A stretch of DNA of 64,000 nt from Armatimonadota bacterium (lineage in GTDB: Bacteria > Armatimonadota > Zipacnadia > Zipacnadales > JABUFB01). The stretch is taken from the NCBI GenBank assembly GCA_013314775.1, contig JABUFB010000013.1, positions 1-64,000 of the forward strand, read 5' to 3'. Each line of letters starts with the position of its first letter. Position 1 is the first letter of the stretch. Positions 1-64,000 of the stretch are shown in pieces. The translations under genes and the position numbers were made by a program. The notes below the pieces were generated by a model. The model saw only the letters and a program-made list of their open reading frames with translations, was not told where the DNA came from and ran no database searches.

Positions 1-127
1 TGCCCTCTTCACTGAGCGCCAGACACTTCGTGATCGCCGACGTCAGCGTGGTCTTCCCGTGGTCGACGTGACCGATGGTCCCCACGTTCACATGCGGCTT
101 TGTTCGCTCGAACTTCTCCCTGGCCAT
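1..127 (-). CDS. tuf: Elongation factor Tu (N-terminal part, cut by window edge)
   Basis: This is the first 42 residues of EF-Tu, the GTPase that delivers aminoacyl-tRNA to the ribosome. The ATG at 125-127 (complement) starts [19 protein letters not shown], followed by the P-loop GHVDHGKTT, which is diagnostic for EF-Tu. A GGGAGG ribosome binding site lies about 11 bases upstream. It is the last gene seen of a fusA-tuf pair, with a 100-base gap after fusA. The rest of the protein lies outside the window. Confidence 0.95.
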
Positions 128-228
128 TTCCTGGTTTACCTCCCGGTTCCGCAGATCGTTTTCGGGCGGAACCTGAGCTTTCGTCTTTCTTCTGTCTTCT
201 GCGGCCCTGACGTGCTTACGCCCTTGCG

Positions 229-2292
229 CTAGACGCGCCCCAGGACCGCGTCAGGGTCGGGAACCGGCTCGTACGAGTGCGGCTCCATGGTGTACGTCGC
301 CCTGCCCTGCGACTGCGACCGCAGGGATGTGGAATACCCGAACATCTGTGCAAGTGGCACGCGGGCCACAATCGTCTGGGTGTCGCCGGCGCCAATGGTC
401 ATCCGCTCGATCTCGGCGCGCTTCGAGTTCAGATCATTGACCACGTCGCCCATGTATTGCTCAGGCGTGATGATCTCGGCGAGCATAATCGGCTCAAGCA
501 GCGTCGGCTGGGCCTTCAGATAAGCTTCCCGGAACGCCATTCCCGCCGCCACTCGGAACGCCAACTCACTGGAGTCAACCTCATGGTAAGAGCCGCCCAG
601 GAGCGTGGCCTTGATACGCGTTACGGGATATCCCGCCAGCGGCCCGCTCTCCATGGCTTCCCGCAACCCCGCCTCCACTGCCGGGATAAACTCCGCCGGA
701 ATCAACCCGCCCTTGATAGCGTTCACAAACTCGAACTCCGTCTCGGGACCGGTGGGCTCAAGTTTCAAGATCACGTGGCCGAACTGTCCGCGGCCGCCGG
801 TCTGGCGTACGAACCGCGCCTCACCCTCAGCGGCCCGAGTGATGGTCTCCTTGTACGCCACCTGCTGCTTGCCCACGTTGACCTCAACGCCGAACTCACG
901 GCGAAGCCGGTCAACAATGATCTCAAGGTGCAGTTCGCCCATGCCGGAGATGATCTGCTGACCCGTGTCGCGATCCGTCCGGACGGCGAAGGTCGGGTCC
1001 TCCGCCACAAGCCGGCTCAGGGCGTCGGCAAGACGCTCCTCATCCGCCCGCGTCTTGGCCTCTATTGCCAACGAGATCACGGGCTCCGGGAAGCTTATGG
1101 CCTCCAGCGCAATGGGCGCATGCAGGGCGCTCAGGGTATCCCCCGTCACCGGCTGGGTCAGCCCAACCAGCGCCACGATATCGCCGGTTTCTGCTCTGTC
1201 AAGATCCTCGCGCCGGTTCGCGTGCATCCGCAATAGCCGCGAAAGTCGTTCCTTGCGGCCGGTGCGGGAGTTCAAAACACTGTCGCCCTTGTTCACGTGG
1301 CCGCTATACACTCGCATGTATGCAAGCTGGCCCACAAAAGCGTCGCTGACGACTTTGAAAACGTATCCGCAGAACGGCTCTTCCGGGCTGGGCTTGCGCT
1401 CCACGGGTTCTCCGCTCTTCGGGTGTACCCCGTGGATCGCAGGCGTCTCCACTGGGCAGGGCAGGTATTCGCAGATTGCGTCGAGCAGGAGCTGCACGCC
1501 CTTGTTTTTCAGGGCCGTCCCGGTCACGACCGGGACCATCTTCCCCTCGACTGTGAGCTTCCGGATCGCCTGGCGAATCCTGTCCGCAGTGGGCTCGTCG
1601 CCCTCCAGGTACATGTTTTCAAGTTCCGGGTCTGCCTCGGCGAGAGCTACGATCAGGTGTTCGCGGAACGTTGCGACCCGCTGGAGCATGTTCGCCGGAA
1701 CGTCGAACTCCTCGATCGTCTCGCCGTGCTCTCCAACCCACCGGTATGCGCGCTGCTCGATAAGGTCAATGACACCCTCGAACTTGTCCTCGGAGCCGAT
1801 CGGTAGCTGCACCGCGATCACATGGGCTCCCAGCCGCTGCCGCATCTGATGCAGCACATCATGGAAATCCGCGCCGACCCGGTCCATCTTGTTCACGAAG
1901 ACGATGCGCGGAACCGAATACTTATTGGCCTGTCGCCATACCGTCTCAGACTGGGGCTGGACCCCTCCCACCGCGCACATGACCATGACCATCCCGTCCA
2001 GCACACGCAGGGACCGCTCAACCTCAGCGGTGAAATCGACGTGGCCGGGGGTATCGATGATGTTGATGCGGTGGTTCTTCCACTCACAAGTCGTGGCGGC
2101 GCTGGTGATTGTGATGCCGCGCTCCATCTCCTGCGGCATCCAATCCATGGTGGCATCGCCGTCGTCCACCTCACCCATCCGGTGCACCCGACCTGTGTAG
2201 TACAGGATGCGCTCGGTGGTGGTGGTCTTCCCCGCGTCGATGTGCGCGGCGATACCAATGTTTCTGACTTTCTCCAGCGGCAAGTTCGCCAC
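229..2292 (-). CDS. fusA: Elongation factor G
   Basis: This is the translational GTPase that drives ribosomal translocation and, with RRF, recycling. The GTPase motifs are all visible: AHIDAGKTT (G1), RGITI (G2), DTPGH (G3), NKMD (G4) and GTA (G5, more often GSA). Domains II to V follow, at the normal family length of about 690 residues. I chose the GTG at 2292, giving [14 protein letters not shown] (687 residues), because a TGGGG sequence sits 9 bases upstream. A TTG four codons earlier (2304) would also be in frame but has a poorer ribosome binding site. The gene follows rpsG by 68 bases in the classical str-operon order. Confidence 0.96.
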
Positions 2293-2360
2293 GTAAGACC
2301 CCAATCCGTAGTGCGTTCAGGTGATACCTATGCCAAAGTGCGGAGCACAACAGCAACGGT

Positions 2361-2831
2361 CTACCAGCGATAGTGCGAATACGCCTTGTTTGCCTCGGCC
2401 ATGCGCTGCATGTCCTCGCGCCGTTTCATCGTCGCGCCCTCGCGGTTCGCGGCGTCCATGATTTCGTTGGCCAGACGGTCGCGCATGGTGCGCTCGTGGC
2501 GTTCCCGCGCGGCACGCAGCAGCCAGCGGACGGCCAGCGTCATCTGGCGGCGCGGCGAAACCTCAACCGGGACCTGGTAGGTAGCTCCACCCACGCGCCG
2601 CGGCCGCACCTCGACAATCGGTGTCACGTTCTTCATGGCGCGGGCCAGGACGTCCAACGGGTTCTGGCCGGTCTTGTCAGCGATCACCTGCAGGGCGCCG
2701 TAAAAGATGCGCTCGGCTGTAACTTTCTTGCCGCCCTTCATCAGCTTGTTGATGATCTGCTGCGCGGTCCGGCTGCCGAACACCGCATCCGGGACTACGT
2801 CGCGCTTCGGAGCCGCTCCCCGTCGTGGCAT
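2361..2831 (-). CDS. rpsG: 30S ribosomal protein S7
   Basis: This is a primary-binding protein of the 16S rRNA 3' domain and, in many bacteria, the autoregulator of the str operon. The 156 residues match S7 along the whole length: MPRRG start, [37 protein letters not shown], and the C-terminal [12 protein letters not shown]. The ATG at 2831 is chosen because GGGAAGG lies 11 bases upstream. An in-frame TTG two codons earlier would be too close to that site. It lies between rpsL and fusA. Confidence 0.97.
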
Positions 2832-2943
2832 GCACAAGCACCTTCCCTTGGCAACAACTTCCGATATCCTCGGTCAATATGCGGCGAAAACGGGCCCCAG
2901 CATCGCGAGCTCGGGGCCCGGAGTACTCTCTTGCGCGTGGCGC

Positions 2944-3354
2944 CTATGGCTTCTTCGCGCCGTACTTCGACCGGGCCTTCTTCCGCCCGTCAACGCCAGA
3001 AGCATCCAGTGTGCCGCGGATCACGTGGTACTTCACCGAGTTCAGGTCCTTCACGCGGCCGCCGCGAATGAGCACGATGGAGTGCTCCGCGAGGTTGTGA
3101 CCCTCGCCCGGGATGTACGCGGTGACTTCCTGGCGATTGAAGAGACGCACACGAGCGCACTTGCGCATGGCGGAGTTCGGCTTCTTCGGCGTCTGCGCCC
3201 ACACGCGGGTGCAAACGCCGCGGCGCTGCGGAGCGCCCTCAACCCACTTGGACTTCCGCTTCTCCGCATTCCACACGACCTTGAAGGCCGGCGTGCTCAT
3301 CTTGCGCTCTTTCTTCTTGCGGCCCTTCCGCACCAGCTGACTGATCGTCGGCAC
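2944..3354 (-). CDS. rpsL: 30S ribosomal protein S12
   Basis: This is the decoding-centre ribosomal protein S12 and the target of streptomycin-resistance mutations. The 136 residues show the [11 protein letters not shown] start, [15 protein letters not shown], the [11 protein letters not shown] loop and the SKYGAKKP end. The start is the GTG at 3354, with GAGGAG 9 to 12 bases upstream. Another GTG three codons earlier overlaps that ribosome binding site and cannot be used. It is the first gene of the rpsL-rpsG-fusA-tuf unit. It is preceded by a leader of about 315 bases that starts at a consensus promoter and contains a terminator hairpin. Confidence 0.97.
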
Positions 3355-3410
3355 ACACGTCACTCCTCAATTACGCAATCGGTTGTGTCGCCAGTCCTGC
3401 GCGCTGCCGG

Positions 3411-3445
3411 AAAAGCAAAGCCCCTCGATAATGCAATGAGGGGCT
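3411..3445 (-). terminator. Intrinsic terminator or attenuator in the rpsL leader
   Basis: The minus strand forms an 8-bp stem AGCCCCTC/GAGGGGCT (3438-3445 with 3419-3426) around an 11-base loop, followed by TTTGCTTTT. It lies downstream of the rpsL promoter and upstream of rpsL, so it either ends a small RNA or attenuates the operon. An upstream GGGGCT (complement of 3567-3572) could pair with the 5' arm AGCCCC and act as an anti-terminator. Confidence 0.7.
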
Positions 3446-3676
3446 TGGCAGGCTAGCTCTCATGCGAAGCAACACACGCCTCCGGCGAGGCGTTGCGGAC
3501 TCATCAGACCCTTTCGGCCCATCGAGTCAGATCCGCGAACGGCTTTCGCAATAAGCGGCCAAACACAGCCCCGATATCTACCAGATCGCACTCTCAGCAC
3601 GCTAGTTCGCTGCAATCCGCGCCATCCTGGCGCTTGGCCTGGAAGCAACGCTTGTCGTGCATGGCGAAGAGCATTG

Positions 3677-3705
3677 AGTATAGTCAGGGATTCCGCTGCT
3701 GTCAA
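3677..3705 (-). promoter_or_regulatory. Consensus sigma70-type promoter of the rpsL operon
   Basis: On the minus strand TTGACA (3700-3705) is followed after exactly 17 bases by TATACT (3677-3682), so 11 of 12 positions match the consensus. Transcription would start near 3670. It sits just after the rpoC terminator and is the best promoter in the window, as expected for ribosomal protein genes. Confidence 0.85.
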
Positions 3706-3709
3706 GCTC

Positions 3710-3743
3710 AAAGGGGGCCGATTTTGCCGATTCGGCCCCCTTT
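3710..3743. terminator. Terminator downstream of rpoC (bidirectional hairpin)
   Basis: A 12-bp perfect stem AAAGGGGGCCGA/TCGGCCCCCTTT (3710-3721 with 3732-3743) has a 10-base loop. On the plus strand it is followed by a T-run. On the minus strand, the direction of rpoC, the stem ends in TTT. It lies 86 bases after the rpoC stop and directly before the rpsL promoter. Confidence 0.75.
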
Positions 3744-3829
3744 TTCTTCAGAAAAGCCCCGCCGGTCACGTCCTCGCCCCTACTCGCCCCAATGTTGGCT
3801 CAGACCCCTCCCACACGCGTGTCCTGGAC

Positions 3830-6800
3830 CTATTCGTCGTCGTCCATCGACCCGTCCAGATCGTCGTCGTTTTCATCATCCAGGTCGTCTTCCCCGTACT
3901 CATCGTCCATCGGAACATCCTCATCCGGCTCCAGATCATCATCCAGCACTCCAAGGCCGGCTTCACGGGCAGCCTGGATATCCTCGAGAAGCTGATCCAG
4001 CGCGTCCCTGGGCTCGGCCACCAGCACGGGCTGGTGCGCTTGAACCAGTTCTTGCACATCCTCGGAGTACCCGATCTTGCAGTTCCGGTGCCGCGGCAGG
4101 CCACTGCCCGCCGGAATCAACCGGCCGATGATCACGTTCTCCTTCAGGCCCAGCAGCGGGTCGCGCCGGTACTCGCACGCCGCCTCGGTGAGAACCCGCG
4201 TGGTGCGTTGGAAGGACGCGGCTGACAGGAAGCTCTCGGTTGCCAGGGACGCCTGCGTGATTCCCAGGAGGATCGGCTCCGCGGTTGCCTCGGTGCCGCC
4301 CAGTTCTCGGACGCGGCGATTCTCGTCCTCGAAGTCCATCCGGTCCACAATCTCCCCCGGCAGGAACCGGGTGTCGCCGTGTTCGCGTATCTTCCGCTTC
4401 CGCAGCATCTGGCGGATAATGACCTCGATGTGCTTGTCGTTGATGCTGACGCCCTGCGCCTTGTAGACCGCCTGAATCTCGCGAAGCAGGTAGTCCTGAA
4501 CGCCCTGGACGCCCTTCATTTCGAGGATCGCCTGCGGGTCCATCGGGCCGGCGGTCAGACGGTCTCCGGCGCGCACTTCGGTGCCTTCCTGCACATAGAG
4601 CTCGCCGCGGTAGGGCACCAGGTGGGATGTGGCGATCTTGACGAACTCCACGCCGGCCTTCCGCAGCCGTGCCCGCACTTTCTTGAGCAGCTTCTGGCCG
4701 CGCTTGGCAAGCAGCGTCCCGTCCGGGCCGACTGCGTCCTCCGCCAGACGCTCACCACGGATCACACGCAAGTCGTCGATGGAGTGCTCGGAATGGATGA
4801 CCACAGTGCGAAGACCCTTGGTGTCGATCTCCGCGACCACACCATCCACCTTCGCCGTGATGGCTTGCCCCTTGGGGGTACGGGCCTCGAACAGTTCAAC
4901 AACGCGCAGGAGACCATGAACCGAGGTCTCAAGCACCTTGAGCATTTCCTTGATCGCCTTGCGGCGCGCGCGACCGCCGCCACCGACCATGTCCAGCGAA
5001 ACCAGGCCCTGGTCGATGTCGTCGCTCAGACTGCGCAGGGCTTGCTGCTTCCGCTTCTTCACGTCAGCAACGCCGGTGATGTACTCACCCGCGACGCCAC
5101 CGGTATGGAACGTGCGCATTGTCAACTGCGTCCCGGGCTCCCCGATGGACTGCGCGGCGATGATCCCGATGGCCGTTCCGATCTCAACCGGTCGACGCGT
5201 GGCAAGATCGCGACCATAGCACTTGGCGCACACCCCGCGTCGTAACTCGCAGGTCAGCGGCGAGCGCAGGGTGACTTCCACGATCCCCGCGTTCTGGATC
5301 TCGCTGGCCAGACGCTCAGTGATCTCGTAACCGGCCGGCACGATGACCTGGTTGGTCTCCGGGTGAATGATATCCACCGCCGCGGTCCGGCCGATAATGC
5401 GTTGCTCCAGGGTCTCGAAAGTGTCGTTGTTGCGCGCCGGCGGCAGAGTGGCATGGCAATACTGGCATTCGCCGGTGCGGTGATGGTCTTCCTGACCACA
5501 CGCCGGGCAGTGCATCTCGTGTTCGTAGAAGGGGTAAACAACGATCCCTTCCATCGTTCCGCAGTCATCGGCGCGGATCATGACGTCCTGGGCCACGTCC
5601 ACCAGGCGGCGGGTCAGGTACCCCGCGTCCGCAGTGCGCAGAGCCGTGTCCGCGAGACCTTTGCGGGCGCCGTGAGTGGACACGAAATACTCCAGAACGT
5701 TCAAGCCGTCGTTGAAGTTGTTCTTTACCGGCATGTCCTCAATCAGTCGACCAAACGGGTCGCTCATGAGACCACGCATGCCCGAGATCTGCGAAATGTG
5801 GCTGCGATTGGCGCGCGCCCCGGAGTTGGTCATCATCCAGATTGAGTTGAAGCTGTCGATATTGGCCAAAATCTGGTCCGCGATGTCCTCGCGAGCCTTC
5901 AGCCACAATTCCAGCACCAGGGCCTCGCGCTCGTCGGGCAGGATAAGCCCTTTGGCTGCCGCCTCGTTGATGCGCCGGACCTCCCGCTCAGTCTTGGAGA
6001 CGACACGCTCCTTCTCGGTCGGGACGTTGGTGTCGTCCATGCAGATGCTCAGGCCGGACCGGGTGGCGTACTTGAACCCCGCCGCCTTGACCGTATCCAG
6101 CAGCTCCGCGGTGCGCGCCTGACCGTAGATGTTGTAGCACTTGTCCACGAGCTTGCCCAATTCGTCTTTAGCAATGTCGTGGTTCAGGAAGCGCATGTCC
6201 AGCGGCAGATAGGAGTTGAAGATGACTCGCCCCACCGTGGTATCCACCATCTCACGGTGGACCCCGGCTTCGATTACATCCCCAACCGCGCAACGACCAT
6301 CCAGCGCTGCCATACCGGCCGCGAACTCCAGGAGCGCCTGGATCCGCTCATCCTTGTTGGCGGGAAGATCCTTCGGCTCGATCTGCCGCCAGTTCTCACC
6401 CCGCGCATCCCCAACGGTCTCCCGGGCCTTCTCGATCATCGCGTCGGTCAGAGCGAAGCTGAAAGCGCGGTTCCGCACCGGGTGCTCGTCCACCACGTTC
6501 ACCGCGATGGCGCGCTTCAGATCGGTGAGAAGCTGCTCCTCGATCTCTTGCTCATTGCCGGCTTCATCAAGCAGGCGCACCGAGATGGTCGGGATACGCA
6601 CCTTCACCGACGCGTGAAGGTCGATCTTGCCATGTTCATACGCGCTCATGACCGCTTCAGCGCTCTCGAAGCTCTTACCTGCGCCGCGAGCGTTGGGGTT
6701 CTCCTGGGTCATGTAGTAGCAGCCCAGAACGATGTCATACTTGGGCGCCGTGATCGGCGCGCCGTCTGCGGGTTTGAACAGGTTGCGGCTGGCCAGCATC

Positions 6801-8680
6801 AGCAACCGCGCCTCGGCCTGCGCGTGGGCCGACAGCGGTACGTGAACTGCCATCTGATCGCCGTCGAAGTCCGCATTGAAAGCCTCGCAGCACAACGGGT
6901 GGAGCTGGATCGCCTTGCCGTCGATGAGCGTGGGCTCGAAGGCCTGGATGCCCAGACGATGCAGGGTCGGCGCACGGTTGAGCAGAACCGGGTGGCCCTC
7001 AATGACCTCCTCCAGCGCGTCCCACACCTCGCTTCGCAGCCGGTCCACCATGCGCTTTGCCGTCTTGATATTCGTCGTGTAGCCCTGCTCAACGAGACGC
7101 TGCATGACGAATGGCTTGAACAGTTCCAGGGCCATCTCGCGCGGAAGGCCACACTGGTGCATCTTCAGTTCGGGGCCGACCACGATAACGCTGCGGCCCG
7201 AGTAGTCCACTCGCTTACCCAGCAGGTTCTTGCGGAACCGGCCTTCCTTGCCCTTCAGCATGTCGGACAGCGACTTGAGCGGCCGGCGATTGGAGCCCGT
7301 CACGGGCCGGCTGCGGCGGTTATTGTCGATGAGCGCGTCCACGGCCTCCTGCAGCAATCGCCGTTCGTGGTTGATGATCGACTCCGGCGCATTGATCTCC
7401 ACGATCCTGCGCAACCGGTTATTGCGGTTGATCACTCGGCGGTACAGATCATTCAGGTCCGACGTGGCGAAGCGTCCGCCGTCAAGCTGCACCATGGGGC
7501 GCAGCTCGGGCGGCAGCACCGGGATAACTTCAAGGATCATCCACTCGGGCCGGTTCTTGGACTTGCGGAAGGCTTCCACGATGCGCAGACGCTTGACCGC
7601 GCGGGCGCGCCGTGCACCGGTGCGCTCGTCAATCTCCTTCCGCAATTCGTGGGCAAGCTCGTCCAGGTCAATATCCGCAAGCAGTTCGCCAATCGCTTCC
7701 GCCCCAAGGCCGGCGCGGAACAGGTCAGTGAAGTTGCCCTCGAGGTGCTTCTCGCAGACCTCCAGCAGGTCGCCCAGTCGCCGGTAGTCCATCTCCGAGA
7801 TGAGCTGTCGCGGAGTCAGCTCGAAAAGCTTCTCGAGAGCCTCTTCCAGCGCCGCCGACTTCTGCTGGGCTGACTCCTTCTCGATCTGGATCCGCCGAGA
7901 GAGATCCTCTTCGCTCATGATCTCCGGCAGCGGTTCGCTCGAATACCCGAAACCGGGGAAGAGGTCAAGGCCCAGGTCCGCATCTGCATCGTCTTCGTCG
8001 ATCTCGTCCTCGTCGTCGCCCATGAAGTCGGCTTCGAATTCGTCCTCGTCCTCGCCGGCCGCGATGTCCTCCTCATCCTCCCCGAGGTCGGAGGCTTCCT
8101 CCCGGGCACTCTCTTCCGCAGCGCGGCGCAGCCCCTCTTCATACCGCTCGCGCAGGTTCTCAATTGCGATGTCGCAATTGCTGGCGATCTCTTCCTTCTC
8201 CGCATCCACGGCCCGGCGGATGTCTCCGCGCAGGGCCTGGAGCCGGTCGGAATCCACATCGGTCACGATGTAGGAGGCGAAGTAGACAACTTCCTCCAGC
8301 AACCGCCGAGACATGTCCAGAAGCAGGCTCATGGGGCTGGGAACGCCCTTCAGATACCAGCTGTGGCACACCGGAGCGGCCAGCTCAATGTGGCCCATCC
8401 GCTCGCGCCGCACCTTCGCCCGAGTCACCTCGACCCCGCAGCGGTCGCAGATGATTCCCTTGAACTTGACCTTCTTGTATTTCCCGCAGTGGCATTCCCA
8501 GTCTCGGGACGGCCCGAAAATCCGCTCGCAGAACAAACCGTCACGTTCGGGCTTGTAGGTCCGGTAGTTGATTGTCTCCGGCTTCTTCACTTCGCCGTGA
8601 GACCAGGAGCGTATCTCGTCGGGAGACGCCAGGCCAATAGTGATGGCCTCGAAATCGGTGGTCGTTTCCGCCAAGTTCAT
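3830..8680 (-). CDS. rpoC: DNA-directed RNA polymerase subunit beta'
   Basis: This is the catalytic beta' subunit of RNA polymerase, 1616 residues. The N-terminal zinc site is C63, C65, C78, C81. The Mg-binding motif NADFDGDQ is near residue 602. The second zinc site (DDCGT ... [11 protein letters not shown]) and the trigger-loop region TMRTFHTGG are present. There are three unusual features. A very acidic segment lies at about residues 199-240. An additional CxxC-x10-CxxC cluster (C1058, C1061, C1072, C1075) is inserted just after [11 protein letters not shown]. The last 35 or so residues form an Asp/Glu-rich tail. The ATG at 8680 has GGAGG just upstream. It follows rpoB by 113 bases, probably co-transcribed, and ends before a strong terminator. 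Confidence 0.97.
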
Positions 8681-8793
8681 CGCCTCCGAGTGGACTTGCT
8701 GTCTGTCCGCTGCCCCGCGAACGTCACGGCAGCGGGCCCGTCATTCCTGCTTTTCCGTCCGAACATCCCCGTCGATTCGTCTCACGGGCCGGC

Positions 8794-11700
8794 CTAGCGC
8801 CCGTCGTCCCCGTCTGACTTCAGGTCCACAAGCTGGCCCTCGCGGTTCTCCACCTTCACGTCCAGAGCCAGGCTCTGCATTTCGCGCATCAGGATCTTGA
8901 AGGATTCGGGTATGCCCGGTTCCTTGATGTTTTCGTCCTTGACGATAGCCTCGTAAGTGCTCACGCGGCCCTGCACATCGTCCGACTTGACCGTAAGCAC
9001 TTCCTGCAGCGAATACGCCGCACCGTAGGCTTCCAGCGCCCACACTTCCATCTCTCCGAAGCGCTGGCCGCCCATCTGCGCCTTACCGCCCAGAGGCTGC
9101 TGGGTGATGAGGCTGTATGGGCCGGTGGAGCGGGCATGGATCTTGTCCTCAACAAGGTGGTGCAGTTTCAGGATGTACATGACGCCAATGCCCACCGGCT
9201 GGTTGAACTGCTCGCCGGTGCGGCCGTCATACAGCACCATCTTGCCCGAGTCGCTGCCGAACTGCGCCCGCACCCAGGCGTTGCGACAGGCCGCATCGAT
9301 GAGCATCGTGACTGCATCCTCATCACTCGCCTGCTCGAACGCGTCCGGGTCCAGCGCCAGGAACTCCGCCACTTCCATCAGCTCCGCGCGAGGTCTGCCC
9401 AGAAGCTGTGCCCGAATATCCGCAAGAAGTGCCTCAGTGCTCTCCGGCGCATCATCGAGCCGCAGCATGGCCCCGTGGAAGTTCAGCTCGCACAGGCAGT
9501 AAGACCGCAGGCTCTCGATCTCCAACTTCTCCCGCACCGCAGCCATGCCGCCCTTGATCTCCTCGGCACTGAATCCCTCGAAGATCGGCGCGGTGAAACT
9601 CTCGCCGAACTGCCGCGCGATGAAGCCCAGGTGAGTCTCCAAAACCTGTCCGATGTTCATACGAGACGGCACGCCCAGCGGGTTCAGGCAGATGTCCACC
9701 GGCGTCCCGTCCGCCATGTAGGGCATGTCCTCTACGGGGAGAATCTTGGAGATGACGCCCTTGTTTCCGTGGCGACCGGTCAGCTTGTCGCCCACCATGA
9801 TCTTCCGTTTCTGAGCCACGAACACCCGGACCATCTGATTCACGCCCGGTTTCAGTTCGTCGCCCGGCACCTTCTTCAGTTTCCCGCCACAGCGCTCGCA
9901 CTCCGGGTATTCCAGAGGCTTGCCGAAGCCGAACTCGCCCTCGCACCGGGTGCACTGGTACTTGTAGCGCGAGAAGACCTTGGTGTCGATGACGATACCC
10001 TTCTCGCCGTGGGGAACCCGCAGTGAGACGTCCCGCATCTCCTCGGCCTTCTTGCCGAAGATCGCGATGACCAGCTTCTCCTCGGCGGTAAGCTCGGTCT
10101 GGCCCTTGGGGGCCACCTTACCCACGAGAATGTCCTCGGCTCGGACCTCAGAGCCGATCACCACAACGCCGTCCTGGTCCAGATCCTTGAGTGCGTCATC
10201 ACCGACGTTGGGGATGTCCCGCGTGATCTCCTCGGGCCCCAGCTTGGTGTCCCGCGCCTCGCATTCGTACTTCTCGATGTGGATCGACGTGAGTTCATCG
10301 TCCTTGACCAACCGTTCGCTGATCAGAACCGCGTCCTCGTAGTTGTAACCCTCCCACGGCAGGAAACAGACCAGCAGGTTCTTGCCCAGCGCCAGCGAAC
10401 CATTCTGAGTGGCAGACCCGTCGATGATCGGCTGCCCGGCCCGCACCGCATCGCCCTTTCGCACCAGGGCGCGCTGGTTGATGCACGTACCCATATTGGT
10501 TCGCGAGAACTTGTCCAGCCGGAACTCCTGCTCCTCACCGTCACGGTAGCGCAGCTTCACCCGCGACGCGTCCGCCTCGATAACCCGTCCGTCCTTTGCG
10601 GCGGTGATCACCGCCCCCGAATCCCGGGCGGCGAGTTCCTCCATGCCCGTGCGGATAATCGGCGCTACGGTCTTGCACAGGGGCACCGCCTGGCGTTGCA
10701 TGTTGGAGCCCGCAAGCGCGCGAACTGCGTCGTCGTTTTCCAGGAACGGGATCAGCGACGTGGCCACCGAGAAAATCTGCTTGGCCGTCACGTCGATGTA
10801 GTCGACTTCTTCGGGCGGAACCGCCGGGAATGCGCCGCTGCGCCGACAAGTGATCAGTTCGCCGATGATCCGGCCATTCTCATCGATCCGCTCGGAAGCC
10901 GTCGCGATGTTGAACTTGTCCTCTTCGTCCGCGGTCAAGTAGTCGACCTGATCCGTCACGACGCCCTTCTTCACGCGCCGGTAGGGGGTCTGGATGAACC
11001 CGTACTCGTCCAGCCTTGCGTGCAGGGCGAGGTAACCGATGAGACCAACATTGGGCCCCTCGGGGGTCTCGATCGGACAGATGCGGCCATAGTACGAGTG
11101 GTGGACGTCGCGAACCTCAAGCTTCGCGCTCTGCTTGCTCAGACCACCGGGGCCGAGAGCCGACAGGCGGCGCTTGTGCGCCAGTTCGGCCAGGGGGTTG
11201 ATCTGGTCCATGAACTGCGAAAGCTGGCCGCTGCCGAAGAAGCTGTTGATCGCGGCTGTGATCGGCTTGATGTTGATGACCGACTGCGGAACCATTTCAT
11301 CCGGTTCCAGGCTGGTCATGCGCTCGCGAGCAACCCGCTCCATTCGCAGGAACCCGGTGCGAAGCTGGTTCTGCAGCAGTTCGCCCACTGCCCGCACCCG
11401 CTTATTCTGCAGGTGGTCGATGTCGTCCACTGCGCCCTGCATCCGGGCAAGGCCCAGCAGGTAGCGCACGATGGCTATGATGTCTGACCGGGTCAGCGTA
11501 TGGATCGAGCCATCCACATCGTTGCCCAGCTTCTTGTTCATCTTGTACCGGCCCACGCGGGACAGATCGTAGCGCTTGACGTCGAAGAAGTACGACCTCA
11601 ACAGTGATTCGGCGCTCTCAACCGTGGGCGGGTCACCGGGGCGGATCTTCTTATAGACGTCAAGAAGCCCCTCCTCGGCGGTGAAAGTGTCGTCATCCTC

Positions 11701-12600
11701 GAGAGTGACGTAGATCTGGTGGGAAACCGCCAGAACCTTCAGTTCCTTGCGGTTTGCCTGGCTCATATCCCGGGCCATCTTCTCCGAGATCAAGCCGTAA
11801 GGCTCCACGATCACTTCGCCCTCGTTGTCAATTACACTCTCCAATGAGTAGAAGACATCCCGGGTCTCGATGCCCGGCATGCCACTTTCGTCGCCCTCCG
11901 ACAGTCGTTTGAGGAGGTCTTTGACACTGACCGTCTCCTGCGTACCGAAGCACTCGAGGATCTCGCGGTCCGTGCCCGTGCGTGGGACGCCGCCGGCATC
12001 GCCCACCTCGAACCAGTCCAGGGCGCGCAGCAGCGTGGTTACCGGAAACTTCCGGGTCTGCCCGATCTTCACGCTGATCATGCCGTTGGGCGAGGTGTCC
12101 ACCTCAACCCAGGCGCCCTCATTGGGAATGATCTGGGCGGAGTGCAGGACGCGCCCGGCGGAATCGATGGTGTCCCGGAAGTACACACCGGGCGAGCGAG
12201 CGAGTTGGCTGATGACCACGCGCTCGGCACCATTCACGAGAAAAGTGCCGCGGTCAGTCATCTGCGGCAGCTCGCCCATGTACACTTCGCTTTCCTTGAT
12301 CTCCCCGGTCTCCCGGTTCACCAGACGGACCTTGGCGTACAGGGGCGCCTCGAAGGTCGAGTCGTTCTCCTTGCACTGCTCAATGGTCTTCGCAGGCTCA
12401 CCGATACGATAGCCGAGAAAGTCCAGGGCGATGTTCCCGGTGTAGTCTTCAATGGGGCTGAAATTGTCGAATAGTTCCTGCAGACCCTCCTTACAGAACC
12501 ACTCATAGGAGGTCGTCTGATTCTCGATCAGATCGGGCAGCGGAATAATGTCCTCGTGGGGCTCGCGTCGGAGGGGAATAAGACCCTCGAATGCAGCCAT
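8794..12600 (-). CDS. rpoB: DNA-directed RNA polymerase subunit beta
   Basis: This is the beta subunit of RNA polymerase, 1268 residues. Family hallmarks are [25 protein letters not shown]-type rifampicin-region sequence, [18 protein letters not shown], and the C-terminal [22 protein letters not shown] clamp segment. A zinc-ribbon-like [11 protein letters not shown]...CERCGGK segment (around residue 880-905) lies in the second half, a site where many bacterial lineages carry insertions. The ATG at 12600 has AGGAGGG about 8 bases upstream. rplJ/rplL, often found upstream, are not here; the preceding genes encode an ABC exporter. Confidence 0.97.
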
Positions 12601-12965
12601 TTATGCAGTCCCTCCTGGATTGTCATACGCGCCGCAGTCACGCCGACCAAACAGACAAGCAGCCCCCGTGGTCGGTACACGTGCTTGTGCACCGCCTCGC
12701 GGGCTCCTTGGAGGAGTAGCTTACGCACAAGATGGGGTGTCGAAGTTAGCTGTCACGCTCGCGGGATGAGAGAAGTTGTGATCGGAAATGTAAGACTAAC
12801 CTCCCCCTCGGCTCCTGTCAAGAGCTATTCTACGGCCGGGGGTACCCCGCCCGAAAGCGGCTGGATTCGGTCGAGCCCCCAGCACCGTTTCCTTCCTGGG
12901 CTCTGCCCGGCAACGGAAAGGGCCGTCGCCCTGGCCCTACAGACCGCGAAGCGGGTGACACAGGA
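12601..12965. other. Intergenic region upstream of rpoB
   Basis: No gene is evident in these 365 bases. On the minus strand it holds the end of the ABC operon, a weak AGGGCC/GGCCCT hairpin (12919-12938) followed by TTTCC that may end that operon, and a promoter candidate at 12793-12821. The rpoB leader would be about 185 bases. Confidence 0.5.
12793..12821 (-). promoter_or_regulatory. Candidate rpoB promoter
   Basis: A perfect TTGACA (complement of 12816-12821) is followed after 17 bases by TAGTCT (complement of 12793-12798), which matches only half of the -10 consensus. It is the only good -35 in the region and is oriented toward rpoB. Confidence 0.45.
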
Positions 12966-13637
12966 TCAGCCAGGGGTAGGGTCCGCACAGCGCCCCGCCT
13001 TGAGGTGCACGGTTCGATGCGCATATTCCTCGACCCATGGCTCATGGGTCACAAGAACCACACTGCGGCCCGCATCATTGAACTCCTTGAGGTATGCCAG
13101 TATCTCGGCGCCTGTTTCGGGATCGAGGTTCCCGGTGGGCTCGTCCGCCAACACCAGCCATGGGTCATTCACGAGCGCTCGGGCAATTGCCGTCCGCTGT
13201 CTCTCTCCGGTGCTGAGCTGCCCTGGCCGGTGGTCGAGGCGCTCAGCCATCCCGAAACGCTCCAGCAGCTCAAGAGCCCGAGCCCTGCTCGGTCCTCCCC
13301 TATCCACTAGGCCGGTGGGGAGTAGAACATTCTCCAGCACCGTTAGGTAGGGCGCCAGATGAAACATCTGAAACACGAAACCAATGTTCCGTGCACGGTA
13401 GTTCGCCCTCTCGCCGCCGGACAGCCCGTAGAGGTCTGTTCCATTCAGCACCGCCCGCCCCTCCGTGGGCCGCACCATTCCGCCGATCGTGAGCAGCAAC
13501 GTGGATTTCCCGCTACCACTTGGTCCGCGCACCGCGAGGAACTCGCCGTCGGCGACCGTCAGATCAACGCCGTCCAGCGCCCGAACAGGGCGCCCTTTGC
13601 TTTGGTAAACTTTGCTCAGGCCCCTGACCTCGATCAT
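12966..13637 (-). CDS. ABC transporter ATP-binding protein (MacB/LolD type)
   Basis: This 223-residue nucleotide-binding subunit belongs to an FtsX/MacB-type exporter. Walker A is GPSGSGKST, the Q-loop is GFVFQMF, the ABC signature is LSTGERQR, Walker B is LVLADEPTGNLD, and the H-loop is VTHEP. The overall order and the PTGNLDP motif are those of LolD/MacB family ATPases. The ATG at 13637 lies 2 bases after the stop of the permease gene, and its ribosome binding site GAGGAG lies inside the permease C-terminus, so the two are translationally coupled. Substrates of such systems include lipoproteins, peptides and toxic compounds; nothing here identifies this one. Confidence 0.9.
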   Translation of the reverse strand: MIEVRGLSKVYQSKGRPVRALDGVDLTVADGEFLAVRGPSGSGKSTLLLTIGGMVRPTEGRAVLNGTDLYGLSGGERANYRARNIGFVFQMFHLAPYLTVLENVLLPTGLVDRGGPSRARALELLERFGMAERLDHRPGQLSTGERQRTAIARALVNDPWLVLADEPTGNLDPETGAEILAYLKEFNDAGRSVVLVTHEPWVEEYAHRTVHLKAGRCADPTPG

Positions 13638-13639
13638 CT

Positions 13640-14779
13640 TTACTCCTCCGTCAACACAGCGGCGGGATCCTGGGTCACGGCGACCACAGCAGGCAGCAGC
13701 CCCGCTACAGCGGCCAGGACCGGCGCGCCCAGCACTAAGGGCAGGAAGGTGTCCCAGGCAGGCGCAGCGCTCTTGAAGGTGATCTTGAAGATGCCCTCGC
13801 CCAGTTCCAGTGCCAGCCACGTCCCCACCCCGAACCCGATGAGCGCCCCGATCAGCCCCATCAGCGCCGCCCGGGTGATGAATAGTCCCGCGATGGGCCC
13901 TGATCCGAACCCCAGCGCTCTCAGGAGGCCGATCTCATGCCGCCTCTCCCGCACATTCAGCAAAGACAGCAGCCCCACCCAGGCCGCGCAGACCACCACC
14001 ACCACTGCCACGATGAGACCTACGTAGCTCTCCACCATCTTACGCGTCTCGGTTCGGGCGACCACGATATTCCTTAGTTCCGTTACGTAGGTATCCGGTA
14101 GCACACCGGCAATTTCATCCCGCAGGATCTCCAGCGATCCGCCCTGGCAGAGGCAGCCCAGCGCCCGGATCATGTTGATCCGTCCGGGCATGTTGAACAT
14201 TTTCTGGGCATCCCTGAGGTGGGTCCAGATGCGCACGTCTTCCTCGCTGCCATCTTCCGCAAGGCACCGCTCCACTGTCAGCCGCTGGCCGAGAAGCTCG
14301 ATTTCGTCCCCTTCCCTCAGGCCAAGCTTCCGGCAGATTGCGTACCCCACGATGCACTTGCCGGGCTCTACCACGGTCCCCATCGGCGCCTTGGTCCGCG
14401 CGCCGGCCGCAGTCTGTTCTTTGAGCACCCCGGTCACCAGCACAGTCATGCCCTGCCAGTTGACCCTCTTCTGCAGCGTGGAGACGTAGTGGTCCGCCGA
14501 GATGCCTTTGGTCTGAGCGAGGCGCGTGGTGTATTCCTCCGGCATGTCGCTCTCAACGTCGTCCATTGCCCAGAAACTGCCTATATCTGCGTCCCCGGGC
14601 AGGATGAGCAGATTGAAGCCCAGATTCCGCATGAGCCGCGTGGTCTCGGTATTCGAAGCCCGCCCCAGGGTGATCATCGCTGCAAACAGCCCCACGGATG
14701 CCGCCACGGCAATTACCCCGAGCACGAAGGTAAAACTGCGGTGACGGATCTCCCGCAAAGCAAGCCCAAGCACCGACAT
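13640..14779 (-). CDS. FtsX-like ABC transporter permease
   Basis: This 379-residue inner-membrane subunit has the FtsX/MacB topology. One N-terminal membrane segment (about residues 13-37) is followed by a large extracytoplasmic domain and three C-terminal segments (about 245-270, 290-320, 345-370). The cytoplasmic motif NVRERRHEIGLLRALG before the last segments is diagnostic of the FtsX domain. The extracytoplasmic domain contains a CLCQGG pair of cysteines. It starts 3 bases after the stop of the preceding gene and is coupled to the ATPase gene that follows. Confidence 0.88.
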   Translation of the reverse strand: MSVLGLALREIRHRSFTFVLGVIAVAASVGLFAAMITLGRASNTETTRLMRNLGFNLLILPGDADIGSFWAMDDVESDMPEEYTTRLAQTKGISADHYVSTLQKRVNWQGMTVLVTGVLKEQTAAGARTKAPMGTVVEPGKCIVGYAICRKLGLREGDEIELLGQRLTVERCLAEDGSEEDVRIWTHLRDAQKMFNMPGRINMIRALGCLCQGGSLEILRDEIAGVLPDTYVTELRNIVVARTETRKMVESYVGLIVAVVVVVCAAWVGLLSLLNVRERRHEIGLLRALGFGSGPIAGLFITRAALMGLIGALIGFGVGTWLALELGEGIFKITFKSAAPAWDTFLPLVLGAPVLAAVAGLLPAVVAVTQDPAAVLTEE

Positions 14780-14782
14780 TCC

Positions 14783-15967
14783 TCATGCACTCCCGCGTCG
14801 GCAGATGATAAGAACTGCGCTACCGCCCGCAACCGCCACAGTAAGCCCAACAGCGGCGGCAATCGCCGCCCTCATGCCTGCATTTTCCGCTTCCGGACGG
14901 GTCTCGCCCCGTTCATCTTCCCCACCCTCGCCGGGCGCGCCCGTTCCCTCGCCTGTGTCCAGCGGCAGCTCAATATACCCTGACGCTGGGTCCGGCAGGT
15001 ATTCTCCCGGGGTCCGCCTTTCGCCGCCCTGCCGGAAATCCACCCAGACGCCGGACAGCGCGCTCAATGCCGCCGGCGCATCGGGGTCGAAGCCCAGCGC
15101 TTCACGCGCCTGGGCCTGCCGATCCCGGTCCCACATTAGCGGCATGACGGGCCCGAGAATCTGGGCGGGCTCGCTGGTGCAGGTGCAGTTGCGGCCGAGA
15201 AGCCTCATGCCCTGCCTGAGTGTCTCCGCGGTGATGGTGGCTCCCCAGAAGACCGGGCCCAACCGCCTGCCGCGCCCGAAAATGATGGCCGCCTTGGCCG
15301 CGCTTTCTCCATGCTCCCTCAGGCCCAGGCTCCACATGAGCACCTGTTCCCGCGGGTCATCCCAGTTCACGCTGACCACCGGGGGCGCCTTGGCGATCTT
15401 GTCCCCCATTTCCGGCTTGAAGCCGATCATGGACTGTGCAGCTTGCTGGACGGCCTCAAGAACATTCGCATTTTCCTCGGCGTTCTTGCCCTGAACCACC
15501 AGCAGTACGCACCACGAGGGTACTAGAAGGTCAGCGATCTTCTGTCGCACCGGGGAAGTCACCGCAAGCCGCGCCAGGTTCTCGTACCAGTCTCGCTCCA
15601 CCGGTGCTTCGGCGCCGACCGCCACCATGCCCCTCCCATCCGGTGAGACAAGGACGGCTCTCGGAGGCTGCGCACCCTTCGGGGTCAAGTCCCGGCGGAA
15701 CTGCACGGCTTTGTCCTCCTCGGCAACTCCCGGCCCGGTCTCCAGAACCTCCATGACCACGTCAGCGAACTCCAGGTGCTTCTCCCTTGCGGCCTTGACT
15801 TCCAGCTCCATGGCGCCCCGGGTGATGCTCATGGTCAGGTCATGGAAGACCACCAGCCGGAACGGCTCGGGCTCGCGCACGATGAACCCCGCGTCCCGGA
15901 TCGAGTAGGGACAAGCGAGTGCCGCGCCGCACAGTACCATCGCAGGTAACCAGCATGTTCTTCTCAT
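14783..15967 (-). CDS. Secreted, C-terminally membrane-anchored protein of the ABC operon
   Basis: I do not recognise a named family for this 394-residue protein. It starts with a signal peptide (MRRTCWLPAMVLCGAALACP; the Cys could be a lipid site but the lipobox is poor). A globular domain rich in references to Asp/Trp pairs follows, then a low-complexity Gly/Glu linker (about 340-370) and a single C-terminal membrane helix AAIAAAVGLTVAVAGGSAVLI ending in a positive CRRGSA. This gives a type-I anchored extracytoplasmic protein. The ATG at 15967 has GGAGAAGGGAAG upstream. Because it is the first gene of a tight three-gene operon with an FtsX-type exporter, it may be its periplasmic partner or substrate. 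Confidence 0.7.
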   Translation of the reverse strand: MRRTCWLPAMVLCGAALACPYSIRDAGFIVREPEPFRLVVFHDLTMSITRGAMELEVKAAREKHLEFADVVMEVLETGPGVAEEDKAVQFRRDLTPKGAQPPRAVLVSPDGRGMVAVGAEAPVERDWYENLARLAVTSPVRQKIADLLVPSWCVLLVVQGKNAEENANVLEAVQQAAQSMIGFKPEMGDKIAKAPPVVSVNWDDPREQVLMWSLGLREHGESAAKAAIIFGRGRRLGPVFWGATITAETLRQGMRLLGRNCTCTSEPAQILGPVMPLMWDRDRQAQAREALGFDPDAPAALSALSGVWVDFRQGGERRTPGEYLPDPASGYIELPLDTGEGTGAPGEGGEDERGETRPEAENAGMRAAIAAAVGLTVAVAGGSAVLIICRRGSA

Positions 15968-16134
15968 GGTCTTCCCTTCTCCGCGCATCCGTCCAGCCCT
16001 CTATGCGTTCCGATGCCGAGGACGTTAAGTGTACAACAAATGTCCATGACGGTGCGAATTACAGAAGGTCTCATCGCGGAGCATGTCCAATGGTACCGGA
16101 AACAGACTTCAGCCGCGACAGCGGAGGCTCAACG

Positions 16135-19100
16135 ATGATCCCCCTCGGCACCCGCATCATCCGCATCAAGAAAGCTCCCCGATATCATGCGTCATGGCCA
16201 GTCATCCTCCTTCTATTTCTGGCGGCGTTACCCGTGTGCGCCGACGACTGGCCCGTTTTCGGTCACGACAACTCCCGCAGCCATGTGTCGCCAAATGAAG
16301 TGCGGCTGCCGCTACACGAGCAGTGGGTCTACAAGCCCTTGGCCGCTCCCGACCCTGCCTGGGCCGACCCGCAGAATGTACCCGTCGAGGGCGTCCTGGA
16401 GTTTAATAAGACCAAGTTCGACGATGTCTTCCACATCACCGCCGCCAATGGTCTGGCGTACTTCGGATCATCCTCGGATAACTGCGTCTACTGTCTGGAC
16501 CAGGCTACCGGTGCGCTCAAATGGCGTTTCTTCACCAACGGCCCGGTGCGCCTTGCTCCCACCATCGCCGAAGGCCGCGCATATTTCGGCTCCGACGACG
16601 GCTACGCCTACTGCGTGGACGCAAAGACCGGCGAGCTGGTCTGGAAAATGCCTGGCGCCCCAGGAACCCGCCGCGTCCTGGGACACGGGAAGATGATCTC
16701 CATGTGGCCCTTGCGCACAGGCGTGCTCGTGCAGAACGGCATCGCCTATTTCACGGCCGGCATCTTCCCGGGCGAACGCATTTACATTCATGCCGTGAAA
16801 GCCTCCGATGGTTCCCGGATCTGGCTGAATGACTCCCTGAGCGACCGCGATTCGGGCAGCTTCGACCTGTCTCCCCAGGGCTACCTGCTTGCATCCGACG
16901 AGGTCCTGTACGTGCCATCGGGCCGCAGTCTGCCCGCCGCAGTCAACCTCTCAGACGGCAGCTTCAACTACAAGCGCAGTTACAGCCGCTGGCAGACCGG
17001 CGCGGTGGCAGGCACGTACGCCTCGCTTGGCGGCAGTTACGCGCTCTTGTATGGAGACCACCTGTATGTGGGCTCCGAGTTCATGGCCGCCTACGACGCC
17101 GCCTCCGGCAATCTGGGCTTTGCGTGGTTCCCGGGTCAAAAGCTCGTGGTGACTGCGGAAGTTTCCTACATGCTGGACCAGGAGACCATCACTGCACTGG
17201 ACCGCATCAAGTACCCCGAACTCAGCCGCCAACGCCGCGATCTGGGCACCCAGCGGGCCAACGTGGCCTCTTCGAAAGCCGAGGACAAGGAACAGAAGCT
17301 TGCCGAACTCGACCAGAAGCTCAATGAAGTCAACGAGGCAATCAGCAAGTGCACTTCATGGACATACGAAGCCCCCGGCAAGCTGCTTGAGATGATCGTC
17401 ACCAAGAACGCAGTGATCGCCGGTGGCGACGGCTTCGTGGTCGCTCTGGACCGCAACACCGGCGCCGAGATATGGCGCGGGACGGTGGAGGGTGAAGCGA
17501 AGGGCCTGTCCTTGGCCGGAGACACTCTCTATGTCAGCACTACCGCGGGAAACATCCACGCTTTTGGCCCGAAACAGGTGGCAAAGCCAACCGTTCACCA
17601 GCCGAAACCAGCCGCGCCGTATGCGAACGACAGGCTCTCCGCCTTCGTTGAACGTGCCGCCCAGGCCATCGTGGACGGCAGCGGCGTGAAGCGCGGTTAC
17701 TGTGTGGTCATCGGCAGCGGTGACGGTCGTCTTGCCTACGAGATCGCGAAGCGATCCGAACTCCAGGTCTACGGCATCTGCTTCCAGCCCGACAATGTGG
17801 CCATTGCCCGGGAGAAGCTTGCGGCTGCAGGAATGCTGGGCACCCGCGTCCAGGTGGAGCTTGGCAGCCTCTCCCAGCTGCCCTACGCCGACTACTCGGC
17901 AAACCTCGTCGTCTCCGGGCAACTTGTGATGACGGGGAAAATGGAGACGCCTCCGGCTGAGATCATGCGCATTCTCAAGCCCTGCGGCGGTGTGGCCTAC
18001 CTGGGACAGCCTGCCGAAGGCGCGCCCGGAAAACTGGAACGCGCCGCTCTCGAGCAGATGCTGGCGGGCAGTGAACTAGCCGGCGCCAGTATTTCCACCG
18101 AAAACGGTCTGTGGGCTCGGTACGAGCGCGGCCCACTCCCCGGCGCAGGCTCATGGACCCACCAGTACGGTGACGCGGGCAACACAGCCGCAACCGGCGA
18201 CACTTTCCTGCGCTGCCCGCTTGAGGTGCTCTGGTACGGGGAGCCCGGCCCGGACAAGGTCCCCAGCCGCCATGCCGGGAACGCCGCGCCTTTGTCTATC
18301 AACGGCAAGGTTTTCCTCCAGGGCATGAACGAGATCATGTGCTTCGATGCGTACAACGGCGTCATGTACTGGGACCGGATGATCCCCGGAGCGATGCGGG
18401 TGGGCATGGTCAATGAGTGCAGCAATCTCGCCTGCGACGACAGGGCGCTTTTCGTCGCCATCGGCGACCAGTGCCTGCGCCTCGACCAGGAGACTGGCGA
18501 AACGCTGAACACCTTCACCATCCCGAAAGTTGATGAGGAGCGCCGCACCTGGAAATACGTGGCCGTCGCAGATGGCGTGCTCATCGGCAGCAGTTCCACC
18601 AAGGGCCAATACAGCGACGTGCTCTTCGGCATGGACGCCGTGACGGGCGACATCCTCTGGGTTCATCAAGGCAAGAACATCCGCAACAACGCCATCGCCG
18701 TGGACGGCGGCCGCGTGTATTTCCCCGACCAGACTGCCACCGATGACCAGCGCGCACAGGCTCTCGCAGCCAAAGTCGCGGAACTCGAAGGCAAGGGCAT
18801 GACCCGCGACCAGGCCATCAAGGAGCTGGCGAACGTGGACGTCCGAGTGGCTTACGCCCTTGACCTGCGCACCGGGGAAATGCTCTGGGAGACCCCCGTG
18901 GACCTCACGGGCTGCGCCGCCCACGTGCTCACCGCCATGGCGAGTAGGGGCGTCCTGGTCTTCTGCGCGTCCCACGCAAACGGGCACTACTGGCCGCAGT
19001 TCCTCGGCGGCGAGTACGCTTCCCGCGCCGCGGTCGCGCTGTCCACAGATGACGGCTCCCTCCTGTGGGCCAAGCCCCTGGGCTATCGCATTCGCCCGCT

Positions 19101-20841
19101 CATCGTTGGGGATAAGCTGATTGCCGAGCCCTGGGCCTTCGACCTGCACAGCGGCGAACAGATCACCCGCACCAACCCCGTCACAGGGCTGCCGAGTCTA
19201 TGGCAGTTCGAGCGCCCCGGTCACCACTGCGGCACCATCAGCGGCTCCCCCAATGGCCTGTGGTTCCGCTCCTGGTCCTTCGCCTACTACGACCTGATCG
19301 CCGACCAGGGCACCGAACACTTCGCCGGTCAGCGCGCAGGCTGCTGGATCAACATGATCCCGGCCAACGGGCTTCTGGTCTGTCCCGAAGCCAGTTCGGG
19401 CTGCGTCTGTCTTGTCTCGATCCACGCCACAACGGTACTGAAGCCCAGCAATACCCACCGCGCCTGGGGCCTGTTCAGCGACCCCGGCGCAACCATGCCG
19501 GTGAAGCACTTGCGCCTCAATCTCGGCGCGCCGGGCGACCGCGCGGCATCCAACGGGGGCCTGTGGCTGTCCTACCCGCGGCCTCCCGGTCGCATGCGCC
19601 TCAATGTCGACGCCAAACTCACCATTCTTCCTGGCCAGGGCTACTACTCCCGCGCCGCCGAGGACACCCTCGTGGGCAATACCACCGAGCCTTGGCTCTA
19701 CGCATCGGGCTGTCGGGGGCTAACCTCCCTCAACGTGCCGCTCGTGGGTCCGGTGGACGGGTCCGCCTTGTACACCGTGCGCCTGCTCTTCGCGGACCCA
19801 GACAATGCGGCCCCAGGCAAGCGCACCTTCGACATCAAACTTCAGGGCAACACTGTTGACACCGGCGTGGACATCGCGAAACTTGGTGGCGGCAAGGACT
19901 GCGCCGTGGTGCGCGAGTTCAAGGGCATCGAGGTCACCGACAGTCTGTCCGTGGAACTCGTCCCCACGGTAGAGAAGCTCGAAGCCGACACCGTCCCGCT
20001 CTTGTGTGGCCTGGAGATCGTCCGCGAGAAAGTGCTGCAGGTGGGGATGACGGTACCGAACTTCACTCTGAGCGACCTGGACAGCGCAGGCAAGGGCGAG
20101 ATTCGCATCGCCAACTACACCGACGAGACCTTTAATGGGAGCCTCCACCTCACCGCTCCCGAGCAGGTAGCGGTCGATCCGGCGCGCACCGAGGTGACCC
20201 TCGAGCCCGGCAAGAGCCTGGCGATTCCGATCTCGGTGAACGTCGCCCAGAGGGGCGCCAAGGCTCAACTGGAGATTGACACCCGCCTGGTCTGGACGGA
20301 TGGACGAGTAGAGACCCAGCGCGCCATCGCCGTCGAGTACCTGGGCGCCCGGGGGCGCGCGCGAATCCTGCCCTCCGCTGACGCGTATGTGAGCAAGGGC
20401 ACGCCGGACAAGAACTTCGGCGCAGACGCCACGCTCCTGGTGGACGGCGGCAATACCCAGTTCGGCGACGAGAGCCACAACGTCGCCTATCTGCGCTTCC
20501 CGCTGGACCTGCCGGGCAAGCCGGTCTCGGCGACCCTGCGCATCCACGTCCCTGCCGGCGGCCACACCCAGAGCGCCGACTCGGGCAAGGTCCGCCTGGT
20601 GACCGGGCCGTGGGACGAGTACACCATCACCTACGACAAGCGCCCGGAGCCGGGGAAGGATCTGGCAATCCTGGGCAGAATCGAGCAGCAGGAATGGGTG
20701 GAGAGGGTCCTGGACATCAACCTGACCGGCCTCAAGGAACTGTCGATCTGTCTCGATCCCACCGGGAATGATGGGGCCAGCTACGTCTCCCGCGAAGGCC
20801 CGCAGAAGCCCGAACTGGTCGTGGAGTACGAGGCACCCTGA
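16135..20841 (+). CDS. Secreted PQQ-like beta-propeller protein with internal methyltransferase domain, malectin-like and DNRLRE/CBM96-like domains
   Basis: This is a 1568-residue exported protein. A signal peptide with hydrophobic core VILLLFLAALPVCA ends near residue 38. PQQ-type propeller repeats (DWPVFGHDNSRS, ATGALKWRF, TGELVWKM) occupy about 40-490, interrupted by a coiled-coil insert at about 360-408. A class I SAM-methyltransferase fold (VVIGSGDGR motif I near 521, GICFQPDNV, a PYADYSANLVV motif) spans about 500-650. A second propeller lies at about 690-1130 with a small helical insert (about 870-905). A malectin-like domain (about 1150-1300), an Ig-like segment and a C-terminal DNRLRE/CBM96-like domain (ADAYVSKGTPDKNFG, 1415-1568) follow. 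The ATG at 16135 follows GGAGG by 8 bases. The methyltransferase may be degenerate or have another role outside the cytoplasm. Substrate unknown. Confidence 0.85.
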   Translation: MIPLGTRIIRIKKAPRYHASWPVILLLFLAALPVCADDWPVFGHDNSRSHVSPNEVRLPLHEQWVYKPLAAPDPAWADPQNVPVEGVLEFNKTKFDDVFHITAANGLAYFGSSSDNCVYCLDQATGALKWRFFTNGPVRLAPTIAEGRAYFGSDDGYAYCVDAKTGELVWKMPGAPGTRRVLGHGKMISMWPLRTGVLVQNGIAYFTAGIFPGERIYIHAVKASDGSRIWLNDSLSDRDSGSFDLSPQGYLLASDEVLYVPSGRSLPAAVNLSDGSFNYKRSYSRWQTGAVAGTYASLGGSYALLYGDHLYVGSEFMAAYDAASGNLGFAWFPGQKLVVTAEVSYMLDQETITALDRIKYPELSRQRRDLGTQRANVASSKAEDKEQKLAELDQKLNEVNEAISKCTSWTYEAPGKLLEMIVTKNAVIAGGDGFVVALDRNTGAEIWRGTVEGEAKGLSLAGDTLYVSTTAGNIHAFGPKQVAKPTVHQPKPAAPYANDRLSAFVERAAQAIVDGSGVKRGYCVVIGSGDGRLAYEIAKRSELQVYGICFQPDNVAIAREKLAAAGMLGTRVQVELGSLSQLPYADYSANLVVSGQLVMTGKMETPPAEIMRILKPCGGVAYLGQPAEGAPGKLERAALEQMLAGSELAGASISTENGLWARYERGPLPGAGSWTHQYGDAGNTAATGDTFLRCPLEVLWYGEPGPDKVPSRHAGNAAPLSINGKVFLQGMNEIMCFDAYNGVMYWDRMIPGAMRVGMVNECSNLACDDRALFVAIGDQCLRLDQETGETLNTFTIPKVDEERRTWKYVAVADGVLIGSSSTKGQYSDVLFGMDAVTGDILWVHQGKNIRNNAIAVDGGRVYFPDQTATDDQRAQALAAKVAELEGKGMTRDQAIKELANVDVRVAYALDLRTGEMLWETPVDLTGCAAHVLTAMASRGVLVFCASHANGHYWPQFLGGEYASRAAVALSTDDGSLLWAKPLGYRIRPLIVGDKLIAEPWAFDLHSGEQITRTNPVTGLPSLWQFERPGHHCGTISGSPNGLWFRSWSFAYYDLIADQGTEHFAGQRAGCWINMIPANGLLVCPEASSGCVCLVSIHATTVLKPSNTHRAWGLFSDPGATMPVKHLRLNLGAPGDRAASNGGLWLSYPRPPGRMRLNVDAKLTILPGQGYYSRAAEDTLVGNTTEPWLYASGCRGLTSLNVPLVGPVDGSALYTVRLLFADPDNAAPGKRTFDIKLQGNTVDTGVDIAKLGGGKDCAVVREFKGIEVTDSLSVELVPTVEKLEADTVPLLCGLEIVREKVLQVGMTVPNFTLSDLDSAGKGEIRIANYTDETFNGSLHLTAPEQVAVDPARTEVTLEPGKSLAIPISVNVAQRGAKAQLEIDTRLVWTDGRVETQRAIAVEYLGARGRARILPSADAYVSKGTPDKNFGADATLLVDGGNTQFGDESHNVAYLRFPLDLPGKPVSATLRIHVPAGGHTQSADSGKVRLVTGPWDEYTITYDKRPEPGKDLAILGRIEQQEWVERVLDINLTGLKELSICLDPTGNDGASYVSREGPQKPELVVEYEAP

Positions 20842-21146
20842 GGGGCGGGGACCGCGTGGAGGATTCCGCCGACCGCGACGGTCGGCCTACGCGAGCATTT
20901 CGTTGACCGAGACGGGCGGCCTACGCGAGTCCATACACCATCTCAGCCGCCTGGGGCAGGCGTCGCGCCAGTCAGCCTCCTTGATTTGTCCTTCGCCTTG
21001 GCAGTCGTTGGAACCGGCGACCTTGGCTGTCCACATCTGCCCATGCGGCGGGAGACTGACATACGAGTTCGAGCCCTGCCCGAAGCCCGTATGCCCCTGA
21101 TCGATGTGCGGTCGTCCTGTCTCGAAACTCTCCGTGCGACGCTGGC
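20842..21146. other. Intergenic region with direct repeats between convergent genes
   Basis: I see no gene in these 305 bases. They begin with GGGCGGGGACC, which resembles the palindromic repeat family seen elsewhere, then a tandem pair of 27-base repeats (20869-20929). The remainder is unremarkable up to the pseudopilin stop. Confidence 0.6.
20869..20929. repeat. Tandem pair of 27-bp repeats with a shared CGGCCTACGCGAG core
   Basis: Copies at 20869-20895 and 20903-20929 are identical at 23 of 27 positions and start 34 bases apart. Both end in CGGCCTACGCGAG. The first copy contains the inverted repeat CCGACC/GGTCGG around a 5-base loop. The second copy has lost part of that symmetry. They lie directly downstream of the large PQQ protein and may be remnants of a dispersed palindromic element. 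Confidence 0.7.
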
Positions 21147-21752
21147 CTACTTGAAAATATCCACAGGTCGGCCGGACATGGCCTTCACATGCCCGTCGAC
21201 GAAAGCCACGTTCGTGAAACTCCATTTAGGAAGACCGTGGCAGAATGGCGCACCCTGGTTCCAGTAGAATGCTCCGAACACGTCACTCCACATCCACAGG
21301 TCCGTATCGGATGAAAGGGTCAACTGCCGCGGCGGGTGCCGGGTGATGAACGGCCCGGTGTGGGGGTGGATATCAAGCATCGAGAAGAAGTAGTAGCCGA
21401 TATTGCCGGTATTCCAGTTGGCGTCAGTGTTCTCCAGCAGCGGGTTGTACGGGACAAGCACGCTGATAGACGGGCAGTAGAAAATGGGGCGGTTGCGCAC
21501 GTACGGCCAGACAGCCTGCACCACGTTGAGCAGCGGGTTGCCCTGAGTTGCGCCAACAGGCAGAAGTTCGTCGTAGTCCTGTGCGTACATCATCGAGCCC
21601 AGAGCCAGCTGCTTCAGATTGCTCAGGCAGTTGGTGCGCCGGGCGCTCTCGCGAGCCCGTGCGAACACGGGAAAGAGAATTGCGGCAAGGATAGCGATGA
21701 TCGCGATGACGACCAGCAGTTCGATGAGAGTGAATCCGCTGCGGCCTTTCAT
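21147..21752 (-). CDS. Type II secretion/type IV pilin-like pseudopilin with H-X9-DG C-terminus
   Basis: This 201-residue protein has a textbook prepilin leader: MKGRSG, cleavage before [19 protein letters not shown], then [20 protein letters not shown]. Prepilin peptidase would cut after Gly6 and methylate Phe. The C-terminus carries [13 protein letters not shown], typical of the DUF1559-like H-X9-DG prepilins that are expanded in Planctomycetes and Armatimonadota. The ATG at 21752 is preceded by AAGGAGG. It diverges from the GH127-like gene. No pilus assembly genes are in the window, so this is probably one of many dispersed single copies. Confidence 0.9.
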
Positions 21753-21858
21753 GTCTGCCGGCCTCCTTCCGGAAGTCACACGTCCATCGACCATAGTAGT
21801 GCGCTGGTCAGCAGGAAAACCGGCGCTTAACCCGCACAAAACGCGTAAGCAGGCCAAA

Positions 21859-24303
21859 ATGGTACGCGTTTTCTTTGCCACATTCCTGCTCGCGTCTGTA
21901 GCCCACCTGCCGGCCGCTTTCGCCCAACCGGAGGCTCCTATGATGACTGTCCTGCCCACGCTCCCGACAGTCGGCGCGAACTCCGCCTACGCCGCAAATC
22001 GTGCTCCTCTATTACCCTCTCCTCTCATCAAGCTCCCCGCGGGGTCCGTCACCCCGCGCGGCTGGCTACGACACCAACTCGAATGCATGGCCGAGGGCTA
22101 CTGTGGCCGGCTTTCCGAGATCAGCGACTTCTGCCAGTTCGAGGGCAGCGCGTGGGCCAGTCCAGACGGCGAAGGCCGGTTCGGCTGGGAGGAGCTGCCC
22201 TACTGGCTCAGGGGATATGTCTCGCTGGGGTACGCGCTGGATGATCCGCGGATCATCGCCGAAGCCCGCAAGTGGCTGGATGCCACTCTCACAAGTCAGG
22301 ACGAGAGCGGCTACTTCGGCCCGAGAGACAACCTGCGCAAGCACGACCTGTGGCCGAACATGATTATGCTCGACGCCCTGCGCACTTTCCACGAAGCCAC
22401 CGGCGATGACCGCGTTATCACCTTCATGCTCAACTACTGCCGGTGGCTCAACTCTCTGCCCTTCGAGCGATTCCTGCCGGAAAGCTGGCAGAAGCTTCGA
22501 GCCGGGGACCTGCTGGACACTATCCACTGGCTCTACAATCAGACCGGGGAGGCCTGGCTCGTCGAACTGGCCCGGATTGTCCACGAGCGCACCAGTGACT
22601 GGTCCGGCACCGTGGCAAGCTGGCACGGGGTCAATATCTGCCAGTGTTTTCGCGAGCCCGCCCAGTTTTATGTGCAGTCCGGCGATCGGCGCTATCTGCA
22701 GGCGACGATCCGCAACTACGACACTGTCATGCGCGTTTACGGTCAAGTCCCGGGCGGGATGTTCGGCGCCGACGAAAACGCCCGCCCGGGCTACACAGGC
22801 CCCCAGCAGGCCGCCGAGACCTGCTCCATGGTGGAGATCATGCGCAGCCATGAGATGCTCACCCGCATCACCGGCGATACGCTCTGGGCCGACCGCTGCG
22901 AAGACGTGGCATTCAACTCACTGCCGGCCTCAATGACCCCCGACCTGCAGGGTCTTCACTATCTCACCGCCCCCAACATGGTGCAGCTGGACCAGACCAG
23001 CAAAGCGCCTTTCCTGCAGAACGAAGGCAATATGCTGGCCTATGACCCGCGCCTGTTCCGCTGCTGCCAGCACAACGCCGCCATGGGCTGGCCGTACTTC
23101 TGCGAGAGCCTCTGGGCAGCCACCCTCAGCGATGGTCTCGCGGCAATGCTCTACGCTCCCTGCGAAGTCGAGGCTTCCGCGGGCGGCCGGACGGTGCGCA
23201 TCGTGGAAGAGACCGACTATCCCTTCGGCGAGACCGTCCGCTTCACCATCACTCCAGACCAGCCCGCCGCCTTCCCACTTTTCCTGCGGATCCCGGGCTG
23301 GTGCGAGGGTGCGCGCGTCACTCTCAATGGGTTCGTCGTCGAGGGCAATCCCCAGCCCGGTTCCTGGGTGCAGCTATCCCGCACCTGGCAGCCCGGCGAT
23401 GTGGTGGAGCTTGACCTGCCCATGTCCGTCCGCGTCCGGCGCTGGGAGACCCAGAAAAACGCATGCTCGGTGCATCGCGGGCCTCTGGCCTATTCCCTGA
23501 AGATCGCCGAGGACTGGCGCCCCTACCGCGAGGAAGAGAAATGGTCGGCGTATGAGGTCTACCCTGCGTCGCCCTGGAACTACGGGCTGGTGTTGGATGG
23601 TGTCGACCCGGCCTCCTCCCTGCAGTTCTGTCGCGACGAGAGCCCCCTCGCAGACCAACCCTTCGCCGTCGACACCGCGCCCGTGCAGATGCAGGTCAGG
23701 GCACGCAGGATCCCGCAGTGGGCCATGGTCGGCGGCATCTGCGGACCGCTGGAGCGCAGCCCGGTACGCTCATCCGAGCCCGAAGAGACCGTGACCCTCA
23801 TCCCCATGGGCTGCGCGCGCCTGCGCATTAGCATGTTCCCGGTCATTGGCGACGGCCCGGATGCCGTGCAGTGGGAGGGGGCCACCATCATCGCCGGCGC
23901 TTCCCATGTCCATGATAGCCTGGGCGCGCTCAGTGACGAGGTCTTGCCGGGCAACTCCAACGACCACAACGTGCCGCGCTTTACCTGGTGGGACCACCGG
24001 GGTACTGCCGAGTGGGTCCAGTACAGCTTCGCCAGGCCCCGCACGGTAAAGGCCTGCGAGGTCTACTGGTTCGACGACCAGCCCATAGGAGGGCAGTGCC
24101 GCGTGCCGAAGTCCTGGCGGGTCCTTTATCTTGCGGGGAATCAGTGGCGCGAAGTCGAAGGTGCGAGCGGATACGGGGTCCTGAAAGATCAGCTCAACCG
24201 CTGCGAGTTCCAGCCCATCGAGACGATTGCCCTGCGCCTCGAGGTCCAGCTTCAGCCCAACTGGTCGGGCGGCATCCTGGAGTGGCGCATCGAAGGGCCG
24301 TAA
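21859..24303 (+). CDS. Secreted GH127-like beta-L-arabinofuranosidase family protein
   Basis: This 814-residue protein has an N-terminal signal peptide ([19 protein letters not shown]). The (alpha/alpha)6-barrel of the GH127/DUF1680 family occupies about 50-560. The family's Zn-thiolate catalytic site is recognisable: an EAxETCSM-like segment (AAETCSMVE) supplies Glu and Cys, and FRCCQHN supplies the tandem cysteines, one of which is the nucleophile in characterised GH127 enzymes. Beta-rich domains follow, and the C-terminal about 150 residues resemble a discoidin-like carbohydrate-binding fold ([21 protein letters not shown]). GH127 enzymes release beta-L-arabinofuranose; the exact substrate is not shown by sequence. 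The ATG at 21859 was chosen for the signal peptide; its ribosome binding site is weak. Confidence 0.85.
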
Positions 24304-24332
24304 CCTCCCCGGTGACCGTCCACCGTGCCGTC

Positions 24333-24360
24333 TGTGGGGCGCGGGCGCGTACCGCACCGG
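24333..24360. repeat. GC-rich dispersed palindromic repeat, copy 1
   Basis: TGTGGGGCGCGG, a 6-7 base spacer containing CGTA, and CCGCACC form an imperfect hairpin. Two better copies lie at 35657-35687 and 35697-35730. All are intergenic and share the order TGTrGGGCGsGG - spacer with CGT - CCsCGCC. Confidence 0.65.
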
Positions 24361-24553
24361 TCGCTAGTCGTTCTTGGGGCGCACATGAACGGCGTCGGCC
24401 GTACGCCTGTGCTGTGCCCTTCACCCCCTCATTGTGATCGTCGTCTGCGAAGGGGATGGGGAGCGCTGTGATGCCGCCGTCCGCCGTTGAGGAACCTGTC
24501 CCACACCTGAGGCGTAGTTGCCGGAATTGCCCTGCCCTGGGGGAACCGCGATC

Positions 24554-26986
24554 ATGTGTTCACGCCCGGTCCCATTCTGGCTGCTGGGCGTCCTGCTCCT
24601 CACCGGCCTGCTGGCGGGCTGCAGCGTGCCTCAACGCATACTCCGCCCTTACCGTCCCAGACCCACCGGCCCGTACCCTCCCCCACCGCCCACGACCACA
24701 ACTACAACGCCACCAGCACGCTCCCAGGACGAGCTCGGCTTCATCGTCATGCTCCCTGACGCGACGACCCTGGCGGATTCATGCCCGGGCACCACTGAGT
24801 TCTGCGTCACGCGTGGCCAGGACAAGCCAAAGGCCGGCGACTGGAAGGCTTGCAGCGCCCGGCATGTGGTAAGCAAGCTCGCACCCGGCGATGTGACCCT
24901 CCGCGTGCGCAAAGCGGGCTTTGCCCCGGCCAAGCGCGACCTGCGCCTGCCCATCTCCGGCGGCCGCGATGTCATCATCGTGCTCGGCCCGGCGAGACGG
25001 ACGGTCCACGGCATCGTCTACCTGCCCGATGGGACAACTATCGCGAAAAAAGCGAAGGTCGCCGTCACTCCAGTCGGCATCGATCCAAGTCAGAAGGACT
25101 GGCAGCCCACTGATGACGGCAAGTTCGAAGCGCCCTCTCCCCGCGACGGTTACCATTCGATCCACGCCCGGCTCTCCGGCTACCCGGACGGCCTTGTGAT
25201 CGCGCCAATCCCACCGATTTCCGACGACCCGCTGCGCCTTGTCCTTGGGCAGCGCGACAGGGCCCTGCACTGGACCATCGCAGACGCGTCCCGCAATCCG
25301 CGCCGTGAGAACGACTTCATGCTCCACCAGCGGACGCGGCGCGGGCGGTCCCGGTCCGAACGCACCGTGCAGGAGCGCACCGACGCGTCAGGGACGCTCT
25401 TGGTGGTGTTCCAAGGCGGGTGCGATGAGATGGTGGTCACCCCGGACAGTCAGTACCCGAGGGTCACGATCACCCCCGAGAACCTGGACAAGTACGAACA
25501 CTACACCCTCCTGCCCCGGGGGGCGCGCGTGGTCAAGGGCAAGGTGGTGGATTTCGAAGGCAAACCCGTGGGCAACGGCTGCCAGGTGGAGTTGCGAGTT
25601 CCCGGCGAGCCGAGGCCACGCACAACCAGCCCCGGCAGCCAGGACGGTTGTTACACTTTCTACAACGTTCCCGCGGGTTCGCTGCAACTGGTCGCCAAGA
25701 GCAGTGAGGCACCGGATTCCCAGGTCGAGACCGTGGAGTTCACGGGCGCTTCCGATCTGCTGGTCCCGGTCCTCAAGCTCGGCAAGCCGGCACGCCTTGT
25801 GGTCACCCTCGTGGGGCCCAGCGGCCCGGTGAAGCTGCACGCAGATGTCCATGCCCAGGGCTCCCCCGAACCGGTGGGTGACCGTGGCAGCTACGGACAG
25901 AGTATCCGCTTCCAGGGCCCCAACGAAAAGGGAGAGTTCGTGGCGAAGTCCGCGCGGCCGGGTGAATGGCAGATCCACGTCTCGGCCGATGTCTGCAGGC
26001 AGGTGGCGCCGGTCACCGTCATGACCAAGGCCGGGGAGACGACCCGCGTCAGCATCCGCGTGTTCCCGCTGGTCGACGCAAGCCTCAGAATACTCACGCG
26101 CGCGAAGAAACCCCTGGTGTCCACGCCGGTCGTCGTCTCATGGTGGCTACCCTCAGAGCGCGGATTCCGCGATGGCGGCTCATCCCAGGCCACCACCGAC
26201 GCGAAGGGAATCGCTCACATCATCGGGGTCGACCCGAACGCCGAGGAGGTCGCGGTGCTCTGCGAGGCCGGCGCGTATAAAGGGAAACCGGAGGGCTTTC
26301 CCTCCACAGAACCCACAACCGTCGTTCTGGACGCCCCCGCATCGGTGGAGGGCACCATCGAGCTCGTGGGCGCTCGCTATCCCCGCGCCGGACGCGGCGT
26401 GTGCGTGGTGCTCAGTACATCGCCTTCGCCGCCAAGATTTGAGCCCCTCGTCGAGGGCTGGAATGAACTGGGCAAGACCAGGCCGAAAGACGCCGCTGAC
26501 CGGCGCCTTGCTTTCGAGCCGGATAGCCCATCCTTCCGCTTCACCAAGATCCCCGTGGGACCGCTGCAATGGTACCTGCACCTGTTCGCACCGGACATGG
26601 TCTCGGCGCCGGTTGCCCTGAACCTGCAACCCGGGAAAACCACCCATGTCGCTCTCAGGGCCTGGTGGCCGGCATCGGTTCGAGTGATTGTCAAGGGCAC
26701 CCCCCGAGACGGCAAGGGCAGTCTGTCTGTGGGGCTGAATCAAGAATCAGCTGTGCCGGGCACATCCTGGATTCGGGCCCGGAGGGAGGCGATGGACGCA
26801 AGCGTGTTCGTCGCGGACCGCATTCCCCCGGCGGAATGGGTGGTGTCGGCCTCCTACTACGACCCGAAGGACGACAGCGCTGCGCTGGAGGGGCATGTGC
26901 TCGTCACTGCCGTCGCCGGGAAGGAATCGGTGGCCACGGTCTCGCTGAAACCGAAGAAAGTGCGGAAGCTGGGCGGCAGTGGCTGA
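24554..26986 (+). CDS. Large lipoprotein with repeated carboxypeptidase-regulatory-like Ig domains
   Basis: This 810-residue protein is probably surface or periplasmic. The N-terminus carries a lipoprotein signal with lipobox LLAGC. A Pro/Thr linker (PPPPTTTTTTPPA) leads into serial beta-sandwich units of the carboxypeptidase regulatory-like type. Recurrent patterns are VHGIVYLPDGTTIAKKAKVAV, ARVVKGKVVDFEGKPVGNGC..., YTFYNVPAGSLQLVAKS and ASVEGTIELVGARYPRAGRGV. Such domains serve as scaffolds or adhesion modules; no catalytic domain is visible. The ATG at 24554 is selected for the lipobox. It is followed by hisG but separated from it by a promoter and hairpin. Confidence 0.75.
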   Translation: MCSRPVPFWLLGVLLLTGLLAGCSVPQRILRPYRPRPTGPYPPPPPTTTTTTPPARSQDELGFIVMLPDATTLADSCPGTTEFCVTRGQDKPKAGDWKACSARHVVSKLAPGDVTLRVRKAGFAPAKRDLRLPISGGRDVIIVLGPARRTVHGIVYLPDGTTIAKKAKVAVTPVGIDPSQKDWQPTDDGKFEAPSPRDGYHSIHARLSGYPDGLVIAPIPPISDDPLRLVLGQRDRALHWTIADASRNPRRENDFMLHQRTRRGRSRSERTVQERTDASGTLLVVFQGGCDEMVVTPDSQYPRVTITPENLDKYEHYTLLPRGARVVKGKVVDFEGKPVGNGCQVELRVPGEPRPRTTSPGSQDGCYTFYNVPAGSLQLVAKSSEAPDSQVETVEFTGASDLLVPVLKLGKPARLVVTLVGPSGPVKLHADVHAQGSPEPVGDRGSYGQSIRFQGPNEKGEFVAKSARPGEWQIHVSADVCRQVAPVTVMTKAGETTRVSIRVFPLVDASLRILTRAKKPLVSTPVVVSWWLPSERGFRDGGSSQATTDAKGIAHIIGVDPNAEEVAVLCEAGAYKGKPEGFPSTEPTTVVLDAPASVEGTIELVGARYPRAGRGVCVVLSTSPSPPRFEPLVEGWNELGKTRPKDAADRRLAFEPDSPSFRFTKIPVGPLQWYLHLFAPDMVSAPVALNLQPGKTTHVALRAWWPASVRVIVKGTPRDGKGSLSVGLNQESAVPGTSWIRARREAMDASVFVADRIPPAEWVVSASYYDPKDDSAALEGHVLVTAVAGKESVATVSLKPKKVRKLGGSG

Positions 26987-27021
26987 CATAAGCGCCCGCT
27001 GTTCCCCCCAAACCGCCCTTG

Positions 27022-27030
27022 TGTTATAAT
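27022..27030 (+). promoter_or_regulatory. Extended -10 promoter before hisG
   Basis: TGTTATAAT is a perfect -10 hexamer (27025-27030) with the extended TGn element. No good -35 lies 16-18 bases upstream, which is acceptable for extended -10 promoters. Transcription would start near 27037, giving a leader of about 66 bases for hisG. Confidence 0.65.
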
Positions 27031-27043
27031 GCGCCGCACTGAG

Positions 27044-27073
27044 GGGCTGGTCGGTTATCGACCGGCCCGTTTT
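27044..27073 (+). terminator. Terminator-like hairpin in the hisG leader
   Basis: The stem GGGCTGGTCG/CGACCGGCCC (27044-27053 with 27059-27068, one G-T pair) has a 5-base loop and is followed by GTTTTA. It is positioned between the extended -10 element and the hisG start. It either ends transcripts from the upstream lipoprotein gene or attenuates hisG. Confidence 0.65.
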
Positions 27074-27102
27074 ATGCTGTCTCCCAAGGAGTGACGTGCC
27101 TC

Positions 27103-27981
27103 GTGTCTGACAATGTCCTGCGTCTCGGTATGCCCAAGGGCAGCCTTCAGAATGCCACCATGGAGATCTTCCAGAATGCCGGGTTCCGGGTGAGCGTGGA
27201 TGAGCGCCAGTACCGCCCGTACATGGATGACGAGGAGATCTGGTGCGTCCTCCTGCGCGCCCAGGAGATGCCCGGGTACGTCCAGAGCGGCATTCTCGAC
27301 TGCGGTCTCACCGGCCTGGACTGGATCAAGGAACAGGATGCCGACGTGGTCGAGGTCGCCGATCTCGTCTACTCCAAGCGCGGCATGACCCCGTACAAGT
27401 GGGTGCTCGCGGTCCACGAGAGTTCCGACATCGCCGGCCCGAAGGACCTTGACGGCAAGAAAGTCGCCACCGAACTCGTGAACGCGTCCCGGCGCTACTT
27501 CGAAAGCCACGGTGTGAAGCCGGACATCGAGTTCTCCTGGGGAGCCACGGAAGCCAAGTGCCCCAGTCTCGTAGACGCCATCATCGAGGGCACCGAAACC
27601 GGAAGCACTCTGCGCGCCAATAACCTCAAGATCATTGATGTGCTCTTCGAGTCCACCACCAAGTTCATCGCGAACAAGGAAGCCTGGGCCGACCCGTGGA
27701 AGCGTCAGAAGATCGAGGACATGGTCATGCTCATCAAGGGCGCTCTTGCAGCCGAATCCCAGGTGGGCCTGAAAATGAACGTTGCTGCCGAAAACCTCGC
27801 CTCCGTGCTCGACTGTCTTCCCGCCCTGAAGACCCCCACCGTCTCGCCCCTGGCCGATGGGGAATGGGTCGCGGTGGAGACTGTCACCGACCGCAAGACC
27901 GTGCGTACTCTGATCCCCAGGCTCAAGCAGGCGGGGGCCCAAGGGATCATCGAGTACCCCCTGAGCAAGATCATCCCGTAA
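27103..27981 (+). CDS. hisG: ATP phosphoribosyltransferase (long form)
   Basis: This is the first enzyme of histidine biosynthesis, condensing ATP with PRPP to phosphoribosyl-ATP. The 292 residues match the long HisG form with a C-terminal regulatory ACT-like domain (about 220-292, ending in IIEYPLSKIIP), so no HisZ partner is required. LRLGMPKGSL at the start, SGILDCGLTGLDW, and VNASRRYFE...EFSWGATEAKCPSLVDAIIEGTETGSTLRAN (PRPP-binding region) are clear. The GTG at 27103 has AAGGAG about 11 bases upstream; a GTG four codons earlier overlaps that site. No other his genes are nearby. Confidence 0.94.
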   Translation: MSDNVLRLGMPKGSLQNATMEIFQNAGFRVSVDERQYRPYMDDEEIWCVLLRAQEMPGYVQSGILDCGLTGLDWIKEQDADVVEVADLVYSKRGMTPYKWVLAVHESSDIAGPKDLDGKKVATELVNASRRYFESHGVKPDIEFSWGATEAKCPSLVDAIIEGTETGSTLRANNLKIIDVLFESTTKFIANKEAWADPWKRQKIEDMVMLIKGALAAESQVGLKMNVAAENLASVLDCLPALKTPTVSPLADGEWVAVETVTDRKTVRTLIPRLKQAGAQGIIEYPLSKIIP

Positions 27982-28001
27982 CCCTGCGCGCACCCCTTTG
28001 C

Positions 28002-28036
28002 AAGGCCCGGGTCCGGCTCACCGCCGCCCGGGCCTT
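28002..28036. terminator. Bidirectional terminator between hisG and comEC
   Basis: A 10-bp perfect stem AAGGCCCGGG/CCCGGGCCTT (28002-28011 with 28027-28036) lies between convergent genes. One arm is inside the last codons of comEC. The A and T ends allow use from either strand. Confidence 0.7.
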
Positions 28037-30486
28037 TGGTTCTGCGGTCTGCGCGTCCGGACACGCAGCTTCTCTCTGCCCAGTTCCACGCAGACCGCAC
28101 CAGACGCCTCGGTACTCCTCACCAGGGGACAGATCGCGGAGAGCGACTCATGCCCTCTTCGCTCGTAGGGTTCCCCAAATCGGCTGACTACCGCAACCCG
28201 CGGCGCAACAGTCGCGAAGAACTCCGGCAAGTCCGCGCTGCTGCGCCCATGGTGCGGGGCCTGGAACACCTGCGCGGCCAGTTCCCCGATCAGGCTCGGG
28301 TCCTCCAGCATCCAGCGCATCGCCGCTTTCTCAACGTCGCCTGGGAACAGGGCGCTCCAACCGTCACCGCGAGCCATGACCACCAGCGACCGGTCGTTGT
28401 CTCTCCAAAGGGCCCGATTTCTCTGGTCCGCCGGTGGGTGCAGCACCCGCAGGACCACCGATCCTGCCCTCAGGCGCGTACCCCGGGCTCCGACTCGGAC
28501 TACGGATCCCGTCGCGTGCAGGTCCCCTATCACCTGCCCGAAGGTCTCCTCGCCGCCATCAAGCCCCACGAGAACCGCCCGGACCGGTATGATTCGCGCA
28601 AGGTCGTCCAGCGCGGCGTAGTGGTCGGTGTCCGGATGGCTGATCACCGCGAGGTCTATCTGCCGGTGCCCCCGCGCCAGGAGATACGGTGTCAAAATGT
28701 CCCGAGCGATCTCATACGCGGACCACTTGCCCCTGCCGCCGCAGTCCAGCAGGATCGCCTGTCTTTCGGGAGTCTCCAGCAGGCAGCACTGGCCCTCGCC
28801 CACGTCGAAGGTGACGATGCGCGCAGACCGCGGCCAAAGTTCGCGCACGGCCACCACCACGCACACACCGCTGAGGACGATCGCCGCGCATGTCAGCAGT
28901 CGCGCCGGGTCCTTCCGCCACGCGGACTGCAGGCGTCCGCTCTTGATGAGATGAATGCCCAGCGCCGCCAGGACCAACCAGAGCAAGCACCCCCCGGTCG
29001 AGAGGGAGATGCGATCGACAAACCCGCCGGGAATGTGCGCACACAGGTGGTTGGTCCACACGATCACGCCGATGAGCTTCGCACCTACCCAGCAGACCGC
29101 GGTGCATAGAGCGGTGGAGAACAAACCGAATATGATTGCCAGCAGTCCGACGACCACAACGATGCCCGAGATCGGCACAACGATCAGGTTGGCCAGGCTG
29201 GACGTCAGCGCGAAGCCGTTGAAGTAGTGGATCAGGATCGGGGTCACGAGAAGCCACGCGCCCAGGGTCCCCAGCGCGGCGGATTTGAGTCCGTGATTAC
29301 GCACCAGCTCCCCGGTCTCCGGAGCCCGCCGGGCTGGGAGGATCAATGCGATGCCGATGGTTGCCGCAAACGTCATCTGCGCGCCTGCCCCGAACACGCT
29401 GCCGGTATCGGAAATCATCAGCGCCAGTGCGGCCAGCGAAAGTGAGGAAGCCAAGTCGTACGGCCGGCCGCGCACGAGACAAGTCAGGAAGACGCTGGAC
29501 ATGATGAGTGCGCGCCATACTGAGGGCCCCTGACCGGCGATGAATGCGAAAAAGCCCAGGAAGGGGAGTATCAGCGGAAGGTGCCAGGGCGACAGGTTCC
29601 GGCGGCTGCGATTGAGGACCAGGATCAGCATGACGATGATGGACAGCTGCGCTCCCGACACCACCAGCACGTGAATCGTCCCGGTACGCCGGAACAGCTC
29701 CTGCACATCGCGATTCGGCTCCACCGCCGCCTGCCCGAACACCATTCCCGCGAGAAGATCAGAATCTCTGCGGCGGGTCTGAGAATCCCGTCCAGGCATG
29801 GCCTTCCGGAGCATCTCAGACATGGCGTCGCGGAAGAACCGTCGCAGGGCAGCTGGTCGCCGCATCGGGCCGGTTTCGCGTTCACCGTACTCTGCTTTCA
29901 CCTGCGTGTGAATGCCCTGCCGGGCAAGATGCCTCCGCCGGTCTCGCTGGTGCCAGTTGGTCGGCCCGGCGGGCAGTGTGATAGCCGCCCCTGAAAAGAC
30001 TGCCCGATCCCCGGCCGAGAGCTTTTTCGGCTCGCTGCAGAACACTAGCGCCCGGCCGGACACCCGCTGCCAGGCCCCATCGCCCCTGCGCAGACCGTGG
30101 ACTTGTATCGGCATCGACTGCCGCCAGGAGGGTCCTTGCGGGTCTTCCAGCACAGTCGCGCGGATGGTCACATCGGACAGGCCCGCCAGACGAGAGATGT
30201 CGCCGGGGCCGGGGGTGATTCGCAGAGCATGCAGACCAGCCCCGACAGCCACCGATGCCATGAACAGTCCCACCCGGGGGAATTTCTGGCCTTTGACAGC
30301 TATAGTGAACACAAGTCCGACCGCCAGCACCGGCAGGAAAAACCAGGGGGAGACGCAGAGCACGTCGGCCAGCACAATGCCGCCTGCCACGCACAGGGCC
30401 AGCAGAACCACGGGGCGGCCACGGACGGCGGCGGCGAGCTCCAGCCACAGCGGGGGATCGCCCGTTGCCTTCCCCGGCCCGTTCAC
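28018..30486 (-). CDS. comEC: DNA internalisation channel protein ComEC/Rec2
   Basis: This is the inner-membrane channel for uptake of single-stranded DNA in natural transformation, 822 residues. An N-terminal DUF4131-like region (about 25-190) is followed by the polytopic competence domain (about 240-530, VLVVSGAQLSIIV...). The C-terminal metallo-beta-lactamase-like domain (about 555-800) carries VISHPDTDHY and a later QAPHHGRSS motif, with FPGDVEKAA. The GTG start at 30486 overlaps the comEA stop in a GTGA sequence, so the two are translationally coupled. A convergent terminator covers its 3' end. Confidence 0.92.
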   Translation of the reverse strand: MNGPGKATGDPPLWLELAAAVRGRPVVLLALCVAGGIVLADVLCVSPWFFLPVLAVGLVFTIAVKGQKFPRVGLFMASVAVGAGLHALRITPGPGDISRLAGLSDVTIRATVLEDPQGPSWRQSMPIQVHGLRRGDGAWQRVSGRALVFCSEPKKLSAGDRAVFSGAAITLPAGPTNWHQRDRRRHLARQGIHTQVKAEYGERETGPMRRPAALRRFFRDAMSEMLRKAMPGRDSQTRRRDSDLLAGMVFGQAAVEPNRDVQELFRRTGTIHVLVVSGAQLSIIVMLILVLNRSRRNLSPWHLPLILPFLGFFAFIAGQGPSVWRALIMSSVFLTCLVRGRPYDLASSLSLAALALMISDTGSVFGAGAQMTFAATIGIALILPARRAPETGELVRNHGLKSAALGTLGAWLLVTPILIHYFNGFALTSSLANLIVVPISGIVVVVGLLAIIFGLFSTALCTAVCWVGAKLIGVIVWTNHLCAHIPGGFVDRISLSTGGCLLWLVLAALGIHLIKSGRLQSAWRKDPARLLTCAAIVLSGVCVVVAVRELWPRSARIVTFDVGEGQCCLLETPERQAILLDCGGRGKWSAYEIARDILTPYLLARGHRQIDLAVISHPDTDHYAALDDLARIIPVRAVLVGLDGGEETFGQVIGDLHATGSVVRVGARGTRLRAGSVVLRVLHPPADQRNRALWRDNDRSLVVMARGDGWSALFPGDVEKAAMRWMLEDPSLIGELAAQVFQAPHHGRSSADLPEFFATVAPRVAVVSRFGEPYERRGHESLSAICPLVRSTEASGAVCVELGREKLRVRTRRPQNQRPGRR

Positions 30487-31304
30487 AGTGTGACTTGCCC
30501 TCTCAGCCGCATCAGCATCTTTGGCCCGACGCCCGAGACCCGCTGCAGATCTTCGATGCGCCGGAAGGGCCCGTTCTGCTCGCGGTAGGCGATGATCCGT
30601 TTCGCAAGAGACGGACCGATACCGGGGAGCGCCTCCAGCTGCTTCTCGGTAGCGGTGTTGAGGCTGACAGGACCACGGAATGCAGGGGGACTATCACCTG
30701 CGCCGCCTGAGTAACTCGCCGGAGGGATCTGGCCAACATCAGCGTCCGGAGAGGGTGAAGGCGCGGACGAAGCAACCGCGGGTGCTCCGGCGTCGTGAAC
30801 CATCGGGGCCGCTCGGTACGCGCCGGAGTCTGAACCCGGAGCTGGCGGTGTCGCGTATTGGCTCACAGACTGACCGGACGATGGTGGGACCGGCGTGTAA
30901 TCCATCTGTGCGGCGGGAACCGAGGCCACCTGCGTCGGGTATGCGGAGCCACTCAGCCGGCCGGGCACGGAGACCTGCTGCCCGTCGCCCACAGGAGCCG
31001 CCAGGTTGACCGCCGCCGGATCAGCGCCTGCGGCAAAACCTCCGGCAGCCGCAACAACGTCGTTCATGCGGCTCCCGGCAGCCAACTGGTAGACACCCGG
31101 ATAGCGGACGGCGCCCACCACGTGAACTGTGATGACGGCACCTTCCGCGGGCGAGGGGGCATCGGGCAGGTCACCGTCGACCGTGACCGTGTCCCTTCCG
31201 CCACACCCCCGGGCGAGTAACATGACGAGCACCGACGCGAGGGCAAGTGCCAGCGCCGTGGATATGATAAGCCGCTGTGTCCTGGTGAACTCCAGCGGGC
31301 ACAC
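30483..31304 (-). CDS. comEA: Competence protein ComEA with SLBB and helix-hairpin-helix domains
   Basis: This is a membrane-anchored dsDNA receptor for transformation, 273 residues. An N-terminal membrane segment (ISTALALALASVLVMLLA) precedes an SLBB-type domain (about 55-110, VHVVGAVRYPGVYQL) and a long Pro/Ser/Ala-rich linker (about 115-205). The C-terminal HhH DNA-binding domain reads SLNTATEKQLEALPGIGPSLAKRI ... VSGVGPKMLMRLRG. The GTG at 31304 is preceded by an AGGGGGG tract. It is coupled to comEC. The linker is longer than in Bacillus ComEA. Confidence 0.9.
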   Translation of the reverse strand: MCPLEFTRTQRLIISTALALALASVLVMLLARGCGGRDTVTVDGDLPDAPSPAEGAVITVHVVGAVRYPGVYQLAAGSRMNDVVAAAGGFAAGADPAAVNLAAPVGDGQQVSVPGRLSGSAYPTQVASVPAAQMDYTPVPPSSGQSVSQYATPPAPGSDSGAYRAAPMVHDAGAPAVASSAPSPSPDADVGQIPPASYSGGAGDSPPAFRGPVSLNTATEKQLEALPGIGPSLAKRIIAYREQNGPFRRIEDLQRVSGVGPKMLMRLRGQVTL

Positions 31305-31390
31305 CCCCCTGGACCGGCTGTGGGAAAACGCCGCTCAGACTCGAGCGGGTACTTCAGGCATGTGGCGCAGACCGCGCCATACTAGGCGCC

Positions 31391-31486
31391 TCAAGTAGGT
31401 GAGCAGCCGACCAGACCGACGAGGAGAACCGACAGCCCGACCAGCGCGATCAATACCCGTGTTGCTCGTGTCTTCAACGTGCGCAT
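31391..31486 (-). CDS. 31-residue small lipoprotein (entericidin-like)
   Basis: A 32-codon gene on the minus strand starts with ATG at 31486, six bases after AGGAGG. It encodes a short positive N-terminus (MRTLKTRATR), a hydrophobic stretch VLIALVGLSVLLVGLVG and then Cys28-Ser-Pro-Thr-stop. The LVGC lipobox and positive start make a standard lipoprotein signal, so the mature peptide would be only four lipid-anchored residues, even shorter than entericidins. It lies between the URO-D protein gene and comEA. The family is not certain; a chance frame is possible but the ribosome binding site and lipobox together argue against it. Confidence 0.6.
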   Translation of the reverse strand: MRTLKTRATRVLIALVGLSVLLVGLVGCSPT

Positions 31487-31528
31487 CCATTGCCTCCTGA
31501 TGATGGCGGGTGCGGCGATGTGAGCGTT

Positions 31529-32614
31529 CTAGTCACGCCCCAGTTTCCGGCCGCGTTCCACGAAGTACTTCATTGTCTCGTAATCGATTTCCGGCGGCTC
31601 AGAATGGTCTGAATGCAGGACGTATCCGCCGCCGCCCTGAACCACCGGCAGAATCTTCTTGTCCATCTCCTCGTCGATCTGCGCCCGGTCATTGCTGATC
31701 AGGCAGCGGACATCCACACCGCCGAAGAATGAGATCTTGTCCCCGAAGCGCGCGAAGAGCGTGGGCAGGTCCATGCCCGCCTTGACTTCCATTGCCTGCA
31801 GGCAGTCCATCCCCGCTTCGATCAGGCCGGGCACCAGGGGCTCCACGTAACCGCAGGAGTGCACGATGACCTTGCAGCCAAGAGAATGGGCATAGTCAAA
31901 AAGGCGCGCGTGTCCGGGCTGGATGATCTCCGCGTACATCTGCGGGGACATGAAGGGTCTGTTCTTGAACCCCATATCCTCGTAGAAGAAGAAACCGTCC
32001 GGCTTGCCCTCTTCGGCGAAGAGCACCTCCAGGTGGTTGATGGTCAGGTCTGTGTACGTCTGCACCATATCCTTGACCCAGTCCGGATCAAGCGCCATGC
32101 CCATCAGCATGTACTCATGCCCGCAGACCGGGTGCATCTGCTCGAAGGGCGCCACCCCGGCCCAGCAAAAGAATCGCTCCTTCTCAGCCGCGTACTGCTT
32201 CGCTGCACGGTAGCTTTCGAAGGGGATCCGCCGCCGATCCAAACCAACCAGGAAGGGCTTCGCGTGCTCCTCCCAGGTGGCTCGATCCTTCACCGTGAAG
32301 TCCACGTGTTCCGGAGTGCTGTCATGCAGTTTGTGCCGCCGCAACTTGGCGCCATTTCCGTCAAGCTGGAGAATGGTCTCGTCGGTTTCCTCGATGAGCA
32401 CCGGCTCGAAGTCCAGCTTCGCCACGGAGTTGAGCCACCCGCCGGTGCGCAGGTCCTGGCCGAAATGCTCTTGTACGTCCTCGTCCGGGCCGATGTGCCC
32501 CTCATCGCGCCAACGTTTCACCGTCGCGCCCCACGGGCTGACGGCAACGGGGGTCTGATCCACGGGCTTCAGGGCCAGCGTCTGGACCATGCGCTCGATA
32601 CTGGTCATGGACAT
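31529..32614 (-). CDS. Uroporphyrinogen decarboxylase-like (URO-D superfamily) protein
   Basis: This 361-residue TIM-barrel protein belongs to the URO-D/MtaA superfamily, whose members are either uroporphyrinogen decarboxylases or corrinoid/thiol methyltransferases. It has the HSCG motif (VIVHSCGYVEP) found in the zinc-dependent methyltransferase branch. However, the third Cys ligand expected later is replaced by a YVLHSDHSEPP segment, so zinc binding may differ. GGVDVR is the conserved barrel-end motif. The ATG at 32614 follows GGAGGAA by 8 bases. It is the last gene of the hydrogenase cluster strand, 81 bases after the phosphatase gene. It is not expected to be heme-pathway HemE. Substrate unknown. 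Confidence 0.8.
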   Translation of the reverse strand: MSMTSIERMVQTLALKPVDQTPVAVSPWGATVKRWRDEGHIGPDEDVQEHFGQDLRTGGWLNSVAKLDFEPVLIEETDETILQLDGNGAKLRRHKLHDSTPEHVDFTVKDRATWEEHAKPFLVGLDRRRIPFESYRAAKQYAAEKERFFCWAGVAPFEQMHPVCGHEYMLMGMALDPDWVKDMVQTYTDLTINHLEVLFAEEGKPDGFFFYEDMGFKNRPFMSPQMYAEIIQPGHARLFDYAHSLGCKVIVHSCGYVEPLVPGLIEAGMDCLQAMEVKAGMDLPTLFARFGDKISFFGGVDVRCLISNDRAQIDEEMDKKILPVVQGGGGYVLHSDHSEPPEIDYETMKYFVERGRKLGRD

Positions 32615-32695
32615 GTATGGGTTCCTCCGGGCCGATATGTGCCGCTGTCCGCGTGGAGTTCGACACCCGACCGCAATTCACCTCCTGCACTGCGC

Positions 32696-33850
32696 CTAGA
32701 CGCGCTCAATCACCACCAGCTTTCCTGCAGCCTGCAGCTTCTCGGCGAGGAGTTCGATGATCTTGTGTCGGGGGAGAATGCCCTGCTGGCGGAAGGTGAT
32801 GTGGGTATTGGCGGGGTTTCGGGCCTGCCCCACGAGAATGTTCACCCGGTCCGCCGAGCGCAGCAGGTTGTGCAGTTCCGTGACCGCACTTGGCTCCTCG
32901 AAGGACGCATCGTCTTCGTCGAGAACATTGTACAACTGATTGAGCGTCACCGCGCCTTCGGTCACCAGGTCCACGCCATCAAGCATATACGCGGGCGGAG
33001 TCACCAGGCTGTGCGAGGCATGGTCCATTCTCACTTCAGTCCCCAGGTACCGTGCAACCAGGTCCGCCGTGGTCGCCCCACAGATCACCTTGGCCCCATC
33101 CATGGCCATGAACCGGTGGGCTACCTCGTGATCCCGCCGCTTCTCTGCGGGCGGTCCAGTCAGGATTGTCACTGTCTTCCCCGCGCGGCACCAGGCGTAG
33201 AGCGCCGTGGTGTCGTCTCCTGCCGTGCCGGCGCTCAACTGCACGGCGCGTCCGGTCACGGCTTGGGGTATATCCGCCGGCCGAATACCCTCTCCAAGGA
33301 GACCCGTCACGTACCTGCAGGCGCCCTCCACCTGCCAGCCCCCGGGCACTCGTCCGCCGAGACCTGCCTGACTCACGCCGTCGGACATGAGCAAGATGCC
33401 CTCACCCGGCTCCAGGTGACAGCTTGCCTCTTCCGTGATCGCCCCCTCGACCACCACAGTCCGCCTTGGCAGCTCAACCGCGCTCGTCCGGGCGACCAGA
33501 ACGGCCCCCGGCGCCTCATAGGACAGCACCGTGGTCTCGCCGTCATTGAGGATCCGCGCCAGACTAAAGGCCACGTATAAGGACGGGTCAGTCTTGGTCT
33601 TCTCAATGCTGGTGACCAGGCTCGCGAAAGCACGGCGCAGGCTGAACCCTTCCTCCAGCAGCCCCATGAGCCGGGCCACACAGATCTGCGCCGCGACGTT
33701 CGCCTTGATGCCCGAGCCGATGCCGTCCGCGCACACCATTGTCGTGGCCGCCGGGGTGCGCACCCATCGCACCAGGTCTCCGCAGGGCTCATTCGGCTGC
33801 TTCGAGGCCTGGCTGGTGGCTATTTCCACGTGGAGGTACCGGGTCGCCAA
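32696..33850 (-). CDS. SpoIIE-type PP2C phosphatase linked to hydrogenase
   Basis: This 384-residue protein combines an N-terminal SpoIIE/PP2C serine phosphatase domain with an unnamed C-terminal domain. The phosphatase domain spans about 1-220, with metal-binding motifs CADGIGSG, MSDGVSQAG and AGDDTTALYAW. The C-terminal domain (about 225-384) contains KVICGATTADLVARYLG. The same architecture is known beside [FeFe] hydrogenase operons in Clostridia. The start is a TTG at 33850 preceded by AAGGAGG. It overlaps the end of the upstream sensor gene by 31 bases, a strong coupling. It would remove phosphate from an unknown partner, probably in response to the upstream H-cluster/PAS sensor. No anti-sigma kinase or STAS protein is in the window. 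Confidence 0.85.
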   Translation of the reverse strand: MATRYLHVEIATSQASKQPNEPCGDLVRWVRTPAATTMVCADGIGSGIKANVAAQICVARLMGLLEEGFSLRRAFASLVTSIEKTKTDPSLYVAFSLARILNDGETTVLSYEAPGAVLVARTSAVELPRRTVVVEGAITEEASCHLEPGEGILLMSDGVSQAGLGGRVPGGWQVEGACRYVTGLLGEGIRPADIPQAVTGRAVQLSAGTAGDDTTALYAWCRAGKTVTILTGPPAEKRRDHEVAHRFMAMDGAKVICGATTADLVARYLGTEVRMDHASHSLVTPPAYMLDGVDLVTEGAVTLNQLYNVLDEDDASFEEPSAVTELHNLLRSADRVNILVGQARNPANTHITFRQQGILPRHKIIELLAEKLQAAGKLVVIERV

Positions 33851-35601
33851 TCTTCCGCCTCCTTGTCCACACCTTCGGCCTCCTCGTGGGCCATTCGCAT
33901 GAGGTTCTCCACCAGCTTCTCGCCCTGGGCCGCGCTCTCCCCGAGAAACTGGGCGATCTGCTGGGCCATCCGCATCTGGTGTTCGAGGAGCTGCTGGGCC
34001 TGCTCAATGGTCTGGTTGCGCATGCGGTCCAGTGTCGCGCGGTCGGTCTGGCTCCGGGTGATATTTACGAAAATGCCCACATACTGGCGTTCTTCCCGCA
34101 GCGGGTAGATGATCTGGTGGCAGATCAGTCCATACTTGTCGTGCTTGCCCACCATCTCAATCAGGTCCGTCTCCCCGGCCACGAGCCGCTCGAAGGGGTC
34201 CGGGTCCATCAGGTATGAGATCTTTCGCCCCAACACGGCGTCCGAGCACATGAACATCCGTCGGAAAGCAGGGTTCATGCTGATGATGGTGAGCCGCTCG
34301 TCCAAGATCACGATACCATTGGGGCTGGTGTCAATGATCCGGTCGGTACGCTGTTCGGCGAGACGACGCATATAGGGAATGCACATCTCCGGTTCGGCCA
34401 TCCCGCGAATGACCGCGATCGCCTTGTCCCGACAACTCGCGTAGCCGCATGCACCGCAGTTCAGTTCATCCTCCGGCGACACTTTCCCGGTGCGCGCGAG
34501 GGCTTCGCGGATCTGCTCCTCGGTGATCGGCTCGCCCTCGTCCACCGCGCGGGGCCCGTACCAGGTGCAAAGGTCGGCATCGACCGCCGCGCTCTCAGTG
34601 GGTGCCCCGGGGTGCTCTCGGGCAAACTCCAGAAGCTCTCTGCGCCGTTCATAAAGGTTCTGCTCCCGCCGGATGCCAGGTCCGCCCACGCATCCCTGGG
34701 GGCAGAAGAGCGGTTCAATGAGCACGCCATCATCCAAGCTGTCCAGTTCGTCCAGCGCTTCCTTGAGCTCCTCGAACCCGCTTACGGACATGGTCTGGGT
34801 TGCCAGCAGGTCCGCGGTGAGGTCGGCCGTGCGCAGGCTCCCGCCCTCCACGGGGTAGAACCGGGCGTTCCCGCCCGGCTCTTCGTCGAACCAGCTCTCC
34901 TCGCACTCCTGCAGCGTGATCCCCTGCTGCTCCAGCCATTCGAACAACTCGGTGAATGTCAGCGCACAATCGACAAGCCCTGCGTGCTCGGGCCGCTCCG
35001 CTTCCGCCTTCTTTGCCACGCACGGGCCGATGAAGATGACCTTCGCATCAGGGCCGAACCTGGCCTTGATATGCCGCGCGTGAGCGAGCATGGGGCTGAC
35101 AATTGGCGTCAGGGTCTCTGCCAGGTCCGGACGGTACTGCTCCACGTAACTCACCGCAGCCGGACAGGCGGTGCAGACGTGGACTTTGTCTGGCTCTGCA
35201 TTGACCAGGTCCGCAGTCTTCCGCGCAACCATGTATGCCCCGATGGCCGTCTCGCCCACGTAGCCGAAGCCGAGCTTCCGAAGCGCTGAAGGCAGTCGCC
35301 GGCGCTCCCATTCGGACAGCACGCCGGCGAAGGAAGGAGCGATGCTGGCGGCAACCATGCCGCCCTGCGAGACAATCGCCCCGGCCTTTTCCACATCATT
35401 GCGGAAGGACTTGGCTCCCTGTGGGCACTCGCGGATGCAGGTCCCGCACGATATGCAGCGGTCAGGGTCCACGAATGCCTGGCCATGCTCCATGCGAATC
35501 GCTTTCACCGGGCACACGCGCACGCACCGGTAGCAGTCCCGGCACCGGGCCTTGTTGGTGAACACGATCTGTCCGGGTCTCTGCTGTCTCTCCACGGTCA
35601 T
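33820..35601 (-). CDS. Sensory [FeFe]-hydrogenase-like protein with PAS domain (HydS/HfsB-like)
   Basis: This 593-residue protein has two ferredoxin clusters (C20/23/26/30 and C49/52/55/59). A truncated H-cluster domain follows, with the ligands still present: CTAC146P, GPC194VAKK, C300PQGC304. A 4Fe-4S domain has C382, C385, C390 and C407 (CGACGYASC). A PAS domain (about 418-530, IDTSPNGIVILDERL) and a C-terminal coiled coil complete it. The motifs differ from catalytic hydrogenases (TACP instead of TSCCP, GPC instead of MPC, CPQGC instead of ACPGGC), the pattern of sensory group C/D enzymes. It probably senses H2 or redox state and signals to the overlapping SpoIIE phosphatase. It is separated from hydA by 170 bases that contain two palindromic repeats. 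Confidence 0.85.
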   Translation of the reverse strand: MTVERQQRPGQIVFTNKARCRDCYRCVRVCPVKAIRMEHGQAFVDPDRCISCGTCIRECPQGAKSFRNDVEKAGAIVSQGGMVAASIAPSFAGVLSEWERRRLPSALRKLGFGYVGETAIGAYMVARKTADLVNAEPDKVHVCTACPAAVSYVEQYRPDLAETLTPIVSPMLAHARHIKARFGPDAKVIFIGPCVAKKAEAERPEHAGLVDCALTFTELFEWLEQQGITLQECEESWFDEEPGGNARFYPVEGGSLRTADLTADLLATQTMSVSGFEELKEALDELDSLDDGVLIEPLFCPQGCVGGPGIRREQNLYERRRELLEFAREHPGAPTESAAVDADLCTWYGPRAVDEGEPITEEQIREALARTGKVSPEDELNCGACGYASCRDKAIAVIRGMAEPEMCIPYMRRLAEQRTDRIIDTSPNGIVILDERLTIISMNPAFRRMFMCSDAVLGRKISYLMDPDPFERLVAGETDLIEMVGKHDKYGLICHQIIYPLREERQYVGIFVNITRSQTDRATLDRMRNQTIEQAQQLLEHQMRMAQQIAQFLGESAAQGEKLVENLMRMAHEEAEGVDKEAEDWRPGTSTWK

Positions 35602-35656
35602 CCACCCATTCCGCTATGCCAGTCGCTACCGACTTCGCCGGCCGTTGGCCTCTGTC

Positions 35657-35687
35657 GTTTGTGGGGCGCGGGCTCGTACCGCGCCGC
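35657..35687. repeat. GC-rich dispersed palindromic repeat, copy 2
   Basis: GTTTGTGGGGCGCGG, a spacer with CTCGTA, and CCGCGCCGC form a 7-bp hairpin (GGCGCGG/CCGCGCC). It sits between hydA and the sensor gene, 10 bases from the next copy. Confidence 0.7.
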
Positions 35688-35696
35688 GTCGTTGCC

Positions 35697-35730
35697 GTTT
35701 GTAGGGCGGGGACCCGTGCCCCGCCGCCCG
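35697..35730. repeat. GC-rich dispersed palindromic repeat, copy 3
   Basis: GTTTGTAGGGCGGGG, a spacer ACCCGTG, and CCCCGCCGCCCG form an 8-bp GGGCGGGG/CCCCGCC-type hairpin. The left flank GTTTGTrGGGCG is shared with copy 2. Confidence 0.7.
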
Positions 35731-35771
35731 TTTCCGACGCGCGGGGGTGAGGCCAGTCCCCGATCCGTCCC

Positions 35772-37787
35772 TCAACCCACTTCCACAACACCCAACTGCG
35801 CCGCAAGGGCATCCCGCGCCTGCTCGAACCCGCAGCGCTCAAAGACTTGGTCTCCGATGGCAACTGACGGCCCGCGATTGCAGCGCTCGAGGCAGAACGT
35901 CGCGCCCACGTCCACCCGGTCCGTCAACCCGTTCTCCTCAATGTAGCCAATCAACCGCTTCAGGAGTTCCTGAGACCCGCGTACGAAGCAGCTTGTCCCC
36001 ACGCAGACTCGGACCCGCACTTTGGGCAGGTCCTCGCCCGTCACGAAGGGGATGTCCTCGTCGGCGATGCGCTTGCGGCTGTGGTAGTGGGTGTGCAGGA
36101 GGGAATGAGCTTTCTCCCCGCCCACTTCACCCAGGGTGGTCTCATACGCTTTCGCCACGTACGGATTTTCCTGGGACTTATGAAGCTGCAGCATCTTGTC
36201 GGCCATATACAAGCCCTCGGTGCGCCGGGCTTTCACATCAGCGTCGGTCGCGATGGGCTGTCCCGCGCCGCCGATGCACCCGCCCGGGCACGCCATGACT
36301 TCCACCAGGTGGTACTCGCATTCGCCGCTGCGAACGCGCTCCACGAGTTTCCGTGCATTGCCGAGGCCGTGCACAATCGCAAGCCGCAGCTCCTGCCCGG
36401 CGATGCTGAGCGTGGCTTCGCGCACACCGTCCGTCCCACGCACCATCTCAAAGTTCGGCGCCTCAATCTTGACCCCGCTGATCTGCTCGGCAGCGTAGCG
36501 CAGGACGGCTTCACTCACGCCTCCAGAGTTACCGAAGATCACACCCGCACCCGTCTTGAAACCCATGGGCAGGTCCAGGGATTCCGGCTGCAGCTTCCCG
36601 AACTGGAGGCCCGCGCCCTCGATCATGCGGGCAAGCTCCTGGGTCGTCAAGACGAAGTCAACGTCCCGCACGCCGTCCTTCTCAAACTCCGGGCGCGTGG
36701 CCTCGAACTTCTTCGCGGTGCACGGCATGATCGACACCACAACCAGGTCCTTGGCCTCGCGGTTGAACTCCGCCGGCAGCATCTCCTTGGCCAGCGATCC
36801 GAACATTTGCTGGGGCGAGCGGCAGGAGGACAGGTTCGGCAGCATGTCCGGACAGTACTGCTCGGCAAACTTTACCCAGCCCGGACAGCAAGAGGTGAAC
36901 TGGGGCATCCTCTCGCCCTTCACAAAGCGCTTCAGGAACTCGGTGCCCTCCTCGATCACCGTCAGGTCCGCCGCGAAGCATGTGTCGTAGACGCGATCGA
37001 ACCCCATTGCCCGCAGGCCTGCCACGATCTGGCCGATGGTCACCACGCCCGGATCCAGGCCGAAACACTCGCCCAGGGCAACCCGCACCGCGGGAGCGAT
37101 CTGCGCCACCACGATCTTGGTGGGGTCCTCCAGCGCCTTCCACACATCATCCACGTCAGACTTCGGCGTGATTGCCCCTGTGGGGCAGACCGCAGCGCAT
37201 TGGCCGCAGTAGACGCATTCCACACCGCTCAGGTCCTTGCCGAAAGCCGGCCCGACAGTCACCTGGCTGCCGCGGTTGGCGAAATCGATGGCGCCGATGC
37301 CCTGAACCTCCGAGCACATCCGCACGCAGTCACCGCAGAGCACGCACTTGTTCGGGTCCCGCACCAGCGAGGGCGAACTGCGGTCGATGGGCGCTTCCTT
37401 CGCGGTTCGCTTGAAACGCACTTCCTGGATGCCCAGGCGCCGGGCAAGCCCCTGCAGCTTGCAGGTACTGCTCCGGGCGCAGGTGGGGCAACTCTGGTCG
37501 TGGTTCGCCAGGAGCAGCTCCACCGCGATCTTCCGCATCTCCCGAATCTCTTCAGTGTTGGTGCGAAGGACCATTCCCGGCTCCGGCGCGGTGGAACACG
37601 AAGTGACAATGCCCCGACCTTCGATGTCCACGATACACAGCCGGCAAGCGCCGTAGACGCTGAGATTCGAGTGGTAGCAGAAGGTGGGAATGTCGATGTT
37701 CGCCTTCCGGCAGAGTTCCAGCAGATTCGGCTCGCCCTCGATTGGGATCTGGCGGCCGTCGATGGTGACAAAGCTGTCGCTGGTCAT
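35772..37787 (-). CDS. hydA: [FeFe] hydrogenase catalytic subunit HydA (trimeric, NADH/ferredoxin type)
   Basis: This 671-residue catalytic subunit is fused to a chain of Fe-S modules. They are a [2Fe-2S] domain (C37, C48, C51, C64), a His-Cys3 [4Fe-4S] site (H96, C100, C103, C109), two [4Fe-4S] sites (C148/151/154/158 and C191/194/197/201), and the H-cluster domain. The H-cluster motifs are complete: TSCCPGW (C300), MPCTAKK (C356) and MACPGGCIGG (C500, C504). A C-terminal thioredoxin-like [2Fe-2S] domain (about 590-671, CVGTSC ... CLERCNRGP) matches Thermotoga HydA. With HydB and HydC it forms a cytoplasmic hydrogenase coupling NADH and reduced ferredoxin to H2. The ATG at 37787 overlaps the hydB stop (ATGA). 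Confidence 0.95.
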   Translation of the reverse strand: MTSDSFVTIDGRQIPIEGEPNLLELCRKANIDIPTFCYHSNLSVYGACRLCIVDIEGRGIVTSCSTAPEPGMVLRTNTEEIREMRKIAVELLLANHDQSCPTCARSSTCKLQGLARRLGIQEVRFKRTAKEAPIDRSSPSLVRDPNKCVLCGDCVRMCSEVQGIGAIDFANRGSQVTVGPAFGKDLSGVECVYCGQCAAVCPTGAITPKSDVDDVWKALEDPTKIVVAQIAPAVRVALGECFGLDPGVVTIGQIVAGLRAMGFDRVYDTCFAADLTVIEEGTEFLKRFVKGERMPQFTSCCPGWVKFAEQYCPDMLPNLSSCRSPQQMFGSLAKEMLPAEFNREAKDLVVVSIMPCTAKKFEATRPEFEKDGVRDVDFVLTTQELARMIEGAGLQFGKLQPESLDLPMGFKTGAGVIFGNSGGVSEAVLRYAAEQISGVKIEAPNFEMVRGTDGVREATLSIAGQELRLAIVHGLGNARKLVERVRSGECEYHLVEVMACPGGCIGGAGQPIATDADVKARRTEGLYMADKMLQLHKSQENPYVAKAYETTLGEVGGEKAHSLLHTHYHSRKRIADEDIPFVTGEDLPKVRVRVCVGTSCFVRGSQELLKRLIGYIEENGLTDRVDVGATFCLERCNRGPSVAIGDQVFERCGFEQARDALAAQLGVVEVG

Positions 37788-39688
37788 GATATCGCTCCCG
37801 AGATCGCATTGAACTTGCACGCCGCCACGCATGCCCCGCACTTGATGCATTTCGCCGGGTCGATCACATGCGGCTGTTTGCGCTCGCCCGAAATTGCTCC
37901 CACCGGGCAGGTGCGCAGACACAGGCCGCAACCCTTGCACAACTGGGCATCGATCTCCGGCGTGAGCAGCGCTTTGCACTTGCCCGCCGGGCAGCGCTTC
38001 TGAAACACGTGGGCCTCGTACTCCGCCCGGAAATGCCGCAGTGTGGAGAGAACCGGGTTCGGCGCGGTCTTCCCAAGGCCGCAAAGCGACCCTTTCTGAA
38101 CCGCCACCGCCAACTTTTCGAGAATGTCCAGAGTGCCCTGGTCTGCCCGGCCCTCCACGATGTCATCCAGCAAGGCCAGCATCTGCTTGGTGCCCTCCCG
38201 GCACAGGACGCACTTGCCGCAGGACTCATTCTGGGTGAACTGCATGAAGAACCGGGCCATGGCCACCATGCAGGTGTTGCGGTTCATGGCCACCAAACCG
38301 CCCGAACCTACCATCGCCCCCACACCGCGCAGGGAGTCAAAGTCCAGCGGCAGGTCGAGATGCTCCTCAGTCAGGCATCCGCCCGACGGCCCGCCGATCT
38401 GCACCGCCTTGAACCCTTCCGGGTCGATGCTCCCGTCCTTCCGGGTGATCCCGCCGCCGATATCAAAGATGATTTCCCGCAGCGTGGTGCCGAAGGGCAC
38501 CTCGATCAGCCCGGTGTTAGCCACATGCCCGGTCAGCGCGAATGTCTTCGTGCCCGGGGACTTCTCGGTCCCGCGCCGCCGGAACTCCGCCGCGCCCATG
38601 TTCAGGATGAGGGGGATGGTTGCCAGCGTCTCCACGTTGTTGATGACCGTGGGCTTGCCCCACAGGCCGCTTTGAGCCGGAAACGGCGGCTTCGGGCTGG
38701 GCATCCCGCGATGGCCCTCGATGGAGGCGATCAGCGCAGTCTCCTCACCGCACACGAATGCCCCCGCGCCTTCCATCACGTGGAGCTCCAGCTTCAGGCC
38801 TGTGCCGAACACATTGTCGCCCAGGATGCCCATCGCCCGGGCATCTTCCACTGCTTTCTTCATCCGGGCCACCGCCAGCGGATACTCGGCGCGCACGTAG
38901 ACGTAGCCTTCATCCGCGCCAATTGCCCGGGCGGCGATCATCATGCCCTCGATCACCCGGTGCGGCGCGCCTTCCATGACGCTGCGGTCCATGAACGCGC
39001 CGGGATCGCCCTCGTCGCCGTTGCAGATCACGTACTTCTTGCTTTCAGGCTGAATGCGGGTCAGCTCCCATTTTCGGCCCGTGGGGAATCCACCGCCGCC
39101 GCGTCCGCGGATACCCGAGAGTGTGATCTCCTCGCAGATCGTCTCCGGCTTGAGTTCCGTGAATGCCCGTCGGGCCGCGACATAGCCGTCATTGGCGATG
39201 TACTCCCGGATGTCTTCCGGGTCCATGATCCCGCAGCCCGCGAGGACTGTGCGAGTCTGGCGCTGGTAGAAGGGGATCTGCGCGGTGCCCTTACAGGGGG
39301 TGTGCGCGACCGGGTCCACATACAGGAGCCGGTCCACGACCTCCCCTCGCACCAGTGTGGCCTCGACGATTTCCGCGACGTCTTCGGGCCGCACCCGCGT
39401 GTAGAGGACTCCGTCGGGCTCCACCGTCACCAGCGGGCCCATCTGACAGAAGCCCTGGCATCCGCTCATGGAGACGAGCACCGAGCCGCGATCCGTGTGC
39501 TCATTGAATTCCACGGCCACTTTCAGACCTGCTGTGGCAACCTGCTCCACGAAGGCCTCGAACACGTCCAGGGCGCCGTTGGCGATGCAGCCCGTCCCGC
39601 CGCAGATCACTACTCTGCGTGCTGCCTTCTCGCTCGCCTGCTTGTATGCCGCCGCCGTCTCTTCAAGAGTCGTCACTGGAGGGGTCAT
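37784..39688 (-). CDS. hydB: Hydrogenase subunit HydB (NuoF-like, NADH-binding flavoprotein)
   Basis: This 634-residue diaphorase subunit starts with a thioredoxin-like [2Fe-2S] domain (about 20-125, CGGTGCIANGA ... CQGFCQMGP). A NuoF-like FMN/NADH domain follows (GIRGRGGGGFPTGRKWE, CNGDEGDPGAFMDR), then the SLBB region and the 4Fe-4S site ESCGKCVLCREG. Two C-terminal ferredoxin clusters end the protein (CKGCGLCLRTCPVGAI, CIKCGACVAACKFNAI). It takes electrons from NADH and is the site proposed for electron bifurcation in characterised HydABC. The ATG at 39688 overlaps the hydC stop (ATGA), and its own stop overlaps hydA, so the three genes are translationally coupled. Confidence 0.95.
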   Translation of the reverse strand: MTPPVTTLEETAAAYKQASEKAARRVVICGGTGCIANGALDVFEAFVEQVATAGLKVAVEFNEHTDRGSVLVSMSGCQGFCQMGPLVTVEPDGVLYTRVRPEDVAEIVEATLVRGEVVDRLLYVDPVAHTPCKGTAQIPFYQRQTRTVLAGCGIMDPEDIREYIANDGYVAARRAFTELKPETICEEITLSGIRGRGGGGFPTGRKWELTRIQPESKKYVICNGDEGDPGAFMDRSVMEGAPHRVIEGMMIAARAIGADEGYVYVRAEYPLAVARMKKAVEDARAMGILGDNVFGTGLKLELHVMEGAGAFVCGEETALIASIEGHRGMPSPKPPFPAQSGLWGKPTVINNVETLATIPLILNMGAAEFRRRGTEKSPGTKTFALTGHVANTGLIEVPFGTTLREIIFDIGGGITRKDGSIDPEGFKAVQIGGPSGGCLTEEHLDLPLDFDSLRGVGAMVGSGGLVAMNRNTCMVAMARFFMQFTQNESCGKCVLCREGTKQMLALLDDIVEGRADQGTLDILEKLAVAVQKGSLCGLGKTAPNPVLSTLRHFRAEYEAHVFQKRCPAGKCKALLTPEIDAQLCKGCGLCLRTCPVGAISGERKQPHVIDPAKCIKCGACVAACKFNAISGAIS

Positions 39689-40203
39689 GCGCTCGCCTCT
39701 TCCGCCAGGATGTCCTCGACGATGCTGACAGCTTTCTCGGGGGTCACCTGGCCATATACGGTTTCATTTACAACCATCGCCGGTGCCAGACCGCAGGCGC
39801 CCAGGCAGGAAACAGTCTCCACAGTGAACAGCATGTCTCCGGTGGTGTCCTGGTCTTCCCCCAGCCCCAGCCGCTTCTTGATAGCGTCCAACAGGTCCAT
39901 GGAGCCCTTCACATTGCAGGCCGTACCGTTGCAGAGGCGGACTAGATACTTGCCTTTGGGCTTGAGGGTGAAATGGGCGTAAAAGGTGGCTACCCCATAC
40001 ACCCGCGCCGGGGGCACTCCCAGGGACGTCGCCACATATGTGAGCACCGCTTCGGGCAGGTAACGGTACTCCTCTTGCACCTGCTGCAGGATCGGGATGA
40101 GCTTCGCCGGATCGCGCCCATTCCTGTCCAGAATCTCGCAGACTTTCTCGAACTTTCGCGTTGTCGCGTAACCGTTGCTGAGGGGTTGGTCAATCGCGCT
40201 CAT
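39685..40203 (-). CDS. hydC: Hydrogenase subunit HydC (NuoE-like [2Fe-2S] protein)
   Basis: This 172-residue small subunit is homologous to the 24-kDa NuoE subunit. It has an N-terminal helical bundle (ILDRNGRDPAKLIPILQQVQEEYRYLP) and a thioredoxin-like domain with [2Fe-2S] ligands CNGTAC and CLGAC. The ATG at 40203 follows AGGAGG by about 7 bases and overlaps the rex stop by 14 bases. It passes electrons between HydB and HydA. Confidence 0.94.
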   Translation of the reverse strand: MSAIDQPLSNGYATTRKFEKVCEILDRNGRDPAKLIPILQQVQEEYRYLPEAVLTYVATSLGVPPARVYGVATFYAHFTLKPKGKYLVRLCNGTACNVKGSMDLLDAIKKRLGLGEDQDTTGDMLFTVETVSCLGACGLAPAMVVNETVYGQVTPEKAVSIVEDILAEEASA

Positions 40204-40867
40204 CGTCAAGTCCTCCTGTGTGCTCGGCGGAGCGGAGCATGTTCTCGAGTCGGTTGCTCAGCACAGCCAGGCTCGCTGATAACGACACGTTCTCCAGGAT
40301 GATCGGGTCCGGCACGGTAATGTCCGCGGGTGCGAAATTCCAGATGGCTTTGATCCCGCTGCGCACCATGAGATCGGCCACTTCCTGAGCCTGATCGCCC
40401 GGCGTTGTGATGATCCCGATGTGCACGTGCATCCGTCGGACGAGGTCTGCGAACTTGTCCAGATGCAACACGGCCTTGCCATGTATCTCCGTGCCGACCT
40501 TGGCGGGATCAATGTCGAATGCCGCGACGATGTTCAGACCGCTCTCCTCGAAGCCTCTGTACCCCAGCAGCGCGCTCCCCAGGTTCCCGGCGCCCACCAG
40601 GAAGGCTTCGGTGGCATTGCGCCAGCCGAGAGTGTCTTCGATCACATCAATAAGCGCCTGCACCGGATAGCCCACCTTGGGCCTGCCGGTGATCCCCGTC
40701 GCCTGCAGGTCCTTGCGCACCTGGGTGGGCTGCAGCCCGAGCTCCTCGGCGATGTGAGTACACGAAACGACCTCGCGTCCCAGCCCCTGAAGCGTCCTCA
40801 GCAGCCGCAGATATGACGGCAGCCTTCTCAACGCGGGTACCGGTATCGCATCTGTGACTTTGTTCAT
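40190..40867 (-). CDS. rex: Redox-sensing transcriptional repressor Rex
   Basis: Rex binds DNA when NAD+ dominates and lets go when NADH rises, derepressing fermentative and hydrogenase genes. The 225 residues contain an N-terminal winged helix (PALRRLPSYLRLLRTLQ, LGLQPTQVRKDLQATG) and a Rossmann domain with GAGNLGSALLGY. The C-terminus has the typical NFAPADITVP segment. The ATG at 40867 has AAGGAGGG 8 bases upstream; an in-frame ATG further upstream overlaps that site. It is the gene directly before hydCBA. I could not find a clear TTGTGAAATnnTTTCACAA-type Rex box in the 50-base gap upstream. Confidence 0.94.
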   Translation of the reverse strand: MNKVTDAIPVPALRRLPSYLRLLRTLQGLGREVVSCTHIAEELGLQPTQVRKDLQATGITGRPKVGYPVQALIDVIEDTLGWRNATEAFLVGAGNLGSALLGYRGFEESGLNIVAAFDIDPAKVGTEIHGKAVLHLDKFADLVRRMHVHIGIITTPGDQAQEVADLMVRSGIKAIWNFAPADITVPDPIILENVSLSASLAVLSNRLENMLRSAEHTGGLDDERD

Positions 40868-40917
40868 TGTCCGGCCCTCCTTCATCGCAAAAATCGCGGG
40901 TGTTCCGAAATCGTGTG

Positions 40918-41991
40918 CTAACAGGCCGCACCGTCCACCACTGCAGTCTCCACCACGTCAACTGTCCTGCGCCAGGCACGCCCCGTCTCCATGAACGCCC
41001 TGATATTGGCCATCGGCGTATCTTGGGGCAGGTCGCAGCCGGTGCTCAGGATGAACCCCGGCACGTCCTGCATCGATTCCAGCAGCTCGCGCGTCACCGC
41101 GGACACCGTCTGCTCATTGCCCCGCAGGATGGCCACCGGGTCGATGTTGCCAATAAGCAGCGTATCCTGGTCAAGTGTGCGAGCCAGCCGGCTGAAGTCC
41201 ATGGGGCTGTCCAGGCTCAAACCCGCCGCACCTGTCGCCGCCATGTCCTCGACGATGTGCGCCGTATCCCCGCAGATGTGCAGGATCACCTCGGCATCAT
41301 CCATCAGCCCAATCACCTCGCGGGCGTATGAGCCGGCGAACTCCCGGTACTGCTTCGGCCCGAGCATGACCGCCGTCGGGTCGAGCATCATCAGGAAGTC
41401 CGCCCCGCTTTCCAACAGCGCCCGGGCATAGCGCGTCACCGTCTGGGCCGCGAACTCCAGCACCGCGTGGGCAGTCTCCGGGTCCATGACCACGTTCATC
41501 GCAAGCTGCGTGGCATCGCACATGAGCCCGGCCAGAGTGTACGGGCCGGTGATGTACGCTCCCACCGGCACCGGCAGACCCGCCCGCAGGTGCTTCATGA
41601 CCTCGAGATAGACCATGACTCGGCCGTCCGCCAGGATGTCCACGTGCCGGAACTTGCGCAGGTCATCGAGGCTCTTGACCTCGTGTCCCTCCACCGTCGG
41701 GGTATTGTCCAGCGGGAAACGCACAGGCAGCCCCAGCGCACTGGCCTCCACCGACAGGTCCATCAGGAACAGGAGGGCATCCGGCCGGGTGGCCTCGTAC
41801 AGGCGCGCAATGCTCTGGTACTGGACTGAGTGGTTGAACTGGTTCTGTTTGACCGAGGAGCGCGTGAGGTTCAGTCCGGGGTAGCCCATGAGGGGCATGA
41901 TCGCCCGGCGGCCCTCCTCGTAGTAAAGCGTACCGGCGAGTTCTCTCAGGGAACGTCGGGCGTCTCGCGAACGGTTTGAAAGAGGTTTCAT
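40918..41991 (-). CDS. MtaA/CmuA-type methyltransferase (URO-D superfamily, Zn-dependent)
   Basis: This 357-residue TIM-barrel protein has the complete zinc site of methylcobamide:coenzyme M methyltransferases: H238-x-C240 (ILHICGDT) and C319 (STGCDLPQDTP). That is nearly the numbering of archaeal MtaA (H237, C239, C316). Such enzymes move a methyl group between a corrinoid protein and a thiol. The N-terminus (MKPLSNRSRDARRSLRELAG) is longer and more basic than usual. The ATG at 41991 has GGGAGAG about 9 bases upstream. It is the first gene of the strand that continues into rex and hydCBA, 50 bases before rex. Its promoter carries a triple TATCGATA operator. No corrinoid protein gene is nearby. 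Confidence 0.85.
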   Translation of the reverse strand: MKPLSNRSRDARRSLRELAGTLYYEEGRRAIMPLMGYPGLNLTRSSVKQNQFNHSVQYQSIARLYEATRPDALLFLMDLSVEASALGLPVRFPLDNTPTVEGHEVKSLDDLRKFRHVDILADGRVMVYLEVMKHLRAGLPVPVGAYITGPYTLAGLMCDATQLAMNVVMDPETAHAVLEFAAQTVTRYARALLESGADFLMMLDPTAVMLGPKQYREFAGSYAREVIGLMDDAEVILHICGDTAHIVEDMAATGAAGLSLDSPMDFSRLARTLDQDTLLIGNIDPVAILRGNEQTVSAVTRELLESMQDVPGFILSTGCDLPQDTPMANIRAFMETGRAWRRTVDVVETAVVDGAAC

Positions 41992-42035
41992 GGTATGTCT
42001 CTCCCGGTGAAGCGCGCGAGATTTCCGCGCTTCCT

Positions 42036-42071
42036 TATCGATATTGTTATATCGATACTTTATTATCGATA
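42036..42071. promoter_or_regulatory. Three TATCGATA palindromes at exact 14-bp spacing (operator)
   Basis: The 8-bp perfect palindrome TATCGATA occurs at 42036-42043, 42050-42057 and 42064-42071. The copies are separated each time by 6 AT-rich bases. They overlie the -35 region, the -10/spacer and the start site of the minus-strand promoter at 42046-42074, which is the position of a repressor-type operator. The binding protein is not identifiable. Confidence 0.8.
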
Positions 42072-42074
42072 CAA
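42046..42074 (-). promoter_or_regulatory. Promoter of the MtaA-rex-hydrogenase strand
   Basis: On the minus strand TTGTAT (complement of 42069-42074) and TATAAC (complement of 42046-42051) are separated by exactly 17 bases. Transcription would start near 42039, giving a leader of about 48 bases before the ATG at 41991. Three TATCGATA boxes overlap it. Confidence 0.75.
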
Positions 42075-42197
42075 TACTACCCATTTCATTGCCTGTCAAT
42101 CCCTTTTTGAGAAAAAATGCGCAATCTTTCCCGCGCGCACAGCAGAGCAATGTTGAAGACCGGAAATGGGCGGTGGCGTCCAGGATGGGAGAGGAAT

Positions 42198-42257
42198 CAT
42201 CGCCGCCGCCGGGGAGTGCCTGGGGGGGGGAAGGCACTGCCACCGGCGGCGGCGATG
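42198..42257. repeat. Large imperfect palindrome with G-rich loop
   Basis: The outer arms ATCGCCGCCGCCGG (42199-42212) and CCGGCGGCGGCGAT (42243-42256) are perfectly complementary, with one more C-G pair outside. The inner arms AGTGCCT (42215-42221) and AGGCACT (42232-42238) are also perfect. The loop is nine G followed by A. No T-run follows on either side, so it is not a standard terminator. Confidence 0.8.
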
Positions 42258-42425
42258 TACAACCAAAGAGTACAACCCACTCGGGTCGAACGGCAATCGC
42301 GGGTCCCTGCCCCGCTACTCGCTTGGCTCTTCGAACCTTTTACCCCGCGCGTTCGCTGACCAAACACCCAATTGCCGATGGCGCCCTGGCGGCCGCAAAA
42401 GGTTCCAAACGCCGCGGAAATCCGG

Positions 42426-42431
42426 TATAAT
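42426..42431 (+). promoter_or_regulatory. Candidate -10 element for the CBM48 gene
   Basis: This is a perfect TATAAT with a weak TTCCAA -35 match 17 bases upstream (42403-42408). Transcription would start near 42438, about 60 bases before the GTG start of the CBM48 gene. Confidence 0.5.
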
Positions 42432-42498
42432 TCAAAGACGCTGGGTTACTGAATTGTATCCCTGCCCGCCACAGTGGGCGCTACAGGAGGTGGGAAAT

Positions 42499-42765
42499 GT
42501 GCCCGATGTTCGTTTCGAAATTCGCTGCCCGGGGGCCGAGAAGGTCTTCATCGCCGGCGACTTCAACAACTGGGATCCGTCCGCGCGCCGGATGAAGCGC
42601 GTCCGTCGCGGGGAGGACGTCTTTGTCGCTCGGATCGAGCTCGAACCGGGGCGATACGAGTTCAAGTACGTTGTAGACGGCGAGTGGTGTTGCTGCCCTT
42701 GCGCCGAGCGGGTCCCCAATGCCCTCGGTGACGAAAACTCAGTCATCGAGGTATGCGAAGAGTAG
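42499..42765 (+). CDS. Stand-alone CBM48/AMPK-beta-like glycogen-binding domain protein
   Basis: This 88-residue protein consists almost entirely of one CBM48 (isoamylase N-terminal/glycogen-binding) domain. FIAGDFNNWDP provides the typical binding-site Trp and Asn, followed by FVARIELEPGRYEFKYVVDGEW and NALGDENSVIEV. It has no signal peptide and no catalytic part. An unusual CCCPC cluster replaces the usual residues after DGEW. The GTG at 42499 follows AGGAGG by 8 bases. Similar short proteins occur in diverse bacteria and may target or regulate glycogen metabolism, but no glycogen gene is nearby. Confidence 0.85.
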   Translation: MPDVRFEIRCPGAEKVFIAGDFNNWDPSARRMKRVRRGEDVFVARIELEPGRYEFKYVVDGEWCCCPCAERVPNALGDENSVIEVCEE

Positions 42766-42838
42766 CCGCTTCAGACCGCGGGCGCCGGCAACCGGTCCGC
42801 CCGCGTCGCGATTATCCCTAAAGTGTCGATTAGCCTGG

Positions 42839-42858
42839 AGCCGTGGTCACCCACGGCT
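42839..42858 (+). terminator. Possible terminator after the CBM48 gene
   Basis: A perfect 8-bp stem AGCCGTGG/CCACGGCT with a 4-base loop TCAC lies 73 bases after the stop. It is followed by TCATTC rather than a T-run, so termination strength is uncertain. Confidence 0.35.
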
Positions 42859-43032
42859 TCATTCGCCTCCGGCAACCTCCGCTCCGCCCCCGCGCCTCAT
42901 GAGGTGAGTGTCCATCTCGCGCCAAGTGCTTGCCCTCGTTTCGGGCCCGTTTTCTCCGGGTCTTGCACCTGCCGCCTGCAGGAGCCAAAATAGCCGAGAC
43001 GCAAGGCATCCGGTGAGCACTCTGGAGGGACC

Positions 43033-44415
43033 ATGTCAGAGCAACGCGTTGTGATCATCGGAGCGGGACCGGCGGGGATCGCTGCCGCCCTTCACCTTGC
43101 CGACACGCCGCACTGCCGAGTCACGCTGGTCGAACGCGGGCTCGACTTACCGGACCGCGTGGCGGCTCGCGAGGGGAAGCTGCAGCCACCGGACAGTATC
43201 TCCGTAAACCTGGAGGGGTTTGGGGGCGCGGGAGCGTTTTCTGACGGCAAGCTCACCCTGACCGCTGAAGTGGGTGGGCATCTGGCGGAGATCGTGGGGC
43301 GAGACCGCGCCGAAGCCCTGATCGCCGCCGCGGACCGCACCTGGCTGGACTACGGAGCTCCGGCGCGCGTCTACGGGAGCGCAGAAGACGTGGTCGAGGC
43401 CCAGCGGCGTCGCGCAATCATGGCGGGCATGCGGCTGGTCACCGTCCCACTCAGGCACATGGGCACCGATCGCTCAGCCGCCGTGCTGGCTGCCATGCGA
43501 GAGCGCATCGGCGCGACCTGCGAGCTCATCCCCAATGCAGCGGTTGAGCGGATCATCTGCCGCGACGGGCGCGCCGCCGGAGTTGAGCTCTCGGATGGAC
43601 GGCAACTCGAGGCCGACTACATCATCGCCGCTCCGGGGCGCAGCGGACAGCCCTGGTTCCAGGCCGAGACGCGACGCCTGGGCCTGGAGACCGAGGCTAG
43701 CCCGGTGGACCTGGGCGTTCGCGTTGAAGCCCCTGCGGCGGTGCTGGATTGCCTCACCGAGCACCTGTACGAGTTCAAACTGCTTTACTGGTCGCCCACT
43801 TTCGACAACCTGGTTCGCACGTTCTGCGTCTGCCCGCGAGGCGAGGTAGTCACCGAACGCCTGGGCGACGTCATCACCGTCAACGGTCACAGCTACGCGG
43901 ATCGGAAAACCGAGAACACCAACTTCGCGATACTCGTCTCCAGCCGCTTCACCCGGCCATTCGACGACCCCATCGCGTACGGTCAGTACATCGCGCGCCT
44001 GGCCAATCTCCTGGGCAAGGGCGTTCTGGTGCAGCGCCTGTCTGATCTCAGGGCCGGCCGGCGATCCACGCCCGGACGCCTCGAGAAATGCCCCATCTCC
44101 CCCACTCTCACCACCGCTGAGCCGGGCGATCTGAGCTACGTCCTGCCGTACCGGCACCTGAAGGCCACCCTCGAGATGATAGACGCCATCGACCAGATCG
44201 CACCGGGGCTGGACGGCCCATCGACGCTGCTCTATGGGGTGGAAGTGAAGCTGTATTCGGCCCGCGTAAAGGTCTCGAACAGCCTGGAGACCCAGATACC
44301 CAATCTCTTCACATGCGGGGACGGCGCGGGTGTCACCCGCGGGCTTATGCAGGCTTCCGCTTCAGGGCTTGCGGTGGCCGAGGAGATCGCTTCACGAGTA
44401 TCCGCTCAGGGCTGA
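43033..44415 (+). CDS. FAD-dependent oxidoreductase (COG2509-like)
   Basis: This 460-residue flavoprotein has an N-terminal dinucleotide-binding motif GAGPAGIAAALHLAD and the segment SVNLEGFGGAGAFSDGKLTL, characteristic of the COG2509 family of uncharacterised FAD dehydrogenases. A second nucleotide contact, NLFTCGDGAGVTRGLMQASASG, lies near the C-terminus. The reaction is unknown. The ATG at 43033 follows GGAGGG. It is the first gene of a tightly spaced plus-strand series (28 bases to the next gene) with an epimerase, sulfatase, mannosidase-like enzyme and methyltransferase. It may act on a glycan-derived alcohol or support methyl-group chemistry, but this is inference from position only. 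Confidence 0.82.
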   Translation: MSEQRVVIIGAGPAGIAAALHLADTPHCRVTLVERGLDLPDRVAAREGKLQPPDSISVNLEGFGGAGAFSDGKLTLTAEVGGHLAEIVGRDRAEALIAAADRTWLDYGAPARVYGSAEDVVEAQRRRAIMAGMRLVTVPLRHMGTDRSAAVLAAMRERIGATCELIPNAAVERIICRDGRAAGVELSDGRQLEADYIIAAPGRSGQPWFQAETRRLGLETEASPVDLGVRVEAPAAVLDCLTEHLYEFKLLYWSPTFDNLVRTFCVCPRGEVVTERLGDVITVNGHSYADRKTENTNFAILVSSRFTRPFDDPIAYGQYIARLANLLGKGVLVQRLSDLRAGRRSTPGRLEKCPISPTLTTAEPGDLSYVLPYRHLKATLEMIDAIDQIAPGLDGPSTLLYGVEVKLYSARVKVSNSLETQIPNLFTCGDGAGVTRGLMQASASGLAVAEEIASRVSAQG

Positions 44416-44443
44416 TTGCATTACATCAACTGGAGCAGGCACC

Positions 44444-45598
44444 GTGTCCATCACCGACCTGAAGCCGTGGTTCCACAAGCACCTTCTCAGCGAGATACTC
44501 CCGCGCTGGCTGGAATCCGCTCCAGACCCGTCCGGGTTCCTTCACCCAGGGCTCGATCGCCGCTGGCAGCGCACCGGCCGCCCCGAGGCGACCCTGGTGA
44601 GCCAGTGCCGCCTGATCTACAACTTCGCCGTGGGCTGGCGGCGGTCGGGTGACAACGCTTACCGCGAGGCCGTCCGTCTCGGCTCCTCATTCCTGGTGGC
44701 GCATTTCCGCGACCGCGAAGTCAGCGGCTGGCATTTCGCGGTGGATGCCCAGGGCAATCCCACCGACCGGCGGCGCGATGCCTATGGGTATGCGTTCTGC
44801 ATCTTCGGCCTGTCACACGCCTCGGCGGTGCTCGCTGACGAATCCCTGCGCCGGCTTGCAATGGATACTCTTGACGAGCTGTTCACCCGCTTCGCCGATG
44901 ATCGTGGGGGGCTCATCCCACACCTCGACCCGGACTTCAGCAATCCGCCCCCGGGCCGCAGTCAGAACCCGCTCATGCACCTGTTCGAGTCCCACCTCGC
45001 ACTCGTCGAGCACCACGGACCGGACCCTCAGGTCATGGCTTCGGCCAACCGGCTTGCAGATTTCGTCCACCGCATCGCGGGCAACTCTGCACTGGGCATA
45101 TTGCCCGAAGTGTACGACAACCGGTGGCAGCCGCTGCCCCGCGAGAAAGGTGGCCGGATGGACCTTGGGCACGCCATGGAGTGGGCCTTCCTGCTCTCGC
45201 GCGGGGTCGAACTCGGACTCTCCGCCGAATGGCTTCCCGTCGCATCAGCCCTGCTCCAGCGAGGGCTCGAAGTCGGCCAGGACCCCGCAGGCGGGCTGCA
45301 CTCCAACCAGGCCCCCGATGGCGGCCTTCTCCCCGGCCCCAAAGGCTGGTGGCAGCAGGCCGAGACTATCCGCACGCTGACCCATTTCATGCAGACCCAC
45401 GACCGGGCAGACCTGGAGCCGCTGATTCGTCTGAATCTCGACTTCGTCAAGCGCTCCTTCATCGACCCCGTGTTCGGAGGCTGGTACAACCACGAACCCG
45501 GGCCCGATGCCACCGACGCAGACCGCCGCAAGGGCGATGTCTGGAAGGTGGACTACCACGTGGTCGGCATGTGCGACGAGGCGCTCCGGGTACTCTGA
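44444..45598 (+). CDS. AGE-family sugar epimerase/isomerase
   Basis: This 384-residue protein is of the N-acylglucosamine 2-epimerase superfamily, an (alpha/alpha)6 barrel that includes mannose isomerases, cellobiose 2-epimerases and related enzymes. Typical elements are RLIYNFAVG, the HLFESHLAL segment with His and Glu, GHAMEWAFLLSRG (catalytic-His region), KGWWQQAETIRTL, and the C-terminal KVDYHVVGMCDEAL. There is no signal peptide, so it acts in the cytoplasm. The GTG at 44444 follows GGAG by 8 bases, just after the oxidoreductase gene. Beside a GH38-like enzyme, a mannose-to-fructose isomerase role is plausible; family members differ widely. Confidence 0.82.
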   Translation: MSITDLKPWFHKHLLSEILPRWLESAPDPSGFLHPGLDRRWQRTGRPEATLVSQCRLIYNFAVGWRRSGDNAYREAVRLGSSFLVAHFRDREVSGWHFAVDAQGNPTDRRRDAYGYAFCIFGLSHASAVLADESLRRLAMDTLDELFTRFADDRGGLIPHLDPDFSNPPPGRSQNPLMHLFESHLALVEHHGPDPQVMASANRLADFVHRIAGNSALGILPEVYDNRWQPLPREKGGRMDLGHAMEWAFLLSRGVELGLSAEWLPVASALLQRGLEVGQDPAGGLHSNQAPDGGLLPGPKGWWQQAETIRTLTHFMQTHDRADLEPLIRLNLDFVKRSFIDPVFGGWYNHEPGPDATDADRRKGDVWKVDYHVVGMCDEALRVL

Positions 45599-45688
45599 AC
45601 GGACCGGGCAGGTCTATGCGGGGCATTGGGAGAAACGCCGCTGCCAGGTGACGCTGCGCCGGAAACCAGGCGCGGATAGGAGACGCCC

Positions 45689-47095
45689 ATGCCAACGAAT
45701 AAGCCAAACGTTCTTGTCTTCTTCACCGACGACCAGCGATTTGACGCCGCACGTTGCCTCGGTGACCCTCAGGTGATCACGCCCAACATCGACCGCCTCG
45801 CGGCCCGGGGAACGGTGTTCACCCACGCCCACATCCCCTCCGGAACCAGCGCGGCGGTTTGCATGCCCAGCCGCGCCATGCTCCACTCCGGGCGTACGCT
45901 GTTCCATCTTGAGGGCGCGGGGGAGCGCATCCCCACCGAGCACACCACCCTCGGCCAGGCCCTGCGAGAGAACGGTTACCGGACCTTCGGAACAGGCAAG
46001 TGGCACAATGGCACCGAGGCCTTCAACCGCAGTTTCTCCGAAGGCGACGAGATCTTCTTCGGCGGCATGGCCGACCACTGGAATGTTCCCGCGTACCACT
46101 ACGACCCGTCGGGCAGGTATGATGCCACGTGTCTGATGGTGCCCGAGCCTGCGAAGTCCAACAAGACCGTGGCGCGGCGCTGCGATCATATACACGCCGG
46201 TCGCCATTCCACCGACATCCTGCGTGATTCCGCCTTGAGCTTCCTGCGCAGGCAGGACGGCACTCAGCCGTTCTTCGCATACGTGTCGCTGCTCGCACCG
46301 CACGACCCACGCACCATGCCCCGGCAGATCCTGGAGATGTACGACCCGGAGGCGCTGGAACTTCCGCCCAGCTTCATGCCCGAGCACCCCTTCGACAATG
46401 GCGAGCTGAAGATCCGGGATGAGCTTCTCGCGCCCTTCCCGCGCACCCCGGAAGACACTCGCCGGCACCTGGCCGAGTACTACGCCATGATCTCCCACCT
46501 TGACGCCGCCCTGGGGAGCGTGCTGGACGAACTGGACGCGCAGGGTCTTGCGGACAACACCATCATCGTGTTCGCGGGCGACAATGGCCTGGCGCTGGGC
46601 CGACACGGGCTCTTCGGCAAGCAGAGCTGCTACGATCACAGCATCCGTGTGCCACTGATTTTCGCCGGCCCGGGGATCCCCGCCGGCGTGCGCACCGATG
46701 CCCTGGTCTACCTGCTGGATATCTTCCCGACCCTCTGCGACCTCACCGGCACTCCCATTCCCGCTTCAGTGGAGGGCCGCAGCATGGCTGCCGTATTCCG
46801 TGATCCCGGCGTTCCCGTGCGCGACTCCCTGTATTTCGCCTACTGCGACAGGCACCGCGCGGTACGTAAAGGCCGCCATAAGCTCATCGAGTACGTGGTC
46901 AACCAGCGCCACAGCATGACCCAACTCTTTGACCTGGCGGAAGATCCATGGGAACTGACCAACCTCGCAAACAGCCCCACTTACAGGGACACAGTGGCGG
47001 ACCTGCGTCGCGAGATGCTGCGCCTGCGGGATGAATGGCACGACCGCGCCACTGATTGGGGCAGAACATTCTGGAGCCACTGCAACTTCGCCTGA
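45689..47095 (+). CDS. Cytoplasmic Cys-type sulfatase
   Basis: This 468-residue arylsulfatase-family hydrolase has the formylglycine motif C58MPSR (AVCMPSRAML), metal ligands D14/D15 (FFTDDQRFD) and a later GDNGLALGRHGLFGKQ. The Cys must be oxidised to formylglycine, by FGE or the anaerobic radical-SAM enzyme; neither is in the window. There is no signal peptide, unlike the sulfatase at 51184-52701, so the substrate is probably imported first. The ATG at 45689 follows AGGAG. The gene stops 23 bases before the GH38-like gene, which suggests that desulfation and mannoside hydrolysis act on the same glycan. Confidence 0.9.
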   Translation: MPTNKPNVLVFFTDDQRFDAARCLGDPQVITPNIDRLAARGTVFTHAHIPSGTSAAVCMPSRAMLHSGRTLFHLEGAGERIPTEHTTLGQALRENGYRTFGTGKWHNGTEAFNRSFSEGDEIFFGGMADHWNVPAYHYDPSGRYDATCLMVPEPAKSNKTVARRCDHIHAGRHSTDILRDSALSFLRRQDGTQPFFAYVSLLAPHDPRTMPRQILEMYDPEALELPPSFMPEHPFDNGELKIRDELLAPFPRTPEDTRRHLAEYYAMISHLDAALGSVLDELDAQGLADNTIIVFAGDNGLALGRHGLFGKQSCYDHSIRVPLIFAGPGIPAGVRTDALVYLLDIFPTLCDLTGTPIPASVEGRSMAAVFRDPGVPVRDSLYFAYCDRHRAVRKGRHKLIEYVVNQRHSMTQLFDLAEDPWELTNLANSPTYRDTVADLRREMLRLRDEWHDRATDWGRTFWSHCNFA

Positions 47096-47118
47096 TCCCC
47101 GCCACGGAGGCCCTCAAG

Positions 47119-49713
47119 ATGCCCGACATGCCCGACATTCAGGCCCTGCGCAGGCAAGCAGCCGGCGGCACCTTCTGCATTGTGCCCTACTGTCACCCGG
47201 ATTTCGCATGGACACACCACCGCGAATGGCACGAGGAGCGCTATGCCGTGAGCACCGCCGAAGCGCTGGACATCATGGCGCGGCGGCCGGAGTTTCGTTT
47301 CTGCATGGAGCCGTGGATCGACCAGGTAGTCCCATTTCTTGAGCGCTGCCCCGACCGTACCGAAGACCTGCGGGCGCGCCTCAACTCGGGCCAGATGGGA
47401 GTGCAAGCATTCACACTCACCAGCCCGCGCCCGGCAACCTGTCCCGATGAGAGCTTCCTGCGAAATATGACTCTCGGGCGCAAGCAGTACCTGTCCTTCG
47501 CACCGTCTGCGCGCCTGGATGTCATGTCCTGCCCCGATGTGGGCATCGGCCACAGCCAGATGCCCCAGGTGTGCCGACTCGCGGGGGCCCGCATGTACCG
47601 CGGCTGGCGTTCGGACTCGGCCCTGTCCGCGAAAGGTGTGCCACGGGACTTCCTCTGGCGAGGTCTGGACGGGACGGAGATGATGACATCCCGTGGGTGC
47701 TACGGCGGCCTCGTCAATGGCGCGCTCATGCCCCCGGATTTCGCCACGCGGTGGGAGGAAGTGACTGCACAACTCTTCGAGCACGAGCTTCGCAAGTCTC
47801 TGGAGAACTCATCCACGAACACATGGTGGGTAGCTCAGGGCATGGACGACGCCCGCCCTCTGCGTGTCTTCCCCACCGACGAACTCCTGCCCATTTTCGA
47901 CTTCATTGAAGAATGGAACCGCCGCGAGGAGAGCCGCATGGTCCTTTGTACCCCCAACGAGTACCTGGACCGCCTGCGCCAGGAGAACCTTCCCGTCTGG
48001 GAAGGCCTGGTCGATCCGGTCGACGTGGCCTACAACAGCGGCTGGCATGGCGCCCAGGGACTGTGGCGACTTCGGCAGGAGTTCGATTCCGCGATGGTCC
48101 TCGCGGAACGCGCCTGTGCTCTCGCGTCCATCGCCGGGTATACGAGCGTAGCCGGGCCCGACCGCCTCGAAGAGCTGTGGACCGAGTGTGTGCGAATCAT
48201 GTCCCACGCGCTCCAGTGGATCTTCACCCGCGACTGGAACTGGCTGCTGAGCCGCGCGCGCTGGGAGCTTCGACAGGCCAATGAGGAGGCCGATCGAGCA
48301 ATCGCGGCGCTTGCTCAGGCGGGGCGCCGGTCCGACGGTCCCCGGCCCCTGGTGCTCTTCAACCCGCTGCCGGTGGATCGCGAGGAGATCGTCGAAGTCC
48401 CCTGGGTGCAGCCCCGCCAGGACTGCTCCGGCTACCGGGTCACCGACGCGGACGGCAACGAACTCCCGATCCAGCTCGGCGAGCAATGGGGCGAGACCTG
48501 GGGGAACCGCCTGGTCGAAGCGCCCCTCATCTTCCGCGCGCGTGTGCCGGCCATGAGCGTCGCGGTCTACAATGTGACCGATGGTCCCGGGCCAACGGGG
48601 ACTTCAGCTCCCGAGGGCGACCTGCTGGACAATGGCCACCTGCGAGTCCAGCTATCACCCCGGGGCATCCAGCGCATCCACGACCCGGCCACGGGGATCG
48701 AGTGGAACGCGCCCATCGGCTCTTGCATCGGCGACTGTCGCCTCTACGAAATGGCCGAGGGCGTCCTGCATATCGGCCCCATCACCGGGGAGATATCCGG
48801 CCGCGAGGGCGCCGGACGCTGGATCCTCACTGGACCGATCCGCTGGGTCTACCGATGGGAGACCAGTTACCACGGCCAGCGGGTGGTCCAAGACGTCATC
48901 ATGGACCGCGATGCCCCGCACATCGACCTGCTGACACGGGTCTTCTGCCCGGGGGCCAACGGCTTTTTCGCACTTTGCCTGGACCTGCCCATCGGTGGCG
49001 ACCTGAATGTGGACATCCCATTCGGCGTGGAGTCCCGCGATCTCACCGACGAGCCCTACGCGATGGACATGCCCGCGAGCTTCCACAACATCGAGCGTCA
49101 CCGCAAGGGCCAGTTCTGGGCGCGCAGTTTCGCTTCGATCAGTGACGGCGAACGCGCGATCTCCGTCATCACCGTGGATGGCGACAAGTACTGGACCTGG
49201 GATGCCGACCAGCGCCGGTTGAGGCACATCCTCTCTACTCCGCTGGACGATGTGGACCACGGCGCGAACTGGGAGGGCGACGTGACCAAAGCGCGTCTCG
49301 CCCTGGGTTGGCATGACTTCCGTCATCGGATTATTCTGCACTCCGGGGACTGGCGCTCCGCAGGCATCTGCGGGCAGTCTGACGCCGCCCGCATGCCCCT
49401 GCGCGCTGTCAAGCCGCTGGGGCCACAGCCCGAGGCGCGTGAAGAGCCCTCTGCACCCGGTGGCCTGGCCATCGAGCCCGCCTCGGTGCGCCTCTCGGCT
49501 TTCTACGAAACCGAACGCGGCTACGTCCTGAGACTCTATGAGTGTGCGGGAGAGACACCTGTGGCGCGCGTCACACTCCCGGCGCCGTTCCTGAAGGCCG
49601 TGCGTACGGACTTCAACCTGGAACCACTGGACGCACCCGTCAGTCTCGACGAGGCCGAACTGCGCGTCCCCCTGCGCCCGTGGGAGATCGCGACCATCAA
49701 GCTCGTGCGCTGA
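47119..49713 (+). CDS. GH38-like alpha-mannosidase family protein
   Basis: This 864-residue protein has the GH38 layout. The N-terminal catalytic barrel carries a metal-site motif CHPDFAWTHHREWHEERY (H26, D28) and a segment DVMSCPDVGIGHSQMPQ, in which D140 aligns with the GH38 nucleophile. A helical three-bundle (about 330-430, HALQWIFTRDWNWLLSRARWE) and large C-terminal beta-sandwich domains complete it. The barrel motifs are divergent from canonical HIDxxW and PDxFG forms, so activity or substrate may differ. There is no signal peptide. The ATG at 47119 has GGAGG 9 bases upstream; an in-frame start inside the sulfatase gene (47056) lacks one. Confidence 0.82.
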   Translation: MPDMPDIQALRRQAAGGTFCIVPYCHPDFAWTHHREWHEERYAVSTAEALDIMARRPEFRFCMEPWIDQVVPFLERCPDRTEDLRARLNSGQMGVQAFTLTSPRPATCPDESFLRNMTLGRKQYLSFAPSARLDVMSCPDVGIGHSQMPQVCRLAGARMYRGWRSDSALSAKGVPRDFLWRGLDGTEMMTSRGCYGGLVNGALMPPDFATRWEEVTAQLFEHELRKSLENSSTNTWWVAQGMDDARPLRVFPTDELLPIFDFIEEWNRREESRMVLCTPNEYLDRLRQENLPVWEGLVDPVDVAYNSGWHGAQGLWRLRQEFDSAMVLAERACALASIAGYTSVAGPDRLEELWTECVRIMSHALQWIFTRDWNWLLSRARWELRQANEEADRAIAALAQAGRRSDGPRPLVLFNPLPVDREEIVEVPWVQPRQDCSGYRVTDADGNELPIQLGEQWGETWGNRLVEAPLIFRARVPAMSVAVYNVTDGPGPTGTSAPEGDLLDNGHLRVQLSPRGIQRIHDPATGIEWNAPIGSCIGDCRLYEMAEGVLHIGPITGEISGREGAGRWILTGPIRWVYRWETSYHGQRVVQDVIMDRDAPHIDLLTRVFCPGANGFFALCLDLPIGGDLNVDIPFGVESRDLTDEPYAMDMPASFHNIERHRKGQFWARSFASISDGERAISVITVDGDKYWTWDADQRRLRHILSTPLDDVDHGANWEGDVTKARLALGWHDFRHRIILHSGDWRSAGICGQSDAARMPLRAVKPLGPQPEAREEPSAPGGLAIEPASVRLSAFYETERGYVLRLYECAGETPVARVTLPAPFLKAVRTDFNLEPLDAPVSLDEAELRVPLRPWEIATIKLVR

Positions 49714-49738
49714 CCTCTACTCACCCCGGAGGGCAACC

Positions 49739-51178
49739 ATGCACTGTTCGATGCTCTCGCCCGAACAGATCCTGCGGGTCCACGAGGCATCCCTGCGCCT
49801 GCTGGAGCGCGTTGGCGTCCATCTGCCGCATCCGGAGATGCTGGACCGCTTCGCTGCTTGCGGAGCCACCGTGGACTTCGCGGCCCAGACCGTCCGCATT
49901 CCGGGGGACCTCGTGCAGTCCTGCCTTGCCTCTGCGGGGAAACAGTTCACTATTTACGGACGCGACCTGTCCCGCACGGCTTCCTTCGGCACGGGCGCCC
50001 GCAATTACAACAGCATCGCGGGCGAGGCGTCCTGGGTCGAGGAGCCCGGCGGCAAGCGGCGCTATGCAACCCTCGCCGACGCTGAAACCGCCTCGCGCAT
50101 TGGCGACGCGCTGGAGCATATCAACATCGTCGGCGCGATGTCCGATCCGGCCGACGTTCCCGCGCCTGTCCGCTGCATCGCGGTTCTCGCCAGAGTGATC
50201 CGCCAGACCACCAAGCCCGTGACATTCTGGTATCACGACCGCGCATCGGCCCGGTATATCAATGAGATGATGATTGCCCTGCGCGGGGATGAGGCTCAGG
50301 CGGAGCAGTTCCCGGTCTGCTACCCGTTCCTGGAGCCCATCAGTCCCCTGCGCTTCCCCTTCAATGGCGTGGACCTGCTCTTCGAGACCGCGCGCCTCAA
50401 CCTCCCCGTGCCGGTGGGGCCGATGGCGCAGATGGGTCTGTCGGCACCATGCACCATCGCGGCTACACTGGCCCAGGAGAACGCCGAGATTCTTGCGGGG
50501 ATCTGCATTACCCAGCTTATCCGCCCCGGCATGCCCGTGTGTTACGGGGGCATACCCCACGCCTTCGACATGCGCACCACCCAGCTCATTTTCGCCGGCC
50601 CGGAGCAGGCGATCATGGGCGTCGCCATGACCGAAATGGGGAAACATTACGGCCTGCCGGTATACATCAACGTGGGACTGACGGACTCAAAACGCGTGGA
50701 TGCCCAGGCGGGACTGGAGACCGGGCTGACTCTCATGCTCGGGGCCGCTGCCGGAGCCGATATCTTCGGCCACATGGGTATCTCCGGCGTGGACCAGGCG
50801 TCCTCACTGGATATGCTGGTCTTCCAGGACGAGGTCATCGGATTCGTGGAGAGCGTTCTGCGCCATGTGGATTTCAGCAACGAGGCCTTCGCTCTGAATG
50901 AATCCGTAGAAGTCGGCCCGGGGGGCAGTTTCGTGGATCGTGACCATACCGCGATGAACTTCAGACAGCAGCTGTGGTTTCCGCGACTTCTAGACCGGAA
51001 CTTCTACCAGGCCTGGCTGGACGGCGGCGCACTGAGCACCGAAGACCGCTGCCGCGCGCGCAAGCAGGAACTGATCGCCGCGCACCAGCCCGAGCCCCCT
51101 TCCGACGACCTGTGCCGGGCGCTGGATGAGATTCTTGCCGCCGCCGCACGGGAGCTTGCGCCTGACTGGCAGCCGTGA
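49739..51178 (+). CDS. MttB-family (non-pyrrolysine) corrinoid methyltransferase
   Basis: This 479-residue protein belongs to the trimethylamine methyltransferase superfamily: SPEQILRVHEASLRLLERVGV at the start, WYHDRASARY, GPMAQMGLSAPCTIAATLAQENAEILAG, GLETGLTLMLGAAAGADIFGHMGI. The gene runs without an in-frame TAG, so it is of the non-pyrrolysine branch, whose characterised members demethylate glycine betaine, proline betaine or carnitine and methylate a corrinoid protein. The ATG at 49739 follows GGAGGG, 25 bases after the GH38-like gene. No cognate corrinoid protein (MttC-like) is present in the window. It converges with the sulfatase gene with only 5 bases between stops. Confidence 0.88.
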   Translation: MHCSMLSPEQILRVHEASLRLLERVGVHLPHPEMLDRFAACGATVDFAAQTVRIPGDLVQSCLASAGKQFTIYGRDLSRTASFGTGARNYNSIAGEASWVEEPGGKRRYATLADAETASRIGDALEHINIVGAMSDPADVPAPVRCIAVLARVIRQTTKPVTFWYHDRASARYINEMMIALRGDEAQAEQFPVCYPFLEPISPLRFPFNGVDLLFETARLNLPVPVGPMAQMGLSAPCTIAATLAQENAEILAGICITQLIRPGMPVCYGGIPHAFDMRTTQLIFAGPEQAIMGVAMTEMGKHYGLPVYINVGLTDSKRVDAQAGLETGLTLMLGAAAGADIFGHMGISGVDQASSLDMLVFQDEVIGFVESVLRHVDFSNEAFALNESVEVGPGGSFVDRDHTAMNFRQQLWFPRLLDRNFYQAWLDGGALSTEDRCRARKQELIAAHQPEPPSDDLCRALDEILAAAARELAPDWQP

Positions 51179-51183
51179 CGCCC

Positions 51184-52701
51184 CTACTCGTGCGACCCGG
51201 GATAGTTGGGCCCGTACAGGATCGGCTTCGACCGGATACCCAGGTCGCCGTTGACCACAAAGGGTTCGCCGCGTTCGGCGAGGTGCGCAACCATCCTCTG
51301 TCGCCAGGCTGCGAGAATCTCCGCCTGCGCCGGGTCACCGGCGAGGTCGTTCAACTCGCCCGGGTCGCTTTCCAGATCGAACAGTTCCTGCTTGCCCGTG
51401 GCCGCATAGTAGATGTACTTCATCTTTCCGTCCGTGAGCGCGTTCCAGTAGTTCTCCGGCCAGTAACAGGTGCTGTGCTCCAGATCAATAGCCTCGCGCC
51501 AGTCTTCATCGTTCCCCGTGACCGGTCCAAACAGGCTCTTACCGTCGAAGCGCGCCGGATCCACGTTGCTGCCGGCCGCCTCGAGGAACGTGGGTAGCAG
51601 ATCGCGCAATTCCACAGGGTGTGCCAGCGTCCGACCACGAGGGGCATTCATGCTGTCCGGCCAACGCAGTAGCATGGGAATGCGCGCCGACCCTTCATAG
51701 GCGTAGGTTTTCCGCCACAGGTGATGGTCGCCCAGCATGTCGCCATGGTCGGAGGTGAACACGATCAGCGTGTCGTCCAGCATCCCTCTGGTCTCCAGGA
51801 CCGCCAGGATCCTCCCGATCTGCTCGTCGATGAAGCTCACACTTCCGTAGTAAGCTCTCCGCGATCGCAGCACCTGCTCCACACCAAGGTCGCCGCGCGG
51901 GGTGTCTTTGGGAACCTCCACGCCGCGCATGGCATTGCGTTCCGCCCAATCACCGATCACCGCCGGGAGCACCGGGGCGTCGGCGTACTGGTCCATGAAG
52001 CGCTGTGGCGGGTCATAGGGACTGTGCGGACGGGCGAAGGACACCTTCAGAAAGAAGGGTTCCGCGCGGTCATACGACTGGAGGAAGCTGACGGCGGTGT
52101 CCCCGGTCCAACGCGTGGGGTGTAGTTCCTCAGGCAGCTTGTAGACCCCCGCCTGGTAGTCGTTCCACCCGATCCCGGTGGCATCGGGGTTCAGGTCCGG
52201 CGCCTGCTCGCGGAACCATTGCCGGTAGTCACTCACGAATCCTTCGGTTTCGCAGCGCCCCGACTCGTCCAGAATCGTCTGATGAAACCCGTGGAGGTTG
52301 CGCTGTGGGAACCAGTGCATCTTGCCGATGCCGGTGGTGTAGTAGCCGGCCTCGCGCAGCATTCGCGGCATCTCGTTGGGATACTCATACCCGACCCGGC
52401 CATACCCCAGCATCCCGTGGCCCCAGGGAGACATGCCTGTGAGAAGGCCGGAGCGCGCCGGAGTGCAACTTGGAGTGGAGGAATAAGCGCAGCGGAAGAG
52501 AACACCCTCACGAGCAATGCGGTCCAGATTCGGGGTGTGTATGTGAGGGTTCCCGTCGGCACCCACGCAATCTGCTCTGTGCTGATCGGTCATCAGCAGG
52601 AGGATGTTGGGCCTGCGCGCCGCTTCCTGCCCTGCGCCGATGCCCGCCTGGGTCGCCGCGAGTCCAACCGCCGTTGTCCCGATGAACTGCCGCCTTGTCA
52701 T
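51184..52701 (-). CDS. Tat-exported Cys-type sulfatase
   Basis: This 505-residue sulfatase begins with a twin-arginine signal (MTRRQFIGTTAVGLAATQA). The formylglycine motif is C79TPAR (PSCTPARSGLLTG). Metal ligands are in LLMTDQHRAD and TSDHGDMLGDHHLWRK. Tat export means that the protein folds, and its Cys is oxidised, in the cytoplasm before export. The ATG at 52701 follows GAGGTGAG. It is divergent from the URO-D gene at 52757 with 55 bases between starts. It probably removes sulfate from extracellular polysaccharides; the exact substrate cannot be read from sequence. Confidence 0.9.
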   Translation of the reverse strand: MTRRQFIGTTAVGLAATQAGIGAGQEAARRPNILLLMTDQHRADCVGADGNPHIHTPNLDRIAREGVLFRCAYSSTPSCTPARSGLLTGMSPWGHGMLGYGRVGYEYPNEMPRMLREAGYYTTGIGKMHWFPQRNLHGFHQTILDESGRCETEGFVSDYRQWFREQAPDLNPDATGIGWNDYQAGVYKLPEELHPTRWTGDTAVSFLQSYDRAEPFFLKVSFARPHSPYDPPQRFMDQYADAPVLPAVIGDWAERNAMRGVEVPKDTPRGDLGVEQVLRSRRAYYGSVSFIDEQIGRILAVLETRGMLDDTLIVFTSDHGDMLGDHHLWRKTYAYEGSARIPMLLRWPDSMNAPRGRTLAHPVELRDLLPTFLEAAGSNVDPARFDGKSLFGPVTGNDEDWREAIDLEHSTCYWPENYWNALTDGKMKYIYYAATGKQELFDLESDPGELNDLAGDPAQAEILAAWRQRMVAHLAERGEPFVVNGDLGIRSKPILYGPNYPGSHE

Positions 52702-52756
52702 AACCGGCTCACCTCAACCGTGCGCAGTCTCGCTTGTCTCGCTGGGAGGTCTCACT

Positions 52757-53839
52757 ATGTCCGTGCAACCTGACTTTACCCGCCTGCACACCGCCCTCAT
52801 GTGCGGCGTTCCGGACCGGGTCCCCACTGCGGAACTCAAGTGCGAGGACTTCATCAAGGAAGCGTTTCTCGGCCGAGCCCTGCCATCCCTCTCAGCCGAT
52901 CCTCGCGGCTACATCCAGGCCGACATCGAGTTCCACTGGAATGCCGGCTACGATTTCATCCGCGTGGCGCCGACCCTCGCCTACACGGAACACTGGGTCG
53001 CCGCTCGTCACGCATACGCGGTGGGGTCGCCTGAACAGCGCCAGCGTAAGTGGGCCATGGCGCATGAGGGCATCATCCGCACCCAGGATGACTTCGACCG
53101 CTTCCCCTGGCCTGACCCCGCTGATGCGACCTATGAGTGGCTTGAAATCGCCTCCGACCTCACTCCGCCGGAAATGCAGCTGGCCACCAGCCTCAAGGGC
53201 GGCGGCATCTTCGAACGCGCCTGGATGCTCATGGGCTTCGAGGCCTTCAGCTTCGCGCTGTTGGAGAACCCCGACCTTGTCGCCCGGCTCATTGACCGTA
53301 CCGGCGAGATCTACTACGGCTTCCTGCGTCGAGCCTTCGAATACGACCGGGTGCGTTTCGTCTGGCTTGGCGACGACCTGGCCTACTTCACCGGCACCAT
53401 GGTCTCGCCCGAGTTCTTGCGCAAGCACCTGTTCCCGTGGTATGCCCGAATCGCTGAATTGTGCCGCTCCTGTGACCCGCCGCGCGCCTTCGTGTTCCAC
53501 TCCGACGGAAACCTTTGGCAGATCATCGACGACCTCGTGGCCTGCGGCATACACGCTCTGCATCCCATCGAGCCCAAGGCTATGGACATCGTCGAGGTCA
53601 AGCGCTATCTCGCCGGGCGGGTCTGCATCATCGGCAATATCGACCTGGGCTACACCCTCACCCGCGGCACACCCGAGGAAGTGCGCGAGGAGGTGCGTTG
53701 TCGCATCCGTGACTGCGCCCCCGGTGGCGGGTACGTGGTGAGCAGCAGCAACAGCGTCACCGAGTACGTGCCCATCGACAACTACCGAGCCATGCTGGCC
53801 GCGGTCGAAGAGTTCGGCAAATATCCGATCCAGGTCTGA
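52757..53839 (+). CDS. URO-D superfamily protein lacking the zinc cysteines
   Basis: This 360-residue TIM-barrel protein of the uroporphyrinogen decarboxylase superfamily has the MtaA-type His-x-Cys replaced by HSDG (AFVFHSDGNLWQ). The later Cys is replaced by a YVVSSSNSVTEYVP segment. It therefore should not bind zinc like MtaA, and it also lacks the typical HemE N-terminus. GNIDLGYTLTRGTPEEV is the conserved barrel end. The ATG at 52757 follows GGGAGG by 7 bases. Such variants are greatly expanded in Armatimonadota and Planctomycetes, often beside sulfatases and glycan genes, but their reaction is not established. Confidence 0.8.
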   Translation: MSVQPDFTRLHTALMCGVPDRVPTAELKCEDFIKEAFLGRALPSLSADPRGYIQADIEFHWNAGYDFIRVAPTLAYTEHWVAARHAYAVGSPEQRQRKWAMAHEGIIRTQDDFDRFPWPDPADATYEWLEIASDLTPPEMQLATSLKGGGIFERAWMLMGFEAFSFALLENPDLVARLIDRTGEIYYGFLRRAFEYDRVRFVWLGDDLAYFTGTMVSPEFLRKHLFPWYARIAELCRSCDPPRAFVFHSDGNLWQIIDDLVACGIHALHPIEPKAMDIVEVKRYLAGRVCIIGNIDLGYTLTRGTPEEVREEVRCRIRDCAPGGGYVVSSSNSVTEYVPIDNYRAMLAAVEEFGKYPIQV

Positions 53840-53842
53840 CCC

Positions 53843-54391
53843 TCAGACATCCAGCCGTTTCCCGAGGTCGAAGAACGCCATCCCGGCCATGATCACCGTG
53901 CTCATTTTCGCGGGGTCGATTTTCCCTCCCGGGCCAAGTATCTCGGGCGAAACGTGCACCATCTGCACTTCTCCCAGGAACAGGTCGTGGTCGCCGATGG
54001 TCTGGATGCCCACTACTTTGCACTCGATGTTCACGGGGCATTCAGCGATCAACGGCGGCTTCACATGCGTGGCGGGCAGCGGGGTAAGGCCCGTCTGCGC
54101 GAACTTGTCCGTGTCCCGTCCAGACATCTGACCGCACGCCCAGACCTTGTCCAGCATATCCCCGGTGGGCAGGTTGATCACGTACTCGCCCTGCGCCGAA
54201 ATCAGCCCGTGGGAGTACGTGGCGGGCCGAATGGCCACCCCGCAGATCACGGGCTCGCGAATACTGATATTGAACACTTCGCCGAGGGTGATGATGTTCG
54301 GCTGGCCGTCTGCATCAACGGAGGTAATCAGCCCCGCAGGAGTGGGATACACGGGGCGGTAGGTATCGTACGATACGCGCTCACTGGTCAT
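53843..54391 (-). CDS. Flavin reductase-like FMN-binding protein
   Basis: This 182-residue protein of the flavin reductase/flavoredoxin split-barrel family has PTPAGLITSVDADGQPNIITLGEVFNIS near the start (FMN-binding region), then VAIRPATYSHGLI and EYVINLPTGDMLDKV. It would reduce FMN with NAD(P)H or carry electrons as a flavoredoxin. The ATG at 54391 has GAGGAAG about 10 bases upstream. It converges with the URO-D gene, 3 bases between stops, and has no obvious functional partner. Confidence 0.85.
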   Translation of the reverse strand: MTSERVSYDTYRPVYPTPAGLITSVDADGQPNIITLGEVFNISIREPVICGVAIRPATYSHGLISAQGEYVINLPTGDMLDKVWACGQMSGRDTDKFAQTGLTPLPATHVKPPLIAECPVNIECKVVGIQTIGDHDLFLGEVQMVHVSPEILGPGGKIDPAKMSTVIMAGMAFFDLGKRLDV

Positions 54392-54526
54392 ACTCAGGGT
54401 CTTCCTCGTATGGATTGCTGTGTCGACATTCTCTGCGAACGTTCGCGCCCCTCAAGGCCGCCGGATGTGCCCGAAACCGCAGTCCGCTCAGGGCTCGGGA
54501 CCGGCACTCGCGACCGTCTGTGAGGC

Positions 54527-55744
54527 TCAGCCCTCGTCCTGCCACAGTTGCGCAACGGCAATCATCGCCTTGAGCCCCCACAGGTGGCACCAGGTGTTCT
54601 GCGCCCAGTCCTTGCCCATGTACCCGTAGTTGACACCCGCCGGGTATGTCAGCAGGTGCGTCCTCTCCATCTTGTCCAGCGTCTCATCGATCCAGGTCAG
54701 GTACTTCCTGTCTGCAGTGGCCCGGTAGGCCAGGCAGCATGCCACGATCATCTGCGCCATGCGGTCGTACACGCAGGGCGTGCCGGGCTCCGTCGTGCCG
54801 CCATCGCCCACAATGGGCGGAACCGTCGGGTCTGACCCGTCCCGGTTCGTGTGCCGATACCAGCCGCCGTCCGGCGATCTCAAGTGCTTGCCCAGGAAGT
54901 CCATGGCTGCGAGACCGCGCTCGCGGAACCTCTCGCCCTGCCCGTGCAGATAAAGCCGCAGGCAGGCCTGGGCCATGTTGGAGTTGGTGTGCGTGAACTT
55001 GGTGGTGTGTTTCGGCACCTCCACTCCGGGGTACCCGGCGTGGAACCAGCCCCCGAACTCCTCATCCCACATTGCCTCATGCCCCAGGTCCACAAGCTGC
55101 CGCGCCCAGTCAAGGAACCGCTGCTCATGGGTGGCCTCGTATGCCTCGAGCATCATCAGCGCCAGGTATCCCGTGGTGTAGAGCGCCTTAGGCGCGTCTG
55201 CCCTGAAGGAGTCAGTCTCCACAATATGCGCGAGCACGTTCTCAGCGGCCTCGACGAAGGTGGGTTCGGAGCGGTAGGTGTTGTAGCGCAGCAGGCCGGC
55301 CACGTTGATCATGTTGAACTCGGGGTGAAAGCCCCGGTCCCATTGCTGAGAGCGTTCATTGTACTTCAGGTAGAACTGCCTCTGCCCCGGATCCCAACCG
55401 TTGAGAACTACCCACGTAAGCAGGTCCCGGGCATCGTCAAGATGCCGTTTTTCCGTCCGCCCTCCCAGGTCGTAAATGCTCATTTTGACCAGTGCGAACT
55501 TGGATTGCTGCTGGGTATGGAAGTTGCCCTCCAGGGGCGTGGTTGGCGGGTTCGTGGAGCTGTTCTGGTGGATCGCCCTGCCACCCAGCACATCATGCCA
55601 GATGTAAGCATCATCCACCGCAAGCATGGACGCGATACGGGAGTTCACCCAGTCGCGCGAGTGTGTCAGTAGTGGGGGCGAGTCCTCGGCCAGGACAGTG
55701 CCCCCTGCGAGGGTGCAGACCAGCAGTAGAAGCGGACGGATCAT
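54527..55744 (-). CDS. Secreted (alpha/alpha) barrel protein, AGE/six-hairpin glycosidase-like
   Basis: This 405-residue protein has a signal peptide (MIRPLLLLVCTLAGGTVLA) and a helical repeat pattern: SKFALVKMSIYDLGG, FNMINVAGLLRYNTY, TGYLALMMLEAYEATHEQRFLDWARQLVDLG, FTHTNSNMAQACLRLYLH, YDRMAQMIVACCLAYRAT. This resembles six-hairpin glycosidases or secreted AGE-like enzymes; I cannot assign a family with certainty. The ATG at 55744 has AGGGAG about 10 bases upstream. It diverges from the membrane protein at 55847. It is probably an extracytoplasmic carbohydrate-active enzyme. Confidence 0.65.
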   Translation of the reverse strand: MIRPLLLLVCTLAGGTVLAEDSPPLLTHSRDWVNSRIASMLAVDDAYIWHDVLGGRAIHQNSSTNPPTTPLEGNFHTQQQSKFALVKMSIYDLGGRTEKRHLDDARDLLTWVVLNGWDPGQRQFYLKYNERSQQWDRGFHPEFNMINVAGLLRYNTYRSEPTFVEAAENVLAHIVETDSFRADAPKALYTTGYLALMMLEAYEATHEQRFLDWARQLVDLGHEAMWDEEFGGWFHAGYPGVEVPKHTTKFTHTNSNMAQACLRLYLHGQGERFRERGLAAMDFLGKHLRSPDGGWYRHTNRDGSDPTVPPIVGDGGTTEPGTPCVYDRMAQMIVACCLAYRATADRKYLTWIDETLDKMERTHLLTYPAGVNYGYMGKDWAQNTWCHLWGLKAMIAVAQLWQDEG

Positions 55745-55846
55745 CGGACCAACTCCCTGGACGGCAATCTCCGGCGCTTTACAGACTCCTGACCATGGTG
55801 TATTGTCCGTCGGTAGGCCAAGACCTTCCCCTGTCAACCAGAGACT

Positions 55847-57814
55847 ATGAACGATGCCAATAACGGCAATTTGCCTGACACGAGCACCGGTTACGGTCGC
55901 TCGATCATCCTCGGGGCCGTCCTCCTTGCGGTGCTCGTTGGCGTAACCCCATACAACGACTACTTTATTCAGGGCAGCTACATGGCCAGCCACCACGTTC
56001 CGGTGGCCGCCACTTTCGTCTTGTTCCTGCTGACGGCGCTGATCAACCCCCTGTTGGGACGGCTCTGCGGACGCTCCCGGCTCCTGGGCACCCGAGAACT
56101 GGTGCTGGTCTGGGCGATGACCGCGATCTCATCGGGCCTGCCCTCGTCGGGCCTGATGCGCTTCCTGGTACCCGTGCTGCCCGCACTGCGCCAGTACGCA
56201 TCGCCCGAGAACAAGTGGGAGGAGACACTCTTCCCGCTCATTCCCGACTGGCTCGTGCCCGTGGATGACCGGGCGATCCGCTGGTTCTACGACGGTGCAC
56301 CCCCGGGCGAAGGTATCCCGTGGGCCGCTTGGGCCGGACCCATCATTGCCTGGTCGGTTCTGGCACTCCTGATCTACTGGGTCTTGCTGTGCGCCGCCGT
56401 GCTGATACGTTCCCAGTGGATCCACCGTGAACGCATGACCTTCCCCCACGTCCAGTTGCCCCTGGCGATGATCGAGGCCCCGGAACCCGGCCGGACACTC
56501 AACCGCTTCCTGGGCGACCGGCTCATGTGGATCGGCTTCACCATCGTCTTCGTCATCTACGGTGTCACCGGGCTGAGCAACTACATCCCGACGGTCCCGA
56601 AGGTCTCGGTGCTCTACCCGCACTATTACAACAGCGCCCTGCGGTTCGATGGCCTGCCCTGGAACGCCGCCAATCCAATCCTGCTCGCCATCTTCCCGTC
56701 GGTGGTCGGCTTCAGCTTCCTGCTCACCACCGAGGTTGCGCTGTCAGTCTGGGTCTTTTATATCATCGCCAAACTCCAGGCCGTGGCCTTCGCCGCCATG
56801 GGTCTCCAGATGCAGTCCCTGTATTCCGGCTACGCAGCCAAGGAGTTCTCCAGCTACCAGGATATGGGCTCATACCTGGCGCTTGTGATCTCCATCGTCT
56901 GGGTGGCTCGTCCGCACCTGCGCAAGGCCTGGCAGGCCGCGGTGTCCGGCAATAAGGAGAACCCGGACGGCCTGCCCTACTCGTGGGCTATCTTCGGCGG
57001 TCTCGCAGGCCTTGCGCTGCTGGTTCTGCTCGCGAATCACGCGGGCCTGTCCGTGCCCGTGGCAGTCTGGTTCTTCACGGCGTACGGCGCCCTCTGTATT
57101 GCTGCAAGCTGGCTCACGTCGAACACCGGCAATCTTTTCATTCCCATCAGCTTTCGCCCCGATGACTACCTTTTCTCATGCATCGGCACCCGAAGCTTCT
57201 CAGCGCGGGACATCGCCCTCCTGCGCCTGCCTTCACAGGTTTTCACGTACTACTACCGCGAGATGCTCATGCCCCACTACCTGAACAACTTCAAGCTGGC
57301 CGAGGAGACAGGCACCCCTCGCCAGTCTCTGATCGCCGGGCAGGCCATCGCGGTGATCATCGGCCTTGCGGTGGCCTGGTGGGCGCACCTGCTGCTTGCA
57401 TACACCAAAGGCGCGTACGCCCTGCAGGCCCTTTCCTATCTCAATTGGTCCAAGGCGCCCTTCGAGGTGGCCTCGCGGTTCATCGCCTTGCCTCAGGGCC
57501 CCGATCCCACCAGTTACGCATTCATGGCCGTGGGTGCTGGTGCCTTCCTTGGGCTCAGCTATCTGCGCGCCACTTTCCTGTGGTGGCCCCTCCACCCCGC
57601 CGGCCTGCTCCTGGGCAGCGTTATGGAAGAGCAATGGCTTTCCATCTTCATCGCCTGGGTCTGCAAGTCCGCGATCCTGCGCTACGGTGGCGCACGAACC
57701 TACCAGCAGGCCCGTTCCCTCTTCCTTGGGCTCATCGTGGGCGAGGCCGCCATCGGCTGCGTCTGGATCATCGTCGGCTTCATCACCGGCACCGGCGTCC
57801 GCCTCCTGCCGTGA
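55847..57814 (+). CDS. Polytopic membrane protein, DUF6785/DUF6784-like
   Basis: This 655-residue integral membrane protein has at least ten hydrophobic segments, starting with SIILGAVLLAVLVGVTPYNDYF and including a VPVAATFVLFLLTALINPLLGRL helix. The N-terminal two thirds and the C-terminal module (about 480-655, with WLSIFIAWVCKSAILRYGG) resemble the paired DUF6785/DUF6784 proteins common in Armatimonadota and Lentisphaerota; I name the family from memory of its layout. The transport function is unproven. The C-terminus of a clear paralogue lies at 63794-64000. It is followed by the exported Hcp protein and a sugar ABC permease cluster on the same strand. Confidence 0.7.
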   Translation: MNDANNGNLPDTSTGYGRSIILGAVLLAVLVGVTPYNDYFIQGSYMASHHVPVAATFVLFLLTALINPLLGRLCGRSRLLGTRELVLVWAMTAISSGLPSSGLMRFLVPVLPALRQYASPENKWEETLFPLIPDWLVPVDDRAIRWFYDGAPPGEGIPWAAWAGPIIAWSVLALLIYWVLLCAAVLIRSQWIHRERMTFPHVQLPLAMIEAPEPGRTLNRFLGDRLMWIGFTIVFVIYGVTGLSNYIPTVPKVSVLYPHYYNSALRFDGLPWNAANPILLAIFPSVVGFSFLLTTEVALSVWVFYIIAKLQAVAFAAMGLQMQSLYSGYAAKEFSSYQDMGSYLALVISIVWVARPHLRKAWQAAVSGNKENPDGLPYSWAIFGGLAGLALLVLLANHAGLSVPVAVWFFTAYGALCIAASWLTSNTGNLFIPISFRPDDYLFSCIGTRSFSARDIALLRLPSQVFTYYYREMLMPHYLNNFKLAEETGTPRQSLIAGQAIAVIIGLAVAWWAHLLLAYTKGAYALQALSYLNWSKAPFEVASRFIALPQGPDPTSYAFMAVGAGAFLGLSYLRATFLWWPLHPAGLLLGSVMEEQWLSIFIAWVCKSAILRYGGARTYQQARSLFLGLIVGEAAIGCVWIIVGFITGTGVRLLP

Positions 57815-57949
57815 CCACATCCCGCGGTGTCAGCATGATTCCTGCCAGTTCATGGCGAAAGGTTTGCTACCCGGCCGGCAGGTGTTGCCGCGGACGGGTT
57901 CAATGATGATGCGCTGCCCTCTGCGGCCGGCGCAGGGAGAGTGATCCTG

Positions 57950-58591
57950 GTGGAGGCTACAACAAGGTATGCTGCCGTTTTTCTGGCTTTTCTCCTTCTC
58001 GCGTCGGTCCCGGCGTTCGCCGCACAGTCGGCTGCACTCTGGCTGAAGGCCAACGGTGAGGACATTCGTGGCGAGAGTGGGGTCATGTCCCTGGGACGCG
58101 AGGGCACCATCGAGGTGCTCTCGCTCACCATGGGCGTAAGCACCCCCCGAGACACCGCGTCTGGCCTGGCTACGGGACGCCGAGCTTACGAGCCGATAGT
58201 CATCACCAAACGCATAGACAAGTCGTCACCACTGCTCGCCAGGGCTCTGACCAATAATGAGGTCATCGAAGGAACCGTACACTTTTACAGGCCGGCACCC
58301 GATGGTACCACTCACCACTATTACACCCTGCAGTTCGCTAACGCCCGGGTCGCGTCCATACGCCAGTTCCTGCCCAACGTGCTTGACCCGGCCACAGCCA
58401 GTTTGCCACCCTACGAGGAGGTCGCTTTCGTCTTTCAGACCATCAAATGGGAGTCTGTGGACGCCGGCATCACTCACGAGGACAGCATGTCGGGCCGTTC
58501 GCTGGGTTCCACCACGCCGACTGAATCCATAGTCCAGCCAGGGCCGACCGCGCCACGGACCATCAACCGCGGCATCGCCAGGCCGCAGTAG
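57950..58591 (+). CDS. Hcp-family (type VI secretion tube-like) protein with signal peptide
   Basis: This 213-residue protein has a hydrophobic N-terminus (YAAVFLAFLLLASVPAFA) with a likely signal peptidase site AFA-AQ. The rest matches the Hcp fold: LWLKANGEDIRGES near the start, GTIEVLSLTMGVSTPRD, YEPIVITKRIDKSSPLLARALTNNEVI, a YYTLQFANARVASI strand and EVAFVFQTIKWES. Normal Hcp is cytoplasmic and has no Sec signal. The last 40 residues (TPTESIVQPGPT...) are a disordered tail. The GTG at 57950 is chosen because AGGGAGA lies 9 bases upstream; a GTG at 57941 touches it. No other T6SS gene is present. Confidence 0.8.
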   Translation: MEATTRYAAVFLAFLLLASVPAFAAQSAALWLKANGEDIRGESGVMSLGREGTIEVLSLTMGVSTPRDTASGLATGRRAYEPIVITKRIDKSSPLLARALTNNEVIEGTVHFYRPAPDGTTHHYYTLQFANARVASIRQFLPNVLDPATASLPPYEEVAFVFQTIKWESVDAGITHEDSMSGRSLGSTTPTESIVQPGPTAPRTINRGIARPQ

Positions 58592-58619
58592 GCGCTTTGG
58601 AAGACCAGCACACACCATT

Positions 58620-58646
58620 GGGGCCGGCAGTCCGACTGTCGGCCCC
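58620..58646 (+). terminator. Terminator-like hairpin after the Hcp gene
   Basis: An 11-bp stem GGGGCCGGCAG/CTGTCGGCCCC (58620-58630 with 58636-58646, one G-T pair) has a 5-base loop. It is followed by GGCGTGTTAC, so the T-tract is poor. It separates the Hcp gene from the promoter of the ABC permease genes. Confidence 0.5.
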
Positions 58647-58678
58647 GGCGTGTTACTGCTTCCGCCATCCCGATCCCG

Positions 58679-58687
58679 TGCTATAAT
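58679..58687 (+). promoter_or_regulatory. Extended -10 promoter of the sugar ABC permease operon
   Basis: TGCTATAAT contains a perfect TATAAT (58682-58687) with TGn. No good -35 is present. Transcription would start near 58694, only about 29 bases before the ATG at 58723. It has the same form as the hisG promoter. Confidence 0.6.
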
Positions 58688-58722
58688 GGTGCGGCTGCTA
58701 TACCCATCCCTGCATCAGGCCC

Positions 58723-59709
58723 ATGAACCGACCCCATACAGAGAGCCGCACGAATCATCCCCGCAGATCCCCATCACGCTCGCCATCACGCTGGCGCGGC
58801 TACATGGAAGCCTATGTCTTTCTTCTGCCCAATATGCTGGGCTTCCTGCTCCTCACTGCGGTCCCGGTGCTGGCGGCATTTGCTTTGTCTTTCTGCCGCT
58901 GGAGAGCCATCGAATCCTGGGAGGGCATCCACTTCGAGGGCCTGCGCAACTACGTGGAGATCCTCGGTTTCCACCGCGACCCGGACACCGGCGCAACAGT
59001 CGCCAATGACGGGTACTTCTGGTATTTCATGTACAACACCGCCTTCCTGATGCTTGGCGTGCCTATCGGAATGGCGATGTCCTTTTTCACCGCCCTCCTC
59101 ATGAACGAGAAGATGCGCGGCATTGTGGCCATGCGCACCATCTACTTCATCCCCACCGTCTGCTCATCCGCCGCCGTGGCGGTCCTGTGGAAGTGGCTGT
59201 ACAATGCGGAAGACGGTCTGCTCAATCAGCTTCTGAGTCTCGCGGGCGTAACTCACCCCCCTAACTGGCTGGGCGATCCTCTATGGGCTAAGCCTGCCCT
59301 GATTATCCTGGGGCTGTGGGTCGGGGTGGGCGGCTACAATTGCGTCCTTTACCTGGCGGGCCTGCAGAATGTGCCCGACCAGCTTTACGAGGCCGCCGAA
59401 ATCGACGGCGCCGGCTGGTGGGCGAAGCTGCGGTACATCACCTGGCCGATGCTTGCCCCCACTACTTTCTTCATCCTGGTCACGTCCATCATCTCCGGCT
59501 TCCAGGGCCACTTCACCCATATCCATATTCTCACCCGTGGCGGCCCAGCAGACAGCACCACCACGCTGCTGTATTACATATACCAGCACGCCTTCGTCTG
59601 GCATAACATGGGCTACGCTTGTGCACTTTCCATGATCCTGTTTGCGCTCATCATGATCTTCACAGTCATCAACTGGAAGCAGGGCGGCCGATCGGTCGAG
59701 GTTCAGTGA
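58723..59709 (+). CDS. Carbohydrate ABC transporter permease (MalF/UgpA type)
   Basis: This 328-residue inner-membrane permease has six predicted helices: AYVFLLPNMLGFLLLTAVPVLAAF first, and a final MILFALIMIFTVINW. The cytoplasmic EAA loop YEAAEIDGAGWWAKLRYITWPML is diagnostic for sugar ABC importers. The N-terminal 25 residues are basic and Ser/Arg-rich. The ATG at 58723 has no clear Shine-Dalgarno and the leader from the predicted start is short. It pairs with the permease at 60810. No ATPase or solute-binding protein is in the window, so these must be encoded elsewhere. Confidence 0.9.
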   Translation: MNRPHTESRTNHPRRSPSRSPSRWRGYMEAYVFLLPNMLGFLLLTAVPVLAAFALSFCRWRAIESWEGIHFEGLRNYVEILGFHRDPDTGATVANDGYFWYFMYNTAFLMLGVPIGMAMSFFTALLMNEKMRGIVAMRTIYFIPTVCSSAAVAVLWKWLYNAEDGLLNQLLSLAGVTHPPNWLGDPLWAKPALIILGLWVGVGGYNCVLYLAGLQNVPDQLYEAAEIDGAGWWAKLRYITWPMLAPTTFFILVTSIISGFQGHFTHIHILTRGGPADSTTTLLYYIYQHAFVWHNMGYACALSMILFALIMIFTVINWKQGGRSVEVQ

Positions 59710-59742
59710 TCCGCCCGGCGCACATCAAGGAGGAGACGACGC

Positions 59743-60786
59743 ATGATCGCGGTCACCGGAGGAGCCGGGTTCCTGGGGTTCCACGTCGCGAACTACTTCG
59801 CGGAGAAGGGTGAAACCTGCCACATGCTGGACATCGCACCCTTCCGCGTGGAGGACTATCCGCCGGGCACCACTTTCGCGCAGGCCGACGTGCGCGATTT
59901 CACGCAGGTTCGGGATGCCCTGGCCGAGGTGAAGCCATCCTGCATCGTCCACGCAGCAGCCGCACTTCCGCTGTGGAAGCGTGAGGACATCTTTTCCACC
60001 AATGTCGAGGGCACGCGCACCGTTATGTCCGTCGCGGGTGACCTGGGTGTGGAGCGCGTGATCCTCATCTCATCCACTGCCGTCTACGGCGTGCCCAAGG
60101 TTCACCCGCTCCTCGAAATCCACCCGATGGTAGGCGTGGGCCCCTATGGTGAAAGCAAGGTCCAGGCGGAGCAAGTCTCCGAGGCCGCCCGAGAAAGTGG
60201 CCTGTGTGTGCCCATTATCCGCCCCAAGACCTTCATCGGCACCGGGCGCCTGGGTGTCTTCCAGATCCTTTACGACTGGGTGGAAAGCGGGTGCCGCATC
60301 CCTGTCATCGGCTCCGGGAATAACCGCTACCAGCTTCTTGAGGTGGAAGACCTCTGCCAGGCCATCTACCTGTGCGCAACAGGACCGGCCGATCGCGTGA
60401 ACGACACCTTCAATGTGGGTGCCGAGGTCTTCTCCACCGTCCGCGAGGATGTGGGCGCCCTGTGCGACTACGCCGGCAGTGGCGCCAGGGTCATGGGCAC
60501 CCCGGCGGGTCTTGTGAAAGCCGCCCTCGCACTGTTTGAAGCCCTCCACCTGTCGCCCTTGTACAAATGGGTCTACGGCACCGCGGACACCGACAGCTTC
60601 GTCTCCACCGACAAGATCAAGACCGCCCTCGGCTGGTCCGCCCGGTACAGCAATGCCGAGGCGCTGATCCGCTCATACCAGTGGTACCTGGAGCATAAGA
60701 GCGAATCCGATTCGGCCACCGGCGTCACTCATCGCGTGGCCTGGGATCAGGGCATTCTCAAGCTCTTCAAACGCATCCTGAAGTAG
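59743..60786 (+). CDS. NAD-dependent epimerase/dehydratase (extended SDR)
   Basis: This 347-residue sugar-nucleotide or sterol-dehydrogenase-like SDR has GGAGFLGFHVA (NAD-binding), the SSTAVYG Ser region and the catalytic YGESK. IRPKTFIGTGRLGVFQILYDWV follows and a C-terminal TDKIKTALGWSARY segment is typical of the family. The substrate cannot be assigned. The ATG at 59743 follows AGGAGG. It lies between two permease genes of one ABC importer, an unusual insertion that suggests the enzyme processes the imported sugar or its product. Confidence 0.88.
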   Translation: MIAVTGGAGFLGFHVANYFAEKGETCHMLDIAPFRVEDYPPGTTFAQADVRDFTQVRDALAEVKPSCIVHAAAALPLWKREDIFSTNVEGTRTVMSVAGDLGVERVILISSTAVYGVPKVHPLLEIHPMVGVGPYGESKVQAEQVSEAARESGLCVPIIRPKTFIGTGRLGVFQILYDWVESGCRIPVIGSGNNRYQLLEVEDLCQAIYLCATGPADRVNDTFNVGAEVFSTVREDVGALCDYAGSGARVMGTPAGLVKAALALFEALHLSPLYKWVYGTADTDSFVSTDKIKTALGWSARYSNAEALIRSYQWYLEHKSESDSATGVTHRVAWDQGILKLFKRILK

Positions 60787-60809
60787 CACCCAAACGGACC
60801 CTGAACCGC

Positions 60810-62006
60810 ATGCCCGATACCGCCCACAAGTCATCCAGCCCATCCCGCGCCGATAAGCGCAGGCGCGAGCTCCTGCGCAAGTCGGCCGTTTTCGCCCTGC
60901 TCGCAATCGGCGGCGTCTCTATGGTCTTGCCGCTTCTGTGGATGCTGGCTACCAGCCTCAAGGACCCCGGCTCGATCTACGCCTACCCGCCTGAGTTCAT
61001 CCCGCGCAAGCAGGCCACCGTCACCGACCCCGAAACCGGGCGCGAGTTGGGCGTCTTTATCGTCCAGCATGAGGGCCGGCAACGCCGCGTCGCCCACCTG
61101 CGCAATCTCAAGGGCAAGGCGCTGGTGCGCGATATCCGGACCGGCGAAGAGTTTGCCGTTCCCCTGTACATACAGCTAGGAAACCGATCCATCCCGTCCC
61201 TGAAACCCGAGCGCCACCTGCACGTGCGCTGGGAGAATTACCCGGACGCCTGGAAGGCCCTGAAGCTGGACAGCAACTGGCTGAGCTTCGAGGTGCCGGC
61301 GCGGCGTTTCACCCTCTTCGGCTCCACCTTCCAGACCCGGCCTTTCGGTTTTCGCGGCTTCCCCATGCAGTACGCCTTCGCCGCGTTCTACCTCAACAGC
61401 ATTCTCATCTCGCTCATTGTCACCGTGGGCCAGGTGTTCACCTCCAGTCTCGCCGCGTACGCCTTCGCGCGCCTGAAGTTCCCGGGCCGCGACGCCATCT
61501 TCCTTGCGTATCTCGGCACACTCATGGTCCCCTTCGTGGTCACCATGATCCCGGTCTTCGCCATGTTCAACCTGGTCTACCTGTACGACACCTTCGCCGC
61601 ATTGGCGCTGCCGGGGATGTTCTCGGCCTACGGCACCTTCCTCCTGCGCCAGTTCTTCATCTCGATCCCCGTCGAACTCGAGGACGCGGCGGCCATCGAC
61701 GGCTGCAGCCGCTGGCAGATCTACCGCAAGGTGATCATGCCCCTATCCGGCCCGGCCTTGGCGACCCTGACCACCTTCGTATTCCTACAGACCTGGAACA
61801 ACTTCATGTGGCCCTTGATCATGATCGACTCTGACCACCGCAAGCCCCTCATGCTGGGCCTGCACACCTTCATGGGCCGCTACAGCACAGACTGGACGCT
61901 GCTCATGGCGGCGTCAGTGATGGTCATCATTCCGGTGCTTCTGGTCTTCATCCTGGGGCAGAGATACTTCGTACGAGGAATCGTGATGACGGGCCTGAAG
62001 GGGTGA
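60810..62006 (+). CDS. Carbohydrate ABC transporter permease (MalG/UgpE type) with large periplasmic insertion
   Basis: This 398-residue partner permease is about 110 residues longer than usual. The first helix (about 25-48) is followed by an extracytoplasmic insert (about 66-180, with EFIPRKQATVTDPETGRELG) before the second helix. The rest is standard, with the EAA motif EDAAAIDGCSRWQIYRKVIMP and six helices. The N-terminal 24 residues are very basic. The ATG at 60810 has a weak ribosome binding site, 23 bases after the epimerase stop. It forms a heterodimer with the permease at 58723. Confidence 0.9.
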   Translation: MPDTAHKSSSPSRADKRRRELLRKSAVFALLAIGGVSMVLPLLWMLATSLKDPGSIYAYPPEFIPRKQATVTDPETGRELGVFIVQHEGRQRRVAHLRNLKGKALVRDIRTGEEFAVPLYIQLGNRSIPSLKPERHLHVRWENYPDAWKALKLDSNWLSFEVPARRFTLFGSTFQTRPFGFRGFPMQYAFAAFYLNSILISLIVTVGQVFTSSLAAYAFARLKFPGRDAIFLAYLGTLMVPFVVTMIPVFAMFNLVYLYDTFAALALPGMFSAYGTFLLRQFFISIPVELEDAAAIDGCSRWQIYRKVIMPLSGPALATLTTFVFLQTWNNFMWPLIMIDSDHRKPLMLGLHTFMGRYSTDWTLLMAASVMVIIPVLLVFILGQRYFVRGIVMTGLKG

Positions 62007-62047
62007 GGGGAAAGTGGTGCCCATCCTCCCGCCATGGTTTCGTCCTG

Positions 62048-62076
62048 TTGCGAAGTGGCCGACAATATGCTATCAT
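62048..62076 (+). promoter_or_regulatory. Promoter of the toxin-antitoxin pair
   Basis: TTGCGA (62048-62053), 17 bases, then TATCAT (62071-62076) with an extended TGC directly before it. Transcription would start near 62083, giving a leader of about 27 bases that includes GGAGG at 62097-62101. Confidence 0.65.
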
Positions 62077-62109
62077 ACCGCCACTTATGTAATCATGGAG
62101 GATTCCGCC

Positions 62110-62358
62110 GTGGTCCGCACGCAGATCCAACTCACGCCACAGCAGGCTGAGATCATCAGGCAAATCGCTCAGGAGCGCGGGGTTTCGATGGCCGAGATCA
62201 TCCGCCAGAGCATAGAAGCGTTCGTGCGCGACGTCCGGCGACCGACGCAGGACGAGATCCGGCGCAGGGCCAAGGAGATGGCCGGGGCTCTTCGAGGCGG
62301 CCCATCGGACCTGGCTGAGCGGCACGATGACTACCTCGCGGAGGCATTCGACCGGTGA
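62110..62358 (+). CDS. Ribbon-helix-helix antitoxin
   Basis: This 82-residue protein starts VRTQIQLTPQQAEIIRQIAQERGVSMAEIIRQSIE, the standard RHH (CopG/VapB-like) DNA-binding fold, and has a charged C-terminal toxin-binding tail. The GTG at 62110 is 8 bases after GGAGG; an ATG at 62095 overlaps that site and is rejected. Its stop overlaps the toxin start (GTGA). It would repress its own promoter and neutralise the PIN toxin. Confidence 0.85.
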   Translation: MVRTQIQLTPQQAEIIRQIAQERGVSMAEIIRQSIEAFVRDVRRPTQDEIRRRAKEMAGALRGGPSDLAERHDDYLAEAFDR

Positions 62359-62753
62359 CCATCTTCGTAGACACCTCTGCGCTGCTCGCGGTGATGAGCA
62401 ATGACGATGCGAACCACCCGCGCATCAAGCCGCTGTGGGATCGGTGCATGGACTCCGGCGGGACTCTCGTGACCACCAACTATGTGGTCCTGGAACTCCA
62501 CGCCCTGGTCCAGCGCAGATTCGGGATGGCCGGCATCGCACTCCTCGACGGCGTCTTCCTGCCTGCCCTTTCGGTTCACTGGGTCACACGCGAGGAACAC
62601 GAGTTGGCGGGGGCAGCCGTAACGATCAGCAACCGTCGCGACCTGAGCCTCGTGGACTGCGTGAGTTTCGTCGTGATGCGCGAGATGGGAATAGGCACTG
62701 CATTCACCCTTGACGCGCACTTCGAGGAGCAGGGGTTCGAGGTGATGCGGTAG
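62355..62753 (+). CDS. PIN-domain toxin (VapC-like ribonuclease)
   Basis: This 132-residue protein begins with the first acidic motif FVDTSALLAV. It has a middle NYVVLELHALVQ segment and ends with RRDLSLVDCVSFVVMREMGIGTAFTLDAHFEEQGF, carrying the other PIN acidic residues. Family members cleave RNA, often tRNA or rRNA loops. The GTG start overlaps the antitoxin stop by 4 bases, which favours coupled expression. Confidence 0.88.
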   Translation: MTIFVDTSALLAVMSNDDANHPRIKPLWDRCMDSGGTLVTTNYVVLELHALVQRRFGMAGIALLDGVFLPALSVHWVTREEHELAGAAVTISNRRDLSLVDCVSFVVMREMGIGTAFTLDAHFEEQGFEVMR

Positions 62754-62778
62754 GGGGAGTAGCTGATTCTCCTCCCCC

Positions 62779-63547
62779 TCACCGGTACAGCGTGTACGAC
62801 ACCGCGAGGACGAGGACGTTCAGGCCAATGTTCGGGTCCTCGCGGCCCGCGTTGGAGACGTGCTGGAACCGCAGGCCCAGCCCCCACGATGCATCATCCC
62901 CCATCGGCCACTGCACTCCCGCCCCCGCGTGTTCCACGAAATTCGTCCGGGTGCCCTGCTCGGCGACCCCGTTGCTCAGGTGCGACAGACCGATGCCCAG
63001 TTCCCAGTAACCCGCGTGCCCCAGACGCCGCCGGAAATAGCGGCGTTCCACGAGCAGAGCCGCTGTCAGGTCGGTGGAATGCGGCCCGGTCATGCGCGTG
63101 GACGAAACCCTCCAGCGCCGTCTCCTTGCGCTTCGTCTCGCGCCGGCTGAAACGCAGGGCGAGCCCATCGCCGTGGAAGTCACTCCGGGGACCGTTGGGG
63201 ATGCGCAGTTGCTCCCCGCTCAGCACAAGCATGCTCCATGCGTCGCGTCCTCTCGGCGACCAGCCCGACGGCGCCATTGACAGCGATGCGCCCGCTTGGG
63301 CGGGGGATGAACCAGCCATTCGCAGGTCCCCGTCGGCGCATGGCTCCGCGTCGTCGTCGCATGCAGCAGCCACCTGTGCATCATCCCCAGAACCGGCGTC
63401 CGATTCCGGCTCATCCGCAACCGCCGCGGGATCAAGCGCCTCGTGCAGCTCGGTCATCGGGCTCATCATGGCCCCCTGCTGAGCCTGCCCGTAAGCGGTG
63501 GCGAACGCGATCAGACCAAGTGCGACAACCCTTGATGCGCCCCCCAT
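62779..63547 (-). pseudogene. PagL-like acyloxyacyl hydrolase (lipid A deacylase), frameshifted
   Basis: The N-terminal part (ATG at 63547) has a signal peptide GASRVVALGLIAFATAYGQA, an acidic low-complexity segment and the first barrel strands (DGLALRFSRRETKRKETALEGFVHAHD). The reading frame then changes by one base near 63085-63105. The other frame continues GPHSTDLTAALLVERRYFRRRLGHAGYWELGIGLSHLSN to the end at 62779. The last segment LGLRFQHVSNAGREDPNIGLN is the PagL active-site region (His and Ser). The intact protein would be an outer-membrane beta barrel. Whether the shift is real or an assembly error cannot be told here. Confidence 0.75.
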
Positions 63548-63732
63548 GCCCTGATCTCACGTTCACGTACCTCCCGGTTCAATCATCGAAACAGGGTAGC
63601 GCCTGCCCGTACTATGCACATCATCGCCGGAAGCTCGGGCTCGGAAAGACCCCGATTCAGGCGAGATTCGGCGCTGGCTCGGGCCGCTTGGAGCATGACG
63701 ACGGAGGATGCCGACTCGGGGACGTTTGTGAG

Positions 63733-63773
63733 AACAAAGACCGGCCGGCATCCATGGCGGTCGCCGGCCGGTC
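63733..63773 (-). terminator. Terminator of the edge membrane protein gene
   Basis: The minus strand forms a 10-11 bp stem GACCGGCCGG/CCGGCCGGTC (63764-63773 with 63739-63748) followed by TTTGTTCT. It lies just after the stop at 63794. Confidence 0.7.
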
Positions 63774-63793
63774 GTTCGCGCACCGTGGGGCTC

Positions 63794-64000
63794 TTAGTCA
63801 ACCAGAATCGCCGGTGGGCCGGGCCAGATCATATGGACGATCAGCCAGATCGTGAAAATCACGTTCATGCCCAGCACAAGCCCGAAGGCCACTGGCCGCA
63901 AGCGCCGGAAGGTCCGGAATCCGCCGAAGCGCAACACAGCGGTCTTCAGCATCCAGCCGATGAAAATCGAGATCCAGTAGCGGTCGATGGGCCAGCTCAG
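63794..64000 (-). CDS. C-terminus of a second DUF6785/DUF6784-like membrane protein (partial)
   Basis: The last 68 codons of a minus-strand gene run off the window edge. The segment ISIFIGWMLKTAVLRFGGFR followed by a membrane helix (GLVLGMNVIFTIWLIVHMIW) aligns clearly with the C-terminus of the protein at 55847-57814 (LSIFIAWVCKSAILRYGGAR ... GCVWIIVGFITG). It is therefore a paralogue. The start is outside the window. A hairpin with TTTGTTCT follows the stop. Confidence 0.75.
   Translation of the reverse strand: MSWPIDRYWISIFIGWMLKTAVLRFGGFRTFRRLRPVAFGLVLGMNVIFTIWLIVHMIWPGPPAILVD

Follow-up and report, generated by a model that had tools for sequence, protein, structure and literature searches.

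The stretch of DNA analysed here (the window, 64,000 nucleotides) comes from an Armatimonadota MAG (G000), the genome of which was searched both by pattern and by family. On the minus strand the window carries a run of genes in the order that a sequence-only reading had described: an MtaA-like gene, rex, hydC, hydB, hydA, an H-cluster/PAS sensor, a SpoIIE phosphatase and a URO-D gene. The first gene (40918-41991, ATG at 41991) encodes a URO-D family (MtaA-like) methyltransferase (PF01208, E 2e-63) that reaches the cut-off of none of the named MtaA/MtbA families among the NCBIfam models. The rex gene (40190-40867), placed in the TGI clade (QVRKDLQATGITGRPKVGY) by the tree described below, encodes the candidate regulator of the array; this protein has winged-helix and Rossmann NAD(H)-binding domains (PF06971, E 2e-16; PF02629, E 9e-21), scores 293 bits with NF003994 (cut-off 130) and matches Rex in the PDB with E 2e-43. 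Then come hydC, a NuoE-like 2Fe-2S thioredoxin-like subunit (39685-40209; PF01257, E 1e-51), hydB, a NuoF-like FMN subunit (37784-39688; PF01512, PF10589), and hydA, the [FeFe]-hydrogenase catalytic subunit (35772-37787, start codon inferred; PF02906, E 3e-96, and PF02256). They are followed by a protein with an H-cluster domain and a PAS-like sensor (33820-35601; TIGR04105, E 3.5e-59, below cut-off) and by a SpoIIE-type serine phosphatase (32696-33850; TIGR02865, E 7e-8, below cut-off), and the run ends with the second URO-D family protein (31529-32614), read directly from its ORF and similarity.

Three exact copies of TATCGATA lie ahead of this run, at 42036-42043, 42050-42057 and 42064-42071, with their centres 14 bp apart and 6-bp gaps between them. 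The three perfect 8-bp palindromes at exact 14-bp spacing are therefore present as originally noticed; the span given for them, 42036-42074, had the right start but ran 3 bases too far, as the array (minus strand) ends at 42071. It is unique in the genome: no further TATCGATA without mismatch was found elsewhere in the window, and a pattern search of the whole 6.12-Mb genome detected no other place with a spaced TATCGATA pair at up to two mismatches (even with up to three, 0.01 are expected per shuffled window). In the sister genome G001 all three elements recur, identical in 24/24 motif bases, while the gaps there have diverged (TATCGATA-ccaaag-TATCGATA-ttgagt-TATCGATA, compared to ataaag and taacaa in the window), as expected of a binding site on which selection acts. 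In the open-access literature we found no TATCGATA described as a bacterial operator; the papers listed dealt with Drosophila DRE/BEAF, primers or otherwise unrelated matters.

The promoter scan placed TTGACA (-35, 42099-42094) and TATTGT (-10, 42076-42071) on the minus strand with a 17-bp spacer (10/12), in a layout as in relatives, and G001 keeps this promoter as TTGACA-17-TATCTT. The operator thus does stand at the promoter of the uroD/mtaA-rex-hyd unit, as had been proposed, although not at the hexamers proposed. The minus strand does contain TTGTAT (42069-42074) and TATAAC (42046-42051), 17 bases apart, but nearly all of this pair falls within the array and G001 has not kept it, so that TTGACA-17-TATTGT is the better candidate. 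Nor do the palindromes span the -35, the -10 and the start: the array begins at the final base of the -10, just downstream of the promoter, and covers only the start site, predicted at about 42063-42065. In most promoters of relatives and targets the array begins no earlier than the final base of the -10 and no later than 4 bases beyond it; an array in this place lies over the start site, in keeping with simple repression. Immediately ahead of the -35, at 42119-42136 on the minus strand, is a GC stem-loop with a T tract behind it (GCGCGGGAAAGATTGCGC-ATTTTTTCTC); it is almost unchanged in G001 and may be terminator-like or an upstream element.

Arrays in other genomes and the TGI clade of Rex

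A phylum-wide pattern search showed that the array is kept not only in G001 but also in further Armatimonadota. With up to three mismatches the triple pattern occurred in 8/291 Armatimonadota genomes, compared to 1/291 for a reversed control pattern. All eight genomes encode a Rex of the TGI clade, and their arrays precede rex (or uroD-rex), hydG or adhE. In G045, G046, G064, G148 and G288 rex itself has the array directly ahead of it, as have hydG in G046 and G060 and bifunctional adhE in G148; weaker matches precede rex in G060 and adhE in G046 and G064. The target genes were named by NCBIfam (NF010378 AdhE, 1373-1385 bits; TIGR03955 HydG, 430 bits; TIGR03918 HydF). In G000 and G001 the operator is separated from rex by the uroD/mtaA-like gene; in the family member G003 that gene does not intervene, and a variant array stands directly before rex. 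In G000, hydG is located elsewhere without an array and no AdhE reached the family cut-off, which leaves the operon itself as the only TGI-Rex site seen there.

Counted by regulator, 10/12 Armatimonadota genomes with TGI-Rex have the array; in one of them (G077) the second step is 13 bp long. The other two are G097, where a Rex box of ordinary appearance, TTGTTAATTAGTTAACGA, takes the array's place in the promoter and overlaps the -10 of TTGACA-17-TATATT, and G125, where neither array nor box was found at the promoter. We set aside two perfect TATCGATA copies 14 bp apart near a GntR-like gene (G147:C295; L047 5002-5023), as this genome has no TGI-Rex; the pair is probably the site of another regulator.

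To define the clade, Rex genes were gathered from 151 related genomes and named genomes were scanned for TGI-Rex. The recognition helix and wing read QVRKDLxxTGIxGxPxxGY in TGI-Rex and QxRKDLSYFGEFGxxGxGY in ordinary Rex. Arg48 and Lys49 (of QVRKDL) are invariant in the TGI-Rex alignment, while the equivalent of T. maritima Arg60 is Pro or Cys. In a 207-row tree (a quick tree with SH-aLRT support and no bootstrap) TGI-Rex forms one cluster beside a smaller VRQD group; the SH-aLRT is 90 for the fork with 88/89 TGI rows and 98 for the one that takes in the remaining row plus two relatives. The scan of named genomes found TGI-Rex also in Planctomycetota, Spirochaetota, Sumerlaeota, Delongbacteria, Nitrospirota, Peptococcaceae, Myxococcota and others.

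The arrays follow this clade. An upstream array score of at least 18/24 was reached by 26/88 TGI-Rex, 0/110 other Rex and 0/8 VRQD-Rex genes, counts in which related rows are not independent and in which the window and G001 score as misses because uroD intervenes before rex. Measured against dinucleotide-preserving shuffles, the mean z was 3.3 for TGI-Rex, 0.07 for other Rex and 2.4 for VRQD-Rex. Array-bearing TGI promoters came from Armatimonadota, Planctomycetota, Delongbacteria, Verrucomicrobia and Peptococcaceae; many others, chiefly in Spirochaetota and some Planctomycetota, have one dyad or none. Five TATCGATA-like elements with a 14-bp period precede the TGI-Rex gene in L236 (a Peptococcaceae MAG), and also in L254 and L264. 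In the VRQD sister group (L090, L091, L095, L096, L097, L098), Gln replaces Lys49 and the boxes are of GTTAA type; T. ethanolicus Rex (RQD) resembles this group, and the change from Lys to Gln seems coupled to that from G to T at position 5. The whole inference is built on MAGs and promoter alignments.

The binding unit

Is each 8-mer a binding site of its own, as the first description implied, or half of a larger one? Position-resolved conservation favours the second reading. In a phase test on 18 arrays of unambiguous register, with positions counted from the dyad centre, positions 4, 7 and 9 of the outer elements were conserved at 92, 94 and 92%, and positions 5, 8 and 11 at 64, 61 and 56%. 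Position 7 was kept and its mirror position 8 lost in a ratio of 13:1 (p=0.002), a bias that would not arise if each 8-mer were read as its own palindrome. Mismatches were also rarer in the middle element than in the outer ones (8/144 versus 60/288, p=2e-5); the middle element would be a perfect palindrome and the best conserved because two overlapping boxes share it. The inner and outer halves of the outer elements did not differ significantly in mismatches (48 versus 38; 35 versus 21, p=0.08).

The functional unit thus seems to be ATCGATA-N6-TATCGAT, a dyad centred on each 6-bp gap. In the window this predicts two variant Rex boxes on the minus strand: an upstream one, ATCGATA-ATAAAG-TATCGAT (42051-42070), centred in the first gap, and a downstream one, ATCGATA-TAACAA-TATCGAT (42037-42056), which shares the middle element. 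Related promoters contain other forms, namely a single dyad TCGATT-N6-TATCGA in several Spirochaetota TGI-Rex promoters, a mixed box ATTGTTA-gaatgt-TATCGAT in G064, and CGAGAA-N4-TTATCG in other TGI promoters. Like a Rex operator, the array has inverted half-sites on either side of a 6-bp core gap and carries G and A at positions 7 and 4, and in relatives it occurs at rex, adhE and hydG promoters. Its half-site is ATCGATA and not the canonical TTGTGAA or TTGTTAA, which makes it a variant operator and not a canonical ROP. The mismatch to the known box had been taken to separate the regulator from Rex; this argument finds no support, as the gap dyads match the known Rex half-site in length and gap and keep both contacted bases.

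The array as a candidate operator of the operon's own Rex

Rex proteins are dimeric repressors that sense NADH. In our judgement the array is very probably an NADH-responsive autoregulatory operator of the operon's own Rex, made of two overlapping variant boxes. The sequence data show the array and its conservation, its link to one Rex clade, its targets, its dyad geometry and its place at the promoter; binding by Rex, the response to NADH and repression are inferred from the family, and which dyad is occupied is likewise an inference. Each half of the dimer would read one element, so that the unit is an inverted repeat over a 6-bp gap and three elements make two overlapping boxes with the middle element common to both. 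When NADH is scarce, Rex with NAD+ would sit on one box and block RNA polymerase. A rise in NADH would release Rex, and uroD-rex-hydCBA-sensor-phosphatase would be made; the hydrogenase would then allow NADH and ferredoxin to be re-oxidised through H2 evolution. Co-production of Rex with the NADH-linked FeFe hydrogenase would close the feedback loop. As the centres are 14 bp apart and a dimer takes up ∼20 bp, two dimers cannot easily share the middle element at once. The overlap may instead provide two alternative registers that raise the effective affinity, or the nucleus of a larger assembly.

The sequence-only reading had invoked an unknown regulator distinct from Rex. In its strongest form, this alternative has another protein bind each TATCGATA as a dimer, cooperatively at 14-bp steps, with Rex merely co-regulated. 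An 8-bp palindrome does stand at every element in the window and the sister genome, and some Peptococcaceae promoters extend the 14-bp period to five elements. However, independent palindromes would show neither the bias of position 7 over 8 nor a better-kept middle element, orthologous promoters have ordinary Rex boxes, and several Spirochaetota have a single two-element dyad. Moreover, no other DNA-binding gene common to the array loci was seen, and the arrays follow one Rex clade across phyla, at rex, hyd, hydG and adhE. We therefore consider a separate regulator improbable.

Still less probable, to a degree that we would be surprised to see it borne out, is that the array serves the second, canonical Rex of G000, or both Rex proteins. 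The genome does encode two, and Rex boxes are related to one another; the second Rex, of ordinary type (G000:C11:308548-308694; L066, L287), lies downstream of two NuoM/NuoN-type antiporter genes. But it is the TGI clade that the arrays accompany; they are found at none of the 110 promoters of other Rex genes, and the array is altered at positions 5 and 6, the most sensitive ones in a canonical Rex. That it is a functionless chance repeat, for which one could cite an AT-rich promoter region within a GC-rich genome, is hardly credible given the expectation of 0.01 per window even at three mismatches, the conservation in the sister genome despite diverged gaps and the same layout across several phyla.

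A second, non-TGI Rex was found in 11/12 Armatimonadota genomes with TGI-Rex, and canonical ROPs with two mismatches occur at 9 places in G000, compared to 1 for a control pattern. As a hypothesis, the altered positions 5 and 6 fit specificity insulation between the Rex paralogues. More tentatively, and with some doubt on our part, TGI-Rex may use an operator grammar of overlapping dyads, with three to five elements at a 14-bp period, in which neighbouring dimers share an element and the changes in half-site, helix and wing prevent cross-talk with canonical Rex; the shared palindromic element might then serve alternating occupancy or higher-order assembly.

The Rex system itself is well known, whereas the overlapping operator form and the regulon map for these lineages look new when compared with the open-access literature. 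The assignment gives a regulator to an orphan-looking operator, and it would make Rex regulons readable in lineages that are mostly uncultured and have received little study (Armatimonadota, many Planctomycetota and others); predictions of H2 and ethanol formation there otherwise take no account of regulation. It would also offer a natural example of a repressor and its operator evolving together once the gene had been duplicated, with two paralogues that respond to the same ligand, and place the specificity differences between them in named residues and bases.

Comparison with known Rex systems

The closest structural reference is the complex of T. maritima Rex with the TM0201 operator ATTTGAGAAATTTATCACAAAA (PDB 7WB3). 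There, Arg48 reads G at position 7 and Lys49 reads A at position 4, the contacts being Gua5 and Ade8 of 5'-ATTTGAGAAATTTATCACAAAA-3', and Arg60 touches T at position 8 via the minor groove (PMC8836258). The recognition and wing region is SYFGEFGKRGVGY in T. maritima and xxTGIxGxPxxGY in TGI-Rex, with Arg60 replaced by Pro or Cys. Unlike in the T. maritima operator, position 8 is not fixed as T in TGI arrays; it is free in the outer elements, and TGI-Rex lacks Arg60. Some TGI-Rex sites (CGAGAA-N4-TTATCG) are almost identical to the crystallised operator TTGAGAA-N4-TTATCAC.

Compared to the Rex operator (the ROP TTGTGAA-N4-TTCACAA and its T. ethanolicus form ATTGTTA-N6-TAACAAT), the array has the same dyad length and gap, keeps the G and the A of positions 7 and 4, and likewise stands before rex, [FeFe] hydrogenase, hydG and adhE. 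It differs in the half-site (ATCGATA), in boxes that overlap on a shared middle half-site, and in having three elements, or up to five in Peptococcaceae. In S. aureus Rex, positions 4 and 5 of TTGTGAA are the most sensitive to change (PMC2883068). Counted from the dyad centre these are positions 6 and 5, which differ in the array, and a canonical Rex is therefore expected to bind it poorly. With the T. ethanolicus motif (PMC5886521) the array shares half-site length and gap, and 5/7 half-site bases are equal.

The predicted targets agree with the documented ones, as adhE, hydG, FeFe hydrogenase and rex are all known Rex targets, varying by species, with experimental support for adhE and hydG (PMC5886521, PMC6391272, PMC2883068). 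In Caldicellulosiruptor and Thermoanaerobacterium, Rex likewise combines autoregulation with control of FeFe hydrogenase, hydG and, in Thermoanaerobacterium, adhE (PMC6391272, PMC5886521); its boxes there are described as palindromes of 18-20 bp, not as overlapping triplets.
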